A stretch of 64,000 nucleotides of DNA from Parapedobacter tibetensis (GTDB lineage: Bacteria; Bacteroidota; Bacteroidia; Sphingobacteriales; Sphingobacteriaceae), in contig NZ_JAMXBE010000002.1 of NCBI RefSeq assembly GCF_024704835.1, positions 1-64,000 on the forward strand, written 5' to 3'. Made by a program: the position numbers and the translations under genes. Under the pieces are notes generated by a model, which searched no databases, was not told where the DNA came from, and worked only from the letters and a program-made list of their open reading frames with translations. Within the stretch, counting starts at the first letter, position 1, and each line of letters starts with the position of its first letter. Shown here piece by piece: positions 1-64,000 of the stretch.

Positions 1-264
1 GATTACCACCTGCAATAGACCATAAGTAAACGAGATGAGTAGCCTATTCCCTTTTGCTTCATTAGCCAAGTATTGGTAGAGGTGGCTGCGGTGCGCCTCA
101 AAGATGTTCTCGCGCTTCATGAGCCGGTGGATGATGGTAAGCACACTATCGATGCCATAGACGGCCAGAAAGAGGATATAGATGGGATTGCTAGTATGGA
201 GGATGAGCATGATCAGGGCAAACAACAAGATGAAACTCATGCTTACGCTCCCCACATCCCCCGC
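1..264 (-). pseudogene. Truncated duplicate of the wecA-like glycosyltransferase gene
   Basis: This stretch aligns without gaps to 4564-4827 inside the intact wecA-like gene, with only scattered substitutions (over 90 percent identical by eye). It corresponds roughly to residues 190-278 of that protein. Similarity stops abruptly at position 264, at the codons for the FAGDVGS motif, so the N-terminal 189 residues, including the catalytic aspartate-rich loops, are missing. The fragment runs off the left edge of the window, so whether its 3' end survives is unknown. It cannot encode an active transferase and is best read as the relic of a duplication or recombination. Confidence 0.85.
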
Positions 265-950
265 GGCACTGCCATTGCAAAAGATAAATATGTGTTAAAG
301 GAAGGTGCGGAGCTGGGGTGGAAGTTGTGAGAAGTTAGGTGGTTACATTGCGGAAAAGGCATGAAGAAGGGAAAATCATCAACACGTACGCAGTATGTTA
401 ATCATGTTTGAATAATTATACACGAATGTATTTATTTTCAATCATACTTTAAAATAAATACAAAGGGATGCACGACAAACCGAACATAGTGCAATTTGAA
501 CCGCAACAATTTTTCTCGTTGCGGGAAGAGTGCGGGGGCTGAACGACGCAACAAAACTTTTAGCATGGATCCCATCGAATAGGAAAAGATGATTAATGTG
601 ATCAACCTGCGCCATGCATATGGATACAATCAGTTTGAATTATCGTTTCTATTGAGATCTCGAGATTTCTATGTAAGGGGTGCAGAAAACCCGTTAAACA
701 CGGTCCAATGTTCGGTGCCAAACAACGGCTACCTAATGCGGATTTTCAATTGTGACAAGACAAATGCATCTTGCCGAAGCCATGAAAAAAACCGTGGCTC
801 AATTTGAAAAAATACGGCTCCGCTATGTGGTAAAGATAAGGGCGTGGCATCGTGGAGCAATATGAGAAGGACGGGAGGCTGCCGAAATAGGAATTGAATT
901 CCATTGTTTTTACGAATCCATTGCGTAAATTTGTAGTATATATCAAGATC
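265..950. other. Gene-free stretch between wecA fragment and TA pair
   Basis: I see no convincing gene here; the open frames are short and overlap in several directions. It contains a small hairpin (CCGCAAC at 501-507 pairing with GTTGCGG at 518-524) and the first copy of a 45-bp direct repeat at 846-890. The sequence looks like decayed DNA between mobile or accessory pieces. Confidence 0.5.
846..890 (+). repeat. 45-bp direct repeat, left copy, flanking ParDE-like pair
   Basis: Matches 1511-1555 with a single mismatch and lies in the same orientation. In frame it reads GIVEQYEKDGRLPK followed by a stop, so it looks like the last codons of an unidentified gene. The two copies bracket the toxin-antitoxin pair. 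Confidence 0.9.
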
Positions 951-1184
951 ATGAACGTAGAAGCAACAAAACTGGATATTGTACAAACCATCGTGAATAG
1001 TACGGATGCTGGTTTGCTGACTGAACTTCAGCAGTTTCTAAAGAGCCGGGAAACAGATTGGTTTGATCAACTATTGCAATTTCAGCAACAGGACGTAATC
1101 GACGGAATTGCAGAGGCTGACCGAGGTGAAACCATTCCGCATAAAGAAGTTGTTAAACGTTTCGGTAAATGGGGTATGAAATAG
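951..1184 (+). CDS. Antitoxin of a RelE/ParE-type toxin-antitoxin pair
   Basis: A 77-residue protein starting at the ATG at 951 (MNVEATKLDI); an upstream in-frame start at 894 would add a tail that looks non-coding. The middle is amphipathic helical (LLTELQQFLKSR) and the C-terminal part (IAEADRGETIPHKEVVKRFGKWG) resembles the toxin-binding tail of Bacteroidota addiction-module antitoxins, with the recurrent IxxAxxGExIPHxEV pattern. It overlaps the downstream toxin gene by 16 bases, as expected for a coupled pair. It should bind and neutralise the toxin and repress its own promoter; that role is inferred from family and position. Confidence 0.75.
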   Translation: MNVEATKLDIVQTIVNSTDAGLLTELQQFLKSRETDWFDQLLQFQQQDVIDGIAEADRGETIPHKEVVKRFGKWGMK

Positions 1185-1474
1185 TCTGGACCCCGACCGC
1201 GCTCAGGACCTTCCAGAAAAACATCGACTACTTGGAAGAGCATTGGACGGAACGTGAAATTACCATTTTTGTAACCCGTACTTCCCATTTTTTAAATACG
1301 CTTTCGCAAGCGCCTCTCATTTTCCGTGAGTCTTATAAAGTTAAAAATACGCGCATTGGCTTGATCGTAAAGCAGGTTTCTGTCGTTTACCGCGTTAAGC
1401 CGCGCAAAAAGGTCATCGAGTTGATCGCCTTCATTGACAATCGTGCCGACACAAAAAAGTCGCGCTGGAAATGA
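1169..1474 (+). CDS. RelE/ParE-family toxin
   Basis: A 101-residue basic protein of the usual size for the family. It starts with the typical beta-strand then helix pattern (YEIVWTPTALRTFQKNIDYLEEHW) and ends in the beta-sheet half (IGLIVKQVSVVYRVKPRKKVIELIAFIDNR), where RelE/ParE toxins carry their basic or aromatic functional residues. Members either cleave mRNA on the ribosome or poison gyrase; which applies cannot be read from the sequence. The start overlaps the antitoxin end by 16 bases. The pair sits between two 45-bp direct repeats, suggesting it arrived as a small cassette. The reading frame is intact. Confidence 0.8.
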   Translation: MGYEIVWTPTALRTFQKNIDYLEEHWTEREITIFVTRTSHFLNTLSQAPLIFRESYKVKNTRIGLIVKQVSVVYRVKPRKKVIELIAFIDNRADTKKSRWK

Positions 1475-1510
1475 TAATAAAAATTCCCCGAACCAAAAGC
1501 CCTCTTACGA

Positions 1511-1555
1511 GGCATCGTGGAGCAATATGAGAAGGACGGGACGCTGCCGAAATAG
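1511..1555 (+). repeat. 45-bp direct repeat, right copy
   Basis: Second copy of the repeat at 846-890. In this copy the open frame can be followed upstream to about 1479 (KFPEPKALLRGIVEQYEKDG), so this copy holds slightly more of the unidentified gene's 3' end. Confidence 0.9.
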
Positions 1556-1651
1556 AAAAGCTATCCCCACTGGCACAAGTTAAGTGAAACGCCACTTGGG
1601 CCATCACAGGTTCAAAGTAAATTGGCTTGTTACCATTAACACGTTAATCAA

Positions 1652-1969
1652 ATGAACACGGCAACAATTAGGCAACATTTGCACAATTATCTGGATATAG
1701 CAGATGACAAAAAGATCAAGGTCATTTATGTAATGGTGGAAGACGAGATAAAGGATACGGCAACGGTATATACGGAAGAGCTGAAGGCTGAATTGGATCG
1801 TCGGGTGGATTATTATTTGAGTGGTGGTGCTATGGTTTCTGCTGATGAAATGAGCAACCGGATTCAGGCCATACGAAAAAAACACCAAACTAGCGCAAGA
1901 GTTAAGCGCAGCGTCTCTTGTGCATTTGTGCTAAAAGGAGGCCTAAGTGACACGGCTTTTTCTTTTTAG
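1652..1969 (+). CDS. Orphan antitoxin-like protein with an atypical C-terminus
   Basis: A 105-residue frame. The first ~75 residues (MNTATIRQHLHNYLDIADDKKIKVIYVMVEDEI, then ELKAELDRRVDYYLSGGAMVSADE) match a recurrent Bacteroidota antitoxin type that precedes RelE/ParE-like toxins: helical DNA-binding start, then a DRRxxxYxSG tail. The usual end near IRKK is not followed by a stop; the frame continues into about 28 residues of unrelated sequence overlying an inverted repeat (GCGCAAGAG 1893-1901, CTCTTGTGC 1915-1923). No toxin gene follows; direct repeat 1970-2023 begins at the stop. It is probably the surviving half of a broken pair. Confidence 0.6.
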   Translation: MNTATIRQHLHNYLDIADDKKIKVIYVMVEDEIKDTATVYTEELKAELDRRVDYYLSGGAMVSADEMSNRIQAIRKKHQTSARVKRSVSCAFVLKGGLSDTAFSF

Positions 1970-2023
1970 ATAGTGTAATCTTCCCCAAAATTAGCTATGA
2001 TTATTCATATAGTTTACCCTTTT
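1970..2023 (+). repeat. 54-bp direct repeat (copy at 4355-4408)
   Basis: Identical to 4355-4408 except for one base. At the second site it is fused directly to the 73-bp repeat that lies alone at 2893-2965, so the two repeats bracket the vapBC pair here but are adjacent there. Confidence 0.9.
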
Positions 2024-2201
2024 CCTCTGGACTTTTGTTTTTGATGCTAATCTTGATTATATTTACTGTATGAGTGTCCAATATCTGTCAAACGAAAAGG
2101 GAAAAATTACTGCGGTGCAACTGCCCATCAGGGAATGGGGCGCATAAAAATTGCATATTTGAGTGATTTTGGTTATGTTTGAAAATAAAAAAAGCGTTAT
2201 T

Positions 2202-2492
2202 ATGTTGACGGTCAAGATAAAAGATAAAAGACTGGAGGAACGAATCACCGAACGGGCTCAGCGTTTTGGGAAAAACACACAAGACTATGTTAATGAGTTG
2301 CTTGCGATTGTTTTGCCCGATGCGCAGGATGTATTGTCATTTAAGCGATTGAAAGCCGAGGATTACGGATACGTCATGAATTTCGAGGCTGAAAGTAATG
2401 AAGCGGTCGAGGACACCACCCCTTTTTCCGAGGTGACGGATACAGAAAGCTATACCAAAGATTTGCGCAAGAAGGCGTGGCGTAAGGAATGA
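2202..2492 (+). CDS. VapB-type antitoxin
   Basis: A 96-residue protein from the ATG at 2202 (MLTVKIKDKRLEERITERAQRFGKN); an earlier in-frame start at 2163 is less likely. The N-terminal strand plus helix-turn-helix pattern fits ribbon-helix-helix-like antitoxins, and the acidic middle (NFEAESNEAVEDTTPFSEV) with the basic end (YTKDLRKKAWRKE) is the usual toxin-binding tail. Its stop overlaps the vapC start by four bases (ATGA at 2489-2492). Because the toxin frame is broken, this antitoxin may now have no partner. Confidence 0.7.
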   Translation: MLTVKIKDKRLEERITERAQRFGKNTQDYVNELLAIVLPDAQDVLSFKRLKAEDYGYVMNFEAESNEAVEDTTPFSEVTDTESYTKDLRKKAWRKE

Positions 2493-2870
2493 TACTCACC
2501 GACACTTCCTTCATTATCGAATACTTAAGGAGTCAGCCACACGCGGTTGAGTTTGTCAAGAATCACGGCAAACGTTAACCTAGCCATTAACACCATTATA
2601 GCCATGGAACTCTATCAAGGTGCTCGTAACAAAGCGGAGTTTCTGAACATCCAAAAGGAATTAAGCGGCTTCTTTATGTTGCCCATTAACGAACCAATCG
2701 CAGAACTCGCTCTCCAATTAGGTCAGAAATACGCACTTTCACATAACATTGGCTTATCTGACACCTTCATTGCAGCCACTGCGTTGACATTTGGATTGGA
2801 ATTGCGTACGCTTAATCTGAAAGACTTTCATTTCATACCCGAACTCGTTGTTTCAAATTCATTCGTGTAA
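2489..2870 (+). pseudogene. VapC PIN-domain toxin, frameshifted
   Basis: Translation from the ATG at 2489 gives MILTDTSFIIEYLRSQPHAVEFV and stops at 2576-2578 after 29 codons. Removing one A near 2571-2573 restores a continuous PIN protein: the next frame continues NLAINTIIAMELYQGA, LPINEP, GLSDTFIAATALTFG and TLNLKDFHFI. The four expected acidic positions of the PIN active site are all recognisable (D in LTDTS, E in AMELYQG, D in LSDTFI, and D in NLKDF). The lesion is therefore one single-base insertion in an otherwise well-preserved ribonuclease toxin, suggesting recent inactivation, or a sequencing error at the AAA run. The downstream frame alone lacks the first catalytic aspartate. Confidence 0.8.
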
Positions 2871-2892
2871 CAAATCCTTCGGCCTAAAACCC

Positions 2893-2965
2893 AGCCAACT
2901 CTTCCATTATTTTTACGGCAACGGGGAACGGCCGGTGGTGGGGGGTAAATGACAAGGCAGAAGAA
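2893..2965 (+). repeat. 73-bp direct repeat (copy at 4283-4355)
   Basis: Identical over 73 bases to 4283-4355. It closes the right side of the vapBC segment, while the 54-bp repeat at 1970 closes the left side. Confidence 0.9.
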
Positions 2966-3166
2966 CGCGATGTCCTAACTGGAATTGGCTGGTTATCCAA
3001 ATCCGGAGATGACGCTACCTATATCATAAAGGATGCAGGGAGAGGGGGTTTGGGGGTAGACTTATAATAAGATTAAAATAAAAACGAGAATTACCATACA
3101 TAATGAAAGAGGCTGCCCCAATTTACTTTTGAAACGGCCCCTTGTTAAGCCAAAAAGGGTATTGGG

Positions 3167-4144
3167 TTACAGTTTTTTCACCACATCCAGTGGCAGTTTA
3201 AGGCTTTCTGCGATTTGCTTATCACTGAGCGCGCCGGTAGCTTTCAGCGATTTTGCCGACTGGATTTTATCCTGCTCGGCTTTCGTTCGTTCCTGCTTGG
3301 CTTTCGTTCGTTCTTTCGCTAACAGCTTTTCCGCCTTGGCGCGCTCGCGCGAGGTGGCCAATTGATCAGCTTCTTTTGCGGCTTTGGTAGCCGCCTTCCT
3401 TTCGGCAAGGGATATGGCGTTGTCCCATACCCACCGGTCCTGTAAACTTGCTTCGTATGCCATGCGTTCCTCCTTTGTCAATCGAGAGACTTCCGATATC
3501 TGGAACACCTGCGGGAATACCCGCCTGTCCATGAACGTGGGAACCTTGTTGGCCCTGCTCAGGTTGTTCAGCAACCAGAACCACCTGTCCACGTCCGACT
3601 CGATTTCGGCTTCGTCTTTAGCAAAGTTAGGAAGTTCCAGCAATATAAAGGACAACTTATCGTAAAAAATTTCGCCGGTATGCCCCTCCACCAGCTTGAT
3701 ATGCTTGAGGTAATGCTCCCGCCGGTCGTCGTCCAGCCTGAACTCCAGCACGCCGATGAAGATGACCTCGGGCAGCTGGAAATCCCAGTACTTGGCCCCC
3801 TTGGGGTATTGGTTGCTGATGAGGCGGGAGGTGCTGAACACCATCCGCTCCCGCAGGTTTTCGTGGTCCATGCGCTGCATCTCCACGATCACCTCCGCAC
3901 CGTCGTCCGTGGTGCAGCGCAGGTCGAAGATGACCTTTTTCTGTTCCGCAGTCTCCCCCAGGTGTTCGGTGGGCCCGTAGGTGAGGTCGCGGATGCGGCC
4001 TTTCCCACCCAGCAGGTCGTCGATGAACTGGATGAGGATATCCTTGCTGGGCACCGCCCCGGAGAAGATGTGCTTGAACCCCCAGTCGCTGCGGATGTCT
4101 ATGTAGCGTCCGATTGCTGGTTTTGTAGAAGTCTGTGTATCCAT
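3167..4144 (-). CDS. Rpn-family recombination-promoting nuclease / PD-(D/E)XK transposase-like
   Basis: A 325-residue protein of the Rpn/YhgA-like family (PDDEXK_2, TIGR01784-type). The N-terminus has the typical RSDWGFKHIFS opening (residues 18-28), followed by the nuclease core: VIFDLRCT with D74 and EVIVEMQRMD with E88 and Q90, the D...ExQ arrangement of this family. Later YWDFQLPEVIFIGVLEF and FILLELPNF fit the family. The last ~80 residues are a charged A/K/E/R coiled-coil-like tail with repeated ERTKA units, ending in SLKLPLDVVKKL. Relatives are DNA endonucleases that raise RecA-independent recombination. A perfect palindrome lies 40 bases upstream, and duplicated repeats surround the gene, which fits that activity. 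Confidence 0.85.
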   Translation of the reverse strand: MDTQTSTKPAIGRYIDIRSDWGFKHIFSGAVPSKDILIQFIDDLLGGKGRIRDLTYGPTEHLGETAEQKKVIFDLRCTTDDGAEVIVEMQRMDHENLRERMVFSTSRLISNQYPKGAKYWDFQLPEVIFIGVLEFRLDDDRREHYLKHIKLVEGHTGEIFYDKLSFILLELPNFAKDEAEIESDVDRWFWLLNNLSRANKVPTFMDRRVFPQVFQISEVSRLTKEERMAYEASLQDRWVWDNAISLAERKAATKAAKEADQLATSRERAKAEKLLAKERTKAKQERTKAEQDKIQSAKSLKATGALSDKQIAESLKLPLDVVKKL

Positions 4145-4183
4145 AATGATTCCATTGGTAGTGGGGGTAAAAGTAAGGGAAAT

Positions 4184-4220
4184 AACAAAATAAAACTAAT
4201 TTAATTAGTTTTATTTTGTT
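4184..4220. repeat. Perfect 37-bp palindrome upstream of the Rpn gene
   Basis: AACAAAATAAAACTAATT (4184-4201) and its exact complement (4203-4220) are separated by one base. The palindrome is AT-rich and lies 40 bases upstream of the nuclease start, just before a TTACTTTTA sequence that could be the gene's -7 box. It could be a cruciform-forming site, an operator or a relic of an insertion end. Confidence 0.85.
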
Positions 4221-4282
4221 GGTAGGGGGCGTTTCTTTTTGGATTCCCCGCTCCGGGATGGGGCTTCCATGCGGCAAGGCCA

Positions 4283-4408
4283 AGCCAACTCTTCCATTAT
4301 TTTTACGGCAACGGGGAACGGCCGGTGGTGGGGGGTAAATGACAAGGCAGAAGAATAGTGTAATCTTCCCCAAAATTAGCTAAGATTATTCATATAGTTT
4401 ACCCTTTT
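4283..4408 (+). repeat. Fused 73-bp and 54-bp repeats
   Basis: The first 73 bases equal 2893-2965 and the next 54 (sharing one base) equal 1970-2023. In the other location the two parts are in the opposite order with vapBC between them, as would result from tandem duplication or a circular intermediate. Confidence 0.9.
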
Positions 4409-4428
4409 TGGGTAATGATGTGGCAATA

Positions 4429-5394
4429 TTAGCGAGTCACATACCGCTTCAACAAATACATCTTCATCACCACATACACCAGCGCCAGCCCACCCAATAT
4501 CACCAAGGCATACACCCATTGCAAAGACATATCCCATTGGGCCACCTGTATGACGAGCAAGCCGATTACCACCTGCAATAGACCATAAGTAAACGAGATG
4601 AGTAGCCTGTTCCCTTTTGCTTCATTAGCCAAGTACTGGTAGAGGTGGCTGCGATGCGCCTCAAAGATGTTTTCCCGCTTGAATAGGCGATGGATGATGG
4701 TGAGCACACTATCGATGCCATAGACGGCCAGAAAGAGGATATGGATGGGATTGCTGGTATGGAGGATGAGCATGATCAGGGCAAACAACAAGATGAAACT
4801 CATGCTTACACTACCCACATCCCCCGCAAAACACTTGGCCCATTGCCGAAAATTGAAAAACGCAAACACGCCATTGGCCAGTGCCACGCAGTACAGGAGG
4901 CGGTCATCGATAAACGGCGCGTCGCGGTTGGCATACCACAGCAGAAACAGCACGGCGAAGCTATACATGGCCGTGATGCCGTTGATGCCATCCATGAAGT
5001 TATATGCATTGATGCAGCCGATGACCAAGATGAGTGCAATGGGGGGCACAAACCAATAGAGGCCAAAGAGCTCCAGCTCGTACATCAGCAGCAGTACAGC
5101 CAGCAGGTGTACCGAGATCCGTAACCGATTGGACAATGTAAACACATCATCCAGGAAGCTGATGAGGGTAATGGCCGTAAGCCCTGCGAAAAACCACGGA
5201 TAGCTAAAGCCCGACCAAACAAACCACACCAATGCGCCGAGGTAAAACACTACGCCGCCGCCACGGATCGTGATCTTGGTATGGCTACTGCGCGCATTGG
5301 GCTTGTCGATGATGTTGTAGCGGTCGGCAATGCGGAAATACAGGAGCATGGCGACGAAAAGTAGTGCCGTGATGAGAAGGTAAGGTAAAAGCAT
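4429..5394 (-). CDS. WecA/MraY-like undecaprenyl-phosphate sugar-1-phosphate transferase
   Basis: A 321-residue polytopic membrane protein of the GT4 prenyl-phosphate transferase family. The polymer repeat unit would be started by moving a HexNAc-1-phosphate from a UDP-sugar to undecaprenyl phosphate at the inner face of the membrane. Family marks visible are DKPNARSSHTKITIRGGG near residues 36-53, the aspartate pair in FLDDV, NAYNFMDGINGI in the middle, and FAGDVGSVSMSF. Hydrophobic segments recur along the whole length. It is the last gene of the polysaccharide run, following the epimerase/reductase and NeuD-like genes as in Bacteroides capsule loci. A fragment of a near-identical gene lies at 1-264. 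Confidence 0.88.
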   Translation of the reverse strand: MLLPYLLITALLFVAMLLYFRIADRYNIIDKPNARSSHTKITIRGGGVVFYLGALVWFVWSGFSYPWFFAGLTAITLISFLDDVFTLSNRLRISVHLLAVLLLMYELELFGLYWFVPPIALILVIGCINAYNFMDGINGITAMYSFAVLFLLWYANRDAPFIDDRLLYCVALANGVFAFFNFRQWAKCFAGDVGSVSMSFILLFALIMLILHTSNPIHILFLAVYGIDSVLTIIHRLFKRENIFEAHRSHLYQYLANEAKGNRLLISFTYGLLQVVIGLLVIQVAQWDMSLQWVYALVILGGLALVYVVMKMYLLKRYVTR

Positions 5395-5424
5395 TTCTTT
5401 GGCTAAAATAAACTGAATTAGGAA

Positions 5425-5555
5425 TCAAAGTTCGTGAGGATTAATCACGTGTAAACCTTCGATCTTCTTAAAGTCAGCAATACTTCTACTTATCAATGTG
5501 AAATTATGGACCAATGCTGTCGCAGCAATCACTGCATCCGGGAGATGAATATCAG
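5425..5555 (-). pseudogene. C-terminal remnant of a VapC-like PIN toxin
   Basis: The minus strand reads ADIHLPDAVIAATALVHNF, then TLISRSIADFKKI and HVINPHEL before a stop at 5425-5427. This is the typical last third of a PIN-domain ribonuclease toxin, including the DAVIAATA motif that carries a catalytic aspartate. The first ~85 residues, with the other acidic ligands, are gone. The upstream antitoxin gene runs directly into this remnant in another frame, so an internal deletion removed the toxin start and joined the two genes. Confidence 0.75.
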
Positions 5556-5774
5556 CTCCCATTCATTCCGGCTTTGGGCAACGTGTTGATGAAGCTTTTT
5601 CGCTGTTTCGTCTGATAGTGCGCCCCAAAAGTCCTTCATTGTTTTGACTTGCTTGGGTGAAACTTTCTTTTTTTGCTCATCCGCTACTTTCAAATCCATG
5701 CCCAGCTTTTTGGCTATATCTACCAAAAGCCGAACATCCTTCTTCGAATTGCTATTGAGAATTAACGTTTCCAT
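5529..5774 (-). CDS. Antitoxin-like protein fused to deleted toxin sequence
   Basis: An 81-residue frame. METLILNSNSKKDVRLLVDIAKKLGMDL followed by a lysine-rich link and TMKDFWGALSDETAKKLHQHV matches the small Bacteroidota antitoxins that precede PIN toxins. The last ~9 residues (LIFISRMQ and stop) are out-of-frame toxin codons, showing that the original end was lost in the deletion that truncated the toxin. It may still fold and bind DNA, but no toxin partner is left next to it. Confidence 0.6.
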   Translation of the reverse strand: METLILNSNSKKDVRLLVDIAKKLGMDLKVADEQKKKVSPKQVKTMKDFWGALSDETAKKLHQHVAQSRNEWELIFISRMQ

Positions 5775-5837
5775 GTAACCAACTTATTTAGTCAAAAATA
5801 CATAAAACTCATTTCATATACAAATATCCTAATCCTA

Positions 5838-6395
5838 CTATTTCCATAAAATCCCCTGCGCAGGGATTTCTACAAACTCATCCGTTCGGATATTACGCAT
5901 CATCACCACATTGGGGTTCAGTAAGCAACCTTCGCCAATCACGGCATGAGCACCTACATATACGCCAGGATAAGTAGTCACATAATCCTCCAGCATCGCG
6001 TCGTGGTCTATGGTCACATTGGCATTGATGATTACATGATTACCTATTTTGGCCCCTGTTTGAATGACCGCACCCGCCAGTACCACCGTGCCCTCGCCGA
6101 TGGTTACATCAGCCGCCACAGTTGCCGTGGGGTGGATAAAGGTGCCGAATGAGTGGCTCACTTTGGCTGCCACCTGCTTACGGAGATGTGGAAGGCCGAT
6201 ACCCAGTAATACGCGTGCATACGGGTGCAGCTCTGTCTGGTAAGGGCCTACGGGAATACCAGCCAACGTCGACGGCCCATCGCCATCATTGAAAAATCCG
6301 ATGACCGCACCGCTACCTAAGTATCGCTCCAAGCCTTCCAAGAGTACCCGTGCGTGGCCACCAGCACCGTAGATAACGAATTTGTTGGATTTCAT
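5838..6395 (-). CDS. NeuD/PglD-like sugar O- or N-acyltransferase
   Basis: A 185-residue protein. The N-terminus is a small Rossmann-like fold (KFVIYGAGGHARVLLEGLE), followed by a left-handed beta-helix of hexapeptide repeats (FIHPTATVAADVTIGEGTVVLAGAVIQ, IGNHVIINANVTIDHDA, VYVGAHAVIGEGCLLNPN). This two-part layout is that of PglD/NeuD/PerB acetyltransferases, which use acetyl-CoA to acylate amino sugars or sialic-acid-like precursors. The His in TIDHDA corresponds to the usual catalytic base. It lies between the epimerase and the WecA-like gene, so the substrate is likely a UDP-sugar or lipid-linked sugar of this locus. The substrate is not deducible. Confidence 0.82.
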   Translation of the reverse strand: MKSNKFVIYGAGGHARVLLEGLERYLGSGAVIGFFNDGDGPSTLAGIPVGPYQTELHPYARVLLGIGLPHLRKQVAAKVSHSFGTFIHPTATVAADVTIGEGTVVLAGAVIQTGAKIGNHVIINANVTIDHDAMLEDYVTTYPGVYVGAHAVIGEGCLLNPNVVMMRNIRTDEFVEIPAQGILWK

Positions 6396-6429
6396 CTCAA
6401 ATCTAATGTCTCATATCTCAAGTCTCATT

Positions 6430-7323
6430 TCAAAAACTTCTTAATGTTGCCAGCAACCCATCGCGGACAGACACAGGGAATTTATCGATTTGAAGTGCCC
6501 CCTTGATTTTCGAATTCGCTACCACATAGCTTTCGGTAAGTTTCTTGAGTCGTTCGCTATTGAGCGGCAGTTTGAGCGTATCACCCATTCGTGCCACCCC
6601 CTTGATGAGTCCAGGAGATAATCGCCATAACTTTGCTTTCTTGCCCCTAGCCTCCGCAATGAGGTGGATTAGGTCATTGGTAGAAAGTGCATCGTCATCG
6701 GCTAGGTTATAGGTGCCTCCAGGGACATCCGGATTTTTAAGTATCCATTTGATGGCGAATTGCAGGTTAGCAATGGATAAGAAAGACCTCCGATTGTCAA
6801 AAGCCGCCAACGGGTAGGGGACGCCCTTGCTGACCACATTGTGCAGAAGATTCAAGTTGCCTTTGTTGCCCGGCCCATGGATCATGCACGGGCGTAGGAT
6901 AAACAGGCGTTTGCCTGTTGGTAAGGGCTGGCTGTTGAGGTATTGTTCGGCCTGCCATTTGGATTGCCCATAGGGCGTTTGTGGCGAAGGAACGATACCT
7001 TCATCCAATACGCCCTCCACGGTATCCGCTGCCGCCTTCACACTGCTGAAGTAGATAAAATCCCGCGCTTCACTTTGTATAAAACGGTCAAAGAGTTGCT
7101 TGGTCAGCTCGGTGTTGACATCAAAATATTCTTGGGCAGAACTGGTGTTTTTGGTGTCGTGAGCTTTGCCCGCTAAGTGGATGATGGAATCGTATTGCTT
7201 CGGTAGTTGTTGTTGCCAGTCACCACGGAGCGAGAATGATTGTACATCATGACCTAGTTCAATTAAGTGCGGTCGAAGGTTTTGCCCGACAAAGCCAGAG
7301 GAGCCGGTTATTGAAATTGTCAT
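6430..7323 (-). CDS. NAD-dependent sugar epimerase/reductase (WbpK/WcaG-like)
   Basis: A 297-residue short-chain dehydrogenase. It has the dinucleotide loop ITGSSGFVGQNLRPHL at the N-terminus, the catalytic serine region IYFSSVKAAA, and the YxxxK pair in PYGQSKWQAEQYL. In Bacteroides and Pseudomonas O-antigen loci, proteins of this type lie next to the WecA-like initiating transferase and reduce or epimerise UDP-4-keto-6-deoxy-HexNAc to UDP-FucNAc or UDP-QuiNAc. That fits the CapD/WbpM dehydratase at 26.2 kb, which would supply the 4-keto sugar. The exact stereochemistry is not visible. Confidence 0.85.
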   Translation of the reverse strand: MTISITGSSGFVGQNLRPHLIELGHDVQSFSLRGDWQQQLPKQYDSIIHLAGKAHDTKNTSSAQEYFDVNTELTKQLFDRFIQSEARDFIYFSSVKAAADTVEGVLDEGIVPSPQTPYGQSKWQAEQYLNSQPLPTGKRLFILRPCMIHGPGNKGNLNLLHNVVSKGVPYPLAAFDNRRSFLSIANLQFAIKWILKNPDVPGGTYNLADDDALSTNDLIHLIAEARGKKAKLWRLSPGLIKGVARMGDTLKLPLNSERLKKLTESYVVANSKIKGALQIDKFPVSVRDGLLATLRSF

Positions 7324-7362
7324 TAAAGGTTTATATAATTTTTCATTAACGATTTTAAAAAA

Positions 7363-9471
7363 CTAGAACTTCAAATCTTTTCTATCGATTTTCCAACCGT
7401 CAATTTTTTGCGAAGCTCTTTGACTTAAAGATTTCTTATCAGTTTCAGTTCTTTTCTCAGTGGTTTCAAACCCTTCCCCATATCCATAATTTTTAACATT
7501 ATGGAACTCCGAACCCGTTATATAATTTTTCCTGTTCGCGGTTTGATAATTAAGAAACTCAGCCAAATGGGGGTATTTTTTGCTATAATGCTGAGATTTG
7601 ATATTGACAACTTCAGTAAATTTTTTAAGGTTTTCAGGATTATCAAAAAATGTTTTTTTAACAGATTCCTTGGACCAATATTTGCAGTAGTATGCCTTAT
7701 GGCAATCTATAAAAACGTTGTTTGTCAGCTTATTAGCGAAGCCACCATTGATGGTAATTGCTCCAAAGTTTATTGAACCACAATTAATAAACACATTTTC
7801 ATCTATCGTAATACCACTATTGCCATCGTCTAAGTAAATGGCAGCTACCATGTCACTGAACGGATTTTTAATGTTTTCAAATACATTTTGTTTGATTACT
7901 GTTCCGGTGGCGGAGGGGTCCCTGCCGGTATATACGCCTCCCATATCGGTAAATTCCTTGCACACATTTTTAATGTGATTGTTTTGGATAACATGATCGT
8001 TGCCGCCAAAAACAATGGCTTGACCAGGAACGTCGTGGATATAGCAATTAGCAACGGTAATGCCAACGCCACTTAGCCGGATACTTGGTGAATAACTTCT
8101 GAAATAACGAGAGGTATTATAAAACTCGCAGTTCTCCACTTTATTATTAGAAGACTCGAGCGTCGTCCTATTCCCACCGCTCAAAAAGACACCATCTGCA
8201 CCGGTATTGTATATCCTGCAATTTACGATTTCCGTTTGGGAACAGTTTTCTGCGTTAATGGCCCGGACACCGATATTGAGGAAATTGCATTCAGAAATTT
8301 TTATATTTTTTGAGTTGATCAGTTCCAAGGCGGTACCTCTCACGTATCCGAATCGAATCCCTTGAATGGTCAATGGGATATCCAGATCTTTTACCGCCAA
8401 AATGGGCTCCGATAATATGCTCAATCGGACTTTGGAGGTGTTCAAGTCTCCTAGCGGGGCCAAGAAAATTTGTTTTTTCTCCCTATCAAAAAACCACTCT
8501 CCCTTTGTATCTAACTCTTCAAATACGTTAAAAAAGTAAAAGCGCCTAAGTTTTCGCGCAGCCTTTATCTGTGCAGTACTGGAATCGGCTGTCGCATAAA
8601 AACCGTATTGCGGTGTTTTGAGTGTGGTGATTAGATTGTCTCCCAAATCAAGTGCCTGTGCACGGAGATTGTTGCTGGACCACCCCAACGAGAACCTGCC
8701 AGCAATCCAAACGTCATTCCGTTGTTTCCAATTTAACCTAATCTTATCATCAAACTGGAAAACAGATCTTTGAAGGAGTTTATCGGGGTTGGATTTGATA
8801 ACCTTTTGTATTTCGATTTCTGAATCATTCGGGAACCGCGCCAAATGCATAGGTTCTTCATCAAAAAATAATTCGGCGGCTATGGGCTTGTTTATTGGCT
8901 CATTAAATCCTGTCGATCGAAGTTTCGCGATTTCGTCTATTCGGTTTTCTATTTCTTTAGGTACGGCTATACTATATATCGCTACATTACCGCCGATTTG
9001 TTTGAACTTTTCAAAAGATTTTGGGTTAAGTGTAATTCCTCCACTAAGTGTTACCTTCTCATTGTTGTAACTTGATATAGCTAGGCTCTTGATATTTAAT
9101 TCATCGCCATTTAAAGTAATACTTTTATCAATGTAATGGTCACCTCCACGAAGATAGATTTTAACATCTGCATTACTGTCAGCGTTCGCTCTTTTGATGG
9201 CTTCTGCTAATGTAGCGACTGGATTTGATAATGTTCCGTCATTTTGATTATTGCCATCTGACGCCGAAACATAGATTTTCAAGGTCCCATCCTTTGATTG
9301 GACATCTTCAGGTTGAGTAAATGCAAGTTTTTTTACAGTATTTTCCCTCTCAGCCTTTGCAGCATTCTGGTTGCCGGTGCCTTCATTACTTGTCTCATTA
9401 CCTAAACAGGATTGGCAGAAAAGCACGAAAGTACATAACGCTAATATAGAACTAAAATCAAATTTCCTCAT
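7363..9471 (-). CDS. Surface lipoprotein with right-handed parallel beta-helix
   Basis: A 702-residue protein with a lipoprotein signal (ALCTFVLFCQSC, lipidated Cys at residue 22), then LKIYVSASDGNNQNDGTLSNPVATL, the start typical of secreted pectate-lyase-like proteins. From about residue 370 to 580 short N/G-rich rungs repeat (NIKISECNFLNIGV, TEIVNCRIYNTGADGV, HVIQNNHIKNV, ITIDENVFINCG), the pattern of PbH1 beta-helix coils. The fold is shared by polysaccharide lyases, hydrolases and epimerases. Placed among glycosyltransferases of the locus, it may trim, release or epimerise the polymer at the cell surface. No specific catalytic residues can be assigned. Confidence 0.78.
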   Translation of the reverse strand: MRKFDFSSILALCTFVLFCQSCLGNETSNEGTGNQNAAKAERENTVKKLAFTQPEDVQSKDGTLKIYVSASDGNNQNDGTLSNPVATLAEAIKRANADSNADVKIYLRGGDHYIDKSITLNGDELNIKSLAISSYNNEKVTLSGGITLNPKSFEKFKQIGGNVAIYSIAVPKEIENRIDEIAKLRSTGFNEPINKPIAAELFFDEEPMHLARFPNDSEIEIQKVIKSNPDKLLQRSVFQFDDKIRLNWKQRNDVWIAGRFSLGWSSNNLRAQALDLGDNLITTLKTPQYGFYATADSSTAQIKAARKLRRFYFFNVFEELDTKGEWFFDREKKQIFLAPLGDLNTSKVRLSILSEPILAVKDLDIPLTIQGIRFGYVRGTALELINSKNIKISECNFLNIGVRAINAENCSQTEIVNCRIYNTGADGVFLSGGNRTTLESSNNKVENCEFYNTSRYFRSYSPSIRLSGVGITVANCYIHDVPGQAIVFGGNDHVIQNNHIKNVCKEFTDMGGVYTGRDPSATGTVIKQNVFENIKNPFSDMVAAIYLDDGNSGITIDENVFINCGSINFGAITINGGFANKLTNNVFIDCHKAYYCKYWSKESVKKTFFDNPENLKKFTEVVNIKSQHYSKKYPHLAEFLNYQTANRKNYITGSEFHNVKNYGYGEGFETTEKRTETDKKSLSQRASQKIDGWKIDRKDLKF

Positions 9472-9528
9472 AACCGAACTATTAGCAATTATAATGCCTT
9501 TTTACCCATTGATTCACGCCAATATGGT

Positions 9529-10263
9529 CTATTTTAATTGCCTTTTTATCCTATTTTTCTCATTGACATACATTTTGGGTAAGGTGCCGATAATCTCTTT
9601 ACAGCGGCGGAGTTGCTTTTTGGGCTCCGTTAGGATCCGATAAAGCCATATCAAATTAGTTTTTCTAGCCCAATCGGGTATTTCTTTAATTTCCCCCGTG
9701 TAATAGTTAAACGCTGCACCTACGCCAATCATAACTCCGCGATCCAAATTGGGCATTAAATGATGCATAAAGGTTTCCTGTTTAGGTGCCCCTAGTGATA
9801 CCCAAATAAATCTCGGGGAGAACCGGTTGATTTCGTCAGCAATAGATGAATAATCAAACTCTTCGACTTTTAAAAAGGGTATGGGGAGATATTTAAAATT
9901 TAGAGGGTTAGCTCCCAAGGAAGTAACTTTGTTTAAGATTTTGTCATAAATCTGTTCATTACCTCCAATTAGGAGTTGCTTATAAGGTTTTAAAACAAAC
10001 TTTGAGAAAAAGTCAGGTCCAATATAGCTGCGAAATTTTTTCTTATGCAGCCGACTGGCCATCATTGCAATGTAGCTTCCATCGCACGAATTTACCAAGG
10101 CTTCATTTAGGATTTCTCTATAGTGCTGATTCTTATAGGCATGTGTTAATGATGTCGAGTCAACGAAGCAACCATAACCTTTGGAACTTAAAGACTCAAC
10201 GTCTATAATATTTTCAAATTTTAGATGGTCAAACTCTAGGCTAACGCCAAAATATTTTTGCAT
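9529..10263 (-). CDS. WecG/TagA/CpsF-family glycosyltransferase
   Basis: A 244-residue protein of the GT26 family. The C-terminal signature FIWVSLGAPKQETFMHHLM is clear, with the preceding NRFSPR and the following GVMIGVGAAFNYYTGEI typical. WecG transfers ManNAcA, and TagA ManNAc, onto undecaprenyl-PP-GlcNAc, making the second sugar of a repeat unit. That suits a locus having a WecA-like initiator and a UDP-HexNAc dehydrogenase. The N-terminal half is less conserved. It is likely peripheral at the inner membrane. Confidence 0.88.
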   Translation of the reverse strand: MQKYFGVSLEFDHLKFENIIDVESLSSKGYGCFVDSTSLTHAYKNQHYREILNEALVNSCDGSYIAMMASRLHKKKFRSYIGPDFFSKFVLKPYKQLLIGGNEQIYDKILNKVTSLGANPLNFKYLPIPFLKVEEFDYSSIADEINRFSPRFIWVSLGAPKQETFMHHLMPNLDRGVMIGVGAAFNYYTGEIKEIPDWARKTNLIWLYRILTEPKKQLRRCKEIIGTLPKMYVNEKNRIKRQLK

Positions 10264-10283
10264 AATTTCTTTTTTTTTCGACT

Positions 10284-10796
10284 CTAATCAAATCTGTTTT
10301 TGATGTATCTCGCTGGATTACCACCTACTATGGTGTAAGCAGCAACATCTTTGGTTACGACCGAACCAGCAGCGATTATAGCACCTTGCTTGATGACAGT
10401 TCCAGCCAATACGATCACGCCATGTCCAATCCAAACATCATCCTCAACAATAGTAACATCATCCTTGCCTCGTGGCGCATCCCATATTGATACCCCCTTA
10501 GTGTTATAAATGTGGTCATTTCTGCCAATGAAACTGACCTGTTGAGCAATTAAAATATTGTTGCCGAATTTTATATCGCAGTTTATGACACAGTTAGGGC
10601 CTAATTGAACATTCTTACCAAAAGTTATTATTCTTTTCGGCGCCCACAAGCTTGTACTTAAAGGTATTCTCACAAAGCCTTTTCTGTCCATATACGGCGC
10701 TTTAAAGATCTTTAGAAGAAAAAACCGGAGGTAATTGAAGGGCTTTCTAATTTTATGTATTATTTGCAACCTATCGGGCCTAATATTATTTTCCAT
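10284..10796 (-). CDS. WcaF-like hexapeptide acyltransferase
   Basis: A 170-residue protein from the ATG at 10796 ([10 protein letters not shown]), overlapping the preceding gene by 11 bases; a start eight codons earlier is possible. Hexapeptide repeats run through the C-terminal half ([56 protein letters not shown]) and it ends with the VGGNPARYI signature. Such enzymes use acetyl-CoA to O-acetylate sugars of exopolysaccharides. The acceptor is unknown. Relatives include WcaF of colanic acid and serine-acetyltransferase-like proteins. Confidence 0.85.
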
Positions 10797-11730
10797 TGAT
10801 TTTTTCTCTAATTTCCTCAAATAAGGCTCTTCGTCCCTCCCCAGTCAATAAGAGTTTAATACGATGCTTAATCTTATGACTAACCGAAAAATATTCTAAA
10901 ACATCCGTTTCTATTACTAACGAATCAAAAGGAAGAAAAGCAAAATCGATATTTGTGTCAACAATGAAATTGTCTTGATAGGTATTTATAGCATTGCAGT
11001 GTGTCCCAGTGCCGTTATATCCGATATTTGTAACCTTTGAAATTCTAGGGAATAAGGCAAAGTTTTTATTCAAATAGTGATTAAACACCCATTTTATATA
11101 CCAGGAGTTATTCCTTTCGCTTAAAGAATCCAATAGCATTTTAGAAACGTCATCACCGCACTTTTTTCGGAAGCCTTTTAAGAAAGTTGGATTGGCTGTA
11201 ATAATTTTTTTTATGGAATTGGGGTCAAATATATTTTCATGCCAATAATGTTTCCAAGTGGCCCACCCCCATGGAAAAGTTCTATTAAAAATATAATTAC
11301 TGCCTTCTGAATTTATAGCGACGGAGTACCCGCTAATTGATTGAATCTTGTCGGTGCTTCGATAATGATAAAGTGCTTGATTCATATAATTCAAAAAATT
11401 AGGAGAAGTGATAAGGTCGTCTTCGAGCACTATTACGGTTTCATAATTCTTAAAGATTAAATTTACACCACTAATTATTGAATTCGCAAGCCCCCTATTG
11501 GTTTTACTTTCAATAATATAGATATTTTTAAACCCCGTGATTGTTTTCAGAAAAGCCCTAACCGATAAAACCTCCTCTTTCGCCTTTTCATTTTTCCACC
11601 CATCGGAGAAGACATACAAATCGGATTGTGGAGCCAAAAAATTTCGCTGCAGCGTTTCCAAGGTTTGTTTCGTTTCTGCTAAACGATTATACGTAAACAA
11701 ACATATAGGGGCTAAATTCGTAATATCCAT
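10786..11730 (-). CDS. GT-A fold glycosyltransferase, family-2-like
   Basis: A 314-residue protein. The start [23 protein letters not shown] and the metal-binding acidic motif [22 protein letters not shown] are typical of GT-A transferases related to GNT-I/GT2-type enzymes. [18 protein letters not shown] in the middle is a motif shared by many Bacteroidota capsule transferases of this kind. It should add one sugar of the repeat unit from a nucleotide-sugar donor on the cytoplasmic side. Donor and linkage cannot be predicted. Confidence 0.8.
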
Positions 11731-11747
11731 GGAGTGGTATCAATTAT

Positions 11748-12911
11748 CTATTGCAATAATTTTTTTGCAAAATTTTCAGGAGTATGTTCTTCAATGAAAG
11801 ATTTGCTCTTTGATGCGACCAATGGGATTTGTCCTATCGTATTTATCGCCTGTGCTATTTCCCTTCCAGTAATGGTATCTAATACAATACCCAATTCTTG
11901 TCCAGCAATGATTGTTCCGATTAAACCATTGGAAGGTCCGATAACTTTCTTATTCGCGTTTATCGCATGCCCCAACACCCCACTGGAAGCCTCTGGGTTT
12001 TTATATGGGATGAGCACTACATCACATTGCGAAAACATTGACGCCATTCGATTATTCGACACGAAATTATCCTCCCATACAACTTGGACATTTGGATATT
12101 TCTTTGCGTTTTCCATCGCTTCATGGATTATAGTGGCAAATTCGCTATTCGAGCATTTTCCGGCAATAAATATACATACTTTCTCATTGGGAGAGGCTTC
12201 AATATGAGGTACAGCTTCGAGAATTTCCAATGTTCCTTTACGATCCGAAATGGATCCGAAATGGAGAAGAAGTAATGCCTCTTTGGCTATTCGATACGCG
12301 TTTCGCATTTCAAATCCGTTTTCCAGCTTGAATGAAGGTATCGGGTCAGGTAGGTATTTATACTTGTCGGTTTTATACTTGGCATTAAGTATATCACAGC
12401 TTTTTTGATCGTTAAGTAGGAATATGGTTTCGACAGACGTATTGGTATTCATCATGATGAACGGAAAGTACCTTCTCAAGAAATAGTAGTAGCTTCTCAC
12501 CGTAGTTAAACGCATATTCGTAAATTGCATAAACAAAATACCTTTGATGAGATAACGGGTTTTACGTAAACCTAACGCGATCTGAAATACATTGAGGTGA
12601 AGCAGTATACAAACATCAACATGAAATTTTTTGGCATAATTATCCACAATGTGGAAATTACGAATCGATCTTTTAAATCTATTCGCCACTTTAAGGTTGG
12701 CTGTTTCCTCTTTTTTGACCGGGACGAAACGAATACTCGGATTTTCGCGAGCGCTGTCTACGATAAATTTGAATTTTGATTCGAAATCCGGATTCACTAC
12801 AAAAATATATTCGTCATGGGGATGAACACGATGAGTAAGGTAGTTAACAATATGAAAAATATACTCTGCATGGTGCCCCGTGATTTCAATGTCATAGAAT
12901 AGAAACCTCAT
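11748..12911 (-). CDS. GT4-type glycosyltransferase (GT-B fold)
   Basis: A 387-residue protein. The C-terminal half carries the group-1 transferase pattern: LLLHFGSISDRKGTLEILEAV, KVCIFIAGKC, QVVWEDNFVSNNRMASMFSQCDVVLIPYKNPEASSGVLGHAI, where the glutamate in NPEASSG fits the EX7E-like nucleotide-binding region. The N-terminal half is variable, beginning RFLFYDIEITGHHAEYIFH. It presumably extends the lipid-linked repeat unit. The gene begins 42 bases after the Wzy-like gene stop. Confidence 0.8.
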   Translation of the reverse strand: MRFLFYDIEITGHHAEYIFHIVNYLTHRVHPHDEYIFVVNPDFESKFKFIVDSARENPSIRFVPVKKEETANLKVANRFKRSIRNFHIVDNYAKKFHVDVCILLHLNVFQIALGLRKTRYLIKGILFMQFTNMRLTTVRSYYYFLRRYFPFIMMNTNTSVETIFLLNDQKSCDILNAKYKTDKYKYLPDPIPSFKLENGFEMRNAYRIAKEALLLLHFGSISDRKGTLEILEAVPHIEASPNEKVCIFIAGKCSNSEFATIIHEAMENAKKYPNVQVVWEDNFVSNNRMASMFSQCDVVLIPYKNPEASSGVLGHAINANKKVIGPSNGLIGTIIAGQELGIVLDTITGREIAQAINTIGQIPLVASKSKSFIEEHTPENFAKKLLQ

Positions 12912-12952
12912 TCAATGCGAAAAATAAATGTTTGTACGAAAATAAACTGAAA

Positions 12953-14245
12953 TTACGCGGGTTGCAAATTAGATTCCTCCCGCTTATAGACGCTAAGGGT
13001 GTTTTTTCTTTCCTTATACGATAATATATACAAGAATACCAAAATCAGAAGTGCCCTTATAAATGAATTGTTGGCTAAAACCGGCCCCTTGTAATTACTA
13101 ACCAATATCATGATAAAAGACGACACTATTAAAATTCGATAAACGTAATCCGCACTTTTGAGCTTGTAAAAAAATAGCTTGTACAAATTAAGTAAATAGA
13201 AGCCCAAGTATATCAACCCACCGAACAAGATGTCGTTTACATATCCGATATCGGAATGAACGTCTTTGGGATTCTGATAAACATACCTGCCCTCACCGAA
13301 AATATATCCAATAGTGGAAGAAGGGAAATACAACATATCACCAAAGAGTTTACCTAAGTGCCCTGTGGTCGTGGTACTTGATTCTAAGCCTCTATTAACA
13401 GCGTCATATAAAACAGTTGCATCTATATAAGTTGATGCTAAAATAACAGACAAACTAACTATCGAAACAAACATCAATAAAATAGCCCCATATCTAAATA
13501 ACCGTGAGGTTTTATTCTTTTGCGAGAAGATAGATAAGAAATAAACCGAAAGGACGATCGGTAACGCTATGAATCCTATTCTCGCGTTAAATAAAATACT
13601 GACTAAAATCAACGGTATAAAAACGACATTTTTATAATTTTTCTGAACAATCTGCAAGAAAATGATCATTAGCGCAAATCCTTGAAAAAGAGGATATGCA
13701 AAGAGGTATTCGGAAGAAACCCCATAAATGCGATTCAATAAACGATCTTCCTTGGATTCAAAAAGGAACTCAAGATCTAACAGGTTATTGACTATATAAT
13801 CTTTGAGACTCGGTAAAAGCAACATAGCTGTCGCAATAATGGACTGGGCAATCGCAATTTTGACATAACAGTCCAATAACTTTTTGACGTCCCACTTCAA
13901 TGAATTCAATACAATAGCAAAGCCTAAGCAGATAAAAATGGCATTAGCCAAAAACCTTAATTGTTTGAAATAGAAAAGCTTCGTGGTATCAACACCTTCT
14001 CCTTTCTGAAAGTACAAATCTATCAAAACACAATATAGGATGATACCTAAATTTAAGACCAAAAATTGGAAGATACTTTTCGTTAATAAAGCATTTTTAA
14101 TTTTAGTGGGATTAAACACATACCAAAGGATAAACAAACCCATGAGAATGTATTCAGGAGATATTATCACTGCCCTAATCCCTGGCAAATAGATGGCAAT
14201 AAACAAGCCAAACGGAATAATGAATTTTTTATTAAAAATCGGCAT
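12953..14245 (-). CDS. wzy: Wzy-like O-antigen/exopolysaccharide polymerase
   Basis: A 430-residue very hydrophobic protein with about ten or more membrane segments (for example GLFIAIYLPGIRAVIISPEYILMGLF and VVFIPLILVSILFNARIGFIALPIVLSVYF), and a long extracytoplasmic loop around FGEGRYVYQNPKDVHSDIGYVND. This layout fits Wzy polymerases, which join lipid-linked repeat units in the periplasm. Sequence conservation in this family is very low, so the call rests on topology and on being the only such protein in a Wzx-containing locus. Confidence 0.75.
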   Translation of the reverse strand: MPIFNKKFIIPFGLFIAIYLPGIRAVIISPEYILMGLFILWYVFNPTKIKNALLTKSIFQFLVLNLGIILYCVLIDLYFQKGEGVDTTKLFYFKQLRFLANAIFICLGFAIVLNSLKWDVKKLLDCYVKIAIAQSIIATAMLLLPSLKDYIVNNLLDLEFLFESKEDRLLNRIYGVSSEYLFAYPLFQGFALMIIFLQIVQKNYKNVVFIPLILVSILFNARIGFIALPIVLSVYFLSIFSQKNKTSRLFRYGAILLMFVSIVSLSVILASTYIDATVLYDAVNRGLESSTTTTGHLGKLFGDMLYFPSSTIGYIFGEGRYVYQNPKDVHSDIGYVNDILFGGLIYLGFYLLNLYKLFFYKLKSADYVYRILIVSSFIMILVSNYKGPVLANNSFIRALLILVFLYILSYKERKNTLSVYKREESNLQPA

Positions 14246-14290
14246 TGGATTAAAGAGTTTGAAAAGGTGAAAATAAATCCCCTAAGACCC

Positions 14291-15208
14291 TTATCTAAAT
14301 TGATAAATTGTGAAATAGAAAGAAAAATAAATAAAGATAAAAATTTTATGCTTAACCTGCAACCCAGCCCACGAAACAAAAAGTTGGCTATATATCGAAA
14401 ACCAACTTAATTTTCTATCGTTCTTAAAGATGCTTGAAACATCACCCGCTAAATTGCGAACTCCCTTTCTTGCCGATGGCATCTCTTTTCTTTTAATACC
14501 ATACGTTATCACTTTAAAATGGTATTTAAAAATGGAGGGGAGTCCTTTCGTATTTTTTGTTGAAAGCATAATCCGCTCTTCTCCTTCATGACTAACAAAT
14601 ATCGATAGTGCCTCTTGAACTACTGAAACTTTAGGTCCTTTTGCCAAAACACGAAAAGTTAAATCCCAATCTTGCTTGCACAATAAATCAACGTCGTAAG
14701 CGCCGACTGATTGGACAATTTCTTTTTTAAACATCCAACTTTGAGTGCTCCCAAATAATTTGGTGTCAATATTCAACGCTATGGCAGGTCTGTTCAGAAC
14801 GGGCGGAATATAACTTCTGCCCCCTACATTATTATAATAGAATCCACAAGCGCAACAATCCGAATTCTCCGCGACCATTCGTCTTGATTGTTTTTCGATT
14901 CGGTCAGGCAACATCAAATCATCCGAGTCAAAAAAAACTATATAATCTCCCTTAGCGCTGTTTAATCCATTATTGCGAGCAGCAGGTGCTCCCGAATTTC
15001 GCTGTTGGATATACTTAATATCACTATTGTTGCCATTTCTAGAGATATAAGCGGAGATAACTTCTTTTGAGTTATCTGTTGAACCATCGTCAATGACAAT
15101 GATTTCTATATTTTTATATGTCTGATGGCGTACACTCTCCAATGTTTTTGTTATTAGATACCCTCTATTATAGGATGGAATTATAACGGAGACCTTGGGA
15201 TCCGCCAT
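14291..15208 (-). CDS. Family 2 glycosyltransferase
   Basis: A 305-residue protein from the ATG at 15208 (MADPKVSVIIPSYNRGYL); an earlier frame start adds nine unlikely residues. The N-terminal GT2 domain is classical: VSVIIPSYNRG, IEIIVIDDGSTDNSKEV, NSGAPAARNNGLNSAKGDYIVFFDSDDLMLP with the metal-binding DSDD, and later LLCKQDWDLTFRVL. The C-terminal tail ends in hydrophobic stretches (WFSIYSQLFVSW, IFIFIYFSFYFTIY) that may tether it to the membrane. It should transfer one sugar to the growing repeat unit. Confidence 0.9.
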   Translation of the reverse strand: MADPKVSVIIPSYNRGYLITKTLESVRHQTYKNIEIIVIDDGSTDNSKEVISAYISRNGNNSDIKYIQQRNSGAPAARNNGLNSAKGDYIVFFDSDDLMLPDRIEKQSRRMVAENSDCCACGFYYNNVGGRSYIPPVLNRPAIALNIDTKLFGSTQSWMFKKEIVQSVGAYDVDLLCKQDWDLTFRVLAKGPKVSVVQEALSIFVSHEGEERIMLSTKNTKGLPSIFKYHFKVITYGIKRKEMPSARKGVRNLAGDVSSIFKNDRKLSWFSIYSQLFVSWAGLQVKHKIFIFIYFSFYFTIYQFR

Positions 15209-15270
15209 ATAAGCCAAATGTCCACTACCAACCATAGTATATTATTATGCGATTATAGCTCACTACTTTA

Positions 15271-16398
15271 TTATTTTGGTAAGTCATTATTCAAATTTAC
15301 GTCTAAGAACTCTTTCGACTTTGCGACATCTTGCAATAAGAGACCATTTACCTTATTGTAGTCGATTAGCTCAATATTTGACAAAGAATTCAAATCGGCT
15401 AAATATCGATTCTCAATTCCTAAATTTGAAAGTAGGCTGGTTACCCTTGCTAAATTGTCCCCCATATCAACGGACAGAAATTGCCTTTCAAAGAGAATGG
15501 AAAAAGCTACGCCATGGAAAGAAGTGGCAATTACAAACGATGCATGCTTTATTGAGGTGAGGAATTCAATCGGTCCATAGTTTTGTTTATACCTCTGTCC
15601 AACTCTTGAAAAATTGACACCACCTGTTAATTCAATTATTTTGTACCCTTTGTTCCTTGCTATCCTTTCGGCGGCCTCTGTCGCTTGTTTAGATCTCGTT
15701 AAATTATAAAGTAGTAGATACGGCTCTTGCTTCTCGTTATCGGGTATAAGCTGTTCCCATTGCTTTTTTTCTAAAAGGAAAACGGGATCCAAAACCTGTA
15801 CGATCGTATTAGTTGAATAAGGCTTAACTAAATCCAAAAGTTGATTTTCTCGTACCGAAATGGCATTGAAGTTTTGTAGATGAGTCTTGATAAAATCAAA
15901 ATCGTCTTTTCCAACATTCATCCTTCCCATGCTTGCGGCATAAGCTATCTTCAACCCTTTTGAGCCTACAGGATATTTCCCCCAATATACAGGATCGAAA
16001 CCAGAATAATCTGAAAATCGATTGAACCTCCAAATTTGGTCGCTGCCATAGATGTAGGCATCGTAAGCGTCCAAGATCTGGTTCCCAAATTTAATTCCTT
16101 TATTGCCAATTATGCCGAGCCTTTTACGAATAAATCGTTGGAATCTTGCGTGCCGTTTAAATTTGAATGGTAGGTCAAGCGATGTACTGATCGTCCTTTT
16201 AACCATCTTGTAAAACAAATTTCTTTTGTCATCAAACTTGAAATTGATTAGGCTGTACATGCCTTTTCGGTAGTCTGGCCAATAATCGATAAAACTTACT
16301 TCGTGACCTTTATTCACTAAGTGCATTTTAAGCGCATAAGCCTGTAATACCGCACCGTAGTTGTGGGCTCTATGGAAAGTTATTATACCTATTTTCAT
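15271..16398 (-). CDS. Polysaccharide pyruvyl transferase family protein
   Basis: A 375-residue protein of the WcaK/CsaB/PssM-type superfamily. The start IGIITFHRAHNYGAVLQAYALKMHL is diagnostic; further marks are YIYGSDQIWRFN, GLKIAYAASMG, AISVRENQLL and the C-terminal ATSFHGVAFSILFERQFLSV. Members add a ketal-linked pyruvate from phosphoenolpyruvate to a sugar, giving the polymer a negative charge. The next gene is a nitroreductase, a pairing seen in other polysaccharide loci. Some superfamily members may act differently, so the substrate is inference. Confidence 0.85.
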   Translation of the reverse strand: MKIGIITFHRAHNYGAVLQAYALKMHLVNKGHEVSFIDYWPDYRKGMYSLINFKFDDKRNLFYKMVKRTISTSLDLPFKFKRHARFQRFIRKRLGIIGNKGIKFGNQILDAYDAYIYGSDQIWRFNRFSDYSGFDPVYWGKYPVGSKGLKIAYAASMGRMNVGKDDFDFIKTHLQNFNAISVRENQLLDLVKPYSTNTIVQVLDPVFLLEKKQWEQLIPDNEKQEPYLLLYNLTRSKQATEAAERIARNKGYKIIELTGGVNFSRVGQRYKQNYGPIEFLTSIKHASFVIATSFHGVAFSILFERQFLSVDMGDNLARVTSLLSNLGIENRYLADLNSLSNIELIDYNKVNGLLLQDVAKSKEFLDVNLNNDLPK

Positions 16399-16413
16399 GC
16401 CTATTTGTTCGCT

Positions 16414-17433
16414 CTAATCTTTAAATACTATAAAGTGCTCTTCACTATATCTTTTCGAAATAGGAACCTTAAAACTTTCGGGAAGATTCCCGCAAACAAT
16501 CATTGCAATAAAAACTTCAGAATCTTGGATTTTACACAAATCTCTCAGCGTCCTGTCTTTCTCTATTCCGTTACTACAATTTAAGATACAAGCTCCTATT
16601 TCTTGATAATGTAAACTATATAGAAGATTCATAGCATATATGCCTCCGTCTATATATGCTTGGTTTCGCTCATGAGCCCCTACAAATACGCCGATCTCAG
16701 CGGCTATAACAATTAACTTATTGGTTAAGTGTCCAAAACCCCTATTACCTCCCTGAATTCGTAGAATTTTGTTTATTTTCTCCTTATCCGAAAATACATA
16801 TGCTTTCCAAGATTGTCTATTGCAGGCAGAAGGCGCATTCCTGGCCATGCTGCATGCCCTCAATATTTTTTCGACCGATATGTCGGTGTCGTCAAAGGTA
16901 CGAACGCTTGCTCGCGAATGGGAGAACAAATCAAATGATGCGTCCTTATACTTAAAATATTCTGCTTTGGTTAATCCCAGTTGAACGGAATGTTGTAAAT
17001 CATTTACATATTGTTTTAAATCTCTAATAGCACCTTCTACTTCTTGATCAATTTTGAATCCGTGATATTCATGAAAATACTCATATTCTAAAACAACTTG
17101 GATACCGTGCCGGACTTGTTCATCTTGCCCACCATAATTTTTTACATGCTTGATTAGATCATTAATCAAAATTAAAACAGCTCTCTTCCCAAAACCAAGT
17201 CGCGTCTGAGGCAAAGTTAATCCTTTCTCGACAGAATGATATTCACGAATAATATTCCCTATCAACTGAATCGAAGTGTTCCCTCCAAATGAACCAGAGG
17301 CCTTTAAATAGCGTCTATAATCATAAAGAAAGGCTTGTTTTATTTTCTGTCGAACCCTAAAAGATGAATAAGATCGTAGGACTAAATGATATAGTTTACT
17401 TGGCAGAACAGCCTTAATTATCCGTTTTAACAT
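16414..17433 (-). CDS. Nitroreductase-family protein in the polysaccharide locus
   Basis: A 339-residue protein. The C-terminal ~180 residues form an FMN-type nitroreductase domain (SRASVRTFDDTDIS, ACSMARNAPSACNRQSWKAYVF, YIDGGIYAMNLLYSLHYQEIGACILN, VFIAMIVCGNLPE). The N-terminal ~150 residues are extra for the family and begin with a basic, possibly membrane-peripheral helix (KRIIKAVLPSKLYHLVLRSY). It overlaps the flippase gene by 20 bases and sits beside the pyruvyl transferase. A redox step on a sugar or cofactor is implied, but no substrate is known to me. Confidence 0.82.
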   Translation of the reverse strand: MLKRIIKAVLPSKLYHLVLRSYSSFRVRQKIKQAFLYDYRRYLKASGSFGGNTSIQLIGNIIREYHSVEKGLTLPQTRLGFGKRAVLILINDLIKHVKNYGGQDEQVRHGIQVVLEYEYFHEYHGFKIDQEVEGAIRDLKQYVNDLQHSVQLGLTKAEYFKYKDASFDLFSHSRASVRTFDDTDISVEKILRACSMARNAPSACNRQSWKAYVFSDKEKINKILRIQGGNRGFGHLTNKLIVIAAEIGVFVGAHERNQAYIDGGIYAMNLLYSLHYQEIGACILNCSNGIEKDRTLRDLCKIQDSEVFIAMIVCGNLPESFKVPISKRYSEEHFIVFKD

Positions 17434-18955
17434 TGTTTATTTTTTTAAAGAAGAATATTTTTTGGACAATCCGTCGTTCATCTTTAGTTAACGCAAAAAA
17501 ATACCCTAAACAGAAATTAACTAAAATACTTATGCCTATGGTTAAAAGAAACCGAATTAGAGTTGAATCTAAAAAACATGTTATAAAATATAACAGGCTA
17601 ATAGCCGCACTAGTTGGCAAAACACATGGTAAAACTACTTTTTTAAAAAAATCAAATTCTGAAAGCCTCACCATTCTATTCAATAGCGTCAATCGAAGAA
17701 TCAAACAAACAACGGCATTGCATATCGCAACATAAAATACAACTTCAGGTTGAAAACCATATTCAAGAAACAGATAGGAGACTGGTAAATTCAATAACAT
17801 GGTTCCCCCAACAATAACTTGATACCTCTTAATTCTTCCTGTTGCCTGCGCTGCCACCATCAGCGGGTACGAATACACCTCTATAAGCGCGCATATCAAC
17901 GACAAACGCACAAATAGCACAGCGTTTGCAGGGACATTCTTTAACCACAAGTTAAGAACGAAATCGGCTTCGATTATTAACGGTGCAGTTACGAAGAATA
18001 GCATCAAATAAGAAAACTTCGAACTTTGATAAGTTAGGTTTAACATTTGTTGACGATCACCCATTGCATAGTATTTCGTGATTTGCGGACGAGCAGCCGT
18101 AACGAAGTTTGTAGCGAACTGATTTATTGCGGCACTTACTTGATATGCAATTGCCCTTGCTGCGTTTACTATTGGACCGAAAAACAGATTTAAAATAATA
18201 TTAATACCTTGATTATTAAAGACTCCTGCCAAAGAACCAAATAGATTCCACCCAGAGTAGTTAAACAGTTCTCTGAACATTTTGGAATCCCAAAAAAGAA
18301 TTAGTCTGCTCTCTTTATATTTTCGCTGACAATACATACGATAAATAAATGTTATAACGCAAGTTACTAAAAATAATAAAGCGCCGTAAAACGGTAACCG
18401 GTCACCTGAAAATAGAACTAACAAATAGACAACTAAGAGTTTAAGAGTAACTTCCAATATGCTTGTGAAAGCAAAGACTTTCATGTTTTCATGAGCAATT
18501 ATTAGTGCATTGTATGGTACGCTCAAAATGGTCATAATAAGTGAGAAAATTGAAAACTGATATACCCAAAACGCGGCGTGTATCCTGTCTTCGGGGATGA
18601 CCATTTTATGGTTTAAAAACCATAAACCGACCGTTTCGGCTAAAAGTATGATGATGAATGCCGCGATAACATAAATAATAAAAGTCGCACTGAAAACCCT
18701 TTGTAATTGTACAAGGTTATCCCGGCCAAGTTCAAACGCAAAATATCTTTGGGATGCAGATGCCATGGAGCTACTTAAAAACGAAAACATTGTTACTACT
18801 CCGCTAACAACGTTATGAATTCCAAAATCCTCTATTCCCAAGGTATTGAGAACCACTCTGACCGTGTATAGCGACACAGTCATCGTGATCAACATTCGAA
18901 AATAGAGAAAAAGCGTGTTCTTCGCAATCCGCTTATTTTGAGTAGAGACCATCAA
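17414..18955 (-). CDS. wzx: Wzx-type polysaccharide flippase (MOP superfamily)
   Basis: A 513-residue protein with about 12-14 hydrophobic segments. The start (NTLFLYFRMLITMTVSLYTVRVVLNTLGIEDFGIHNVVSG) is the typical first helix pair of Bacteroidota lipopolysaccharide flippases. GIINIILNLFFGPIVNAARAIAYQVSAAINQF-like helices with VNAARA and ARPQITKYYAMGD follow. It would move undecaprenyl-PP-linked repeat units across the inner membrane for polymerisation. The start overlaps the SGNH gene end by 23 bases and its end overlaps the nitroreductase gene, so translation is probably coupled. Confidence 0.88.
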   Translation of the reverse strand: MMVSTQNKRIAKNTLFLYFRMLITMTVSLYTVRVVLNTLGIEDFGIHNVVSGVVTMFSFLSSSMASASQRYFAFELGRDNLVQLQRVFSATFIIYVIAAFIIILLAETVGLWFLNHKMVIPEDRIHAAFWVYQFSIFSLIMTILSVPYNALIIAHENMKVFAFTSILEVTLKLLVVYLLVLFSGDRLPFYGALLFLVTCVITFIYRMYCQRKYKESRLILFWDSKMFRELFNYSGWNLFGSLAGVFNNQGINIILNLFFGPIVNAARAIAYQVSAAINQFATNFVTAARPQITKYYAMGDRQQMLNLTYQSSKFSYLMLFFVTAPLIIEADFVLNLWLKNVPANAVLFVRLSLICALIEVYSYPLMVAAQATGRIKRYQVIVGGTMLLNLPVSYLFLEYGFQPEVVFYVAICNAVVCLILRLTLLNRMVRLSEFDFFKKVVLPCVLPTSAAISLLYFITCFLDSTLIRFLLTIGISILVNFCLGYFFALTKDERRIVQKIFFFKKINNVKTDN

Positions 18956-19871
18956 GAAATCCTTTGTTTTTTAAAGTTCTAATCAGATGATCATTGAAGA
19001 TGTCAACACCCTTTTGATTAAGGTGGCTATCATCGAGAAAATAGTTGTCATCTATCGGAAATTGGGCATAATTAAGGTACGTTCCATACCTATTTATTAG
19101 TTTATCTATTTTATCCTGATTTAGAACCGATGAATATAAAGTTTCTCGAATTGGTGTTTGAACCAGAATGTAGGGGATGTTCTTGTCTTTGAAAGTAGAT
19201 ATAAGTTGCTCGAATGCCTCCAATTGATCGGGGAGCACCGTATAGAACGATTTCGTGGTAGAATCTACTTTTGGCGAATAATCATAGGTTTCAACATATC
19301 CTCTTGAAATATATTTGTCCCCTCTTCTAATAACCTGCTCCTGAAACTCATGATCTAATCCGAGGTACTTCCGATACATAGTGTAAATCAGCGTATTATA
19401 GGCACTGATATCCATCGTTTTTAGTGCCATTTTTATTAACTCCCGATCCAATTCCCTAGCGTTGGATAGCAGGTCTAATGTGGATTCAACTCCGTCTATA
19501 CATAGAACCTTAGGATAGATATCTAGAATCACTAACTTCGGTCTTAATATTTTAACGTACTTGTTAAAAAGGTATTGCGTTTGGATGGGAGACTGCGCAC
19601 TTGATCCTAGATTAAACGCCTTTATTCCTTTTTGAGTAAATAATCTCACATCATATCCCCGGTAGGCATGGGACGAGCCAATGATTAGCAAATCCACATT
19701 TTCGGCTTTCTCAGCTTCTTTCAGGCGAGAAAAAAGATGACCATGTGATCCAATTCGATAACCAAGGTTTTTATAAGGCAACGACCAGTCTCCAAATATG
19801 ATAATGAGAATGCAATAGATTACCGAAGCGAAAAGACAGAAGAAAATGATCGATCTAAAAAATCTTTTCAT
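18933..19871 (-). CDS. SGNH-hydrolase-like protein, partner of the MBOAT acetylase
   Basis: A 312-residue protein from the ATG at 19871 (MKRFFRSIIFF); a frame start 14 codons earlier lies inside the MBOAT gene. One N-terminal membrane anchor (IFFCLFASVIYCILIIIFG) precedes a periplasmic domain with SGNH-type features: LLIIGSSHAYRGYD (nucleophile Ser), FNLGSSAQS and the C-terminal DDSHLNQKGVDIF (Asp-His pair). In alginate, cellulose and teichoic acid systems such proteins (AlgJ/AlgX/DltD-like) work with an MBOAT protein to place acetyl groups on the exported polymer. The directly upstream gene is that MBOAT. Confidence 0.82.
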   Translation of the reverse strand: MKRFFRSIIFFCLFASVIYCILIIIFGDWSLPYKNLGYRIGSHGHLFSRLKEAEKAENVDLLIIGSSHAYRGYDVRLFTQKGIKAFNLGSSAQSPIQTQYLFNKYVKILRPKLVILDIYPKVLCIDGVESTLDLLSNARELDRELIKMALKTMDISAYNTLIYTMYRKYLGLDHEFQEQVIRRGDKYISRGYVETYDYSPKVDSTTKSFYTVLPDQLEAFEQLISTFKDKNIPYILVQTPIRETLYSSVLNQDKIDKLINRYGTYLNYAQFPIDDNYFLDDSHLNQKGVDIFNDHLIRTLKNKGFLDGLYSK

Positions 19872-19881
19872 AATAAAAGAA

Positions 19882-21321
19882 TCAAAATTGAAAATATATG
19901 AACTCGGAACCACCGGTATGCATAAACATTCCTATAAGAAAAATGATAACTGCATAAAATGTCCATCTTAAAATACGTGATTGGTTTCCTAATATCTTTT
20001 CTATACCATAATTGTTTTCCCTACCAAACCATTCAATTATCAAAAAAAATAAAATCAATACGGCTTCCTTATAGACCCTAATTGTTGGGAAACTAACGAT
20101 GGAAATATTTATTAAAGCGGAGAGGTACTGCAATGCATGTGTTAAGCTTTCCGCTCTAAAAAAAACCCATGCAATTGTAGTCAAGCAAAAAGTTAATAGT
20201 ACTTGACCGGCTTCTTTCCAACCAGGCAAAAACCGCCCTTGAGCAACCACATCTAAATTTCTTCGATTAGTCTTAAAAATGATGGAAGGCATTATAAAAA
20301 GAGCATTTAATGCCCCCCAAATGATAAATGTCCAATTTGCCCCATGCCAAAAACCGCTTACGATAAAAATGATAAAGGTATTTCTAACGCGCTTCCATAT
20401 ACCGACTTGGCTTCCGCCTAGTGGTATATATAGATAATCTTTAAACCAGCTTGACAGAGAAATATGCCACCTCCTCCAGAATTCCGCTATATCTCGAGAA
20501 AAATACGGAAAATTGAAATTCTTCAACAATTCAATACCAAGCAATCTAGCGCTTCCCAACGCGATATCCGAATAGCCAGAAAAATCGCCGTAAATTTGAA
20601 AGGCAAAGAAAATTGCTCCAATTAAGAGATTACTCGCAGGCTGACTTGTCGGATCATCAAACATTTGATTGACGATGACCGCACAATTGTCTGCAATAAC
20701 AATCTTCTTAAAAAAGCCCCAAAGAATCTGTTTTAGTCCATCTACAGCTTTCAAATAGTTAAAACTCCTTTTCCTCTCCAGTTGAGGTAATAAATGCGTT
20801 GCCCTCTCGATGGGGCCGGCTACCAATAGCGGAAAAAAGCTTACAAACAACGTATAGTTGACAAGATTATAGGTGGGCTTGATCTTATCGTTATAAATGT
20901 CAAAAACATACGACAATCCGTGAAATGTATAGAAGGATATTCCAACAGGTAGAATAACATTCAGCGTACCATAATTCGGTTCAAACCCGAATCGCAATAG
21001 AAGCTCGGCGAAAGATTCGACAAAGAAATTATAGTATTTAAAGAACCCAAGGAAACCAAGATTAATACAAACACTAAGAATCAGCCAAAGTTTTTTTCTC
21101 TCTCGCGAAGACGCGTGATGGATCATTATACCAGACGAATAGTCTAAGAGGGTTGAAAATCCCAATAGAAATAAAAATCGCCAATCCCAGCAGCCGTAAA
21201 AATAATAGCTGGCCAATAAAAGCATGATGTTTTGAAGGCGAGTTGACTTTTTAAATACGACCCAATATAAAAGGAATACCGCTGGGAAAAAAAGGAGATA
21301 TTGTAAAGAATTGAACAACAT
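19882..21321 (-). CDS. MBOAT-family O-acyltransferase (AlgI/DltB-like)
   Basis: A 479-residue multi-spanning membrane protein. It begins with the family motif MLFNSLQYLLFFPAVFLLYW and contains YCF-like core marks FPLLVAGPIERATHLLPQL, FQIYGDFSGYSDIALGSARLLGI, WRRWHISLSSWFKDYLYIPLGG and FIVSGFWHGANWTFIIWGA with the invariant His. AlgI-type proteins move acetyl groups from the cytoplasm to a periplasmic acceptor. The SGNH gene follows directly, so the pair most likely O-acetylates the exopolysaccharide. Confidence 0.93.
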   Translation of the reverse strand: MLFNSLQYLLFFPAVFLLYWVVFKKSTRLQNIMLLLASYYFYGCWDWRFLFLLGFSTLLDYSSGIMIHHASSRERKKLWLILSVCINLGFLGFFKYYNFFVESFAELLLRFGFEPNYGTLNVILPVGISFYTFHGLSYVFDIYNDKIKPTYNLVNYTLFVSFFPLLVAGPIERATHLLPQLERKRSFNYLKAVDGLKQILWGFFKKIVIADNCAVIVNQMFDDPTSQPASNLLIGAIFFAFQIYGDFSGYSDIALGSARLLGIELLKNFNFPYFSRDIAEFWRRWHISLSSWFKDYLYIPLGGSQVGIWKRVRNTFIIFIVSGFWHGANWTFIIWGALNALFIMPSIIFKTNRRNLDVVAQGRFLPGWKEAGQVLLTFCLTTIAWVFFRAESLTHALQYLSALINISIVSFPTIRVYKEAVLILFFLIIEWFGRENNYGIEKILGNQSRILRWTFYAVIIFLIGMFMHTGGSEFIYFQF

Positions 21322-21382
21322 GATAATGGAGGATCCTGATAATTTGTGTTAGGACTATTATGACTCTTCGTTCTGATTAAAT

Positions 21383-22471
21383 CTATTTATACGACTTATA
21401 GATTTTCTTAATACCCTCCTTCAGGGAAGTTTTGTAAATCCAGCCAAGATTCTGAAGCTTAGAGGGGTCTGTAAGCTTTCTCAACGTACCATCTGGTTTT
21501 GCTGTATCGTATACGAAGTTTCCCCGGAAATCAATTATTATCTTTATTAAGCTGACCAACTCCGCAATGCTGATATCTTCTCCTGTACCAATATTGAGAT
21601 GTGTGTTACGTATTTCATCTGTTTCTTGCGGAACGAAATCTTTGAAATCACGATTTTCCATAATAAATATACATGCATCCGCCATATCTTTACTCCATAG
21701 AAATTCGCGCATTGGTTTACCGCTCCCCCAAATTTCGATCTGTACCTCTCTGCTGCTCCCGTCTTTAAAACGGATACCATACTTATTCAGTGTGGATAGA
21801 ATTCGCTCCTCAGTATCACGCCCCGACGTGCCTTCTATTGGGCGTTTGTCCAAATCCTCGCGAATCGTATTCCAGTCGCTGTTTTCTAAGGCCTTTCCTA
21901 AATGGATCTTGCGGATTAAGGCAGGTAGGACATGAGATTTTTCCAAATCAAAATTATCATTTGGGCCATACAGGTTTGTGGGCATCACGGATATAAAATT
22001 AGTTCCGTATTGGATATTGTAGCTTTCACATAGTTTGATGCCCGCAATTTTCGCTATGGCATAAGGCTCATTGGTGTACTCCAAAGGTCCCGTTAATAAC
22101 GCATTCTCAGGTATAGGCTGAGGGGCTTCCTTGGGATAAATGCAGGTACTCCCCAAGAATAAGAGCTTTTTTACACCGTGCACATAGCTTTGGTGAATGA
22201 CGTTATTTTGGATCATTAAATTCTCATAGATGAACTCGCCCCGATACGTATTGTTGGCAACAATCCCACCAACTTTAGCTGCCGCAAGAAAAACATATTC
22301 AGGCTTCTCCTGTGCAAAGAAATCGGCCACAGATCGAGTATCTGTTAGATCCAATTCTGCATGCATACGGGTAATAAGATTAGTATAGTCTTTATCTTGT
22401 AAATTTTTTAAAATGGCACTACCCACTAGACCTCGGTGGCCGGCAATGTATATTTTGGCATCTTTGTTCAT
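21383..22471 (-). CDS. fcl: GDP-L-fucose synthase
   Basis: A 362-residue short-chain dehydrogenase. GHRGLVGSAILKNL is the NADP loop; FLGSTCIYPKEAPQPIPE holds the catalytic Ser and Cys, and NEPYAIAKIAGIKLCESY the YxxxK pair, as in the GDP-4-keto-6-deoxymannose 3,5-epimerase-4-reductase. It makes GDP-L-fucose from the Gmd product, and the gmd gene lies 24 bases upstream. Compared with about 310-320 residues in enterobacteria, it has a ~45-residue charged insert around residues 190-235 (DWNTIREDLDKRPIEGTSGR and onward), which I recall in other Bacteroidota orthologues. Confidence 0.95.
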   Translation of the reverse strand: MNKDAKIYIAGHRGLVGSAILKNLQDKDYTNLITRMHAELDLTDTRSVADFFAQEKPEYVFLAAAKVGGIVANNTYRGEFIYENLMIQNNVIHQSYVHGVKKLLFLGSTCIYPKEAPQPIPENALLTGPLEYTNEPYAIAKIAGIKLCESYNIQYGTNFISVMPTNLYGPNDNFDLEKSHVLPALIRKIHLGKALENSDWNTIREDLDKRPIEGTSGRDTEERILSTLNKYGIRFKDGSSREVQIEIWGSGKPMREFLWSKDMADACIFIMENRDFKDFVPQETDEIRNTHLNIGTGEDISIAELVSLIKIIIDFRGNFVYDTAKPDGTLRKLTDPSKLQNLGWIYKTSLKEGIKKIYKSYK

Positions 22472-22494
22472 ATTTCGGCTTTATGCAATAAGGT

Positions 22495-23607
22495 TTATTC
22501 AAAATAATTTAAGGTCTGGTATCCGCCTTCTTTGAGATATTGTTCTTTTTCCATCAGGTGGACATCGCTTTGCATCATATCCTTTACCAAATCATTTAAG
22601 TCATACTCGGGCACCCAGCCCAGTTTCGTTTTGGCTTTGGTGGGGTCACCGATTAGCAAATCTACTTCTGTGGGTCTAAAATATTTTGGATCTACTGCGA
22701 GGACCTCTTTCCCCTCTTCAAGTTGAAAGTCGGGATTGGTACATGCTTTGACATAACCTTTTTCGTCTGCGCCTTGGCCGCGGAATTCCAACTCAATTCC
22801 GACTTCTGCAAAAGCCATACGGATAAAATCACGAACTGGTGTAGTTTTACCGGTGGCAATTACCCAATCTTCCGCTTCATCAGCCTGCAGGATCATCCAC
22901 ATCATACGAACGTAATCCTTGGCGTGACCCCAGTCACGTTGGGCATCCAAGTTGCCAAGATACAGCTTGTCTTGTAAGCCCATGGCGATACGGGCGGCAG
23001 CTCGGGTAATCTTGCGAGTGACAAAAGTCTCCCCCCGTATAGGTGATTCATGATTGAACAAGATGCCGTTGCAAGCATAAATGCCGTATGCCTCGCGATA
23101 ATTTACCGTGATCCAGTATGCATAAAGCTTAGCAACAGCGTAAGGGCTACGGGGATAGAAGGGGGTGGTTTCTGATTGAGGTACGGCTTGAACCAATCCA
23201 TAAAGTTCTGAAGTGGAAGCTTGATATATTCTTGTTTTTTTCTCCAATCCCAAAAAGCGAACGGCTTCCAATATGCGAAGTGTCCCCACGCCATCGGCAT
23301 TTGCCGTATATTCAGGAGTATCGAAACTGACCTTCACATGGCTCATCGCAGCTAAGTTATAAATTTCATCGGGTTGAATTTCTTGAATAAGGCGAATGAG
23401 GTTGGTACTATCCGTCATGTCTCCGTAGTGCAAGACAAATTTGGGGTGTGCGGTATGAGGATCCTCATAGAGGTGGTCAATCCGGTCAGTATTGAATAAT
23501 GATGAGCGTCGTTTTAGGCCGTGAACCACGTATCCTTTTTTCAGAAGAAACTCACTCAGGTAAGCACCGTCTTGTCCGGTCACTCCAGTAATTAATGCTA
23601 CTTTCAT
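22495..23607 (-). CDS. gmd: GDP-mannose 4,6-dehydratase
   Basis: A 370-residue enzyme converting GDP-D-mannose to GDP-4-keto-6-deoxy-D-mannose, the first step to GDP-fucose. The NADP loop [35 protein letters not shown], the Ser/Thr region [10 protein letters not shown], the [12 protein letters not shown] YxxxK pair, and [17 protein letters not shown] are all diagnostic. The full family length is present. The fcl gene follows 24 bases downstream on the same strand, forming a GDP-fucose cassette. Confidence 0.96.
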
Positions 23608-23608
23608 A

Positions 23609-23725
23609 TTATTGAATTAAGTCAATCGATAAAGGTTTTTTTATTTGTTTTACCAGTTCATAGCTTTCTTTGATTTCAGACTCTCCTTTATAGGGAGAAG
23701 CCCGCGCCTTTGCAACAGCTATTGG
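23609..23725 (-). pseudogene. Possible 3' remnant of an unidentified gene
   Basis: The minus strand is open for 39 codons ending at 23609 (SPIAVAKARASPYKGESEI, then [20 protein letters not shown]). Composition looks coding, but there is no start codon and a TGA precedes it. It lies between the dehydrogenase and gmd genes, directly against the gmd start. I do not recognise the family; it may be the tail of a gene lost by deletion, or chance. Confidence 0.3.
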
Positions 23726-23761
23726 TGATATTCATTGATTGTGTTATTGCCCCTTTCTTGA

Positions 23762-23782
23762 ATGAGTAACGAAAGCACTCGT
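23762..23782 (-). promoter_or_regulatory. Shared palindromic promoter/operator motif, copy 3
   Basis: Matches the pattern GAGYAACRAARGYACTCRT, followed by a T-tract, seen also at 25276 and 33778. The arms GAGTxx and xxACTC are inverted. This copy is the most divergent (TGCTTTCG at the -7 position on the minus strand). It would serve gmd and the genes after it. Confidence 0.45.
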
Positions 23783-23818
23783 TTTTTTGGTTTCGCAAAT
23801 TTCTTTTGCTTATTGTTC

Positions 23819-25201
23819 TTACAATCTCCCATCTACCAATGCTCGATCTAAACAGGCTTTGGTATCAAAAATGATCCCATTACTGCACTTGATTTTTTTG
23901 TAATCGAATTTCAAAAATTCATTATGGGCCACAGCTACTACCACGGCATCATAGCGGATACTACCATTCAACTTAGTTAAGGTATTTACTCCATATTCGC
24001 GTTTTACCTCCTCCATATCTGCCCAAGGGTCGTAAATATCTACAGCTAAGCCAAATTGCACAAGTTCGTGATAAATATCCACTACTCGGGTATTACGCAC
24101 GTCAGGGCAATTTTCCTTGAAGGTAACTCCGAGGATCAGCGCTTTTGCTCCCTTGATTTCTTGGTCTTTTGCGACGAGCAATTTGATGACTTTCTCGGCA
24201 ACAAACGCACCCATGCGGTCATTGATGGCCCGTCCCGATAGAATTACTTGAGGATGGTAACCTAATACCTGTGCTTTATGGGCAAGGTAATAAGGGTCTA
24301 CGCTGATGCAGTGTCCTCCAACCAAACCGGGTTTGAACGGTAAAAAATTCCATTTGGTTTCGGCGGCGGCGAGTACATCATGGGTATCGATACCCATACG
24401 ATCGAACATTAGCGCTAACTCATTCATAAAGGAAATGTTGATATCCCGCTGGGCGTTCTCAATGGCCTTGGATGCTTCGGCGACCTTGATAGTAGGTGCT
24501 TTATGTGTCCCGGCCTCGATTATAGAGCAATAGAGGGCATCCACCCGGTTGGCAATTTCTGGAGTAGAGCCAGCGGTTACCTTCTTGATTTTGGTCAAGG
24601 TATTGATTTTGTCGCCGGGGCTTATGCGTTCGGGAGAATAACCGACAAAGAAATCTTTGTTGAATTTCAATCCAGATACTTTTTCCAATACCGGCACACA
24701 ATCTTCTTCGGTACAGCCTGGATACACCGTTGATTCATAGATTACGACATCTCCGGATTTCAAAGTGGACCCCAGTATTTCTGAAGCTTCAGTTAGTGGA
24801 CCTAGATCTGGAACCTTGAATTGATCAATGGGTGTAGGTACGGTGACGATATAGGTGTTGTAGCCGCGGAGGTCGTCGACATTGGACGAAAATGATAAGC
24901 CAACGCTTGTTGATTCGCTACTAGTCCGCTGATTGGTTGATTCGCCTTTTTCAGATTGCTTTGCGCCTTTCCGTTGTCCGTTGCGCTTGCTCGCCATGAC
25001 GCTTCGGAGATCGTCTAAATTGGCTTCTTGGGTACGGTCTTTGCCCTGAACCAATTCTTCTACCCTTTTTGTATCGATATCAAAACCCAACACATCGTAT
25101 TTTTTGCCAAAGGCAATGGCTAAAGGCAAGCCGACATATCCGAGCCCGATAATCGCGATTTTCGCATTCTGAACAACTTCACTTGTATTGCTTTTGCGCA
25201 T
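23819..25201 (-). CDS. UDP-N-acetyl-hexosamine 6-dehydrogenase (WbpA/TviB/WecC-type)
   Basis: A 460-residue nucleotide-sugar dehydrogenase oxidising C6 of a UDP-HexNAc with 2 NAD+, giving a UDP-HexNAc uronate. NAKIAIIGLGYVGLPLAIAFG is the NAD loop, FIVTVPTPI-like IVTVPTPIDQF follows, VVIYESTVYPGCTEE and the catalytic Cys region GGHCISVDPYYLAHKA are intact, and VTFKENCPDVRNTRV closes the C-terminal domain. Residues 68-98 (KRNGQRKGAKQSEKGE and a Ser/Thr stretch) are a low-complexity insert where relatives have a short turn; its DNA matches intergenic repeats of this genome. The product probably feeds the WecG-type transferase. Whether it is ManNAcA, GalNAcA or GlcNAcA is undecided. Confidence 0.88.
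   Translation of the reverse strand: MRKSNTSEVVQNAKIAIIGLGYVGLPLAIAFGKKYDVLGFDIDTKRVEELVQGKDRTQEANLDDLRSVMASKRNGQRKGAKQSEKGESTNQRTSSESTSVGLSFSSNVDDLRGYNTYIVTVPTPIDQFKVPDLGPLTEASEILGSTLKSGDVVIYESTVYPGCTEEDCVPVLEKVSGLKFNKDFFVGYSPERISPGDKINTLTKIKKVTAGSTPEIANRVDALYCSIIEAGTHKAPTIKVAEASKAIENAQRDINISFMNELALMFDRMGIDTHDVLAAAETKWNFLPFKPGLVGGHCISVDPYYLAHKAQVLGYHPQVILSGRAINDRMGAFVAEKVIKLLVAKDQEIKGAKALILGVTFKENCPDVRNTRVVDIYHELVQFGLAVDIYDPWADMEEVKREYGVNTLTKLNGSIRYDAVVVAVAHNEFLKFDYKKIKCSNGIIFDTKACLDRALVDGRL
24903..25002. repeat. Intergenic-type repeat captured inside the dehydrogenase gene
   Basis: Bases 24953-25002 match 37541-37590, an intergenic copy, at 39 of 50 positions without gaps. The neighbouring bases 24903-24950 resemble the ATTCG-rich spacer sequences near 41410, 42920 and 46235. 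The insertion keeps the reading frame and lacks stops. Confidence 0.7.
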
Positions 25202-25275
25202 CTAATGTATTATAATTCCTTTTTTGTCGTTCTGTTTTTCGCAGGCAAAATGCGAAAGTACTAAAACAAACCATA

Positions 25276-25296
25276 ATGAGCAACAAAGGTACTCAT
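25276..25296 (-). promoter_or_regulatory. Shared palindromic promoter/operator motif, copy 2
   Basis: Pattern GAGYAACRAARGYACTCRT with symmetrical ends ATGAG and CTCAT, followed by a run of T. On the minus strand it contains TACCTTTG (25284-25291), a good Bacteroidota -7 box, about 80 bases upstream of the dehydrogenase start. A promoter overlapped by an operator-like palindrome is implied. Confidence 0.6.
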
Positions 25297-25337
25297 TTTT
25301 TTTAGTTAGTCAACTTTTTACGAATTACACTTAGAAA

Positions 25338-26108
25338 TTAAGATAATGGTGCTAAATTAGCTGTTTTACCACGAAGGAGCTCCAGTTGCCTAGTTGCCGT
25401 TAGCCGTAATGCCTTTGAAGTCTTAGGAAGGGTGGCAAACGCTTCCAGCTTATGAATATCTTCTGGGGTGCAACTACCTGTACTGAGAAAATCCACATAC
25501 CCAGCTGCCAACATGCGTTCAGCCATGGTCATTGCCCGATAGCCATGCTTACCAATAATAGTGGTCAATCCAAGCTGGAAAAAGCAGCCCAGGTACCGTA
25601 GATACGCAATCGCGCGTATGCTGAGCTTCGCATATTGCTCGGGTTCACGCTGCATGATGATAGGCTGGTAGCCACGGGCACGTACTTCAAACAGCGGCCC
25701 TTTGAGCTCCCGCACGTGTTGTTTGCCAGCTATGCCAAGTAGTACATATTCCCCATATAAAGTTTCCAAGGGATGGCTTTTCACCCAGTGCTCAAACGCG
25801 TCATCGATAACATACGTGGGGATATAGGAAAGGTAGGAAGGAATGCCAGCTTGGTCAACGGCTTCACAAAGCTGCTGAAACACTCGACGGGCGGTCTGTA
25901 GCGCAGTAGGATGTTCGGTAGAAACCAACGAGGTGAATACAAAATGTTGGATACCCAATGCGGTCAGCCCACCTACCAGTTGTACCGTTGAAGCCAAATT
26001 TGATGTCCCCTCCGGTGTATCCGGAATAAGGTGTATACCCGTGTCAACGGTGGTTGCCCGGCTAATGGGAAACGGATGCCTTCTTTGGAGTAACTCAATC
26101 ATCATCAT
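25338..26108 (-). CDS. Catalytically degenerate PHP-type (CpsB/YwqE-like) protein
   Basis: A 256-residue protein that aligns along its full length with the phosphatase at 31960-32745, but its metal ligands are replaced. VDIHSHILPGIDDG becomes VDTGIHLIPDTPEG, GTPHVMADIH becomes FTSLVSTEH, AAEYMMDE becomes IPTYVIDD, AHPERYHY becomes MQREPEQY, and GTDLHHERH becomes STGSCTPEDIH. The intervening structure (AGYVDFLSTGS versus AGLVDFLGTDL) is retained and the reading frame is intact, so this looks like a maintained pseudoenzyme rather than decay. It may bind the Wzc tyrosine tail without dephosphorylating it; that is inference. It lies between the CapD-like and dehydrogenase genes. Confidence 0.75.
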   Translation of the reverse strand: MMMIELLQRRHPFPISRATTVDTGIHLIPDTPEGTSNLASTVQLVGGLTALGIQHFVFTSLVSTEHPTALQTARRVFQQLCEAVDQAGIPSYLSYIPTYVIDDAFEHWVKSHPLETLYGEYVLLGIAGKQHVRELKGPLFEVRARGYQPIIMQREPEQYAKLSIRAIAYLRYLGCFFQLGLTTIIGKHGYRAMTMAERMLAAGYVDFLSTGSCTPEDIHKLEAFATLPKTSKALRLTATRQLELLRGKTANLAPLS

Positions 26109-26155
26109 TCGGGTTATAAACAGTTTATCACTATTATGTAATACTCCTTGGGATA

Positions 26156-28093
26156 TCAGTACGGGCTCGTCAACAGTGGTTTTAACGGTATGCGCGGTTC
26201 TTGCTTGCGATCCAATACCTGGAATGGCGAATTGTTGCTAAGGTATTCCGGAACGATGGCCTTCATCTGTATAACCACATCATCCGTGAGCTGCTGTTGG
26301 CAGGCCGCCAATAGCCCAGATACCTGATCCATGACCTCCTCATAAGCATATTCCCGTACACGGGCAATGCTGATTTTTGTATGGTGAGTTGGCAAGACCT
26401 GCTCGGCATCGTTTAACAATTCTTCATACAGTTTTTCACCCTGTCGGAGCCCGGTGAAAACGATATCAATATCTTTGCCTGGTTTTAAACCCGCTAATAG
26501 GACCATCTTTTTAGCCAGGTTTACAATTTTGATCGGTTTACCCATGTCAAACACGAATATCTCCCCACCCTTGCCCATTGTTCCGGCCTCCAATACCAAT
26601 TGAACGGCCTCCGGTATGGTCATGAAATAACGGCAAATCTCCGGATGGGTAACGGTAATGGGGCCACCGGCTTCAATCTGCTTGCGAAACCGGGGAATAA
26701 CCGACCCGTTGGAACCCAATACATTCCCAAATCGGGTGGTGATAAAGCGCGTTCTCCCATTTTGGCTACTGGCGTCTAACGCCTGAGCATAAATCTCTGC
26801 AATGCGCTTGGAGGCCCCCATGACGTTGGTGGGGTTCACCGCCTTATCCGTTGAAATCATCACGAATTTCTCGACGTCATACACTACCGACAAGTCGGCT
26901 AACATCTGCGTACCGCCCACATTGGTCGTCACGGCTTCCTCCGGATGGTGCTCCATCATGGGCACATGCTTATACGCCGCAGCGTGAAACACCACCTCGG
27001 GGAGATAACTGGCAAAAAGCTGCTTCATGCGCGTGGCGTTGCAGATATCGCCGATGAACGGCGCCGCGATGTCGGCGGGGTGGGCTTCCTGCAGTTCCAA
27101 CAGGAGCTCATGAAGGGCACTTTCCGCTTGGTCGCATAGGATGACCTTTTCCGGTTGGAAGGCCAAGACTTGGCGGGCAATTTCCGATCCGATGGAGCCT
27201 GCTGCACCCGTAATCAGCACCCGCTTTCCAATCAGGCTTTTCATCACTTCGCGGTTATTGATCACAATCGGCGGGCGCTCCAGCAAATCTTCGATCTGCA
27301 GGTCTTTCACCTGCTGGGGCTGGATGGTCCCAAATACCCATTCATTTACCGGCGGTACGGTAAGTACCTTGATACCGAGCCGCAAGCAGCGTTCGATAAT
27401 GACCTTCTTATCCCGTTTACCCAAGTTCTCCTTAGCGAGGATGAGGTGCGTGATTCCATGTTTTTCCTTCAGATAGGGAAGATGCTTTACATGATAGACC
27501 TTGCGCTGCTCAATGGTGCTGTGCAAACGGCTGCGGGATTGGTCGACAAATGCCATGACCCGCATCCCCTGTTCGTGCAGGCTTTCCAGTGCTTTACGGA
27601 TCATGACGGCGTTGTGATCCGTTCCATAGATAGCGGCTTTGGTTTTGCTATGGCCGTTTCCTCCGGAAAACACATGGTATAGTTCCTTGATGGATAAGCG
27701 CATGAGGATTAATAATAAGGTGCCTATCGCCCAATTAGCGAACAATAGGGCTCCCATTTTTCGAATGGTCACCCCCATCGACGGAAACGTGCCTACTTGG
27801 AGTGCAAGGCCCATCGTTATATTGATCAAGGCCGTGGTGGCCAGTATGCGGCCGATATCCGTGGTATTGGTATACCGCACCAAGCCCCTGTGCATGCGCA
27901 TCAGGAACAGCACAGCGGCAGCAATGGGGATAAAGATCAACACGATGATTCCCGACTGAAAGAATAAAGTTAGGGAAAAATTCTGAGCGAACAACAAGGA
28001 AACCACGAGGGCAAAGGATAGTAGCAGGGTATCCACAAACAAGATGACCCATCGTGGGGCGGTTTTCAGGTTAGCAGCGTCAAAGTAGTTCAT
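26156..28093 (-). CDS. CapD/WbpM-type UDP-sugar 4,6-dehydratase
   Basis: A 645-residue protein from the ATG at 28093 (MNYFDAANLKTAPRW). Four N-terminal membrane segments come first (VILFVDTLLLSFALVVSLLF, IIVLIFIPIAAAVLFLMRM and two more), then a CoA-binding-like linker domain, then the catalytic SDR domain with VLITGAAGSIGSEIARQ and MISTDKAVNPTNVMGASKR, where Met replaces the usual catalytic Tyr as in FlaA1/WbpM enzymes. It converts UDP-GlcNAc to a 4-keto-6-deoxy sugar, the precursor of QuiNAc or FucNAc. The epimerase/reductase at 6.4 kb can complete that route. Confidence 0.92.
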   Translation of the reverse strand: MNYFDAANLKTAPRWVILFVDTLLLSFALVVSLLFAQNFSLTLFFQSGIIVLIFIPIAAAVLFLMRMHRGLVRYTNTTDIGRILATTALINITMGLALQVGTFPSMGVTIRKMGALLFANWAIGTLLLILMRLSIKELYHVFSGGNGHSKTKAAIYGTDHNAVMIRKALESLHEQGMRVMAFVDQSRSRLHSTIEQRKVYHVKHLPYLKEKHGITHLILAKENLGKRDKKVIIERCLRLGIKVLTVPPVNEWVFGTIQPQQVKDLQIEDLLERPPIVINNREVMKSLIGKRVLITGAAGSIGSEIARQVLAFQPEKVILCDQAESALHELLLELQEAHPADIAAPFIGDICNATRMKQLFASYLPEVVFHAAAYKHVPMMEHHPEEAVTTNVGGTQMLADLSVVYDVEKFVMISTDKAVNPTNVMGASKRIAEIYAQALDASSQNGRTRFITTRFGNVLGSNGSVIPRFRKQIEAGGPITVTHPEICRYFMTIPEAVQLVLEAGTMGKGGEIFVFDMGKPIKIVNLAKKMVLLAGLKPGKDIDIVFTGLRQGEKLYEELLNDAEQVLPTHHTKISIARVREYAYEEVMDQVSGLLAACQQQLTDDVVIQMKAIVPEYLSNNSPFQVLDRKQEPRIPLKPLLTSPY

Positions 28094-28565
28094 AACATTG
28101 CCTATAAATTTGTGATGTGATCGGGAGAGCAAATGATTTACTATTCAGTAACAAAAAAGTAGCCAATAGAATGCCTCATTCATTGTCTGCTAAAGCAAGC
28201 GATACCTGACCTATTTTAGCGACAGGTATCCCAAGTGTAGCTTGTAATAAAGTTACACTTAATCAGTTAAGGTACGATGTACCTGCTGTTATGAAAATAT
28301 GAATGTTTCCCTCAATAGTTTCGCTCAACGCATTGTTTTTGATTTATCTCGATACGTTGTAGTAAAAAAAGCAATAGCTAGCACGTAAATTCTACTATTA
28401 TGATAAATCTTAGTGTTGCTATAAAAGCAAAGATGATGCCATGATGAGAGAGGGGGTATGGGGGTATTGTTTTCGTTCGTCCTGATGATCGAAGCGATTG
28501 GCTCCCCATGCCTACTGCGCAACGTCGATCACAGACCAGCCTTGTGAGGGCGAAAAACATTGGGC
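28094..28565. other. 472-base gap between wzc and capD-like genes with three inverted repeats
   Basis: No gene is seen. Three consecutive inverted repeats occupy 28201-28283: GATACCTG with CAGGTATC (28201-28208 and 28223-28230), AAGTGTA with TACACTT (28233-28239 and 28254-28260), and GGTAC with GTACC (28271-28275 and 28279-28283). On the minus strand a TACTTTTTTG sequence lies nearer the CapD-like start. The gap probably carries an internal promoter or attenuator for the downstream part of the locus. Confidence 0.6.
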
Positions 28566-30929
28566 CTATCGCCGCCTGAAAGAAAGCCGGTTTTTAATCC
28601 GATCCCAGAAGGTTTTGGGGACTTCGATGCCATAACCATAGCCGTAGCCATAACCATATCCGTACCCGTAGCCATTCTCTGCTTTGGCATCGTTCATGAC
28701 CACCATCAAATTCCGGATTTTTTTGTGCTCATAAACATCTTTGACGATGTAAAGATTTTGCTTGAAGGTATAGTTATAACGGATCATGTACACCGTTAAA
28801 TTTGCTTGGGCACTTAAGGTAAAGGCATCGGCTACCTGCCCTACGGGGGAGGTATCAATAATAACGTGGTCATACTGCTCCTTCAAGCCATCGAAAAGTT
28901 CCCGTATACGTGGACTCATTAAGAGCTCGGCAGGATTGGGTGGAATGGGCCCACATCCGACCACCGCCATCCCATCTACCAAACCGGAATCAAAGACGAG
29001 ATCATCAACGGTCAAGGCGTAGTCTACCAAAAAGTTGGTGATGCCGGGTTTATTTGGGCTAAGGCCCAAATCTTTCAATAATTTGGGTTTACGGATATCA
29101 AATTCCAGCAGGACGACTTTCTTACCGGTAATCGCGAGGCTGGCCCCTAAATTAATACTGAAAAAGGTCTTGCCTTCCCCACTCATGCTGGAGGTTACCA
29201 GCATCACTCGGTTTTCACCCCCTCCGACGGCAAATTGCAGGTTCGTCCGGATCAATCGGAATAATTCGGCAATTTCGGTACGGGTAGACTTATTCACGAC
29301 TAACACTTGTTCCTCGTCGCTATGACTCAGTTCACCCAAAATCGGTACATCGGCAACCTTGATCACCTCCTTGCTTGACTGGACCTTATCGTTGATCAGG
29401 TCTTTGGCATAAAGGGCTGCTACAGGCACGACTACCCCCATAATAAGCGCGAAGAGCATAATTAACATTTTCTTGGGCTTTACGGGCTCATCACCTACCA
29501 TGGCCGCATCAATAACACGGGAATTACTCACATTGGATGCAAGGGAAATTGCCGATTCTTCCCGTTTTTGCAAGAGGTAGCCGTACAAGGCCTCTTTAAT
29601 GCCTTGTTGGCGCTGGATCTCCAGTAAGTCCCGCTCTACCGTGGGTACCCGCTGGATGCGGCTCCGAAACTGACTGGTATTTCCCTTGAGGTTGTCACGC
29701 GTGATTTCCAGACTGCCCTTGATGTTACGCAGATTTTCCTGGATGTTGCTGCGTAGGTTGGCCAGTTGCTCATCCACCGTTTGCACCAACGGGCTGCCTT
29801 CCTGTGTGGTGCGCAAGAGGCGCTGCCGCTCCAACTGCAACTCATTGAAGCGGGCAATCAAACCTTGAAGCGTCACATCGGTAATCCCAAGTGCGCTGGG
29901 TACCAATTGGTTTTTATTGTCATCGCGCTGCAGGTACTCTTCAATGGAAGCCAGAACGCTCAATTGGGTTTCATATTCGGCTACTTTGCGGTTGTATTCA
30001 CCGGCTTGTTCCAAGTATTGTTCGATTTCAGTGCTGGCGCCTGTAATCTCGTGTTCTCGTTTATAGCGTTCCACATCCCGCTCTACTTCGGAAAGTTCGG
30101 ATACCAGTAACACTAACCGATCATCAATAAATCGAACAGTATTGGAAGCAAGTTGGTTTTTGTCTTCCAAGGTCTCCCGGTTATAAAGCTCAACCAGCTT
30201 ATTGATGATATCAACCCCTTTTTGCTTCACCGGCTCCACGAGACTAATGGTGATCACACTGGCGTCTTTGTTGACTGGGTTAATGGAAAGATCCCGATTA
30301 TAACGGTTGGCCATTTTGCGCATGTCATTGAAGACAATCCGTATGACTGTACCCTCCTCGATGGCTTGGCTGGCGGTTACGGTGAAATGGGCGTACGGGC
30401 GTTTAATCTCTGTCCCAAAGCCATATTCCTTAGGAGATTCATCCCCTTCCAGCAACTCAAAGCGATTCTGTCCTTTAATCCGAATTTTAAGGTCGGTTTC
30501 AAAGGCTACCGTATCGACTTGATTTACCGTCAACCGAAGGGGCAAATTTTCCCCATAGAGCTCGGTGGTTTTGACTGTGCCTTCTGCATAATAAGACACT
30601 TGTAATGATAATTCGGTGAGCACCCGCTGCATCAGGCCTTTGCTGTGTAATACTTCAATTTCATTGGCGATATTTTGGCCGGATTTGAAAATGTCCAGAT
30701 CGGCAAAGGCACCCATATCGGCCGCGCCTCCACCCTTCTTGTCATCTTTGATTAGCAGCGTGCTGCTCACTTGGTACTCCGGGGTGGCATACCGTAGGTA
30801 CAGAAAGGCCAATAACAGGCAGCACAGGACGGATATGCCAAACCAATGCCAATGCCGCAGGTAATTGAGTAATAAGGCCTTGATATCGATTTGTACTTCT
30901 TCTTGCTCCGGAGCGATCTTCGTATTCAT
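28566..30929 (-). CDS. wzc: Wzc-like polysaccharide co-polymerase and tyrosine autokinase
   Basis: A 787-residue protein. Residues ~30-50 are the first membrane helix (FGISVLCCLLLAFLYLRYA), a Wzz domain and long periplasmic coiled coils follow, and a second helix (MLIMLFALIMGVVVPVAAL) precedes the cytoplasmic BY-kinase. Walker A is MSGEGKTFFSIN near residue 584, Walker A-prime VVLLEFDIRKPK, and Walker B HVIIDTSPVG. The tail has seven tyrosines in a strict Gly-Tyr repeat (about residues 754-768), then IEVPKTFWDRIKNRLSFRRR. Cycling phosphorylation of such a cluster controls chain length and export with Wza. The PHP phosphatase at 31.9 kb is the expected partner. The wza gene ends 20 bases upstream. 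Confidence 0.93.
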   Translation of the reverse strand: MNTKIAPEQEEVQIDIKALLLNYLRHWHWFGISVLCCLLLAFLYLRYATPEYQVSSTLLIKDDKKGGGAADMGAFADLDIFKSGQNIANEIEVLHSKGLMQRVLTELSLQVSYYAEGTVKTTELYGENLPLRLTVNQVDTVAFETDLKIRIKGQNRFELLEGDESPKEYGFGTEIKRPYAHFTVTASQAIEEGTVIRIVFNDMRKMANRYNRDLSINPVNKDASVITISLVEPVKQKGVDIINKLVELYNRETLEDKNQLASNTVRFIDDRLVLLVSELSEVERDVERYKREHEITGASTEIEQYLEQAGEYNRKVAEYETQLSVLASIEEYLQRDDNKNQLVPSALGITDVTLQGLIARFNELQLERQRLLRTTQEGSPLVQTVDEQLANLRSNIQENLRNIKGSLEITRDNLKGNTSQFRSRIQRVPTVERDLLEIQRQQGIKEALYGYLLQKREESAISLASNVSNSRVIDAAMVGDEPVKPKKMLIMLFALIMGVVVPVAALYAKDLINDKVQSSKEVIKVADVPILGELSHSDEEQVLVVNKSTRTEIAELFRLIRTNLQFAVGGGENRVMLVTSSMSGEGKTFFSINLGASLAITGKKVVLLEFDIRKPKLLKDLGLSPNKPGITNFLVDYALTVDDLVFDSGLVDGMAVVGCGPIPPNPAELLMSPRIRELFDGLKEQYDHVIIDTSPVGQVADAFTLSAQANLTVYMIRYNYTFKQNLYIVKDVYEHKKIRNLMVVMNDAKAENGYGYGYGYGYGYGYGIEVPKTFWDRIKNRLSFRRR

Positions 30930-30948
30930 CTATGCGAACTTAATGAGG

Positions 30949-31758
30949 TTATATGATACGCTGCAAAAACAAGCCCAATGCGGTGAGGCCGGAGAATACG
31001 GCCGTAAGTATACGGAGCGTCCGGTCGCCACTGGGATCGCGGTATTGGGTAGGTTCTACATACAACACGTCATTCTGGCGAAGGAAGAAATAGGGTGAAT
31101 TGAGTGTCTCTTTGTCATTGAGGTTGAGCCGCACCAGGGTCCGCTGGCCTTCCGATTCACGGATGAGTAACACATTCTCCCGCTTTCCAAATTCGGTGAG
31201 ATCACCGGCGAGCCCAAGGGCTTCAATAATGTTGATCCGCTCATTGGGTACCGTGAAAGTGGCCGGCCGTTTTACTTCACCCACTACGGTGATGCGGAAG
31301 TTTGAAAACCGGATATTGATGATGGGTTCTTTGACGTATTCGCCGACTAAACCTACCAATTTCACCCTCGCCTGATCACGGGTGAGTCCTTCTAGCTGAA
31401 TTTGCCCGATGACCGGGAAACTGATGAACCCATCGGCATTGACTAAATAGCCTTCTCCGCTTACATTTCCCTCTTCAGCACTGCTGTACCGGCTTTCTTC
31501 GGCGGTTTGCAGGGTTCCGGCATTGAATAAGCGGTTGGTTTCGGGATTAAGGCTATTCACCTTGATCCGCAGGACATCCCCCGGTTGGATGGTGGGCTCT
31601 GCAATAGCCGGAATCGACGTATGGTAGATGGCGGTATCGGGCAGGTTATTGAAATAAACCATCTTCTGCCTTGAACCACATGAAGAAGCGAATAGAAGCA
31701 CCATGACACTAATGATCAGCGTTGCGGGTGACCGACGTATAAGACGAGTATGCTGCAT
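30949..31758 (-). CDS. wza: Wza-like polysaccharide export lipoprotein
   Basis: A 269-residue protein from the ATG at 31758 (MQHTRLIRR). The lipoprotein signal ends LLFASSCGS. A Poly_export domain follows (IQPGDVLRIKVNSLNPE, GYLVNADGFISFPVIGQIQLEGLTRDQA) and then an SLBB-type domain (ITVVGEVKRPATFTVPNERINIIEALGLAGDLTEFG, VLLIRESEGQRT). The C-terminal ILTAVFSGLTALGLFLQRII is a hydrophobic helix fitting an outer-membrane or anchoring segment. It forms the outer-membrane channel for the polymer with the Wzc-like protein encoded next. Confidence 0.93.
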   Translation of the reverse strand: MQHTRLIRRSPATLIISVMVLLFASSCGSRQKMVYFNNLPDTAIYHTSIPAIAEPTIQPGDVLRIKVNSLNPETNRLFNAGTLQTAEESRYSSAEEGNVSGEGYLVNADGFISFPVIGQIQLEGLTRDQARVKLVGLVGEYVKEPIINIRFSNFRITVVGEVKRPATFTVPNERINIIEALGLAGDLTEFGKRENVLLIRESEGQRTLVRLNLNDKETLNSPYFFLRQNDVLYVEPTQYRDPSGDRTLRILTAVFSGLTALGLFLQRII

Positions 31759-31829
31759 GGGAATGTGTTGTTTGCCAGCCAAAACTATTGGATTATGTCG
31801 TGAAAAATCATATGGGCATGGAAAGCGTT

Positions 31830-31867
31830 GTTTACATGCCTGTAAACCATAAATGTTGGCAAAAGTA
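31830..31867 (-). promoter_or_regulatory. wza promoter with leader hairpin
   Basis: On the minus strand TACTTTTG (31860-31867) is a good -7 box about 100 bases upstream of wza. The transcript would carry a hairpin, GTTTACA (31830-31836) pairing with TGTAAAC (31841-31847) over a four-base loop. Confidence 0.5.
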
Positions 31868-31959
31868 ACGTATTTCCTTTAAACAATTCAATTTAATTAT
31901 CAGGTTCTATATGCTAGGATAACTTGTAAGGTGTTAATTGCTTGCTTAAAACTGGTTTT

Positions 31960-32745
31960 TTAATGCGTATTTATTGCGGCTTGCAGTGTGTTATTGTTCT
32001 CAAGGAGTTGCTCGTTGCGGAAATTCCCGGATTCCAATGCGTTGACTACCTGTTGCTCTACCGTAAATTTACGCAGGTGCCGCAGGTGCCGTTCGTGATG
32101 CAGGTCTGTGCCCAGGAAATCGACGAGGCCGGCTTGAAGTAACCAAGTGGCGGCCTGCTTTTCCTGCTTACCGTAGTAGCCTACCAACGAGAGCAAGTTC
32201 ACCTGAAAAGCAAAACCTAGGGCCTTCAACTTTTCATATTCCTTCGGATTGCCCGTTAAGTAATGATATCGCTCTGGATGTGCCAATATGGGGGTATAGC
32301 CAGCGGTCAGCAGCTGGAACAAATACGTTTCAAGGTTTAACGGGCGATATAAGTAGGGGGTTTCAACCAAGACATACTGGGTGGCGCCATATGTCAGTAA
32401 ACCTTGCTGCTTGATCAATGGGGCAAGGCCTTCATCCATCATATACTCAGCTGCATAATGGAGTTTGGGCAGTCCGGGATGGGCCAACAAATGAGCTTGC
32501 AGTTTCATGTAAGCCGCTTGGATGGTATCCCGGGTATTGGTATGGATGTCGGCCATGACGTGTGGTGTGCCGATGAGCGTCTCAAAGCCCATTTCGGCCA
32601 AACCCAGTATCAAGGTGAGGGAGGTTTGTTCGTTGGGGGCCCCGTCATCAATGCCGGGCAAAATATGTGAATGGATATCTACTTTCAACAGGTTCCCGAT
32701 GGGAAACTGTACGGATTTTTTTTTGCTGAAAAAGAAAAACGCCAT
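31960..32745 (-). CDS. PHP-type tyrosine-protein phosphatase (CpsB/YwqE-like)
   Basis: A 261-residue protein from the ATG at 32745 (MAFFFFSKKKS); the upstream extension of the open frame looks non-coding. Metal ligands are all present: VDIHSHILPGIDDG, IGTPHVMADIH, YAAEYMMDE, ILAHPERYHYL and FLGTDLHHERHL. The enzyme removes phosphate from the tyrosine tail of the BY-kinase, resetting polymerisation. It precedes wza and wzc. A degenerate paralogue that lacks the metal ligands is encoded at 25338-26108. Confidence 0.92.
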   Translation of the reverse strand: MAFFFFSKKKSVQFPIGNLLKVDIHSHILPGIDDGAPNEQTSLTLILGLAEMGFETLIGTPHVMADIHTNTRDTIQAAYMKLQAHLLAHPGLPKLHYAAEYMMDEGLAPLIKQQGLLTYGATQYVLVETPYLYRPLNLETYLFQLLTAGYTPILAHPERYHYLTGNPKEYEKLKALGFAFQVNLLSLVGYYGKQEKQAATWLLQAGLVDFLGTDLHHERHLRHLRKFTVEQQVVNALESGNFRNEQLLENNNTLQAAINTH

Positions 32746-33249
32746 GTAACCTAAATTTTGTCTACTGTATTTATGCAACGAGTCATAACCAGAAAACGAT
32801 ACACGATGGTGGGGAAATATTCCCAATTAACCTAGTGATTCGTGTATTTATAACTTATTGAAACGGGTTGCTATCGACCAGTTTTCAACCTAATTCCTAT
32901 TATAACAAATATGAAGCCATTTTTTACGATGTTTTGATAATCTCAGAGCAATCGATCTTAAACTCTTTCAATTATTTAACCAATCGCTCATGCTTTCCGT
33001 CGCTGCCGCGACAAGGCCTTACTTTTTTTCCGCAAAAAAGTAAGCAAAAAACTCGCCACTTGGATCTTTTGCTACTGTGGTAGTGCATCAACTTGCAAGC
33101 CGCAAAATCTCCTAGGTGGCATTAAAAGCTCTACGGAGGGTTTGTGCTAGTAATATGACCGACAAACCCCGATTTCCGTTTGATAATCTCATTTGACTTC
33201 CTGGTGTGCAATTACCCTGTAATCATATGGTAACACCAGAAATTAATGA
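32746..33249. other. Intergenic stretch of about 500 bases with one hairpin
   Basis: No gene is supported. A stem-loop (CTTACTTTTTT at 33018-33028, AAAAAAGTAAG at 33034-33044) could end transcription in either direction; it resembles a spacer sequence common in many bacteria. The rest is AT-rich sequence upstream of the phosphatase, presumably holding its promoter, though I cannot point to a clear box. Confidence 0.5.
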
Positions 33250-33762
33250 TCAGCGCTCATCCCGTTCATATAAGACCAATCCGTCACGCATCCGTGTGTC
33301 ACGCAATGTAAACAGTACCTTTCGCATGATGAGTTCTTCAATCTTGGGCCCAAGTCGTTCGAGGTAATCAGCATTCAACGATTGGCCAACGATGGTCACT
33401 TCAATGGCGCCACTGTCACGACCTGCTGCATAATCGCCAATGAGGACTACCTGCTCCACATCGCCCATGCGATCGAGCACTTTTGTCACAATCGTGTCCA
33501 GCCCTAAGTACTTTCGAACGATGTCCTGCAACGAGCCAAATAGCGGGTGCTTGACGTTAGCCCGGTAGGAGACGCGGTTTTGCTCGGCTTGTTTTTCGAG
33601 GTAACCGGCTTCGGAGAGGTTATTGAGCTCCTTGCGGATGGCATTGGTGGATTCATTGAATTCTTCGGCCAATCCGCGCATGTGCCCCCGATTGGCCGCG
33701 TTGATAAAAAACTTAACCAGTAAACGCAGTCGCGTTTTGGAGGTGATGAGTGAATCGAGCAT
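33250..33762 (-). CDS. Winged-helix regulator with nucleotidyltransferase-like tail
   Basis: A 170-residue protein from the ATG at 33762 (MLDSLITSKTRLRLLVKFF). Residues 1-80 form an ArsR/MarR-like winged helix (NRGHMRGLAEEFNESTNAIRKELNNLSEAGYLEKQAEQNRVSYR). The rest (VEQVVLIGDYAAGRDSGAIEVTIVG) resembles the GSxARG...DxD core of minimal nucleotidyltransferases, but GSx is GDY and the two aspartates are changed, so it is probably a sensing domain rather than an enzyme. It heads the polysaccharide locus, and a palindrome also found upstream of two internal transcripts overlaps its own promoter, so it is a good candidate for the locus regulator. Confidence 0.78.
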   Translation of the reverse strand: MLDSLITSKTRLRLLVKFFINAANRGHMRGLAEEFNESTNAIRKELNNLSEAGYLEKQAEQNRVSYRANVKHPLFGSLQDIVRKYLGLDTIVTKVLDRMGDVEQVVLIGDYAAGRDSGAIEVTIVGQSLNADYLERLGPKIEELIMRKVLFTLRDTRMRDGLVLYERDER

Positions 33763-33777
33763 GTGTTTGCTTGCGAG

Positions 33778-33798
33778 TTGAGCAACAAAGGTACTCGT
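33778..33798 (-). promoter_or_regulatory. Shared palindromic promoter/operator motif, copy 1
   Basis: Pattern GAGYAACRAARGYACTCRT followed by seven T residues, as at 25276 and 23762. On the minus strand TACCTTTG (33786-33793) forms the -7 box, placing the transcript start a few bases before the regulator ATG at 33762. Confidence 0.65.
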
Positions 33799-33826
33799 TT
33801 TTTTGGTTGATAGCAAGTTTGGTGAT

Positions 33827-33880
33827 TATTGATTCCTGTTTGTTTTTAAAGGCATCAATGAACCCTCCTGCGTCGGGTTT
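33827..33880 (+). repeat. Dispersed ~55-bp intergenic repeat, copy A
   Basis: Matches 42964-43019 closely (TATTGATT, CCTGTTTGTTTTTA, CATCAATG, ACCCTCCT, CGTCGGG blocks in order) with a few substitutions and two single-base gaps. This copy lies between two divergent regulator genes. Confidence 0.8.
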
Positions 33881-33901
33881 CGCTGATTTGCAGAAAAATC
33901 G

Positions 33902-33909
33902 TACTTTTG
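33902..33909 (+). promoter_or_regulatory. -7 box for the Rrf2 regulator
   Basis: TACTTTTG matches the Bacteroidota TAnnTTTG box and lies 30 bases upstream of the ATG at 33939. No clear -33 TTTG is seen at the usual spacing. Confidence 0.55.
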
Positions 33910-33938
33910 CTTTTTAGAGAAACCACTAGTAGCCAGGG

Positions 33939-34376
33939 ATGTTATCCAAAAAGACAAAATATGCCATTAAAGCACTGATTGTACTGGGCAAGAATTACGG
34001 CAATGAGCCGATGCAGATCCTGCGCATTGCTGAGGAGGAGCGCATTCCGAAGAAATTCCTGGAGCAGATTTTATTGGAAATGCGCAATGCCGGAATCTTG
34101 TACAGTAAAAAAGGTGCGGGCGGAGGATACGGCCTGAACAAGGCTCCTGAAGACATCCGGCTGTCACAGGTGATGCGATTGGTGGATGGCCCTATTGCTT
34201 TACTGCCCTGCGTAAGCCTTAATTTTTACCGGAGTTGCGACGAATGCAAGTCGGAAGAAGTATGCGGCATCCGCGATACTTTTATTGAGGTGCGTAATGC
34301 CATGCTGCAAATTCTCAACGACACCAGCATAGCGGATATCATCAATAAAGAAAAGCGACTGAGTTTGGAAGTTTGA
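33939..34376 (+). CDS. Rrf2-family transcriptional regulator
   Basis: A 145-residue winged-helix protein. MLSKKTKYAIKALIVLGKNYGN and IAEEERIPKKFLEQILLEMRNAGILYSKKGAGGGYGLNK are the standard Rrf2 DNA-binding domain with its GGxGGYxL wing. Four cysteines lie in LLPCVSLNFYRSCDECKSEEVCGI, so it may hold an iron-sulfur cluster like IscR/NsrR/RsrR proteins or act as a thiol sensor. It is transcribed away from the polysaccharide locus. Targets are unknown; a role in sulfur or redox control is typical for the family. Confidence 0.92.
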   Translation: MLSKKTKYAIKALIVLGKNYGNEPMQILRIAEEERIPKKFLEQILLEMRNAGILYSKKGAGGGYGLNKAPEDIRLSQVMRLVDGPIALLPCVSLNFYRSCDECKSEEVCGIRDTFIEVRNAMLQILNDTSIADIINKEKRLSLEV

Positions 34377-34436
34377 TTCGGGTCTACAGTTTAATCATAT
34401 ATATTCTTTCGGTTAAAAGAACAGTGTATTTAGGCA

Positions 34437-34634
34437 TTATTTTTTGTCGAATTTGGCCATGTAATCTTCAAACGAGATATGGGCACCATCATCTGTTTTT
34501 TTTACAGCATCATACAAACGGATATCTTCTAACTCTTCAAGCTCTTCCAGAAGTGACTTAAATTCAGAATCACGTAACACAACCAGGCGATTACCGGCAC
34601 TATCTGTAATGTATTGTGGTTTTAACGCAATCAT
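34437..34634 (-). CDS. Orphan Phd/RelB-like antitoxin-type small protein
   Basis: A 65-residue protein. ALKPQYITDSAGNRLVVLRDSEFKSLLEELEELEDIRLYDAVKK followed by SFEDYMAKFDKK resembles the Phd/YefM-like antitoxins: a short strand-rich DNA-binding start, then an acidic helical tail. The ~60 bases between its stop and the Rrf2 gene contain no toxin, so it is either solitary or the remnant of a pair. An intact frame and plausible start support a real gene. Confidence 0.6.
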   Translation of the reverse strand: MIALKPQYITDSAGNRLVVLRDSEFKSLLEELEELEDIRLYDAVKKTDDGAHISFEDYMAKFDKK

Positions 34635-34758
34635 TTTTTATGATATCTTTAATACAAAGATAGGTATTTAACTTCAAAAATTACAAGCCGCTAAGACTCA
34701 CTTCGCGAGCAATGGTAGCATTTAAAACATTTTCACCCCCCTTGGTGTTTCCTTGTCG

Positions 34759-36459
34759 ATGAAACCTATCTGGAAATGGATAGTCGGCATAGCGGCTGGC
34801 CTGATTATAATATCCTTAGTAAGTGCCTGGTACCTTGGTAGGCGTTTACAGCCTACCATAGAAACCAAGCTGAAGGAGGCCGTGATCCATGAAACCGATA
34901 GCCTCTATCAAATCACCTACGATACACTGGATTTTTCGCTGATCAGCGGCAATGCTTCGCTGAGAAACCTACGCTTAACCATGGACACGGCAGTGTATAG
35001 CCGGATGGAACGCGAACAGCGGGCGCCGGACGATACCTATGAAATCCATGCCGCTCACCTACGTATCAGGGGGCTTAGCTTGCTGAAAATGCTTATTTCC
35101 AAATCGCTTGATATTCATACAATCGTCATCGACACAACATCGGTAAGCCTGACTAATCGCTACCACCCATACAACGATACCCTAGCTAAAGACAGCGATT
35201 CAAGGTCGCTTTACCAGCGCATTTCCAAGGTGCTGAAGAAAGTGAACGTGAATCGGATCCAACTGAATAGCGGTCGGTTCGAATATGCGAAAGAAACGGA
35301 TGCAACGCGCTTGGTTGTGCAGCATGCCGATATCGCCATACGGGATGTGCTGATCGATTCATTGTCGCAGTTTGATACGTCCCGATTTTACCATGCGCGG
35401 ACCATCCAACTGGATGTGCCGGGTGTGGAGTTCATCAGGCCTGACAGCCTCTATTCCCTCCGTGTAGACCATCTGCAAGCGGCAACCGATACCCGACAGC
35501 TGCTGATCCATGGACTTACCTATGCATCACTGGTGAGTATGACGGAGTTTTACCGCCAGAAGAAAGTAGCCAAAGACATGGCAGCTATTTCCGTATCCAG
35601 CATCCGCTTGGCGGATATCGATTTGCAACGATGGGTAGACACCCAAACCATCGCGGCCGGGACGATGCATATCGACAGCGGCACGATCTCGATTGTCAAG
35701 GACTTGCTGTACCCTAAACTGGTTGAAAATAAGATTGGGAAGTCGCCACACCAGCATTTGCTAAATCTGAAGCAGCCCTTGGCCATCGATTCCGTACTAC
35801 TGAATGGGCTGGATATTAGCTTTGCGGAGATTAGTGAAAAATACCGAAAAGGGGGGAAGGTTACGTTTGACCGAACGAGCGGGATAATCCGTAATTTGAC
35901 AAACGATAGCCTATCGCTAGCGCAAGATAGCATGATGGTGCTTGATGTGACGACTCAGGTGATGAACGCAGGAAAGCTTTCGGTCGTGTTTAAATTTGAC
36001 CTGCTGGACAAAGCGGGAGCTCACACCTATACGGTTAAGTTAGGCGCCATGGATGGAAGGGCATTTAACCGCATGCTCTCGCCATTAATGAATGCGGAGG
36101 TCGCCAGCGCTGATATGCAGGGGCTGAGCTTCAACATGAACGCGAATGATTACCGCACAAGCGGGACCTTACAGTTTGACTACCGCAACTTGAAACTGAA
36201 TGTGCTTACCTCCAACGATGAAGGAGAGAAGTCGGCCAAAAAAGTGGTTTCTTTTTTGGTCAATCGATTCCTGATCAACGACAGCAATCCCGATGCGAAT
36301 GGCGTATACCATTCGGCCAACATCGATTTTGAAAGGCCACCTACCTATTCGTTTTTCAAAATGATTTGGCAAACCTTGTTTGAGGGTATGAAGCAATGCA
36401 TGGGCATGAGTAAGCAGGGAGAGGAGCGTTTACTCAATGCGGCGGATGGGGAGGGGTGA
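34759..36459 (+). CDS. AsmA-like envelope protein, paralogue 1
   Basis: A 566-residue protein from the ATG at 34759 (MKPIWKWIVGIAAGLIIISLVSAWYLGRRLQ). One N-terminal membrane helix is followed by a long beta-rich domain typical of AsmA/DUF748-like inner-membrane-anchored proteins that reach into the periplasm: many alternating strands with DSLYQITYDTLDFSLISGNASLRNLRL and IDSGTISIVKDLLYPKL. It is clearly paralogous to the product of 44452-46221. AsmA-like proteins are linked to phospholipid transport and outer-membrane maintenance; that role is inferred. Its 3' end overlaps the convergent oxidoreductase gene by 26 bases. Confidence 0.72.
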   Translation: MKPIWKWIVGIAAGLIIISLVSAWYLGRRLQPTIETKLKEAVIHETDSLYQITYDTLDFSLISGNASLRNLRLTMDTAVYSRMEREQRAPDDTYEIHAAHLRIRGLSLLKMLISKSLDIHTIVIDTTSVSLTNRYHPYNDTLAKDSDSRSLYQRISKVLKKVNVNRIQLNSGRFEYAKETDATRLVVQHADIAIRDVLIDSLSQFDTSRFYHARTIQLDVPGVEFIRPDSLYSLRVDHLQAATDTRQLLIHGLTYASLVSMTEFYRQKKVAKDMAAISVSSIRLADIDLQRWVDTQTIAAGTMHIDSGTISIVKDLLYPKLVENKIGKSPHQHLLNLKQPLAIDSVLLNGLDISFAEISEKYRKGGKVTFDRTSGIIRNLTNDSLSLAQDSMMVLDVTTQVMNAGKLSVVFKFDLLDKAGAHTYTVKLGAMDGRAFNRMLSPLMNAEVASADMQGLSFNMNANDYRTSGTLQFDYRNLKLNVLTSNDEGEKSAKKVVSFLVNRFLINDSNPDANGVYHSANIDFERPPTYSFFKMIWQTLFEGMKQCMGMSKQGEERLLNAADGEG

Positions 36460-37525
36460 GATCAATCCCAAATTGCGTGGCTAACGCATGGAGGTCTTGC
36501 CATACGGCTGGGGCTAGGGGGATGCCTTGCGTTCTGCGTGTCGCCATGGCTAGATTTTCCGGTTCACCGGGGATGATCACTTGCTGATTTTCATCAATTC
36601 GCTTAGCATTTTTGAAGCGCGTAATCCATTGATCGATGTTTGTTTTGAAATCGGCCACGGGACGGAAACCGTCCACCCGCAGGGCTCCCACAAAATGCCC
36701 GATACCCTGACCGGGTTGGTCTGCTAGGGGTTGCAGGTAAGGCACGAAAGGGGGTACCCATGGTCCGTAGTTGGCACCCGACAATACCCCCGAAAGGATG
36801 TCTACAGTAGCCGATAGCCCGAAGCCTTTATGGCTGCTATGGGCGTAATCGCTCCCCAAGGGCAATAACACGCCGCCCTTTTTGAGGTCGGTAGGGTCGG
36901 TAGTTGCTTGTCCTTCGTTAGTGAGCACCCAGCCTTCCGGAATGGGTTTGCCCAATCGTTCGGCGACTTCCAGCTTGCCATTGGCTGCGGCCGATGTCGC
37001 CATATCGACCACCACGGGAGGGTATTGCCCGGCGGGGAATGCATAGCACATGGGATTGGTGCCTAATAGCCGCTCCGATGAAAATGTGGGGGCCACCAAG
37101 GGACTGGCATTGGTCATGGCGTAGCCGATCATATCCTGCTCCACCGCTTTGAGCGCATGGTAGGCGGCAATGCCAAAGTGGTTGGAATTTCGGATGGCCA
37201 CCCATCCCGAGCCGTATTGGCGAGCTTTCGCCAGTGCGATGTCCATTGCATATGGAGCGACCACAAGACCCAGCCCTCCATCGCCATCCACGGTGGCGGT
37301 AGTGGGGGTTTCATGCACCACGCGGATCGCCGGCTTCGGGTTGAGTCGCCCTGTTGACGAAAGGCGCACATACCCACTGAGGCGCGCCACCCCATGCGAG
37401 TCGATACCCCGTAAATCAGCCGATAGGAGCACGTCCGTAGCTAAAACGGCATCATCCTCCGGACATCCGATGGATTTGAAGATGCTGTAGGTGAAATCGC
37501 GTAATTGTTGTTCGGGGATTGTCAT
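36434..37525 (-). CDS. Malate/L-lactate dehydrogenase family (Ldh_2) oxidoreductase
   Basis: A 363-residue NAD(P)H-dependent 2-oxoacid reductase of the YlbC/YbiC/ComC family, distinct from classical Rossmann lactate dehydrogenases. Marks include RGIDSHGVARLSGYV, the catalytic His region VAIRNSNHFGIAAYHALKA, MTNASPLVAPTFSSERLLGTNPMCYAFPA, and DYAHSSHKGFGLSATVDILSGVLSGANYGPWVPPF. The size is normal. Substrates in the family range over malate, lactate, ureidoglycolate and delta1-piperideine-2-carboxylate; the context gives no hint. It ends 26 bases inside the convergent AsmA-like gene. Confidence 0.9.
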   Translation of the reverse strand: MTIPEQQLRDFTYSIFKSIGCPEDDAVLATDVLLSADLRGIDSHGVARLSGYVRLSSTGRLNPKPAIRVVHETPTTATVDGDGGLGLVVAPYAMDIALAKARQYGSGWVAIRNSNHFGIAAYHALKAVEQDMIGYAMTNASPLVAPTFSSERLLGTNPMCYAFPAGQYPPVVVDMATSAAANGKLEVAERLGKPIPEGWVLTNEGQATTDPTDLKKGGVLLPLGSDYAHSSHKGFGLSATVDILSGVLSGANYGPWVPPFVPYLQPLADQPGQGIGHFVGALRVDGFRPVADFKTNIDQWITRFKNAKRIDENQQVIIPGEPENLAMATRRTQGIPLAPAVWQDLHALATQFGIDLTPPHPPH

Positions 37526-37540
37526 TTTTTATTGCATTTT

Positions 37541-37590
37541 AGATTGCTTCGCTCCTCCTCATTGTCCTATGCTCTTGCTCGCAATGACGG
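37541..37590. repeat. 50-bp intergenic repeat related to the insert at 24953
   Basis: Aligns without gaps to 24953-25002 at 39 of 50 bases; blocks AGATTGCTT, TTGTCC and CTTGCTCGC are shared. It resembles a short spacer repeat seen in many bacterial genomes. Confidence 0.75.
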
Positions 37591-37600
37591 TAAAGTTGTA

Positions 37601-39946
37601 CTAACCCCCGCTCCTAGCCCGCTGCATCGGATTTGGTCCCGAGGAAGCTCCCCGAGCTGGGGCATTCCCTTGTTTGAATAGCTCAAACCGGGTGGGTGTA
37701 TGCTTACGTGGCCAGTAATTGTTGTCCTCATCGATATCCGCGGTTTCGCTCAAGGGGTCGAGCCGCACAGCCTTGACTTCCTTGGTCTTGGCAAATACCT
37801 TGCTCACCTCGTATTCATTCATGCGCCAGATATAAGCGGGTATGCGTTCGATTTCCGTGCTGCCGTCAGCGAACGTCCATTCGATGATGATGGGCATGAC
37901 CAATCCACCTTTATTGGAAAATTTCAGTTCATAGAAGTGGTATTTCCCATCAAAAAGCGCTTTTTCCTGTTCGTTTAACGATTGATAGTACCGTTCGAAG
38001 GCCTGTTTGTCTTCGGCTGTTAAAGCAAAGCGATCCCATTTGTTGTAAAAATCTTGCAAACTGGTATCAGCTTCCACGGCATAATTGGTGCCGGCGTCCA
38101 GGTTGCGTTGTCTTGAAATGGTATTGAGGTCTTCTTCAAACGCTGCTTTTGCCTCCTCTTGACTAACTTCTGGGGCTCCAGCAGGTTGGAAATGCTGCAT
38201 GTCATCCAAGGCGATGTCTACGGGATCGATACCGAAAAACCAGCCCCGCCAAAACCAATCGAGGTCTACCGCCGACGCATCTTCCATGGTGCGGAAGAAA
38301 TCGGCTGGGGTAGGGTGCTTGAAAGCCCAACGGCGGGCATATTCCTTGAAGGCATAGTCAAAAAGTTCCCTGCCCATCACCGTTTCGCGCAGGATGTTGA
38401 GGGCGGTAGCCGGTTTGGCATAGGCATTGGGGCCAAATTCAACAATGTTTTCCGAGTTGGTCATGATGGGCTCCAATTGATCTTTGGGGAGCTTCATGTA
38501 GTCGGCAATTTTGTGCGCTGGCCCACGCCTGGAGGGATAATCCTTGTCCCATTCCTGCTCGGCAAGGAATTGGCAGAAGGTGTTGAGCCCCTCATCCATC
38601 CATGTCCATTGACGCTCATCTGAATTAACGATCATGGGGAAGAAATTGTGCCCCACTTCGTGAATGATGACGCTGATCATCCCATATTTGGTCGCTTCCG
38701 TATAGGTGCCATCTTTATCGGCACGTCCGTAGTTAAAACAAATCATGGGGTATTCCATGCCGTTGGCCGCTTCTACCGAGATGGCCACGGGATAAGGGTA
38801 GGGGATGGTGTGCTTGGAATAGACCTTAAGCGTATGGGCCACTGCCTTGGTGGAGTAACGGCGATAGAGTGGATAGGCTTCAGGGCCGTAGTATGACATG
38901 GCCATGGGGGTATTGCCTGCTACACCATCTTTCACGCGCATGGCATCCCACACTAGGCGACGAGAGGAAACAAAGGCGAAATCCCGCACATTCTTGGCCT
39001 CGTACACCCACGTTTTTTTGGCTGTGGACTTATTCTGCATGGCCTGCTGCGCTTCCGCCAGCGTGACTACCTCCATGGGTTCATCCGCCTGTTGGGCCTG
39101 TTTCCACCGTTCGAGTTGTGCAGATGTGAGCATAGTCGTGTAATTATGGCATTCACCCGTGGCCCCTACGATGTGGTCCGCGGGCACGGTGATGTTGACT
39201 TTGAAGTCGCCGAATACCAGGGCAAACTCACCCCGGCCAGTGAATTGCTTGTTTTGCCAACCCTGGAAATCTGAATAGACCGCCATGCGTGGATACCATT
39301 GGGCGATGGTATAGATGTAATTCTTGTCTTCGGGGAAGTACTCATAGCCTCCACGTCCCCCTTCTTCCATCCGGTTGCTGATGTTGTATTGCCAGTCAAT
39401 TTGAAGGACAAACTTGGCTCCCGGCTTCAACTGGGTAGGCAATTCGACCCGCATCATCGTGTAATTGATGGTATAGTCCAAGGGCTTGCCGCTGCCATCG
39501 GCTACCTTTCGAATGTTTACCCCAAAGTCTTTATCGCTTCCGATAATTTGCTGTAGTTGCCTGGGGGTTACACGTTCACTTAAGGAACTCCCATCAAATT
39601 TTTTGCTTTCAGCATCCGGCGCATGCTCATTTTCATCGAGTTGTATCCACAAGTAATTCAAGGGGTCGGGCGAATTATTGGTATACGTGATGGTTTCCGA
39701 CCCTATAACCCGTTGGTTTTCGTCATCTACCTCCACATCGATGACATAATCGGCCTTCTGCTGCCAATATTGGTGTCCCGGGGCCCCGGAGGCCGTGCGG
39801 TACACATTGGGGTCGCTCAATATGGTGCCCAATTGTTCGAACTTATTGCCATGATTGGAACCGGGGTTGTTTTGAAGCTGCGCAGTTGCAGTGAAGGAAA
39901 TGACAACCAAGAAGCTGCTAAGGAAGAGGGGTTGATGGTGTTTCAT
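37601..39946 (-). CDS. M1-family zinc metallopeptidase, secreted
   Basis: A 781-residue protein with a signal peptide (LFLSSFLVVISFTATAQ). The gluzincin core is intact: HEVGH at residues 429-433 and the third zinc ligand E452 in WTWMDEGLN, with the HEXXH-x18-E spacing of the M1 family; VEAANGMEYP replaces the GAMEN exopeptidase loop at 393-400. The N-terminal part is the beta-sandwich of aminopeptidase N-like proteins. The C-terminus ends in a Pro/Arg/Gly-rich tail. It probably degrades peptides in the periplasm. HupE-like and DUF6702 genes follow upstream, a neighbourhood familiar in Bacteroidota. Confidence 0.93.
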   Translation of the reverse strand: MKHHQPLFLSSFLVVISFTATAQLQNNPGSNHGNKFEQLGTILSDPNVYRTASGAPGHQYWQQKADYVIDVEVDDENQRVIGSETITYTNNSPDPLNYLWIQLDENEHAPDAESKKFDGSSLSERVTPRQLQQIIGSDKDFGVNIRKVADGSGKPLDYTINYTMMRVELPTQLKPGAKFVLQIDWQYNISNRMEEGGRGGYEYFPEDKNYIYTIAQWYPRMAVYSDFQGWQNKQFTGRGEFALVFGDFKVNITVPADHIVGATGECHNYTTMLTSAQLERWKQAQQADEPMEVVTLAEAQQAMQNKSTAKKTWVYEAKNVRDFAFVSSRRLVWDAMRVKDGVAGNTPMAMSYYGPEAYPLYRRYSTKAVAHTLKVYSKHTIPYPYPVAISVEAANGMEYPMICFNYGRADKDGTYTEATKYGMISVIIHEVGHNFFPMIVNSDERQWTWMDEGLNTFCQFLAEQEWDKDYPSRRGPAHKIADYMKLPKDQLEPIMTNSENIVEFGPNAYAKPATALNILRETVMGRELFDYAFKEYARRWAFKHPTPADFFRTMEDASAVDLDWFWRGWFFGIDPVDIALDDMQHFQPAGAPEVSQEEAKAAFEEDLNTISRQRNLDAGTNYAVEADTSLQDFYNKWDRFALTAEDKQAFERYYQSLNEQEKALFDGKYHFYELKFSNKGGLVMPIIIEWTFADGSTEIERIPAYIWRMNEYEVSKVFAKTKEVKAVRLDPLSETADIDEDNNYWPRKHTPTRFELFKQGNAPARGASSGPNPMQRARSGG

Positions 39947-40100
39947 GTTTTACGTGCTTTTGCCGGGACGAAGTTAAGGACTTCAGATTTTTCCGGTAAA
40001 GTTAAATCTTTTGCTAATATAATGGAAACTTGAGGGGATAATTAAAATGGGGAGTTTTTTTGTACAAATGCTTTTTTGCTTTTACGCTATCTTTCTGCCC

Positions 40101-40123
40101 TCTTTCGCCGCGGAGGCGAAAGA
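40101..40123. terminator. Stem-loop downstream of the HupE-like gene
   Basis: TCTTTCGCC (40101-40109) pairs perfectly with GGCGAAAGA (40115-40123) over five bases. It lies 20 bases past the HupE-like stop and before the M1 gene's promoter. There is no adjacent T-run on the minus strand, so termination is only likely. Confidence 0.45.
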
Positions 40124-40143
40124 GCGGAAAGACACTATTTCCC

Positions 40144-40716
40144 TTATATTCGCTCCAACGCCATCACCAACGCAATACCAAATATCGCCGCTGATAGGAA
40201 AAACGTCCAGTCGCGTTTGGATATGGAAAACATCCTAGTGCCAGCGAAAGACAGCAACAAGACGATGAAAACAATGGCCAGTTGGCCCAGTTCCAGCCCG
40301 ACGTTGAAGGCAAACAGGGGGGTGGTAATGCTGCTCTCCTTGCCTAGTAAAGACCGTAAGTAATTAGAAAACCCCAATCCATGGATCAATCCGAAAAACA
40401 GGGCATAGCCATAGGTAAGCCAGTCGGTCTTTGCTGCTTTACGTTTCTTGACCACATTGCTGAAAGCGGTGATGACAATGGTAACCGGAATAAGAAACTC
40501 AATCAATGCGGTATTTACGCTGACAAGGTCAAAAACACTCAATGCTAAGGTAAGGGAATGGCCAATAGTGAATGCGGTAACCAACACGATTACCTTGCGC
40601 CAGTCCTTGATGAAATAGGTACAGCACAGTGCAATCACAAAAAGGATATGGTCGTAACCGGATAGATCCAGAATGTGTTGCAAGCCGAGCTCGAAATATA
40701 TGCTGAAATCCTGCAT
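40144..40716 (-). CDS. HupE/UreJ-family membrane protein
   Basis: A 190-residue protein with about six hydrophobic helices. Conserved family marks are LSGYDHILFVIALCCTYF, VTAFTIGHSLTLALS, and FFGLIHGLGFSNYL, whose histidines probably bind a metal. HupE/UreJ proteins are proposed nickel/cobalt permeases, but Bacteroidota members lie next to DUF6702 and M1 peptidase genes and their substrate is unproven. Its start faces the divergent DUF6702 gene with a two-hairpin repeat element in between. Confidence 0.82.
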   Translation of the reverse strand: MQDFSIYFELGLQHILDLSGYDHILFVIALCCTYFIKDWRKVIVLVTAFTIGHSLTLALSVFDLVSVNTALIEFLIPVTIVITAFSNVVKKRKAAKTDWLTYGYALFFGLIHGLGFSNYLRSLLGKESSITTPLFAFNVGLELGQLAIVFIVLLLSFAGTRMFSISKRDWTFFLSAAIFGIALVMALERI

Positions 40717-40747
40717 GTTGGCTTTTTGTTGCTATATTCCTCTACAA

Positions 40748-40843
40748 CTAAGTTTTCAATGGCAGCCGAGAAATCGATCAATTCTCCTTTATATGTAAAG
40801 CAATTATATTGCGTATAAAGGAGAATTTATCTAAGTTCGCAGC
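40748..40843 (+). repeat. Two-hairpin repeat element, copy 1, upstream of DUF6702 gene
   Basis: Hairpin 1: TTTTC (40753-40757) and GAGAA (40768-40772) around a 10-base loop with GGCAG. Hairpin 2: ATTCTCCTTTATA (40781-40793) pairing perfectly with its complement at 40814-40826. Conserved ends are CGAT before and TTATCTAAGTTCGCAG after the second stem; TAAGTTCG is a near-consensus -7 box. Related copies are at 54489-54592 and 63545-63612. Confidence 0.85.
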
Positions 40844-40910
40844 AATATTACATTTATTGTAGCTAAAACGCAACCGGTAACAAAAAAAATAGCGGTATAT
40901 AGTTGCCGAC

Positions 40911-41426
40911 ATGTATGGAAACCTTATGCTGAGTATAATTACCAATGTCTTCTTGCTGATTTTCCATCCCTTTTACGTAAGTATCGCTGCGGTGGATTAC
41001 AACGAAAAAGCACAAAGCGTGGAAGTGAGCTGCAGGATTTTCTATGATGACTTAGAGGATGCCCTTAAAGCTGGGGGAGGTAAACGGGTGGATCTGATTA
41101 ACCCGACAGCGGCGGATAAGCGTGCGATGGATAGCTTACTTGCCGGTTATCTCCTTAAACACTTTAGGTTAGCGGTCAATGGTGAACAGGTGAACCTGCG
41201 ATACCTGGGCTATGAAATTGAAGATGACGTAGCTTGGTGTTACCTGGAAGCGAATAACATTAGGCACATCGCGAACATCACCATCGATAATCGCATCCTT
41301 TTCGGGCAATTTCCCAAACAGAGCAATATCATGCACATTACGGCTAACGGGAAGCGCAAGAGCGCGAAGCTGGATAATCCGAAAAGTAGAGCTGTTTTTG
41401 AGTTTGCGGATTCGCTTGTTCGCTGA
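40911..41426 (+). CDS. DUF6702-family periplasmic protein
   Basis: A 171-residue protein with an N-terminal signal or anchor (LMLSIITNVFLLIFHPFYVSIAAVDYNEKAQSVEVSCRIFYDDLEDAL). The HPFYVS...EVxCRIFxDDLE...L pattern, then LVAGYLxxHFxLxVNG-like LLAGYLLKHFRLAVNGEQVNLRYLGYEIEDDVAWCYLEA, is the DUF6702 family, which accompanies HupE-like and M1 peptidase genes in Bacteroidota. Its function is unknown; export to the periplasm is inferred. It follows a two-hairpin element with a promoter-like end, 67 bases upstream. Confidence 0.82.
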   Translation: MYGNLMLSIITNVFLLIFHPFYVSIAAVDYNEKAQSVEVSCRIFYDDLEDALKAGGGKRVDLINPTAADKRAMDSLLAGYLLKHFRLAVNGEQVNLRYLGYEIEDDVAWCYLEANNIRHIANITIDNRILFGQFPKQSNIMHITANGKRKSAKLDNPKSRAVFEFADSLVR

Positions 41427-41430
41427 TTCG

Positions 41431-42909
41431 TTAATCAAATTCATTTTCGTCAAAACCCCCATCAAAGAGGCTGCCCAACATATCTGAAAAACCGACTCCA
41501 CCGTGGAAGTAAGATTTGTTGAGTTGAGAATGCTCGGCTAAGCCATGGAGCACAAACTCCATCAATAGGAGCTGTTGGCTCTCGGCAAGTTTGGGGTGTA
41601 TCCTTTTGACCAATGCTTGCAAACTAGGCACCTTGAGCAGTTCCTTTTTATACTGGCTATCGTTAAGGTCATCTGAAAGGTCTACCGTATGGCCATCGCT
41701 AAACCAATCGATGATGGACTGGTATGGATTTTCCTTCTTGGATTTTTTGGCTTTTTCAGGATGCGGAAAATAATTGATAAACAAGGTCTTGATGGCCGAT
41801 CCGATCAATCGATGCACCACATGCACCGGCCCTTCAAGCTCACCCTCATAAACCAATTCCACCTTGCCGGTGATGGCGGGGATGATGCCGGCAAAGTCCG
41901 CGAGTCGCGCCACTGTTTTCTTCTGGCCGTTGATGAGTTTCCGGCGTTCGGCGGCACTGACCAGATTTTCATAAGCGGAAATGGTGAGGCGCGCTGACAC
42001 GCCCGACTTCTGGTCGACAAACTCACTCCTGCGAGCCTCAAAGGCGACCTGCTCCACCAAATCTTTCAACAGGCCGTCCACTTCAATAGTAGCCTGCTGC
42101 GCTGCACTGATACGTGATTCCTGGAACGTGATTTTTCTGGAAATATCAATGCTTTTGGGGTAATGCGTTAATATTTGGCTTTCAATGCGGTCTTTGAGTG
42201 GGGTAACGATGGCTCCACGGTTGGTATAATCCTCGGGATTGGCCGTGAAGACAAACTCGATATCAAGTGGCAGGCGGAGTTTGAAACCGCGGACTTGGAT
42301 GTCTTTCTCTTGTAGGATATTGAAGAGTGCCACTTGAATACGCGCCTGTAAGTCTGGAAGCTCATTGATGACGAAGATGCCTCGGTGCGCCCGGGGGATG
42401 AGGCCGAAGTGGATAACCCGCTCATCGTTATAAGTCAATTTCAATGTAGCGGCCTTGATGGGGTCTACGTCGCCAATCAAGTCGGCCACGGTGACGTCTG
42501 GTGTAGCCAACTTTTCGGTATAGCGTTCCGAGCGGTGCAGCCAGGCGATGGGCGTGTCGTCTCCTTTGACGGCGATTTCTTGTTTTGCATACCAAGATAT
42601 GGGGACGAGGGGATCATCAAGTAATTCGCTGCCGGCGACATAGGGTACATATTCATCCAGCAGCTCCACCATGAGGCGCGCGATGCGTGTTTTGGCCTGT
42701 CCACGCAAGCCCAGCAGTAGGATGTTGTGGCGTGATAGGATAGCTGTTTGCAACTCAGGGATTACGGTATCGTCATACCCCAAGATCCCTTGGAATCCGG
42801 CTTTGTTTTCTTGTAGGTGTTTGATGAGGTTGTCTCTAAGTTCTTCTTTTACGGAGCGGTGTTGGTATCCTGATTTCTTGAGTTCGCCTAAGGTATGGAT
42901 GTTTATCAT
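41431..42909 (-). CDS. MoxR/ChlI-like AAA+ ATPase
   Basis: A 492-residue AAA+ protein. The Walker A variant is LLLGLRGQAKTRIARLM; VIHFGLIPRAHRGIFVINELPDLQARIQVALFNILQEKDIQVRG is the Walker B and helix-2 region, with VFTANPEDYTNRGAIVTPLKDRIESQ as sensor 1, all typical of the magnesium-chelatase/MoxR branch. The last ~90 residues are specific. The VWA-domain gene lies upstream on the same strand, so the two likely form an ATPase plus MIDAS-protein pair acting as a metal-insertion or protein-remodelling chaperone. There are no chlorophyll or B12 genes nearby to define the target. Confidence 0.87.
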   Translation of the reverse strand: MINIHTLGELKKSGYQHRSVKEELRDNLIKHLQENKAGFQGILGYDDTVIPELQTAILSRHNILLLGLRGQAKTRIARLMVELLDEYVPYVAGSELLDDPLVPISWYAKQEIAVKGDDTPIAWLHRSERYTEKLATPDVTVADLIGDVDPIKAATLKLTYNDERVIHFGLIPRAHRGIFVINELPDLQARIQVALFNILQEKDIQVRGFKLRLPLDIEFVFTANPEDYTNRGAIVTPLKDRIESQILTHYPKSIDISRKITFQESRISAAQQATIEVDGLLKDLVEQVAFEARRSEFVDQKSGVSARLTISAYENLVSAAERRKLINGQKKTVARLADFAGIIPAITGKVELVYEGELEGPVHVVHRLIGSAIKTLFINYFPHPEKAKKSKKENPYQSIIDWFSDGHTVDLSDDLNDSQYKKELLKVPSLQALVKRIHPKLAESQQLLLMEFVLHGLAEHSQLNKSYFHGGVGFSDMLGSLFDGGFDENEFD

Positions 42910-42963
42910 TTGTTATTTGCTGATTCGTTTATTCGTTTATTTGAACTTTGCTAATTCGTTTAT

Positions 42964-43019
42964 TATTGATTTCCTGTTTGTTTTTAGAAACATCAATGGA
43001 CCCTCCTACGTCGGGGTTT
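42964..43019 (+). repeat. Dispersed ~55-bp intergenic repeat, copy B
   Basis: Partner of 33827-33880. It lies between the two genes of the ATPase/VWA pair, next to ATTCG-rich spacer sequence at 42916-42960. Confidence 0.8.
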
Positions 43020-43073
43020 GTTTATTCGCTCCATTTGCGAACGGCGTATCCGCGGAAAGCGGATTGTAAAAAA

Positions 43074-44171
43074 TCACCGCACCGTTTTCCTCCGATTACG
43101 GATATAATCCTCAAAAATGTATTCGCCCAATCCCTGTAGTGAGCTATAAAATGCTTTGCCACCATTGGTTTCCGTGAATTGGCGGACAAACTGCTGCAAG
43201 TAGGGGTCGCGGGCAATCATGAACGTGGTGATGGGGATATTGAGCCGTTTGCACTGCGCAGCCATATTCAAGGTCTTGTTGACCACTTTCCTGTCAAGCC
43301 CTACACTATTCTTATAGTAGCGGCCATTTTCCTTGAGGCAGGTAGGTTTGCCATCGGTGATCATGAAGATTTGCTTATTATGCGTTTTGCGCCTACGCAA
43401 CAAATCTGCAGCGAGTTCCAGTCCCGCCAAGGTGTTGGTATGGTAAGGTCCCACCTGCAAGTAGGGAAGGTCCTTGATCGTGATGGGCCAGGCATCATTG
43501 CCAAACACGACGATATCCAACGTGTCTTTCGGATAGCGCGTGCTGATGAGCTCGGCCAGGGCCATGGCTACTTTCTTGGCCGGGGTAATGCGATCCTCGC
43601 CATAGAGGATCATGCTGTGTGAAATATCGATCATCAGCACGGTGGAGGTAAGCGTTTTATAATCACGTTCTTCCACTTCGAGGTCGCGCTCGGTAAGCGT
43701 GAAATTGCCGATCCCATGGTTTATCTGCGCATTGTGGATGGAGGCCGTCATGTCAATCTGATCGAGGCTATCGCCATATTGGTATTCACGGCGGTCGGCA
43801 TTTTTCTCTTCGCCCAATCCTGAAAGGTTGCTACTGTGGTTGCCCCGCCCGCTTTTCCGCAGCTTCCCGAAAATCTCTTCCAGAGCCGATTGGCGGATAG
43901 CCTGCTCGCTTTTGGCTGTAATCCGGAATGCGCCATTGGCGGGATCATCACTCAGGTAGCCCTTGTCTTTAAGGTCCTGGATAAAATCGCCCATGCCGTA
44001 GTCATCGTTGGTAATATGGTATTGCTTATCCAATTCATTGAGCCAGGCCAATGCTTCCATGGCATCGCCCGCAGTATATTGGAGTAGCTCCATGAAAAGT
44101 TTCAAGAGCTCATCAAAACCACCATTGGGCAGCGCATTGGGGATGTATTTGGAAAAATGGAAACCACGCAT
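43074..44171 (-). CDS. VWA (MIDAS) domain protein, partner of the MoxR-like ATPase
   Basis: A 365-residue protein. The C-terminal von Willebrand A domain has an intact MIDAS motif (TVLMIDISHSMILYG, then TNTLAGLELAADLLRR and IFMITDGKPTCL), resembling the BchD-like subunit of Mg-chelatase pairs. The N-terminal ~190 residues are helical and charged (MEALAWLNELDKQYHITNDDYGMGDFIQDLKDKGYLSD). It precedes the ATPase gene in the transcription direction with 164 bases between them. A cytoplasmic ATPase-coupled role is inferred. Confidence 0.87.
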   Translation of the reverse strand: MRGFHFSKYIPNALPNGGFDELLKLFMELLQYTAGDAMEALAWLNELDKQYHITNDDYGMGDFIQDLKDKGYLSDDPANGAFRITAKSEQAIRQSALEEIFGKLRKSGRGNHSSNLSGLGEEKNADRREYQYGDSLDQIDMTASIHNAQINHGIGNFTLTERDLEVEERDYKTLTSTVLMIDISHSMILYGEDRITPAKKVAMALAELISTRYPKDTLDIVVFGNDAWPITIKDLPYLQVGPYHTNTLAGLELAADLLRRRKTHNKQIFMITDGKPTCLKENGRYYKNSVGLDRKVVNKTLNMAAQCKRLNIPITTFMIARDPYLQQFVRQFTETNGGKAFYSSLQGLGEYIFEDYIRNRRKTVR

Positions 44172-44182
44172 ACTGATAAAAA

Positions 44183-44233
44183 TGTTAAGAGCCTATAAAA
44201 AATTTATTAGATGAATTTTAAACAGGCTCTAAG
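44183..44233. repeat. Imperfect palindrome next to the VWA gene start
   Basis: AGAGCCT (44188-44194) and AGGCTCT (44224-44230) are the outer ends of a roughly 22-bp imperfect inverted repeat rich in A/T inside. It starts about 12 bases upstream of the VWA gene. The outer sequence resembles the ends of small palindromic repeats found in other Bacteroidota. The remaining bases up to 44451 hold no gene. Confidence 0.65.
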
Positions 44234-44451
44234 CCGAAGGTAATTATTTTATGGTAATAACTGGTTCAACTGGATGTCATTTTTTTAATGGCGCCAAGTG
44301 AAGATTTGAATCCACCGCCTTTGATCCAGCAGGTTTTAAATTACTTTTCTCTATATTTACGAAAACATTCCTAGTCGATTATTGTTCTTTCGGTCAATAG
44401 GATGTTGACTGTTTGACAGGATAGACTTAATGATATACCTTATTGCCTATT

Positions 44452-46221
44452 ATGAAACCGATTTGGAAATGGATGATTGGTATTGTTGCGTGCTTGCTGG
44501 TTATTGTGGCCGCAGGGGGCTGGTATCTGAGCAGGCATTGGAAGCCGATTTTGGAAACCCGGCTCAGGCAAGCCGTCGTAAACGCCACGGATAGCCTTTA
44601 CCAAATTCATTACGACGAGGTCGATTTTAATGTAGTCACAGGCAATGCCTCCATTACAAACCTACAATTGATACCCGACACCCAGGTGTATGCAAGGCGG
44701 GTGCTTGAAGAGCGAGCACCGGACAATATCTACAACATCATGATCGCAGACCTACGGATTAGGCAGTTCCATCCCCGTCGTATCCTTAGGGAACGTAAGC
44801 TCCATATCAATGACATCATCATTGACACCCCCTCCATCCATGTGATGAATGAATATCATGCATATAACCATACGGCAGCGAAAAGCCAAGATTCGCTGAT
44901 GCTTTATCAACGCATATCCAATATGCTGAATGAGGTGAGCGTGGAAAACATCCAGTTTAATGATATCCAGTTCAAGTTTTCCATGAAAACAGACAGCGTT
45001 GTGAAAGAACTGGCCCTTCGCAACATCAACCTAACGTTACGCGATATCCTCATCGACTCACTTTCACAGGTTGATACCTCCCGGTTGTATTATGCCCGGG
45101 GAATTGACTTGGATATGCCTGGATTCCGGCATGAAACAGCCGATAGCTTCTACTATGTGAGTTTCGATCGCCTTCAGGTGGCCACTGCCGAAAGGGAAGT
45201 CGTGCTTACAGGCTTGAAGTATGCGCCCAGAATGAACCGGTCCGAATTCTACCGGCGGAAGAAAGAGGCGAAGGATATGGCCATCATTTCCTTGCCCCAC
45301 ATCCGTTTTGAACATATCGACTTGCACCGATTTGTGAACAGCCAAAAAATTTATGCCGGAAGCCTGCATATCGACAGTGGTACGGTAGCCATATCAAATG
45401 ACTTGCGGTATCCTAAGCGACTTACGAACAAAATCGGCAAGTCGCCACATCAACTGCTGCTGAAGTTGAAGCAGCACCTAAAGATAGATTCCGTACTTAT
45501 AGATGGCGTAGACGTTAGCTATGCCGAGATAAGCAAAAAACATAAGAAAGAAGGAAAAATAACTTTTGACCGTGTAAATGGCATTATCCGTAATGTGACT
45601 AATGATAGCTCGGCCCTCATCCAAAACAATACGATGGAGGCCGATTTGACCACCTATGTTATGAATACGGGGAAACTAACTACGGTATTTGCATTCGATA
45701 TGCTGGACAAACATGGGGCATTTACCTATCGGGGACGCCTCGGCCCGATGAATGGGAAACCGTTCAACCAGATCATGACACCGCTGCTCAATGCCGAGAT
45801 AGCCAGTGCAAACATTGAGGGGCTCCATTTTGATGTGAAGGCCGATGATCATCGTGCTAGGGGTTCGCTACAGTTTGATTATAACAAGATGAAGCTCAAC
45901 CTGATTGCCAGCGACAATAGCAAGCAAAGGTCGTCCATGAAGGTGGCTTCTTTTTTGACCAACAGCTTTATCATCAATGATAGTAATCCCGATGCCAACG
46001 GGAAGTACCACACGGGAAGGATTAATTACGCGCGTCCGCATACTTATTCATTTTTCAAAACACTTACGCAGAGCCTATTACAAGGAATTAAGGAGTGTGC
46101 AGGAATCAGCGAAGAGCGAGAACGACGCCTGATGAATACCGCCGAAGAAGCGAAGAAAGCATCCGAGAAGACGGAAGGCTTCTTTAAGCGGGTGTTTGGT
46201 AAAAAGAAAAAGAAAGATTAG
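44452..46221 (+). CDS. AsmA-like envelope protein, paralogue 2
   Basis: A 589-residue protein from the ATG at 44452 (MKPIWKWMIGIVACLLVIVAAGGWYLSRHWK). It aligns end to end with the product of 34759-36459: ATDSLYQIHYDEVDFNVVTGNASITNLQL, RAPDNIYNI, NKIGKSPHQLLLKLKQHLKIDSV and INDSNPDANGKYH all have close counterparts. One membrane helix anchors a long beta-rich periplasmic domain. The C-terminus differs, ending in a lysine-rich tail (FFKRVFGKKKKKD). Function is presumably in envelope lipid handling as for AsmA-like proteins, but is unproven. Confidence 0.72.
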   Translation: MKPIWKWMIGIVACLLVIVAAGGWYLSRHWKPILETRLRQAVVNATDSLYQIHYDEVDFNVVTGNASITNLQLIPDTQVYARRVLEERAPDNIYNIMIADLRIRQFHPRRILRERKLHINDIIIDTPSIHVMNEYHAYNHTAAKSQDSLMLYQRISNMLNEVSVENIQFNDIQFKFSMKTDSVVKELALRNINLTLRDILIDSLSQVDTSRLYYARGIDLDMPGFRHETADSFYYVSFDRLQVATAEREVVLTGLKYAPRMNRSEFYRRKKEAKDMAIISLPHIRFEHIDLHRFVNSQKIYAGSLHIDSGTVAISNDLRYPKRLTNKIGKSPHQLLLKLKQHLKIDSVLIDGVDVSYAEISKKHKKEGKITFDRVNGIIRNVTNDSSALIQNNTMEADLTTYVMNTGKLTTVFAFDMLDKHGAFTYRGRLGPMNGKPFNQIMTPLLNAEIASANIEGLHFDVKADDHRARGSLQFDYNKMKLNLIASDNSKQRSSMKVASFLTNSFIINDSNPDANGKYHTGRINYARPHTYSFFKTLTQSLLQGIKECAGISEERERRLMNTAEEAKKASEKTEGFFKRVFGKKKKKD

Positions 46222-46518
46222 CAGGTTTGTTGAGTCGTTTATGCGCTGATTCGAGCAAAAAGCCTCAAAAAAATTCCTCATAACCCTAATTTAAGCAGAA
46301 AATACCAAGGCCCCACCTCCATCTTAACACCTTCGATTGTGAATGAACAGTAAACCGAATATGTGGATAACGTTAGCTAAATATTAATTAATGGTGCCTG
46401 AAAGCTACTATGGGTACGAATCGGTTGTTGATAAATAGGGTCTGAAAGGTGGAAAACTTGTTAATAAAATAAATCATTTTTTTCTTGCAATATAAGCGTT
46501 TTGTTGCTACCTTAGTCA
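46222..46518. other. Gene-free stretch with DnaA-box-like cluster (oriC-like)
   Basis: TGTGGATAA at 46362-46370 is a perfect DnaA box. TGTTGATAA (46426-46434), GGTGGAAAA (46448-46456) and TGTTAATAA (46459-46467) are one- or two-mismatch relatives in the same orientation, spaced 64, 22 and 11 bases apart, close to whole helical turns. An AT-rich tract (46459-46485) follows directly. This is the layout of a bacterial replication origin or of another DnaA-bound site. No dnaA gene is near in the window. Confidence 0.4.
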
Positions 46519-46782
46519 ATGTCAAGTACGAAGTTCTTTGAATCGCCCAACTAAGTGTCCACAAACGAAGCAGTGTCGAAAGGCAACTATTTCAGGATAG
46601 CTTTTAGCGATGGATTGGCTCTAGAAGGTTTCATATCGGACGGAGATTTGTCAGAACACCTTGAAAAAAAGGGAACTGTCCCAATCAAAACATACGCTTC
46701 GGGGTTGTACGTGGCTGCTTACTCTACGGAGAAGCGGCAAACGGCAAATGTATTACGAAATGTGAAGCTTTCACCGGAATAG
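46519..46782 (+). CDS. Small unrecognised protein with an early in-frame stop
   Basis: An ATG at 46519, six bases after a TACCTTAG -7-like box, opens a frame that stops at codon 12 (MSSTKFFESPN, stop at 46552-46554). The same frame then continues 75 codons from a GTG at 46555 (STNEAVSKGNYFRIAFSDGLALEGF, TYASGLYVAAYSTEKRQ) to 46782, and a good terminator follows at 46854-46896. Either a nonsense change has split one gene, or a short leader peptide precedes a GTG-initiated gene. I recognise no family. Confidence 0.45.
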
Positions 46783-46853
46783 CATTAAACGGATACCGGC
46801 AAAGATACAAGACTTGATACCTTGATTACAGCCACGGTTGTAATTAAGGTTAA

Positions 46854-46896
46854 AACGGAGAATTCAAATCGAAAGAGGCGGTTCTCCGTTTTTTTA
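46854..46896 (+). terminator. Rho-independent terminator after the small gene
   Basis: AACGGAGAA (46854-46862) pairs with TTCTCCGTT (46882-46890), followed by a T-run to 46896. It faces the end of the convergent EEP-family gene. Confidence 0.8.
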
Positions 46897-46898
46897 TT

Positions 46899-48026
46899 TC
46901 AAAGCTGCAGGTCGGCCCAGACAGGAAAATGATCCGATAATTTCTCCTTGATGATTTGATAATGGTGTATTTTGAATTCCTTGCTGGCCAGGATGTAATC
47001 AATTTGGAAATTGGGAAAATCTCCATTATAGGTCACCCCCCAGCCTCTTCCCTTCTCGCGGAAAGCATTCTGTAAGCCAGAAGACACCTTGTTTACCGCG
47101 TATGATAATGGCGTGTCGTTGAAATCTCCTGCAATAATGTAAGGGGTTTTGCATTCATCCGTATGAGATCGTAGCGCTTCGGCCTGCGCACTGCGGGCCC
47201 CAAATGCATGTTTCAATCGTGATCCAATACGTTTAGTGGAGGCGGCATCCTTTTCGATGGTTTTTGTTGGGCGCTTGATAAAATCATAATCTTCCTGTTG
47301 AAACCCAAACGATCGCAAATGGACATTATATACCCTGAAAATCTTCCCTTTCTTGTCAATATCAGCATAAATAATCCGGTTTACCCCATGTTCATGGGCA
47401 GGCAAGTCGCCCGAAGAAACAATGGGATACCGGGAAAAAATGGCCAGACCGTAGGCTTCATAATCGTTTTGGGCGGTGGGAAGGATGACATGATGAGGTA
47501 ACCCCACGTTTTCCTTGAACGCTGCAGACATCTTATGCTCGCCTTTTTGCCGAGTATAGTATTCTTGTATACATACCACATCAGGAGAAGTGCCATCAAT
47601 AAGTTTCATGATTTTCTCCTTAATGGTAAGGTCCATGTTTTCCTGCTCAAAGGCCCTGAAAAGATGTACGTTGTAAGTGAGCAAACGGATATATGCCGTG
47701 TCTGGCGTGGCCACGATTGCCTCAGGCACCCTGCTATTGAATCCAATATGTTTATTAAGGGAGCCCCATCCAAGCACAATGGCTATAAAAGAAATACCGG
47801 CATAGCGAACACGCCGTATGAGCCAGTACGCAATAAATAGGCAATTGGCGACCAGCAAGGGTAAATAAGCTATTCCCAGGAAGGCAAAGGGCCAGAAGGT
47901 TTTCGGGTTGATGATCGGGGCCAGGTAACTCAACACTAACCCAGCGGCAGCAAAAAGATTGACGAATAAGATGGATTTACTGACGATGCTCAGTCGTTTT
48001 ATGCGCCACGATTTCCTTCTTACCAT
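46899..48026 (-). CDS. Membrane-anchored endonuclease/exonuclease/phosphatase-family protein
   Basis: A 375-residue protein. The first ~95 residues hold about three hydrophobic helices (SILFVNLFAAAGLVLSYLA, FAFLGIAYLPLLVANCLFIAYWL). The rest is an EEP domain: IRLLTYNVHLFRAF, VCIQEYYT (catalytic Glu), RVYNVHLRSF, YIIAGDFNDTPLSYAV and the C-terminal SDHFPVWADLQL. The fold is that of DNase I, sphingomyelinases and inositol phosphatases; the substrate is unknown. Its start overlaps the stop of the rhomboid gene by one base (TAATG), so translation is probably coupled. Confidence 0.88.
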   Translation of the reverse strand: MVRRKSWRIKRLSIVSKSILFVNLFAAAGLVLSYLAPIINPKTFWPFAFLGIAYLPLLVANCLFIAYWLIRRVRYAGISFIAIVLGWGSLNKHIGFNSRVPEAIVATPDTAYIRLLTYNVHLFRAFEQENMDLTIKEKIMKLIDGTSPDVVCIQEYYTRQKGEHKMSAAFKENVGLPHHVILPTAQNDYEAYGLAIFSRYPIVSSGDLPAHEHGVNRIIYADIDKKGKIFRVYNVHLRSFGFQQEDYDFIKRPTKTIEKDAASTKRIGSRLKHAFGARSAQAEALRSHTDECKTPYIIAGDFNDTPLSYAVNKVSSGLQNAFREKGRGWGVTYNGDFPNFQIDYILASKEFKIHHYQIIKEKLSDHFPVWADLQL

Positions 48027-48898
48027 TAGTATTCATTTTGGCCTTGTTTGCTGGCCTTAAACAAGGCTTCTTTTTCGGCTTTTGTAAGGCTTTCATAGCC
48101 GGATTGCGAGATTTTGTCCAAAATGCGATCGATGACCTCTTGGTTTGGTACCAAAGGCTCTTCCTGCGTTGGGGTATCGTTGCGCACTACACGGAGTTTG
48201 CGCTTCTTGCGTTGCCGTAAAATAAGACTCCAATCGTTCCCGTTTTGTAGCTGTTTGATATAAACGACACCAAGGAGTGCCCCGCCAATGTGTGCAATGC
48301 TCCCTCCCGCATTGAGCCCAGCGATAGCCAGTACGTCAATCACGATAAATGCCAATGCCAGGTATTTCAGCTTCACGTTGCCAAAAAAGAGCATTCGGAT
48401 GGAATAATCCGGTAATAGGGTAGCTGTTGCGAAAACGACGGCACTTACGCTGGCAGATGAGCCAATTAGCACGGTACGATAAGCGTCGGCCTTGAACACA
48501 GGGATTAAATTATACGCCAATAGGTACAAAAGCCCACCTACAAGCCCGCCGGCGAGGTAAACAAAAATAAACTGCCTTTTTTTGAGGAAATCGAGGAAAA
48601 TGATACCCAGCCAAAAAAGCCAAAGCATATTGAAAAGAAGATGGAAGAATCCCTGTTGGGTAAACATATAGGTGACGATGGTCCATGGTTTATATAACCA
48701 GGATGACACCGAAGCAGGAAGTTGCAGCCAAGCGGATAGGTAGGCAGACAAGGGCATATCGGTAACCCCCAATGCCGTAACCAACGAAAGGGCGTTTACC
48801 ACCACAAACACTAAAATGTTGATGGCGATAAACAGGTAGAGTGGGTTTCCCGAATGGAAAGCCTTATGCCATAAATCGCTAAATAATGACGTTTTCAT
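48026..48898 (-). CDS. Rhomboid intramembrane serine protease, paralogue A
   Basis: A 290-residue membrane protein with six or more helices. The catalytic serine S148 lies in LIGSSASVSAVVF and the catalytic histidine H203 in GSIAHIGGALLGVVY; YMFTQQGFFHLLFNMLWLFWLG is the conserved loop-helix region. The C-terminal ~70 residues are cytoplasmic and charged. It may cleave membrane-spanning proteins in the lipid bilayer. A second rhomboid gene lies 102 bases upstream on the same strand. The mutL gene follows further upstream, an arrangement I recall in other Sphingobacteriaceae. Confidence 0.93.
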   Translation of the reverse strand: MKTSLFSDLWHKAFHSGNPLYLFIAINILVFVVVNALSLVTALGVTDMPLSAYLSAWLQLPASVSSWLYKPWTIVTYMFTQQGFFHLLFNMLWLFWLGIIFLDFLKKRQFIFVYLAGGLVGGLLYLLAYNLIPVFKADAYRTVLIGSSASVSAVVFATATLLPDYSIRMLFFGNVKLKYLALAFIVIDVLAIAGLNAGGSIAHIGGALLGVVYIKQLQNGNDWSLILRQRKKRKLRVVRNDTPTQEEPLVPNQEVIDRILDKISQSGYESLTKAEKEALFKASKQGQNEY

Positions 48899-49000
48899 CG
48901 CTATCCTCCCTGTGCTACTTGCTGATAACCGTTGCTAATATAGCAAAAAATGATTTTGAATCATTTACCTATGATAAGAAAGAAAAAAAATACCGATCCT

Positions 49001-49732
49001 TTACCAGTAATTCGGGCGCTTGATTCCCCACAGTTTGATCAGTAAAAATCCAAATAGGGCGCCACCGAGATGTGCGAAATGCGCAATGGAAGAACCCGTA
49101 CGTGATACACCCAGAAACAGTTCGATGAGAATCATCACCGGGATGAAATACTTGGCTTTTATGGGTACCGGCAAAAAGATGAGCATTAACGGTGTATTGG
49201 GGAATAAGAAACCGAAAGCAATCAATAAGCCATAGATAGCCCCCGAAGCGCCTACCATGGGTGTATTATAAACAGATACCAGTTTGTTAAAGTCTTCTTG
49301 AGTCAATGATGGATGGTTGCCATAAACCATGCCTTCAAGCATATCAAAGCGCAGCCATTGGCTGGCGGATATCGTGCCGGTAATCTGATAAACCTCAAGG
49401 GCTTGTACGCCAAACTGCAACACAAGGGCACCAAGGCCGGTAATGAGGTAGTAGTTGATGAATCGTTTGGCACCTAAAACCTGCTCCAATATAGGCCCAA
49501 ACATAAATAGGGCAAACATATTGAAAAAGATATGTGCAAACCCACCATGCATAAACATGTAGGTGATGATCTGCCATATTTTAAAAAAGGGTGAATCTGG
49601 GTAATATACACCGAAAAATCGGGTAGCCTGATCGAAGATCATGGTGCCCAAAAAGCAGATAATATTGATGATAAGCAGATTTTTGACCACCGGAGGTAGG
49701 CCTGTAAAAGGGGATGATGTGTTATTGTACAT
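49001..49732 (-). CDS. Rhomboid intramembrane serine protease, paralogue B
   Basis: A 243-residue six-helix membrane protein. S163 in MVGASGAIYGLLIAFG and H221 in FAHLGGALFGFLLIKLWG form the catalytic dyad; TYMFMHGGFAHIFFNMFALFMFGPILE is the conserved segment. It differs from paralogue A by having no long cytoplasmic tail and an insert around residues 115-155. The gene starts 16 bases after the mutL stop and is probably co-transcribed with it. Confidence 0.94.
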   Translation of the reverse strand: MYNNTSSPFTGLPPVVKNLLIINIICFLGTMIFDQATRFFGVYYPDSPFFKIWQIITYMFMHGGFAHIFFNMFALFMFGPILEQVLGAKRFINYYLITGLGALVLQFGVQALEVYQITGTISASQWLRFDMLEGMVYGNHPSLTQEDFNKLVSVYNTPMVGASGAIYGLLIAFGFLFPNTPLMLIFLPVPIKAKYFIPVMILIELFLGVSRTGSSIAHFAHLGGALFGFLLIKLWGIKRPNYW

Positions 49733-49748
49733 ATCGTTTCAATTCAAA

Positions 49749-51596
49749 TTAGCGCGCAAACCGCTCAGACAGTTCTTGCAATGTAAAAGTAAGGATTACG
49801 GGTTTGCCATTCAATGACACATTGGGCGATTCGCAAGCAAACAGATGGTCTATCAGTTCGGCCATATCCGATGTAGACAAGGCGGTTCCCGGTCTGATAG
49901 CTGCGTGCCGCGCTAAGCTCCTGGCCAATTTCTCACGCTTTGGAAGCTTCAATTCAGACTGGTTATTTTTATAATCTTCGAGCAACTGTTCCAGGATTTG
50001 CCGTTCACTCACTCCGGACGTGATGTCTGCCGGGATACCTTCTACCACAAACGTGTGCTTCCCAAACTCCCTGATTTGGAAACCCAAGGCTTGTATATCG
50101 GGAAGCAGGTCTTTTATCAGCTGGAAATCCGAGCCGTTGAGCGTTACCGTCTGTGGGAAAAGGCTTTGCTGGCTGGCGCCTTGTCGATTTTCCAACTGTT
50201 GGCGGAACTGCTCGAATAAGATGCGTTCGTGTGCGGCCTGCTGGTCTATGAGGATAAATCCAGAATGGATTTGCGACACGATGTAACGATTATGCAGTTG
50301 GAAGGGCAGTTTGGCGGTCGACTGCTGTTGCGCGGGAGGCAAATCGGACTCATCACCATGGAGGCCTAATTGCGTGCTTTCAACCTTTTGCGTGATTTGG
50401 TACAGGGTGTCCCAATTTTGGGGGATGCCTTCCTGCCCTATGCGTGGGGTCTGCGAGGCTTGTTTCCCGCCGCTCGATTTCCCACTGTCAAACGGATTGA
50501 AATCGGGATTGAATTTGACCGAGGGCGGTGTGATTTCTTCCAACGGTTTATGACTAATCATTTGGCTGAAGCCTGTCTCTTGGTTGAAATCAAGCGTAGG
50601 CGTAATGTTATACCTGCCCAATGAACGTTTTACAGCCGATCGGATAATGGCATAAATGGCGCGTTCATCTTCATATTTAATTTCCGTTTTCGTGGGATGC
50701 ACATTGATATCGATCTTCGCGGGATCAATCTCAATGAATAGGACGTAAAGAGGGAAGCTTTCGGGGGGTAAAATGTCTTCATAGGCCTTGAGGACCGCAT
50801 GGTTGAGGTAAGGGTCTTTCACAAAGCGATTGTTCACGAAAAAGAACTGTTCACCCCGGGTCTTTTTGGCGTATTCGGGTTTACCGATGAAACCCTTGAG
50901 GTTGATGATGGTCGTTTCTTCCTCCACCGGAACCAGCCGTTGGTTGTAGCTATTGCCAAAAACACGGACAATACGCTGCTTGAGGCTTTCCTCGGGTAAG
51001 TGGAACAATTCATGGCCATCGCTATGGAGGCTGAAAAAGATCTGAGGATGTGCCAATACCACCCGCTGGAATTCATCGACGATATGGCGTATTTCCACTG
51101 GGTTGCTTTTGAGGAAATTACGCCTGGCGGGGATGTTGTAGAACAGGTTTTTGATACTGATGCTTGAGCCAGCCGGTAGTGCTGTGGGTTCCTGCTGCAC
51201 GACGGCTGAGCCTTCAATTTCTATCAATGTCCCCAATTCATCTTCTACCCGCCGTGTCTTGAGCTCCACATGGGCAATGGCCGCTATGGACGCCAGCGCT
51301 TCGCCCCGGAAGCCCATCGTGCGGATGGCAAATAAATCTTCGGCCTTCCTTATTTTGGAAGTGGCATGGCGTTCGAAGCAACGTCTGGCATCGGTTACAC
51401 TCATGCCGCATCCGTTGTCTATTACCTGTATCAGTGATTTTCCGGCGTCTTTGACAATCAGTTTTATCTTGTCTGCACCGGCATCTATCGCATTTTCAAT
51501 CAATTCCTTCACTGCTGATGCCGGGCGTTGTACCACTTCTCCCGCAGCAATCTGATTGGCCACGGCATCCGGTAACAATTGGATAATATCTGACAT
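49749..51596 (-). CDS. mutL: DNA mismatch repair protein MutL
   Basis: A 615-residue protein of normal size. The N-terminal GHKL ATPase motifs are complete: ELIENAIDAGADKI, VIDNGCGM, TSKIRKAEDLFAIRTMGFRGEALASIAAIAHV. The transducer domain (IDINVHPTKTEIKYEDE) and the C-terminal dimerisation domain (LLIDQQAAHERILFEQF) follow; the metal-binding endonuclease motif DQHA appears as DQQAAHERI, with a changed first element, so nuclease activity is uncertain. MutL links MutS recognition to strand removal. It lies 12 bases downstream of uvrA on the same strand, forming a DNA-repair pair. Confidence 0.97.
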   Translation of the reverse strand: MSDIIQLLPDAVANQIAAGEVVQRPASAVKELIENAIDAGADKIKLIVKDAGKSLIQVIDNGCGMSVTDARRCFERHATSKIRKAEDLFAIRTMGFRGEALASIAAIAHVELKTRRVEDELGTLIEIEGSAVVQQEPTALPAGSSISIKNLFYNIPARRNFLKSNPVEIRHIVDEFQRVVLAHPQIFFSLHSDGHELFHLPEESLKQRIVRVFGNSYNQRLVPVEEETTIINLKGFIGKPEYAKKTRGEQFFFVNNRFVKDPYLNHAVLKAYEDILPPESFPLYVLFIEIDPAKIDINVHPTKTEIKYEDERAIYAIIRSAVKRSLGRYNITPTLDFNQETGFSQMISHKPLEEITPPSVKFNPDFNPFDSGKSSGGKQASQTPRIGQEGIPQNWDTLYQITQKVESTQLGLHGDESDLPPAQQQSTAKLPFQLHNRYIVSQIHSGFILIDQQAAHERILFEQFRQQLENRQGASQQSLFPQTVTLNGSDFQLIKDLLPDIQALGFQIREFGKHTFVVEGIPADITSGVSERQILEQLLEDYKNNQSELKLPKREKLARSLARHAAIRPGTALSTSDMAELIDHLFACESPNVSLNGKPVILTFTLQELSERFAR

Positions 51597-51608
51597 ATAA
51601 TTGCGAAG

Positions 51609-54467
51609 TTACGAAATCATCCCCACTCCCCGCATTTCCATTTTAAGGAAACGTGCCGTTTGGTTGTTCTTGCAATTAATAAGATCCTCTGGCGTGCCAC
51701 TGAAAAGGATTTGCCCGCCTCCGGCACCTCCTTCTGGGCCGAGGTCGACCACCCAATCTGCTACTTTAATGACATCGAGGTTATGCTCGATGATCAACAC
51801 GGTATTCCCTCGATCTACCAAACGGTTGAGTACGCCGAGCAACACATTCACATCTTCGAAATGGAGACCTGTAGTGGGCTCATCAAGGATATAGAAGGTC
51901 TTGCCTGTGTCTTTCTTGGAAAGCTCCGTCGCTAGTTTTACGCGTTGCGCTTCCCCACCAGAGAGGGTTACAGAAGACTGACCCAGGGTGAGGTAACCTA
52001 ACCCCACATCCTGCAGGGTCTTGATTTTGCGGTAGATGGATGGGATATTCTCAAAGAAGGCTACGGCGTCATCAATACTCATATCCAGGACATCACTGAT
52101 GGACTTTCCACGGTAACGTACCTCCAATGTTTCTCGGTTATAGCGCTTGCCGTTGCAGGTCTCACAGGGTACCTGCACATCTGGCAGAAAGTTCATTTCA
52201 ATGACCTTCATGCCCCCACCTTGGCAGGTCTCGCAGCGTCCCCCCTTTACATTGAAGGAAAATCGTCCGGGCTTATAACCCCTAATCTTGGATTCGGGCA
52301 ACTGTACGAACAAGGCACGGATGTCCGAAAACACACCCGTATAGGTGGATGGGTTGGATCGTGGCGTACGGCCAATGGGGCTTTGGTCAATCTCGATGAC
52401 TTTATCTATATGCTCCAGCCCTTCTATTTTCTTATAGGGCAACGGTGTTTTCTTAGCCCGGAAGAAATGATGATTCAGGATCGGGTATAGGGTCTCTGTG
52501 ATGAGGCTCGACTTGCCACTGCCCGATACACCGGTTACCAGGATGAGTTTGCCCAAGGGAAGTTCAGTGGTAACGTTGCTGAGGTTATTGCCTGATGCTC
52601 CCGAAAGACGTAGGGTATGGCCATTTCCGGCCCTGCGTTTCTCCGGGAGATGGATCTCTTTCGCGCCATTAAGGTATGCGGCCGTAAGCGTGTTGGACGC
52701 CTTCAGTTGTTCGGGTCTGCCTTGTGCGACCACGAGCCCGCCATGGGCACCGGCTGCTGGTCCCATGTCTATCACATAGTCGGCATTGAGGATCATATCC
52801 TTATCGTGCTCTACCACGAGTATGGAATTGCCAATGTCGCGGAGGTTTTTAAGGGCCTTGATGAGCCGCTCATTATCGCGCTGGTGCAGCCCGATGCTGG
52901 GTTCATCAAGGATATACAACACGTTGACAAGTTGCGAGCCGATTTGGGTGGCCAAGCGGATACGCTGTGCCTCTCCTCCCGAAAGCGTTCTGGCTGTGCG
53001 ATCAAGTGTCAGGTAATTGAGCCCCACATCCAGCAGGAAACCCAGCCGCGCTCGTATTTCTTTCAGGATTTCAATGGCAATGATGCGCTGTCTTTCATTA
53101 AGACGCTGTTCGACGTCATCAAACCATGCCGCAAGCGAAGAGATGTCCATCGCGGCCAATTCATGGATGTTTTTATCGGCTATCTTGAAATGGAGGGATT
53201 CTTTTTTGAGCCGGGCGCCTTGACAAGTCGGGCAAATCCTTTTGGCGCGATATTCATCGAGGCTTTGTCCATTTACTCCCTGGCGCTCGTTTTGGTCTTC
53301 GAGCATTTTGAAAAGGCCTTCGAACGTTATCTTGTAGTCCTTGGTATTCCAGCTGCTGTAGGTGACAGGTACCGTTACGGTATCTTCTACTCCGTTAAGG
53401 AGGGCATTGAGTTGTTCCGTGGTGAGTTTTTCAATGGGAGTGGACAACGAAAAATCGAGTTTCTTGGCTACGGCCTTCAGCACTTGGAAGTTCCAAGTCT
53501 CGCGGTATTCGCCCAATGGCGCCAGCCCTCCTTTCATGATGCTGAGCTTGGCGTCGGGAATGACAACGTTGCGGTCTATTTCGTAGACATAACCCAGCCC
53601 GTCACACTGTTCGCAAGCGCCATATGGCGAGTTGAAGGAAAATGTGTTGGGCTGAGGTTCATCATAGGAAATGCCCGATTCCGCATCCATCAGGTAGCGG
53701 CTATAGAAATATTCGTTGTTGGCCTTGTCGCTAACCTTGATAATACCTTTTGCGGCTTTCATGGCTTGCATGACCGAGGTGAATAGCCGCTTGCGGTCAT
53801 TTTCGGACACAAGGAGCCGGTCTATAACCATCTCGATATCGTGGATCTTATAGCGGTCGACCTGCATCTTGGGTACAATATCCAATAATTCGCCATCCAC
53901 CCGCACTTTTACATAACCTTGTTTACGGATTTGCTCAAACAGCTCACGGTAATGACCTTTGCGGCCCTTAACCACGGGAGCCAGCACATTGATGGCTTGT
54001 CCATCAAATTGCTTGATGATGCGGTCTACCACTTGGTCTTCCGACATGCGTTCCATCCTTTTGCCGGTTACATAGGAATACGCTTCACCGGCCCGGGCAA
54101 AGAGCAGGCGCATGAAATCGTACACTTCGGTGATGGTACCCACGGTAGACCGTGGGTTTTTGCTGGTAGTTTTCTGCTCGATGGAAATGACGGGACTGAG
54201 CCCCGAGATCTTATCGACATCCGGGCGTTCCATGCCACCCAGAAACTGGCGGCTGTAGGCACTGAATGTTTCCATGTATCGGCGCTGACCTTCGGCATAG
54301 ATGGTGTCAAATGCCAATGATGATTTTCCACTGCCGCTCAATCCCGTGATGACGACCAGCTCATTGCGGGGGAAACTTACATCAATGTTTTTGAGGTTGT
54401 GTACACGCGCGCCGAATACTTCTACTTCGCTTTGCTCGCCCAGATCGGGCGTGGATTGTTTAGTCAT
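51609..54467 (-). CDS. uvrA: Excinuclease ABC subunit A
   Basis: A 952-residue protein of normal length with two ABC ATPase cassettes. Walker A1 is [14 protein letters not shown] (residues 42-55) and Walker A2 [14 protein letters not shown]. Zinc-finger cysteines are in [18 protein letters not shown], and [10 protein letters not shown] with CETCNGKRY; both LSGGEAQR signatures and the Walker B stretches ([28 protein letters not shown]) are intact. UvrA detects DNA lesions with UvrB in nucleotide excision repair. A two-hairpin repeat element with a TAAGTTTG -7 box lies directly upstream. Confidence 0.98.
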
Positions 54468-54488
54468 TTACCCCTTGTATCAATAAAT

Positions 54489-54592
54489 GCAAACTTAGAT
54501 AAATTCGCTTTCATATGCAATTTAATCGCGTTGCATATAAAAGCGAATTTATCGATCTCTCCTCTGCCGTTGGGAGACAACTTTTATAGAGG
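54489..54592 (-). repeat. Two-hairpin repeat element, copy 2, upstream of uvrA
   Basis: Reading on the minus strand: hairpin 1 TCTCC/GGAGA around a 10-base loop with GGCAG (plus-strand arms 54558-54562 and 54573-54577), then hairpin 2 with 23-base arms at 54498-54520 and 54531-54553 matching at 22 positions, then TTATCTAAGTTTGCA. The final TAAGTTTG (54490-54497) is a perfect -7 box 22 bases from the uvrA ATG. Confidence 0.88.
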
Positions 54593-54617
54593 AAATATAC
54601 GGAAATAGTATGGATAG

Positions 54618-54745
54618 TTTCACGCAGGGTGCACGACAAAACGCAACATGCTGTTTAAAAATGTTCACGCAGAGCTCACAAAGGCGCTCCGCTTTCTCGC
54701 TAAGACCGCTAAGGAATGGGCTTGGCGCACTTTGCGTGAAACCTG
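54618..54745. repeat. CGCTAAG-type spacer repeat
   Basis: The stretch begins with GTTTCACGCAG and ends with TTTGCGTGAAAC, inverted ends around CACAAAGGCGC and CGCTAAGACCGCTAAGG. It resembles a low-complexity repeat I know from many bacterial genomes. With the element at 54489-54592 it fills the gap between uvrA and the DUF2157 gene; no gene is visible. Confidence 0.55.
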
Positions 54746-54838
54746 CTAGCTGTTGTGCACCAAACGATCAGCATAGATGATAAATCTTGGCGGTATGTCT
54801 CGATTATTCCTACCTTAGTCTCTTTAAAAGGCACTATC

Positions 54839-55894
54839 GTGAAAAAATTGGATATCAGCAAACAAGAGAAGGAAACATTGGATGATGCGATATCTCATTG
54901 GCGGGAGCACGACCTGATTGATGATGAACTGGCAAAGCAATTGACGGATTCATATGAGTTGAAAGGCTTTGATTGGAAACGATTGGCCCAGTATTCTTTT
55001 TGGATTGCGCTCTCTTGTGTGGTGCTTGCTTTTCTTTCCTTATTTGTTGACGAGATGGTGCTTCGGTGGATCGAGAAGCTCTATGATACACCTGATGTGG
55101 TCATTGCTATTTTTTGTTTGGTATTGGCCATTCTATGCTATTATTGGGGATTCAAACATAAACGGAAATATCCCAATAAAACATTCAGCAATGAAGCATT
55201 GATGCTGTTGGGTGTATTCGCTACCGCCACCTTCATTGGTTATCTCGGTAAAATCATCGATAAAGGATCTGGGCATTTTTCCTTATTGTTTCTTGCCTCG
55301 GTGATCGTATATGGCATCTTGTCGGTCAAGCTTTCTTCCAAGCTCATTTGGGTGTTCACATTAGTCAGTTTCGGGATATGGTTTGCCACGGAGACAGCTT
55401 ACCATAGCAATTGGGGATTTCGTTTCTGGGGAATGAATTATCCGCTACGCTTTACGCTTTTTGGGGCATTGCTTACGGCCTTTGCCTTATTTTGGCAGCA
55501 TCGGTTCAAGCCCATTAAGCCTTTCCAGCAACTCAGTTACATCATTGGGCTCACCTATTTAATGGTAGCGCTTTGGCTGTTGTCTATTTTTGGCAATTAC
55601 AGCGATATGGATAAGTGGAGTGATGTGCGGCAATGGCGGATTTTCTACTGGGGGCTGTTGTCTACAGCGGTGTCTTTGGGGTTTGCTTGGTATGGATTGA
55701 AACGTGTGGACCACATCGCTCGGGAATTTGGGATTATCTTTTTGATCATCAATGTGTATACCCGTTTCTTTGAGTATTTATGGGACAATATCAACCGGGC
55801 TGTGTTTTTTCTGTTGCTTGCGGGATCCTTTTGGTATATCGGCCGTTGGGCGGAGCGGATATGGAGTGGGAGAGATGAAAAGAAAACCTCATAG
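54839..55894 (+). CDS. DUF2157-domain membrane protein
   Basis: A 351-residue protein from the GTG at 54839 (KKLDISKQEKETLDDAISHWREHDLI); a GTG 28 codons earlier (54755) is open but its extension looks non-coding. The cytoplasmic N-terminus (~60 residues) is the DUF2157 helical domain, after which about nine hydrophobic helices follow (IALSCVVLAFLSLFV, VVIAIFCLVLAILCYYWGF, FHSLLF-like segments). Function is unknown. The stop codon lies inside the left arm of an inverted repeat shared with the convergent yceI-like gene. Confidence 0.75.
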   Translation: MKKLDISKQEKETLDDAISHWREHDLIDDELAKQLTDSYELKGFDWKRLAQYSFWIALSCVVLAFLSLFVDEMVLRWIEKLYDTPDVVIAIFCLVLAILCYYWGFKHKRKYPNKTFSNEALMLLGVFATATFIGYLGKIIDKGSGHFSLLFLASVIVYGILSVKLSSKLIWVFTLVSFGIWFATETAYHSNWGFRFWGMNYPLRFTLFGALLTAFALFWQHRFKPIKPFQQLSYIIGLTYLMVALWLLSIFGNYSDMDKWSDVRQWRIFYWGLLSTAVSLGFAWYGLKRVDHIAREFGIIFLIINVYTRFFEYLWDNINRAVFFLLLAGSFWYIGRWAERIWSGRDEKKTS

Positions 55895-55939
55895 GTTTAC
55901 TGCTAGCATGATGGGCACTATGTAAGCCTATGAGGTTTT
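55883..55939. terminator. Bidirectional terminator-like inverted repeat
   Basis: AAAACCTCATAGG (55883-55895) is the exact complement of CCTATGAGGTTTT (55927-55939). It lies between convergent genes and includes the last codons and stop of the DUF2157 gene, so it may end transcripts from both sides. Confidence 0.6.
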
Positions 55940-55946
55940 AACACCG

Positions 55947-56477
55947 TTACTGTTTCACAAACTGTACGCTTGCTTGGATTTTGACATCGTCGCCTACGAC
56001 TACGGAGCCAGCTTCTGTCACGGCGTTCCAGGTAAGGCCAAATTCCTTGCGATTAATTTTACCTGATACGTCAAATCCTGCTTTATAGTTGCCATAGGAA
56101 TCAGTTGCTGTACCACCAAATTCCACATTGAATTTAACGGGTTTAGTGGTTTCGCCAATGGTCAGATCGCCATGTAGTATAAACTCGTCATCTCCTTTCT
56201 CCTCAACGGAAGTGGAGGCAAAGGTGATTTTGGGGTATTTATCCGCATTGAAGAAATCAGCCGATTTCAAGTGTTCATCACGTTGTGGCTGGTTGGTATC
56301 AATGCTGGATGTGTCAATGTTGAAGCTGATCTTACCCGTCGTGAAGTCTGTTTCGTTTGCTGTCTTTACCGTTCCATCAAATGTGCGAAAATGTCCGGTA
56401 ACCGTTGAAATTACCAAATGTTTTACTTTAAATACGACCTCTGAATGGGTAGGGTCTAAATTCCAAGTAGTTGCCAT
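55947..56477 (-). CDS. YceI-family lipid-binding protein
   Basis: A 176-residue protein starting TTWNLDPTHSEVVFKVKHLVISTVTGHF, the diagnostic YceI opening. The eight-stranded lipocalin-like barrel pattern continues (GKISFNIDTSSIDTNQPQRDEHLKSADFFNADKYPKITFAST, KVKFNVEFGG). Family members bind polyprenyl chains such as octaprenol and are usually secreted; no signal peptide is visible, so this one is probably cytoplasmic. A perfect TACTTTTG -7 box lies 24 bases upstream of its start. Confidence 0.95.
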   Translation of the reverse strand: MATTWNLDPTHSEVVFKVKHLVISTVTGHFRTFDGTVKTANETDFTTGKISFNIDTSSIDTNQPQRDEHLKSADFFNADKYPKITFASTSVEEKGDDEFILHGDLTIGETTKPVKFNVEFGGTATDSYGNYKAGFDVSGKINRKEFGLTWNAVTEAGSVVVGDDVKIQASVQFVKQ

Positions 56478-56500
56478 AGCTTATCGTTTTTAGTGTTTTA

Positions 56501-56508
56501 CAAAAGTA
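56501..56508 (-). promoter_or_regulatory. -7 box for the YceI-like gene
   Basis: The minus strand reads TACTTTTG, matching TAnnTTTG, 24 bases upstream of the ATG at 56477. Confidence 0.55.
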
Positions 56509-56623
56509 AAAGTAAATATTTGAACACGCATTGAACTAGGTTAAGTTATGCTTAAATAAAAAAAAGTCGCAACAGCATGACCATTACGGCTTAAATTAGA
56601 TAACAATAAGAAAATGGGATTGT

Positions 56624-57040
56624 TTAGTCGATTTGGATATCGTAGGTGATGTCTACTCCTCCCGCAGCCAACATATCATGTACGGAACAGTATTTTTTTA
56701 CAGCCAGTTCTGCGGCTTTTTCCGCTTTGGCTTTATCGATGTTTCCTTTGAGATAAAATGTGATATGGATGGTCGTAAAAATATGAGGTGTTTCTTCCCG
56801 CCGCTGGCCCTCCACATCGATGTTGACATCGTCAATTTGCTGGCGTTGCTTTTTGAGGATGCTCACCAAGTCTAGTGCGCTGCATGAGCCAAGGGCCATA
56901 AGCACCAGCTCCATTGGGCGTGCACCCAAACCTTCGCCTCCAATATCCGGCGAGCCATCAATATGTATCTTTGCCGTTGTGCTGCTGCTGACACCCTCAA
57001 AATGTACGGCATCATTGGTTCTATAAAGGGATATTTTCAT
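56624..57040 (-). CDS. OsmC/Ohr-family peroxidase-like protein
   Basis: A 138-residue protein from the ATG at 57040 (MKISLYRTNDAVHFEG). The two reactive cysteines of the family are in ALGSCSALDLVSIL and AVKKYCSVHDMLAAG, with RPMELVLMALGSCSALD matching the OsmC helix motif. Proteins of this type reduce organic hydroperoxides with a Cys pair. The start is 18 bases after the stop of the upstream gene, so both may be transcribed together. Confidence 0.93.
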   Translation of the reverse strand: MKISLYRTNDAVHFEGVSSSTTAKIHIDGSPDIGGEGLGARPMELVLMALGSCSALDLVSILKKQRQQIDDVNIDVEGQRREETPHIFTTIHITFYLKGNIDKAKAEKAAELAVKKYCSVHDMLAAGGVDITYDIQID

Positions 57041-57057
57041 CACAATAAATCGTTTAT

Positions 57058-58224
57058 TCAACTACTTGCTAATGCCTGTGTAATATCATTGACAATGTCC
57101 TCCACATCCTCTAGTCCTACGGATATCCGGATGCTTCCAGGTTGTATACCCAATTGCAGGCGTTCGTCATCCGTCAGTTTGGAATGGGTAGTAGAGGACG
57201 GATGCGTGGCAATGGTGCGTGAATCCCCCAGATTGGAGGTAATCCGTATCATCTTCAGGGCGTCTAAAAACCGTTTGGCCCGTTCGAACCCTCCTTTGAT
57301 GACAAAGGTGACAATACCGCCGCCTGCTTTCATCTGCTTTTTAGCCAATTCATATTGCGGGTGTGATGGAAGGAACGGATAGCGTACCTCTTGCACTTGG
57401 GCGTGTTGTTCCAATGTTTGTGCCACATGGAGCGCATTGCTGCAATGGCGATCCATCCGCAGACCAAGGGTTTCCAAGCTTTTGGAAATGACCCAGGCAT
57501 TGAAAGGAGCCATAGATGGACCGGTATGGCGGATGAAAAACATTAACTCATCGATTAGCTCTTTTTTGCCTACCACTACACCGCCTAATACACGACCCTG
57601 TCCATCCATGTATTTGGTGGCCGAATGACTTACCAGGTCAAAGCCATAGCGAATGGGTTTTTGCAAATAGGGCGTAGCAAAACAATTGTCGACATTGAGG
57701 ATGATATTGGGGTATTTTTCCTTGAATTTACCCAACCATTCCAAATCCACCAATTCCAGCCCGGGGTTTGATGGAGTTTCTAGAAAAATCATCCGCGTAT
57801 TGGGCTGGATGGCTTTTTCCCAGTCATCCGGCTTGGATGCATCCACATAGGTGGTGGTGATGCCCCAACGTGGGAGCAATTTGGTGAATAGCTGGTGAGT
57901 GGATCCGAAAATTGCCCGGCAGGATACGATGTGGTCGCCGCTTTGGAGCAGCGCCGCAAATGAAGCGAAGACAGCAGCCATCCCCGAAGAAAAGGCAAGT
58001 CCAGCCTCAGCACCTTCCATGGCGCAAATCTTGTTGATAAATTCCGTGGTATTGGGGTTGGAATATCGCGAATACACGTTGCCTTCTTCCTCCTCAGCGA
58101 ATATGGCACGCCCCTGTTCGGCATTATCAAAGACAAAGCTGGAAGTAAGGTATAAGGGTACTGCATGTTCGCGATATGGAGAGCGGTCTGCCTGCTCCCG
58201 AATGGCCTTTGTCTGTTCGTTCAT
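57058..58224 (-). CDS. Trans-sulfuration PLP enzyme, probably O-succinylhomoserine sulfhydrylase
   Basis: A 388-residue protein from the ATG at 58224 (MNEQTKAIREQADRSPYREHAVPLYLTSSFVFDNAEQG). The Cys/Met metabolism fold is clear: YSRYSNPNTTEFINKICAMEGAEAGLAFSSGMAAVFASF, ILNVDNCFATPYLQKPIRYG and the PLP lysine in DLVSHSATKYMDGQGRVLGG. The opening and the lack of a gamma-lyase signature favour the MetZ-type sulfhydrylase used for homocysteine synthesis; cystathionine synthase or lyase activity is possible. It ends 18 bases before the OsmC gene. Confidence 0.88.
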   Translation of the reverse strand: MNEQTKAIREQADRSPYREHAVPLYLTSSFVFDNAEQGRAIFAEEEEGNVYSRYSNPNTTEFINKICAMEGAEAGLAFSSGMAAVFASFAALLQSGDHIVSCRAIFGSTHQLFTKLLPRWGITTTYVDASKPDDWEKAIQPNTRMIFLETPSNPGLELVDLEWLGKFKEKYPNIILNVDNCFATPYLQKPIRYGFDLVSHSATKYMDGQGRVLGGVVVGKKELIDELMFFIRHTGPSMAPFNAWVISKSLETLGLRMDRHCSNALHVAQTLEQHAQVQEVRYPFLPSHPQYELAKKQMKAGGGIVTFVIKGGFERAKRFLDALKMIRITSNLGDSRTIATHPSSTTHSKLTDDERLQLGIQPGSIRISVGLEDVEDIVNDITQALASS

Positions 58225-58333
58225 GTCCGATTTTAATTGGACAAATTTAGCCAAAGTTGCGGGGATATGCAAATTAGCTTGATTACGGCAGGGTTAAAAT
58301 GCTTTGGAAGAATTTAACCCTTCCTTTTATCCA

Positions 58334-58768
58334 TCACCTATTTTTTCGTTCCCGCATTTGGTGATCCAACGAATATGGTCCTGACCCGATCACAAAGAAA
58401 ACGACGAGCAGTGTAAGCACAATAATGGAAATCCATAATTCTGAATTGAGGAAGGTAAGTCCCCGTGTAATGTTTACGAAAAAGACGGCCCCAAATAAAA
58501 TGGGTAGCTGAAAACCGATTGCTACACGGGTGATCAGACCAATGGCAATCAGTATGCCACCCACTAGATGAGAGAAGGCAATATAGTGCACTGCTCCCCA
58601 TGTGTAAATGATGTGGGTTTCTTCGATTAGCCGCCTCAGTGACGTTGTATCGGCAAGGAATGTCACCCCTTTGAGAAAAATAATTATCCCTAATGCAATG
58701 CGGAGCACATCTAACCACCGGGGATGGTGGGTGTCGCCCCAATATTCGATTCTTTGGATGAGTTTCAT
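58334..58768 (-). CDS. DoxX-family membrane protein
   Basis: A 144-residue protein from the ATG at 58768 (MKLIQRIEYWGDTHHPRWLDVLRIALGIIIFLKGV). Four hydrophobic helices are visible (LDVLRIALGIIIFLKGVTFLA, VHYIAFSHLVGGILIAIGLITRVAIG, LPILFGAVFFVNI, LWISIIVLTLLVVFFVIG). DoxX-like proteins are small quinone- or thiosulfate-linked membrane proteins or are of unknown role. The ATG is chosen because the preceding 24 codons look non-coding and GGAGG precedes it. Confidence 0.82.
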   Translation of the reverse strand: MKLIQRIEYWGDTHHPRWLDVLRIALGIIIFLKGVTFLADTTSLRRLIEETHIIYTWGAVHYIAFSHLVGGILIAIGLITRVAIGFQLPILFGAVFFVNITRGLTFLNSELWISIIVLTLLVVFFVIGSGPYSLDHQMRERKNR

Positions 58769-58902
58769 GACTGGACCTCCTTTCAGATTAAACCGGCATT
58801 TGAATAAACTAAAGTTAGGGAACTTAAAATGAAATTCCAAACGGCGAGGTCAAAAGAGGGGATAACATATTAGCGGCATCTTATTGCCGATTGCTTTGTA
58901 AC

Positions 58903-58936
58903 AAAAAAGCCTGCTTTTTGAGTCAAAAAGCAGGCT
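58903..58936 (-). terminator. Rho-independent terminator after pdhB
   Basis: AGCCTGCTTTTT (58908-58919) pairs with AAAAAGCAGGCT (58925-58936). Read on the minus strand the stem is followed by six T residues, ideal for ending pdhB transcription. Confidence 0.85.
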
Positions 58937-58966
58937 ATCTACTATGAATAAATAATCACATGGTGA

Positions 58967-59953
58967 CTATTTTTTAATATACATGACTTCTTTCACGGTT
59001 TTAACTACCTGAGTAATGCTGGGTAGCGCAGCTTGGAGCAAGGTAGGTGCATAAGGTATTGGCACATCCGCAGAGTTAATCCGTGTTACCGGAGCATCCA
59101 AGTAGTCAAATGCATCGCGTTGCACCTTATAGGCGATTTCAGAAGAGATAGCGGCCAATGGCCATGCTTCCTCCACGATGACTAAACGATTTGTTCGCTT
59201 TACGGAATTGATAATGGTGTCATAGTCGATGGGGCGTACTGTGCGCAGATTAATCAGGTCTACATCGATACCTTCTTTGGTCAGCTCTTCAACCGCGGGT
59301 TGTACCACGCGGGGCAGCATTTTGCCAAACGTTACCACCGTTACGTCGTTACCTGATTTTACAGTATGGGCCTTGCCGAGTTCCAGGTAATATTCCTCTT
59401 CGGGTACCTCACCCTTATCGCCGTACATCACTTCGGATTCCATGAAAATTACAGGATCCGGATCAATAATGGATTGCTTCAACAGGCCTTTCGCATCATA
59501 AGGATTGGCAGGCACCACCACTTTAAGCCCTGGCGTATTGGCATACCAATTCTCGAAATTCTGAGAGTGCTGAGCAGCTAGCTGGCCAGCATTTCCCGTA
59601 GGGCCGCGGAAAACCATGGGGATAGGGAATTGGCCGCCACTCATGGAGTACATCTTGGCGGCAGAATTGATCACTTGGTCAATGGCAACCAGTGAAAAGT
59701 TGAATGTCATGAATTCAATGATAGGTTTGAGCCCATTCATGGCGGCACCAATACCGATACCTGTAAAGCCAAGCTCCGAAATAGGCGTGTCGACAATGCG
59801 TTTGGGCCCAAATTCGTCAAGCATGCCTTGACTCACTTTATAAGCCCCATTGTATTCCGCCACTTCCTCACCCATCAAGAATATCTTTTCATCTTTGCGC
59901 ATTTCTTCGTTCATTGCCTCACGAAGCGCTTCTCTGAATTGTATTTCTCTCAT
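58967..59953 (-). CDS. pdhB: Pyruvate dehydrogenase E1 component, beta subunit
   Basis: A 328-residue protein of full length, starting MREIQFREALREAMNEEM. MGEEVAEYNGAYKVSQGMLDEFG, DTPISELGFTGIGIGAAMNGLKPIIEFMTFNFSLVAIDQVINSAA, and GPTGNAGQLAAQHSQNFENWY are typical of the E1-beta transketolase pyrimidine-binding domain, and LINLRTVRPIDYDTI and VIVEEAWPLAAISSEIA of the C-terminal domain. It works with an E1-alpha subunit encoded elsewhere to decarboxylate pyruvate with thiamine diphosphate. Transcription ends at a strong terminator. Confidence 0.96.
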   Translation of the reverse strand: MREIQFREALREAMNEEMRKDEKIFLMGEEVAEYNGAYKVSQGMLDEFGPKRIVDTPISELGFTGIGIGAAMNGLKPIIEFMTFNFSLVAIDQVINSAAKMYSMSGGQFPIPMVFRGPTGNAGQLAAQHSQNFENWYANTPGLKVVVPANPYDAKGLLKQSIIDPDPVIFMESEVMYGDKGEVPEEEYYLELGKAHTVKSGNDVTVVTFGKMLPRVVQPAVEELTKEGIDVDLINLRTVRPIDYDTIINSVKRTNRLVIVEEAWPLAAISSEIAYKVQRDAFDYLDAPVTRINSADVPIPYAPTLLQAALPSITQVVKTVKEVMYIKK

Positions 59954-59986
59954 CAGTTGTATATCGTGTCAAAAATTTTCAGAACG

Positions 59987-59994
59987 CAAACCTA
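59987..59994 (-). promoter_or_regulatory. -7 box for pdhB
   Basis: The minus strand reads TAGGTTTG, a match to TAnnTTTG, 34 bases upstream of the ATG at 59953. Confidence 0.5.
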
Positions 59995-60043
59995 CTACAA
60001 AAAATTGATATTTTTGATGCCCTCCTTGTCAAATTTTTGATAA

Positions 60044-60094
60044 CCCTCCTAGGTTTTCCCAATGAGGAGATTCCCTTGTAGACCTCCTAGGTTT
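60044..60094. repeat. Paired CCTCCTAGGTTT repeats
   Basis: CCTCCTAGGTTT occurs twice within about 50 bases of the mqnB-pdhB gap. The core CCTAGG is itself palindromic. It may be a small repeat or a processing site; there is no other support. Confidence 0.5.
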
Positions 60095-60100
60095 GCATGG

Positions 60101-60721
60101 TTATTGCAAATCGGCAAAGGTAGCCAACCAATGGTTTAGATTTGCTATGGCCAAAGGGATTCGCCAATTGTCCTTGTTACGGCGTTCTATATAATTTGAA
60201 ATAGCGCGCACCTGTATGGCGGGTATCCCGGCCTGCTGGGCTGCGTAGAAAGCTGCGGCCCCTTCCATACTTTCTGTATCGGGGTTAATGCGGCGGATGA
60301 CCTCATCAATCGTTCGTTCATTTCCATGCACTTTGTTGACCGTAATTCCTTTGCACGTTCGCAGTTCGCTGATAAGGGTATGACCATGATCCGTGCTGCC
60401 ATAGAACGTATGTTGAGCCAGCCCCAACGTTTCGCTGTCGATAAAATGCGCTCCGTCTTCAACCCCCAATTCTGCCAATGTATCCTGATGGATGTGCACC
60501 ACCTCGCCGAGGGCGATATTGTTGTCGAAACTACCGGCAATGCCCACATTAAGCAGCAGGTCATAACGAGTTGTGGCGAGTTTTTGGCCTACAGCAAACG
60601 CAGTGGCGATCATGCCCACACCAGTAACCAATATATCCATGCCCCGCCGTTGCTGTTCGGGCAATTGGATAAAAGGCAAAACCTCGCCTTCTGTAGCGGC
60701 TATGATCAATATGTTTTTCAT
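60101..60721 (-). CDS. mqnB: Futalosine hydrolase
   Basis: A 206-residue nucleosidase of the purine/uridine phosphorylase fold. ILIIAATEGEVLPFI, DILVTGVGMIATAFAVG, LLLNVGIAGSFDNNIALGEVVHI and NPDTESMEGAAAFYAAQQAGIPAIQVRAISNYIERRNKDNW are typical of MqnB; SMEGAA with RAISNY are the substrate-binding and catalytic parts. It releases hypoxanthine from futalosine in the alternative menaquinone route used by many Bacteroidota. MTA/SAH nucleosidase is the nearest alternative, but the IERRNKDNW ending favours MqnB. Confidence 0.92.
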   Translation of the reverse strand: MKNILIIAATEGEVLPFIQLPEQQRRGMDILVTGVGMIATAFAVGQKLATTRYDLLLNVGIAGSFDNNIALGEVVHIHQDTLAELGVEDGAHFIDSETLGLAQHTFYGSTDHGHTLISELRTCKGITVNKVHGNERTIDEVIRRINPDTESMEGAAAFYAAQQAGIPAIQVRAISNYIERRNKDNWRIPLAIANLNHWLATFADLQ

Positions 60722-60800
60722 GTTCTACTGACGAATGTACATAAAATGCACGGAATTTATACATTGCTGTGAGCTTAACCTTATAGCGCTATTATTTTAC

Positions 60801-60808
60801 TACTTTTG
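60801..60808 (+). promoter_or_regulatory. -7 box for lpxK
   Basis: TACTTTTG lies six bases upstream of the ATG at 60815. The leader would be nearly absent, a common arrangement in this phylum. Confidence 0.6.
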
Positions 60809-60814
60809 CTAACC

Positions 60815-61882
60815 ATGGCTTACTTCAGATTGCTATTATTGCCCTTTTCGGTATTGTATGGCCTTATTATATGGATGCGCAACCGGTTCTACGACTGGGG
60901 GTGGATTGGCAGTACGTCTTTCAATAATCCAATCATCGTGGTGGGCAACCTTGCCGTAGGTGGTACTGGAAAAAGCCCGATGACGGAATACCTGATCCGC
61001 TTGCTGGCAGGGAAATACAATATGGCAACACTGAGCCGTGGTTATGGCCGAAAAACCCAAGGTTTTTTGGAGGTTAGTGTCAATGATTCGGCAACCAAAT
61101 GCGGGGATGAACCATTGCAGTTTAAGCACAAATTTCCTCACATCACCGTGGCTGTGAGTGAAAATCGGGTTAAGGGAATAGTCCGGTTGATCCAGAGCGG
61201 CCATGAAGCCATCGTTTTGGACGATGCATTCCAACATCGGGCATTACGCCCGGGATTTGCGATCTTGCTTTTCGATTACCAGTCCATGTGGCAACCCAAA
61301 TGGCTGTTGCCTGCGGGCAACTACCGTGATTGCTTCCAAGAACGTCGCCGAGCTGATATCATGGTGGTGACCAAAACACCGGTCGAAGCCAGTAATCAGG
61401 AAAAGGAGCGTATCCGGCATAACCTATCCACATCACTAGATGTACCTGTGTTGTTTTCGAGTATTGGTTATGGCCCACTTATACCTATACTGCCGGAAGT
61501 AAGGGACGGAGCCACTCTTGACCGGGACATCTCCGTATTACTCATAACAGGTATTGTCAATCCCACACCATTATATGACTACCTTGCAACTCAGGTAAAG
61601 GACATCGTCCAACTACGTTATCCTGATCATCATCAATACACTTTGGCAGATATCCAAAAGATGGTCAATCGGTTTGATGAGCTGAAAAATCCACGTAAAC
61701 TCATCATCACCACAGAGAAAGACGCTCAGCGTTTCTTGACACCCACACTTTCCAGCCATTTAACGAGTTTGCCGATGTATATGGTGCCGATTCGTATTAC
61801 CTTTGAGAACGAGGATGAAGACACCTTCAGGGAGCTGGTATTAAACTACTGCGCAAACACTTTGGCAGATAATAACTTTTAA
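60815..61882 (+). CDS. lpxK: Tetraacyldisaccharide 4'-kinase
   Basis: A 355-residue protein from the ATG at 60815 (MAYFRLLLLPFSVLYGLIIWMRNRFYDWG). An N-terminal membrane helix precedes the P-loop GNLAVGGTGKSP (residues 44-55). LSRGYGRKTQGF, CGDEPLQFKHKFPHITVAVSENRVKGI, IVLDDAFQHRALRPGFAILLFDYQ (catalytic Asp and His), and LPAGNYRDCFQERRRADIMVVTKTP are all family marks. It phosphorylates the lipid A disaccharide at the 4' position at the inner membrane. The fifteen-base distance to the Crp-type gene suggests co-transcription, though that gene has its own box. Confidence 0.97.
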   Translation: MAYFRLLLLPFSVLYGLIIWMRNRFYDWGWIGSTSFNNPIIVVGNLAVGGTGKSPMTEYLIRLLAGKYNMATLSRGYGRKTQGFLEVSVNDSATKCGDEPLQFKHKFPHITVAVSENRVKGIVRLIQSGHEAIVLDDAFQHRALRPGFAILLFDYQSMWQPKWLLPAGNYRDCFQERRRADIMVVTKTPVEASNQEKERIRHNLSTSLDVPVLFSSIGYGPLIPILPEVRDGATLDRDISVLLITGIVNPTPLYDYLATQVKDIVQLRYPDHHQYTLADIQKMVNRFDELKNPRKLIITTEKDAQRFLTPTLSSHLTSLPMYMVPIRITFENEDEDTFRELVLNYCANTLADNNF

Positions 61883-61904
61883 ATCACTAACTTTGGGTAT
61901 GGCC

Positions 61905-62498
61905 ATGAATACCCATACCGCATCTATGCAAGCCTTGACAGCATCCATTGGCGCCCATCGCCCGTTGGACGAGCAGGAAATACAATTGATCTCTTCATTT
62001 TTCAAGCTGAAATCCGTCAAGCGGAAGACGCCGCTGCTACAAGCAGGTGAGGCGGCGCACCACCTGTATTTTGTCGTGCAGGGCATACTGCATATGTATT
62101 ATGCCGATGAACAGGGATCGCTGCATTCGTGCTATTTTTTTATGCCCGGTGAATTGGCTACCGATTTGGAAAGTTTTTCCAAGAAGATTCCCGCCGGGAA
62201 TTACATCGAAGCGCTGACCCGCGTAGATTACCTATACATTTCATGTAAAGATACGATATTGCTAATGCGGGAGTCTCCTGCATTCAATAAGTATATTTTA
62301 GATATTGTGGAGGCTACGGCAACGCAGAATATCAACCGAACGAAAGACCTGCTCAGTTTACAGCCGGAATCCCGTTACCAAAAACTACTGGCCACGCGGC
62401 CTGATATTATAAAGCAAGTCCCCCAGAAATATATCGCTCGATTTTTGGGCATGAGCCCCGAGAGTCTTAGCCGTATCCGTAGCCGCATTGTAGCGTAG
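61905..62498 (+). CDS. Crp/Fnr-family transcriptional regulator
   Basis: A 197-residue protein. The ATG at 61905 is preferred because TAACTTTG (61888-61895), a good -7 box, sits ten bases upstream; an ATG at 61899 would be closer than a transcript start allows. The cyclic-nucleotide-binding fold is visible (ISSFFKLKSVKRKTPLLQAGEAAHHLYFVVQGILHMYYADEQG) and the C-terminal helix-turn-helix reads KQVPQKYIARFLGMSPESLSRIRSRI. The usual cAMP-binding residues are not evident, so it may sense another signal. Confidence 0.9.
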   Translation: MNTHTASMQALTASIGAHRPLDEQEIQLISSFFKLKSVKRKTPLLQAGEAAHHLYFVVQGILHMYYADEQGSLHSCYFFMPGELATDLESFSKKIPAGNYIEALTRVDYLYISCKDTILLMRESPAFNKYILDIVEATATQNINRTKDLLSLQPESRYQKLLATRPDIIKQVPQKYIARFLGMSPESLSRIRSRIVA

Positions 62499-62574
62499 TG
62501 AGCGTGATGCAGATTTCTTAACGTTCGTCAATCTTTTTAAGCGCCGTTCTTCCCAACTTTGCGGTAACAAAATA

Positions 62575-63510
62575 ATGATTATGCATACTATATTAGGAGC
62601 CGGGGGCGCGATAGGTACCCCATTAGCCAGGAACTTGAGGGAAATCCATGGCAAATCCGTACGCATTGTGGGACGGAGACCGCAAAAGGTGAATGACGAT
62701 GACGAAATCGTTGTAGCTGATTTGCTAAAAGCCGATGAGGTCCACCGCGCGGTGGCCGGATCTGCAGTAACCTATTTGTGTGTAGGGTTGCCCTATAAGC
62801 ATAAACTTTGGAAACGCGATTGGCCGCGCCTGATGCGACATGTTATCGATGCCTGTAAGGCATATGGCTCCAAGCTGGTTTTCGTGGATAATGTATATAT
62901 ATATGCACCGGAGGCGTTGCCGCATATGACCGAGCAATCGCCTGTAGGTCCGGTGAGCAAGAAGGGTAAGGTGCGCCGACAGGTGAACGATATGCTCATG
63001 GCTGAGGTAGCCAAGGGCGAGTTGCAGGCGCTTATTGCACGCTCGGCAGACTTTTATGGTGTAGGTATTCGCAACAGTCTTTTGCTCGAATTGGTGTACA
63101 ATAACCTCAAGAAGGGGAAATCGGCATTGTGGCAATGTGATAAAAATAAAATACATAGCTTTACCTACACACCCGATGCCGCCAAGGCGATTGCAGTACT
63201 GGGCAATAGCGAGGGAGCCTATGGCCGTGTATGGCATTTGCCCACGGCCAAAGACAAGCTTACGGGACAAGATTGGGTAAGGTTATTTGCGGAAGAACTC
63301 CAAGCTAAACCCAAGGTGTTTGTGTTGAGACGGTGGATGATGAAGCTGGTTGGTGTTTTTGTGCCACTGATGCATGAACTCGAAGAGATGAGTTATCAAT
63401 ATCAATATGATTATTTCTTTGATAGCAGTGACATTGAACGCACATTCGGATTAACAGCAACCCCAGTTGCGCAAGCCATCCGTGAAATTGTGGCGGTGGA
63501 ACATCAATAG
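62575..63510 (+). CDS. NAD-dependent epimerase/dehydratase-family protein
   Basis: A 311-residue extended-SDR protein. The dinucleotide loop is MHTILGAGGAIGTPLARNL, VVADLLKADEVHRAVAGSAVTYLCVGLPYK follows, and KLVFVDNVYIYAPEALPHMTE takes the catalytic strand position; LQALIARSADFYGVGIRNSLL and IHSFTYTPDAAKAIAVLG are typical of the family. The catalytic YxxxK is not obvious, so it may be a reductase or an atypical member. It follows the Crp-type gene by 76 bases with its own CAACTTTG box at 62554. Confidence 0.85.
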   Translation: MIMHTILGAGGAIGTPLARNLREIHGKSVRIVGRRPQKVNDDDEIVVADLLKADEVHRAVAGSAVTYLCVGLPYKHKLWKRDWPRLMRHVIDACKAYGSKLVFVDNVYIYAPEALPHMTEQSPVGPVSKKGKVRRQVNDMLMAEVAKGELQALIARSADFYGVGIRNSLLLELVYNNLKKGKSALWQCDKNKIHSFTYTPDAAKAIAVLGNSEGAYGRVWHLPTAKDKLTGQDWVRLFAEELQAKPKVFVLRRWMMKLVGVFVPLMHELEEMSYQYQYDYFFDSSDIERTFGLTATPVAQAIREIVAVEHQ

Positions 63511-63544
63511 TTTGACGAATAAAAACTATTTTTCATCTATAAAT

Positions 63545-63612
63545 GTAAGTTCTCAGTGGCAGATGAGAGAACGATAACTTGCATATAAGAGGCAAGTTAT
63601 CTAAGTTTGCAG
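63545..63612 (+). repeat. Two-hairpin repeat element, copy 3, upstream of 5'-nucleotidase gene
   Basis: Hairpin 1: TCTC (63551-63554) and GAGA (63565-63568) around a 10-base loop with GGCAG. Hairpin 2: GATAACTTGC (63573-63582) pairs perfectly with GCAAGTTATC (63592-63601). TAAGTTTGCAG follows, and TAAGTTTG is a perfect -7 box. The ATG of the next gene begins three bases after the element ends. Confidence 0.88.
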
Positions 63613-63614
63613 CT

Positions 63615-64000
63615 ATGGATAATGATAAACCTCGCTTGGCGATCGATATGGACGAGGTGCTGGCCGACACCCATTATAAATTTCTGACCTTATTTCACCG
63701 TGATTTCGGTATCCCGATGGACCTTCATCAGGAACCCGGGAAGGAGCTTCATGAGAACCTTCCTGAGGAAATAAATGGACAGTGGGAATTGTATGTTAAC
63801 GAAAAGGGATTTTTCCGAGATATCCCGCCAATGCCTTATGCTATAGATACCGTAAAGGCCTTATCTGAAAAGTATAATGTGTATATTGTCTCAGCTGCCA
63901 TGGAATTCAGGAATTCATTGGAAGATAAATTTGATTGGCTCGGCGAGTATTTCCCCTTCATTGAATGGACCAATATCCTCTTTACAGGCGACAAAATCAT
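63615..64000 (+). CDS. 5'(3')-deoxyribonucleotidase, HAD superfamily (partial)
   Basis: The frame from the ATG at 63615 is open to the window end (128 codons). KPRLAIDMDEVLADTHYKFLTLFHRDFG carries the HAD nucleophile motif DMDEV of NT5C-type nucleotidases, and YNVYIVSAAMEFRNSLEDKFDWLGEYFPFIEWTNILFTGDK matches the second motif and following lysine region. It should remove phosphate from deoxynucleoside monophosphates. The remaining C-terminus lies beyond the window. The gene starts directly after the third two-hairpin element. Confidence 0.85.
   Translation, partial: MDNDKPRLAIDMDEVLADTHYKFLTLFHRDFGIPMDLHQEPGKELHENLPEEINGQWELYVNEKGFFRDIPPMPYAIDTVKALSEKYNVYIVSAAMEFRNSLEDKFDWLGEYFPFIEWTNILFTGDKI

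Follow-up and report, generated by a model that had tools for sequence, protein, structure and literature searches.

Hairpin-forming sequences upstream of genes in Parapedobacter tibetensis are, with a probability of roughly four in five, copies of a small mobile DNA element, non-autonomous and hairpin-ended, which carries a promoter and targets promoters in their melting region. Three copies lie within the window, by which is meant the whole 64,000-nucleotide stretch of DNA that was analysed. The evidence is computational and comprises family structure, covariation, insertion junctions, promoter spacing, insertion polymorphism and tandem arrays. A mobile palindromic promoter cassette had been one of the possibilities raised when the sequence was read alone, and it is now strongly supported by precise filled and empty orthologous sites together with the spacing of the -33 and -7 boxes. 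The element family noticed at that time is confirmed as real, and it had been understated.

The three copies in the window were all recovered, with their borders refined to those given in Table 1, and Pfam matches bore out their location upstream of genes for a DUF6702 protein, UvrA and a 5'-nucleotidase (NT5C). As single-stranded DNA or RNA each copy folds better than 197–200 of 200 dinucleotide shuffles (z -3.3 to -7.6). In copy 1 the final T of the terminal TAAGTTT is replaced by C.

Table 1. Parts of the three element copies in the window and the genes downstream of them (CM, covariance model).
Feature	Position	Strand	Evidence
Copy 1, old -7 box remnant TATATT, abutting the element's 5' side	40733..40738	+	sequence
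Copy 1, complete element, CCTCT...TCTAAGTTC	40739..40838	+	CM match 40732-40839, E 1.8e-11
Copy 1, hairpin 1, outer arms TTCCTCT / AGCCGAGA, stem damaged	40737..40771	+	sequence, DNA fold
Copy 1, hairpin 2, GATCAATTCTCCTTTATA... / ...TATAAAGGAGAATTTATC	40776..40831	+	folds, z -4.3, -4.5
Copy 1, putative rebuilt promoter, TTG (-33) 40809-40811, TAAGTTCG (-7) 40832-40839, spacer 20 nt	40809..40839	+	sequence, spacing statistics
Copy 1, downstream gene, DUF6702 protein	40911..41426	+	PF20420, E 2.9e-45
Copy 2, old -7 box remnant TATATTT	54593..54599	-	sequence
Copy 2, complete element, CCTCTATAAAAG...ATCTAAGTTT	54491..54592	-	CM match, E 3.5e-18, the genome's best
Copy 2, hairpin 1, TTTCCTCT (54595-54588) / AGAGGAGA (54565-54558)	54558..54595	-	folds, RNA z -7.6, DNA z -6.5
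Copy 2, hairpin 2, 23-bp arms 54553-54531 / 54520-54498	54498..54553	-	folds
Copy 2, putative rebuilt promoter, TTG 54520-54518, TAAGTTTG 54497-54490	54490..54520	-	sequence, spacing
Copy 2, downstream gene, uvrA	51609..54467	-	PF17760, PF17755
Copy 3, old -7 box remnant TATTTTT	63527..63533	+	sequence
Copy 3, short-form element, CATCTATAAATG...ATCTAAGTTT	63534..63608	+	CM match 63527-63609, E 7.4e-13
Copy 3, hairpin 1, TTTCATCT / AGATGAGA	63531..63568	+	RNA fold
Copy 3, hairpin 2, GATAACTTGC / GCAAGTTATC	63573..63601	+	folds
Copy 3, putative rebuilt promoter, TTG 63579-63581, TAAGTTTG 63602-63609	63579..63609	+	sequence
Copy 3, downstream gene, NT5C-like (5'-nucleotidase)	ATG 63615	+	PF06941, E 2.5e-40

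Elements are 75–110 bases long and share one layout. Read 5' to 3', they run from CNNCTATAAA, the unit starting as C(NN)CTATAAA, through a first hairpin with GGCNGNNGAGAGA as its right arm and a CG to a second hairpin and the terminal CTAAGTTT. The covarying stem of hairpin 1 is the outer pairing TTTCNNCT/AGNNGAGA, which encloses a loop of about 20 nt; the short first hairpin with a GGCAG-containing loop of about ten bases, described in the sequence-only reading, is present as an inner pairing in some copies. Hairpin 2 spans from the G of CGAT to the C preceding TAAG, and CGATAA/TTATC thus belongs to the stem and covaries, rather than flanking it as a conserved block as had been supposed. The covariants at the base of hairpin 2 are GATAA/TTATC, GCTAA/TTAGC, GACAA/TTGTC, GAAAAG/CTTTTC and GGTAT/ATACC. 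Six copies (L002, L034, L058, L089, L194 and L199) hold an additional structured module between the hairpins, AACTGCGAAGCATTCATGAGTACC...GAATAA, with a mini-hairpin of its own (TGC-GAA-GCA or CGC-GTA-GCG) that apparently covaries.

The family extends far beyond the window. A search of the genome of origin for TTATCTAAGTTTGCA, allowing up to two mismatches, gave 82 occurrences where the reversed control gave 9; for the hairpin-1 motif GGCAGNNGAGA..CGAT the figures were 15 and none. A covariance model built from 28 copies found about 32 full-length matches there at E≤0.001, so that the search for further copies, proposed at the outset as a check, returned many more. Matches were present in all nine Parapedobacter genomes searched, with 3 to 42 per genome at E≤0.01. 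Elsewhere in the Sphingobacteriaceae, 17 of the 142 genomes sampled from other genera matched as well; they belong to five genera, and the matches reach down to E 5e-16. In a class-wide sample of 295 genomes, searched under stricter filters at which weak matches are lost, only the window's own genome matched. Among named genomes, the exact pattern turned up nowhere but in Parapedobacter, Sphingobacterium, Olivibacter, Pedobacter and one Sphingobacteriales MAG. The carriers are Sphingobacteriaceae, which are soil and water bacteria, and the genes downstream of the element have unrelated, mixed housekeeping functions. Two other-genus matches of the first pattern search (L087 and L097) appeared to be coding sequence and were rejected as family copies. 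One copy in the own genome (L002, C1:680523-680650) contains a 110-bp direct duplication on either side of a single N, probably a scaffolding artefact. No description of the element was found in a literature search limited to open-licence PMC papers.

Orthologous sites with and without the element were identified at mutS, pyk, frr, kdtA, serS and an aspartate-aminotransferase-like gene. The element sits inside the Bacteroidetes -7 box, in one orientation, as TAnnTTT^G (or A), where ^ marks the insertion point, and at mutS, pyk, kdtA, the aminotransferase gene and serS it has entered 3' of the fixed target TAnnTTT. The flanks of filled and empty sites are identical for up to 26 of 26 bases on each side at pyk (G003/G005), the aminotransferase gene (G000/G003), serS (G006/G003) and mutS (G006/G004). 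For example, the empty pyk site reads GCGCCATATTT^GTCAAAG and the filled one GCGCCATATTT, CGCT...CTAAGTTT, GTCAAAG, while the aminotransferase site reads GCTTAATATT^GCAGCAAAA when empty and GCTTAATATT, CATC...CTAAGTTT, GCAGCAAAA when filled. The serS site is ATTATTTTT^GCCGACAC and the mutS site AATCCTATTTTT^ACGGCC; filled mutS copies retain the target TTTA, giving TAAGTTTA, and empty ones keep a canonical TTG-N20-TATTTTTA promoter. Both the aminotransferase and serS pairs allow a unique best split, after ATT/TTT. A duplication of a TTT target, compatible with most sites, is ruled out at the aminotransferase gene, where ATT on the left and TTT on the right mark a target without duplication. The kdtA and frr sites agree by eye and the uvrA site, which in element-free G005 reads TCCGTATTTTTGC, is consistent, the frr and uvrA pairs leaving the junction not uniquely fixed. 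Since the element splits the -7 box at orthologous sites, the TAnn found immediately 5' of TTTC in 42 of 68 elements represents a second, older -7 box.

The distribution of filled sites bears on the direction of change. At frr, serS, pyk, kdtA, fumC and the aminotransferase gene the full element is present in only one of the genomes compared, and several insertions are confined to one of the nine species. Even sister genomes differ, G003 from G005 at pyk and G006 from G007 at serS, these pairs being taken from a tree in which several forks are weakly supported. Presence in a single species against several empty relatives, sister pairs included, makes insertion simpler than precise excision by parsimony over the nine species, while filled and empty pairs alone fit either. 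Other sites (mutS, argS, an MBL-fold gene and the M20 peptidase gene) are common to three or four species, so that part of the distribution reflects vertical inheritance.

What the element splits, it appears to rebuild at its own 3' end. Of 68 elements, 48 have a TTG at a distance of exactly 23 nt upstream of TAAG and 10 more have it at 21–22 nt, so that TTG-N18-20-TAAGTTT occurs in 58 of 68; most gene starts come 11 to 104 nt further on. The Bacteroidetes sigma-A promoter has TAnnTTTG at -7 and TTTG at -33 (PMC7366714). The 3' end therefore brings a new -33 TTG and a new -7 TAAGTTT at the standard 20-nt spacing, by which the promoter would be rebuilt in place, and to judge from its sequence this promoter looks to be a working one. 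The family is accordingly a dispersed sequence with a predicted promoter in front of unrelated genes, as expected of a mobile promoter, and by rebuilding the promoter at its own end the element can spread without obviously switching genes off. Tandem units, joined with TAAGTTT directly followed by C, also occur. Upstream of an M20-type peptidase gene, G008 has an array of 11.4 units of 74 bp with 97% match (L183:1893-2736), while at the orthologous gene a single unit is present in G007 and about two in each of G004 and G006; L004, L046 and L112 hold further tandem units.

A divergent gene lies upstream of 41 of 66 classifiable elements, its start codon sometimes only 2–15 nt from the element. 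In L089, L190, L193, L206 and L213 this distance, measured to the left end, is 2 to 12 nt, and neighbours so close may also draw on the element or the old promoter region. No -7 box was seen on the opposite strand when a bidirectional promoter function was considered. As to TTATCTAAGTTTG sites in general, many promoters without hairpin 1 carry a short dyad, NTTG-N10/11-CAAN, around the -33 box in which N covaries. The own genome also harbours a second dispersed family with the same TTATCTAAGTTTG promoter end and another body, a GGCGGA hairpin followed by AGCTTGAACACAAAAGAAAACTAACNCTTGTGAAAAAAAGCAAG (for example L016, L028, L041 and L044, about 1500), and two elements (L005 and L023) include its left half in inverted form. 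A third family, GTTCGTGAATACNNNGCATTTTATCTAAGTTTG, has the right end alone in common and was seen in the own genome (L022, L050, L060 and L077) and at the pnp loci of G003 and G005 (L315 and L316).

The claim that the stems covary was borne out. Across both stems of 55 elements the covariation score was 0.386, compared with 0.105 for shuffled sequences and at most 0.065 for slid registers; 92.7% of cells pair, and 12 of 16 pairs have changed on both sides. The set consisted of 57-column sequences cut to the arms, in which hairpin-1 left arms were placed by pairing and copies with unplaceable arms were left out. In a control in which the arm was placed by sequence alone, the NN/NN arms were fully complementary in 50 of 85 copies against 13.6 ± 3.1 expected, and pairs 6–10 of hairpin 2, set by pairing-independent anchors, gave 224 against 154 ± 7. 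Mispairs on the gene strand, compared (G.U versus A.C) as a guide to the strand on which pairing matters, differ between the stems: outside the first pair hairpin 1 has 19 G.T and 5 A.C, and hairpin 2 has the opposite bias, 31 A.C and 8 G.T, both counts being confounded by one constrained arm.

Such matching could also arise without selection on structure, if template-switching during replication corrected imperfect palindromes while the elements spread by another route. We consider this unlikely, although the MBL-fold gene does show what resembles block rewriting: the element occupies the identical spot in four species with a wholly different hairpin-2 sequence, whole arms being replaced and the length ranging from 30 to about 100 nt. 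The mispairs of hairpin 2 likewise point to constraint on its right arm, which bears the promoter. However, the mutS orthologues exchange hairpin 1 pair by pair via a G.T intermediate (CCTCGG/CCGAGG, CCTCGG/CCGGGG, CCCCGG/CCGGGG), which is typical of stepwise selection, and very short stems are kept as well.

The observations can be combined in a mechanism for a mobile, promoter-carrying element. It would enter directly 3' of the TTT in the sigma-A -7 box TAnnTTT^G, in a single orientation and without target duplication. TAAGTTT of the element together with the host G (or A) would then complete a new -33/-7 promoter no nearer to the gene and no farther from it than before, and the old -7 box would persist upstream as TAnnTTTC. 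The moving form may be single-stranded DNA, its terminal hairpins being recognised for their structure; this would account for arms that keep pairing while their sequence varies freely. The target may be taken while melted, as the -7 box lies inside the open-complex bubble; in Flavobacterium this sigma-A box occupies -12 to -5 (PMC9723704). A purine run, GAGA, may act as a guide by pairing with the TTT of the target, a pairing that is available in the computed fold.

Much of this resembles a MITE of REPIN or IS200/IS605 type, whose single-stranded DNA would be moved by a Y1 (HuH) transposase, for instance a RAYT, supplied in trans or since lost. Hairpins lie near both ends, the target is not duplicated, tandem arrays occur, insertion is 3' of a short target with a look-alike TAAGTTT ending the element, compensatory stem changes are known from REPINs (PMC3116915), and pairing of GAGA with TTT could play the role of the guide in IS200/605 elements (PMC6006769). 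Yet the GTAG/CGTC tag is absent and hairpin 1 begins at the very end rather than subterminally. The enzyme is mostly missing too: none of the eight other Parapedobacter genomes has a Y1_Tnp (PF01797), two of the 13 carriers searched in other genera have one (11 had none), and the single match in the window's genome (L349:900-1430) is a decayed IS200-like pseudogene with stops and frame breaks. Reverse transcriptase (PF00078) is absent from five of nine Parapedobacter genomes and was, like Y1/RAYT, rejected as the mobiliser. The element would thus work like IS200/IS605 or REPIN single-strand transposition, but membership is not supported, and we regard this origin as quite improbable.

Strong covariation, the G.T excess in hairpin 1 and the position before genes might also be expected of a structured RNA leader or riboswitch-like cis-element selected for RNA structure, a possibility raised by the sequence-only reading that now seems very improbable. 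With the Flavobacterium spacing, insertion would be between -6 and -5, which puts the old +1 at element base 6, a purine in 84%. Counted from that old start, the left arm of hairpin 1 occupies -8 to -1 and would not be part of the old promoter's RNA, and relative to the new start both hairpins are upstream. This geometry speaks for hairpins that act at the DNA level, though transcription may also begin further upstream. Downstream genes without a common function and precise presence or absence between species also speak against an RNA leader, the mispair bias of hairpin 2 runs the other way from that of hairpin 1, and a riboswitch was rejected because of the varied genes, the geometry of the start site and the empty sites. 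Rfam had no match in the window at gathering scores, a permissive scan giving only weak, chance-like matches, and Pedo-repair (RF01715) had none up to E 5 in four loci. Another very improbable reading is an immobile operator, also among the original suggestions, or a cruciform site for a transcription factor in ordinary promoters, since, for all its constant place inside a promoter with TTG and -7 box at fixed spacing and its retention at some orthologous promoters, the arm sequences vary more freely than a base-reading regulator would allow, exact insertions interrupt otherwise intact orthologous promoters, tandem arrays occur, and the genes are unrelated housekeeping ones.

More tentatively, and with the odds somewhat against it, the element may belong to a new class of mobile DNA whose machinery is neither Y1 nor reverse transcriptase, targeting the melted -7 box of active promoters (the transcription bubble), recognised by hairpin shape and not by sequence, and near-neutral to its host as its own end restores the promoter that it splits. 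Insertion at one phosphodiester within the sigma-A -7 box, combined with promoter rebuilding, would be an unusual way to spread where genes are densely packed, and would give Bacteroidota a natural source of tandem promoters and of turnover in promoters. It would also connect the targeting of mobile DNA with open promoter complexes in a way that can be tested, and the lack of the usual single-strand transposases raises the question of which enzyme moves the element. As a caution, covarying stems upstream of genes need not signify regulatory RNA.

Among known systems, REPINs and REP elements with their RAYT (TnpA-REP; PMC3116915) are likewise short, hairpin-forming, extragenic and dispersed, with tandem clusters and compensatory stem changes. 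REPINs consist of two REP cores in inverted arrangement and bear a GTAG/CGTC tag, whereas this element has neither, the tag being absent from its conserved columns; it differs further in its fixed orientation, its fixed -7-box site, its predicted promoter and the absence of RAYT from nearly all searched genomes that carry it. With IS200/IS605 and their MITEs it shares hairpin ends, the lack of target duplication and insertion 3' of a short target resembling the right end, but most carriers lack Y1, hairpin 1 is flush with the left end and a promoter box serves as the target. Classical bacterial MITEs are similarly small, non-autonomous, multicopy and intergenic; unlike them, the element has no terminal inverted repeats (its ends are CNNCTATAAA and CTAAGTTT) and no target-site duplication. 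The cyanobacterial small dispersed repeats, reportedly described by Elhai et al. in 2008 as very small, structured and nesting in hairpin loops, are comparable in these features, and are not known to have a promoter function or a -7-box target. Putative mobile promoters, for which PMC8049555 cites Matus-Garcia et al. (2012) and van Passel et al. (2014), are also dispersed homologous promoter sequences in bacterial genomes. They are reportedly defined through similarity of upstream sequences, whereas the present family has its borders, target site, structure and empty sites resolved.
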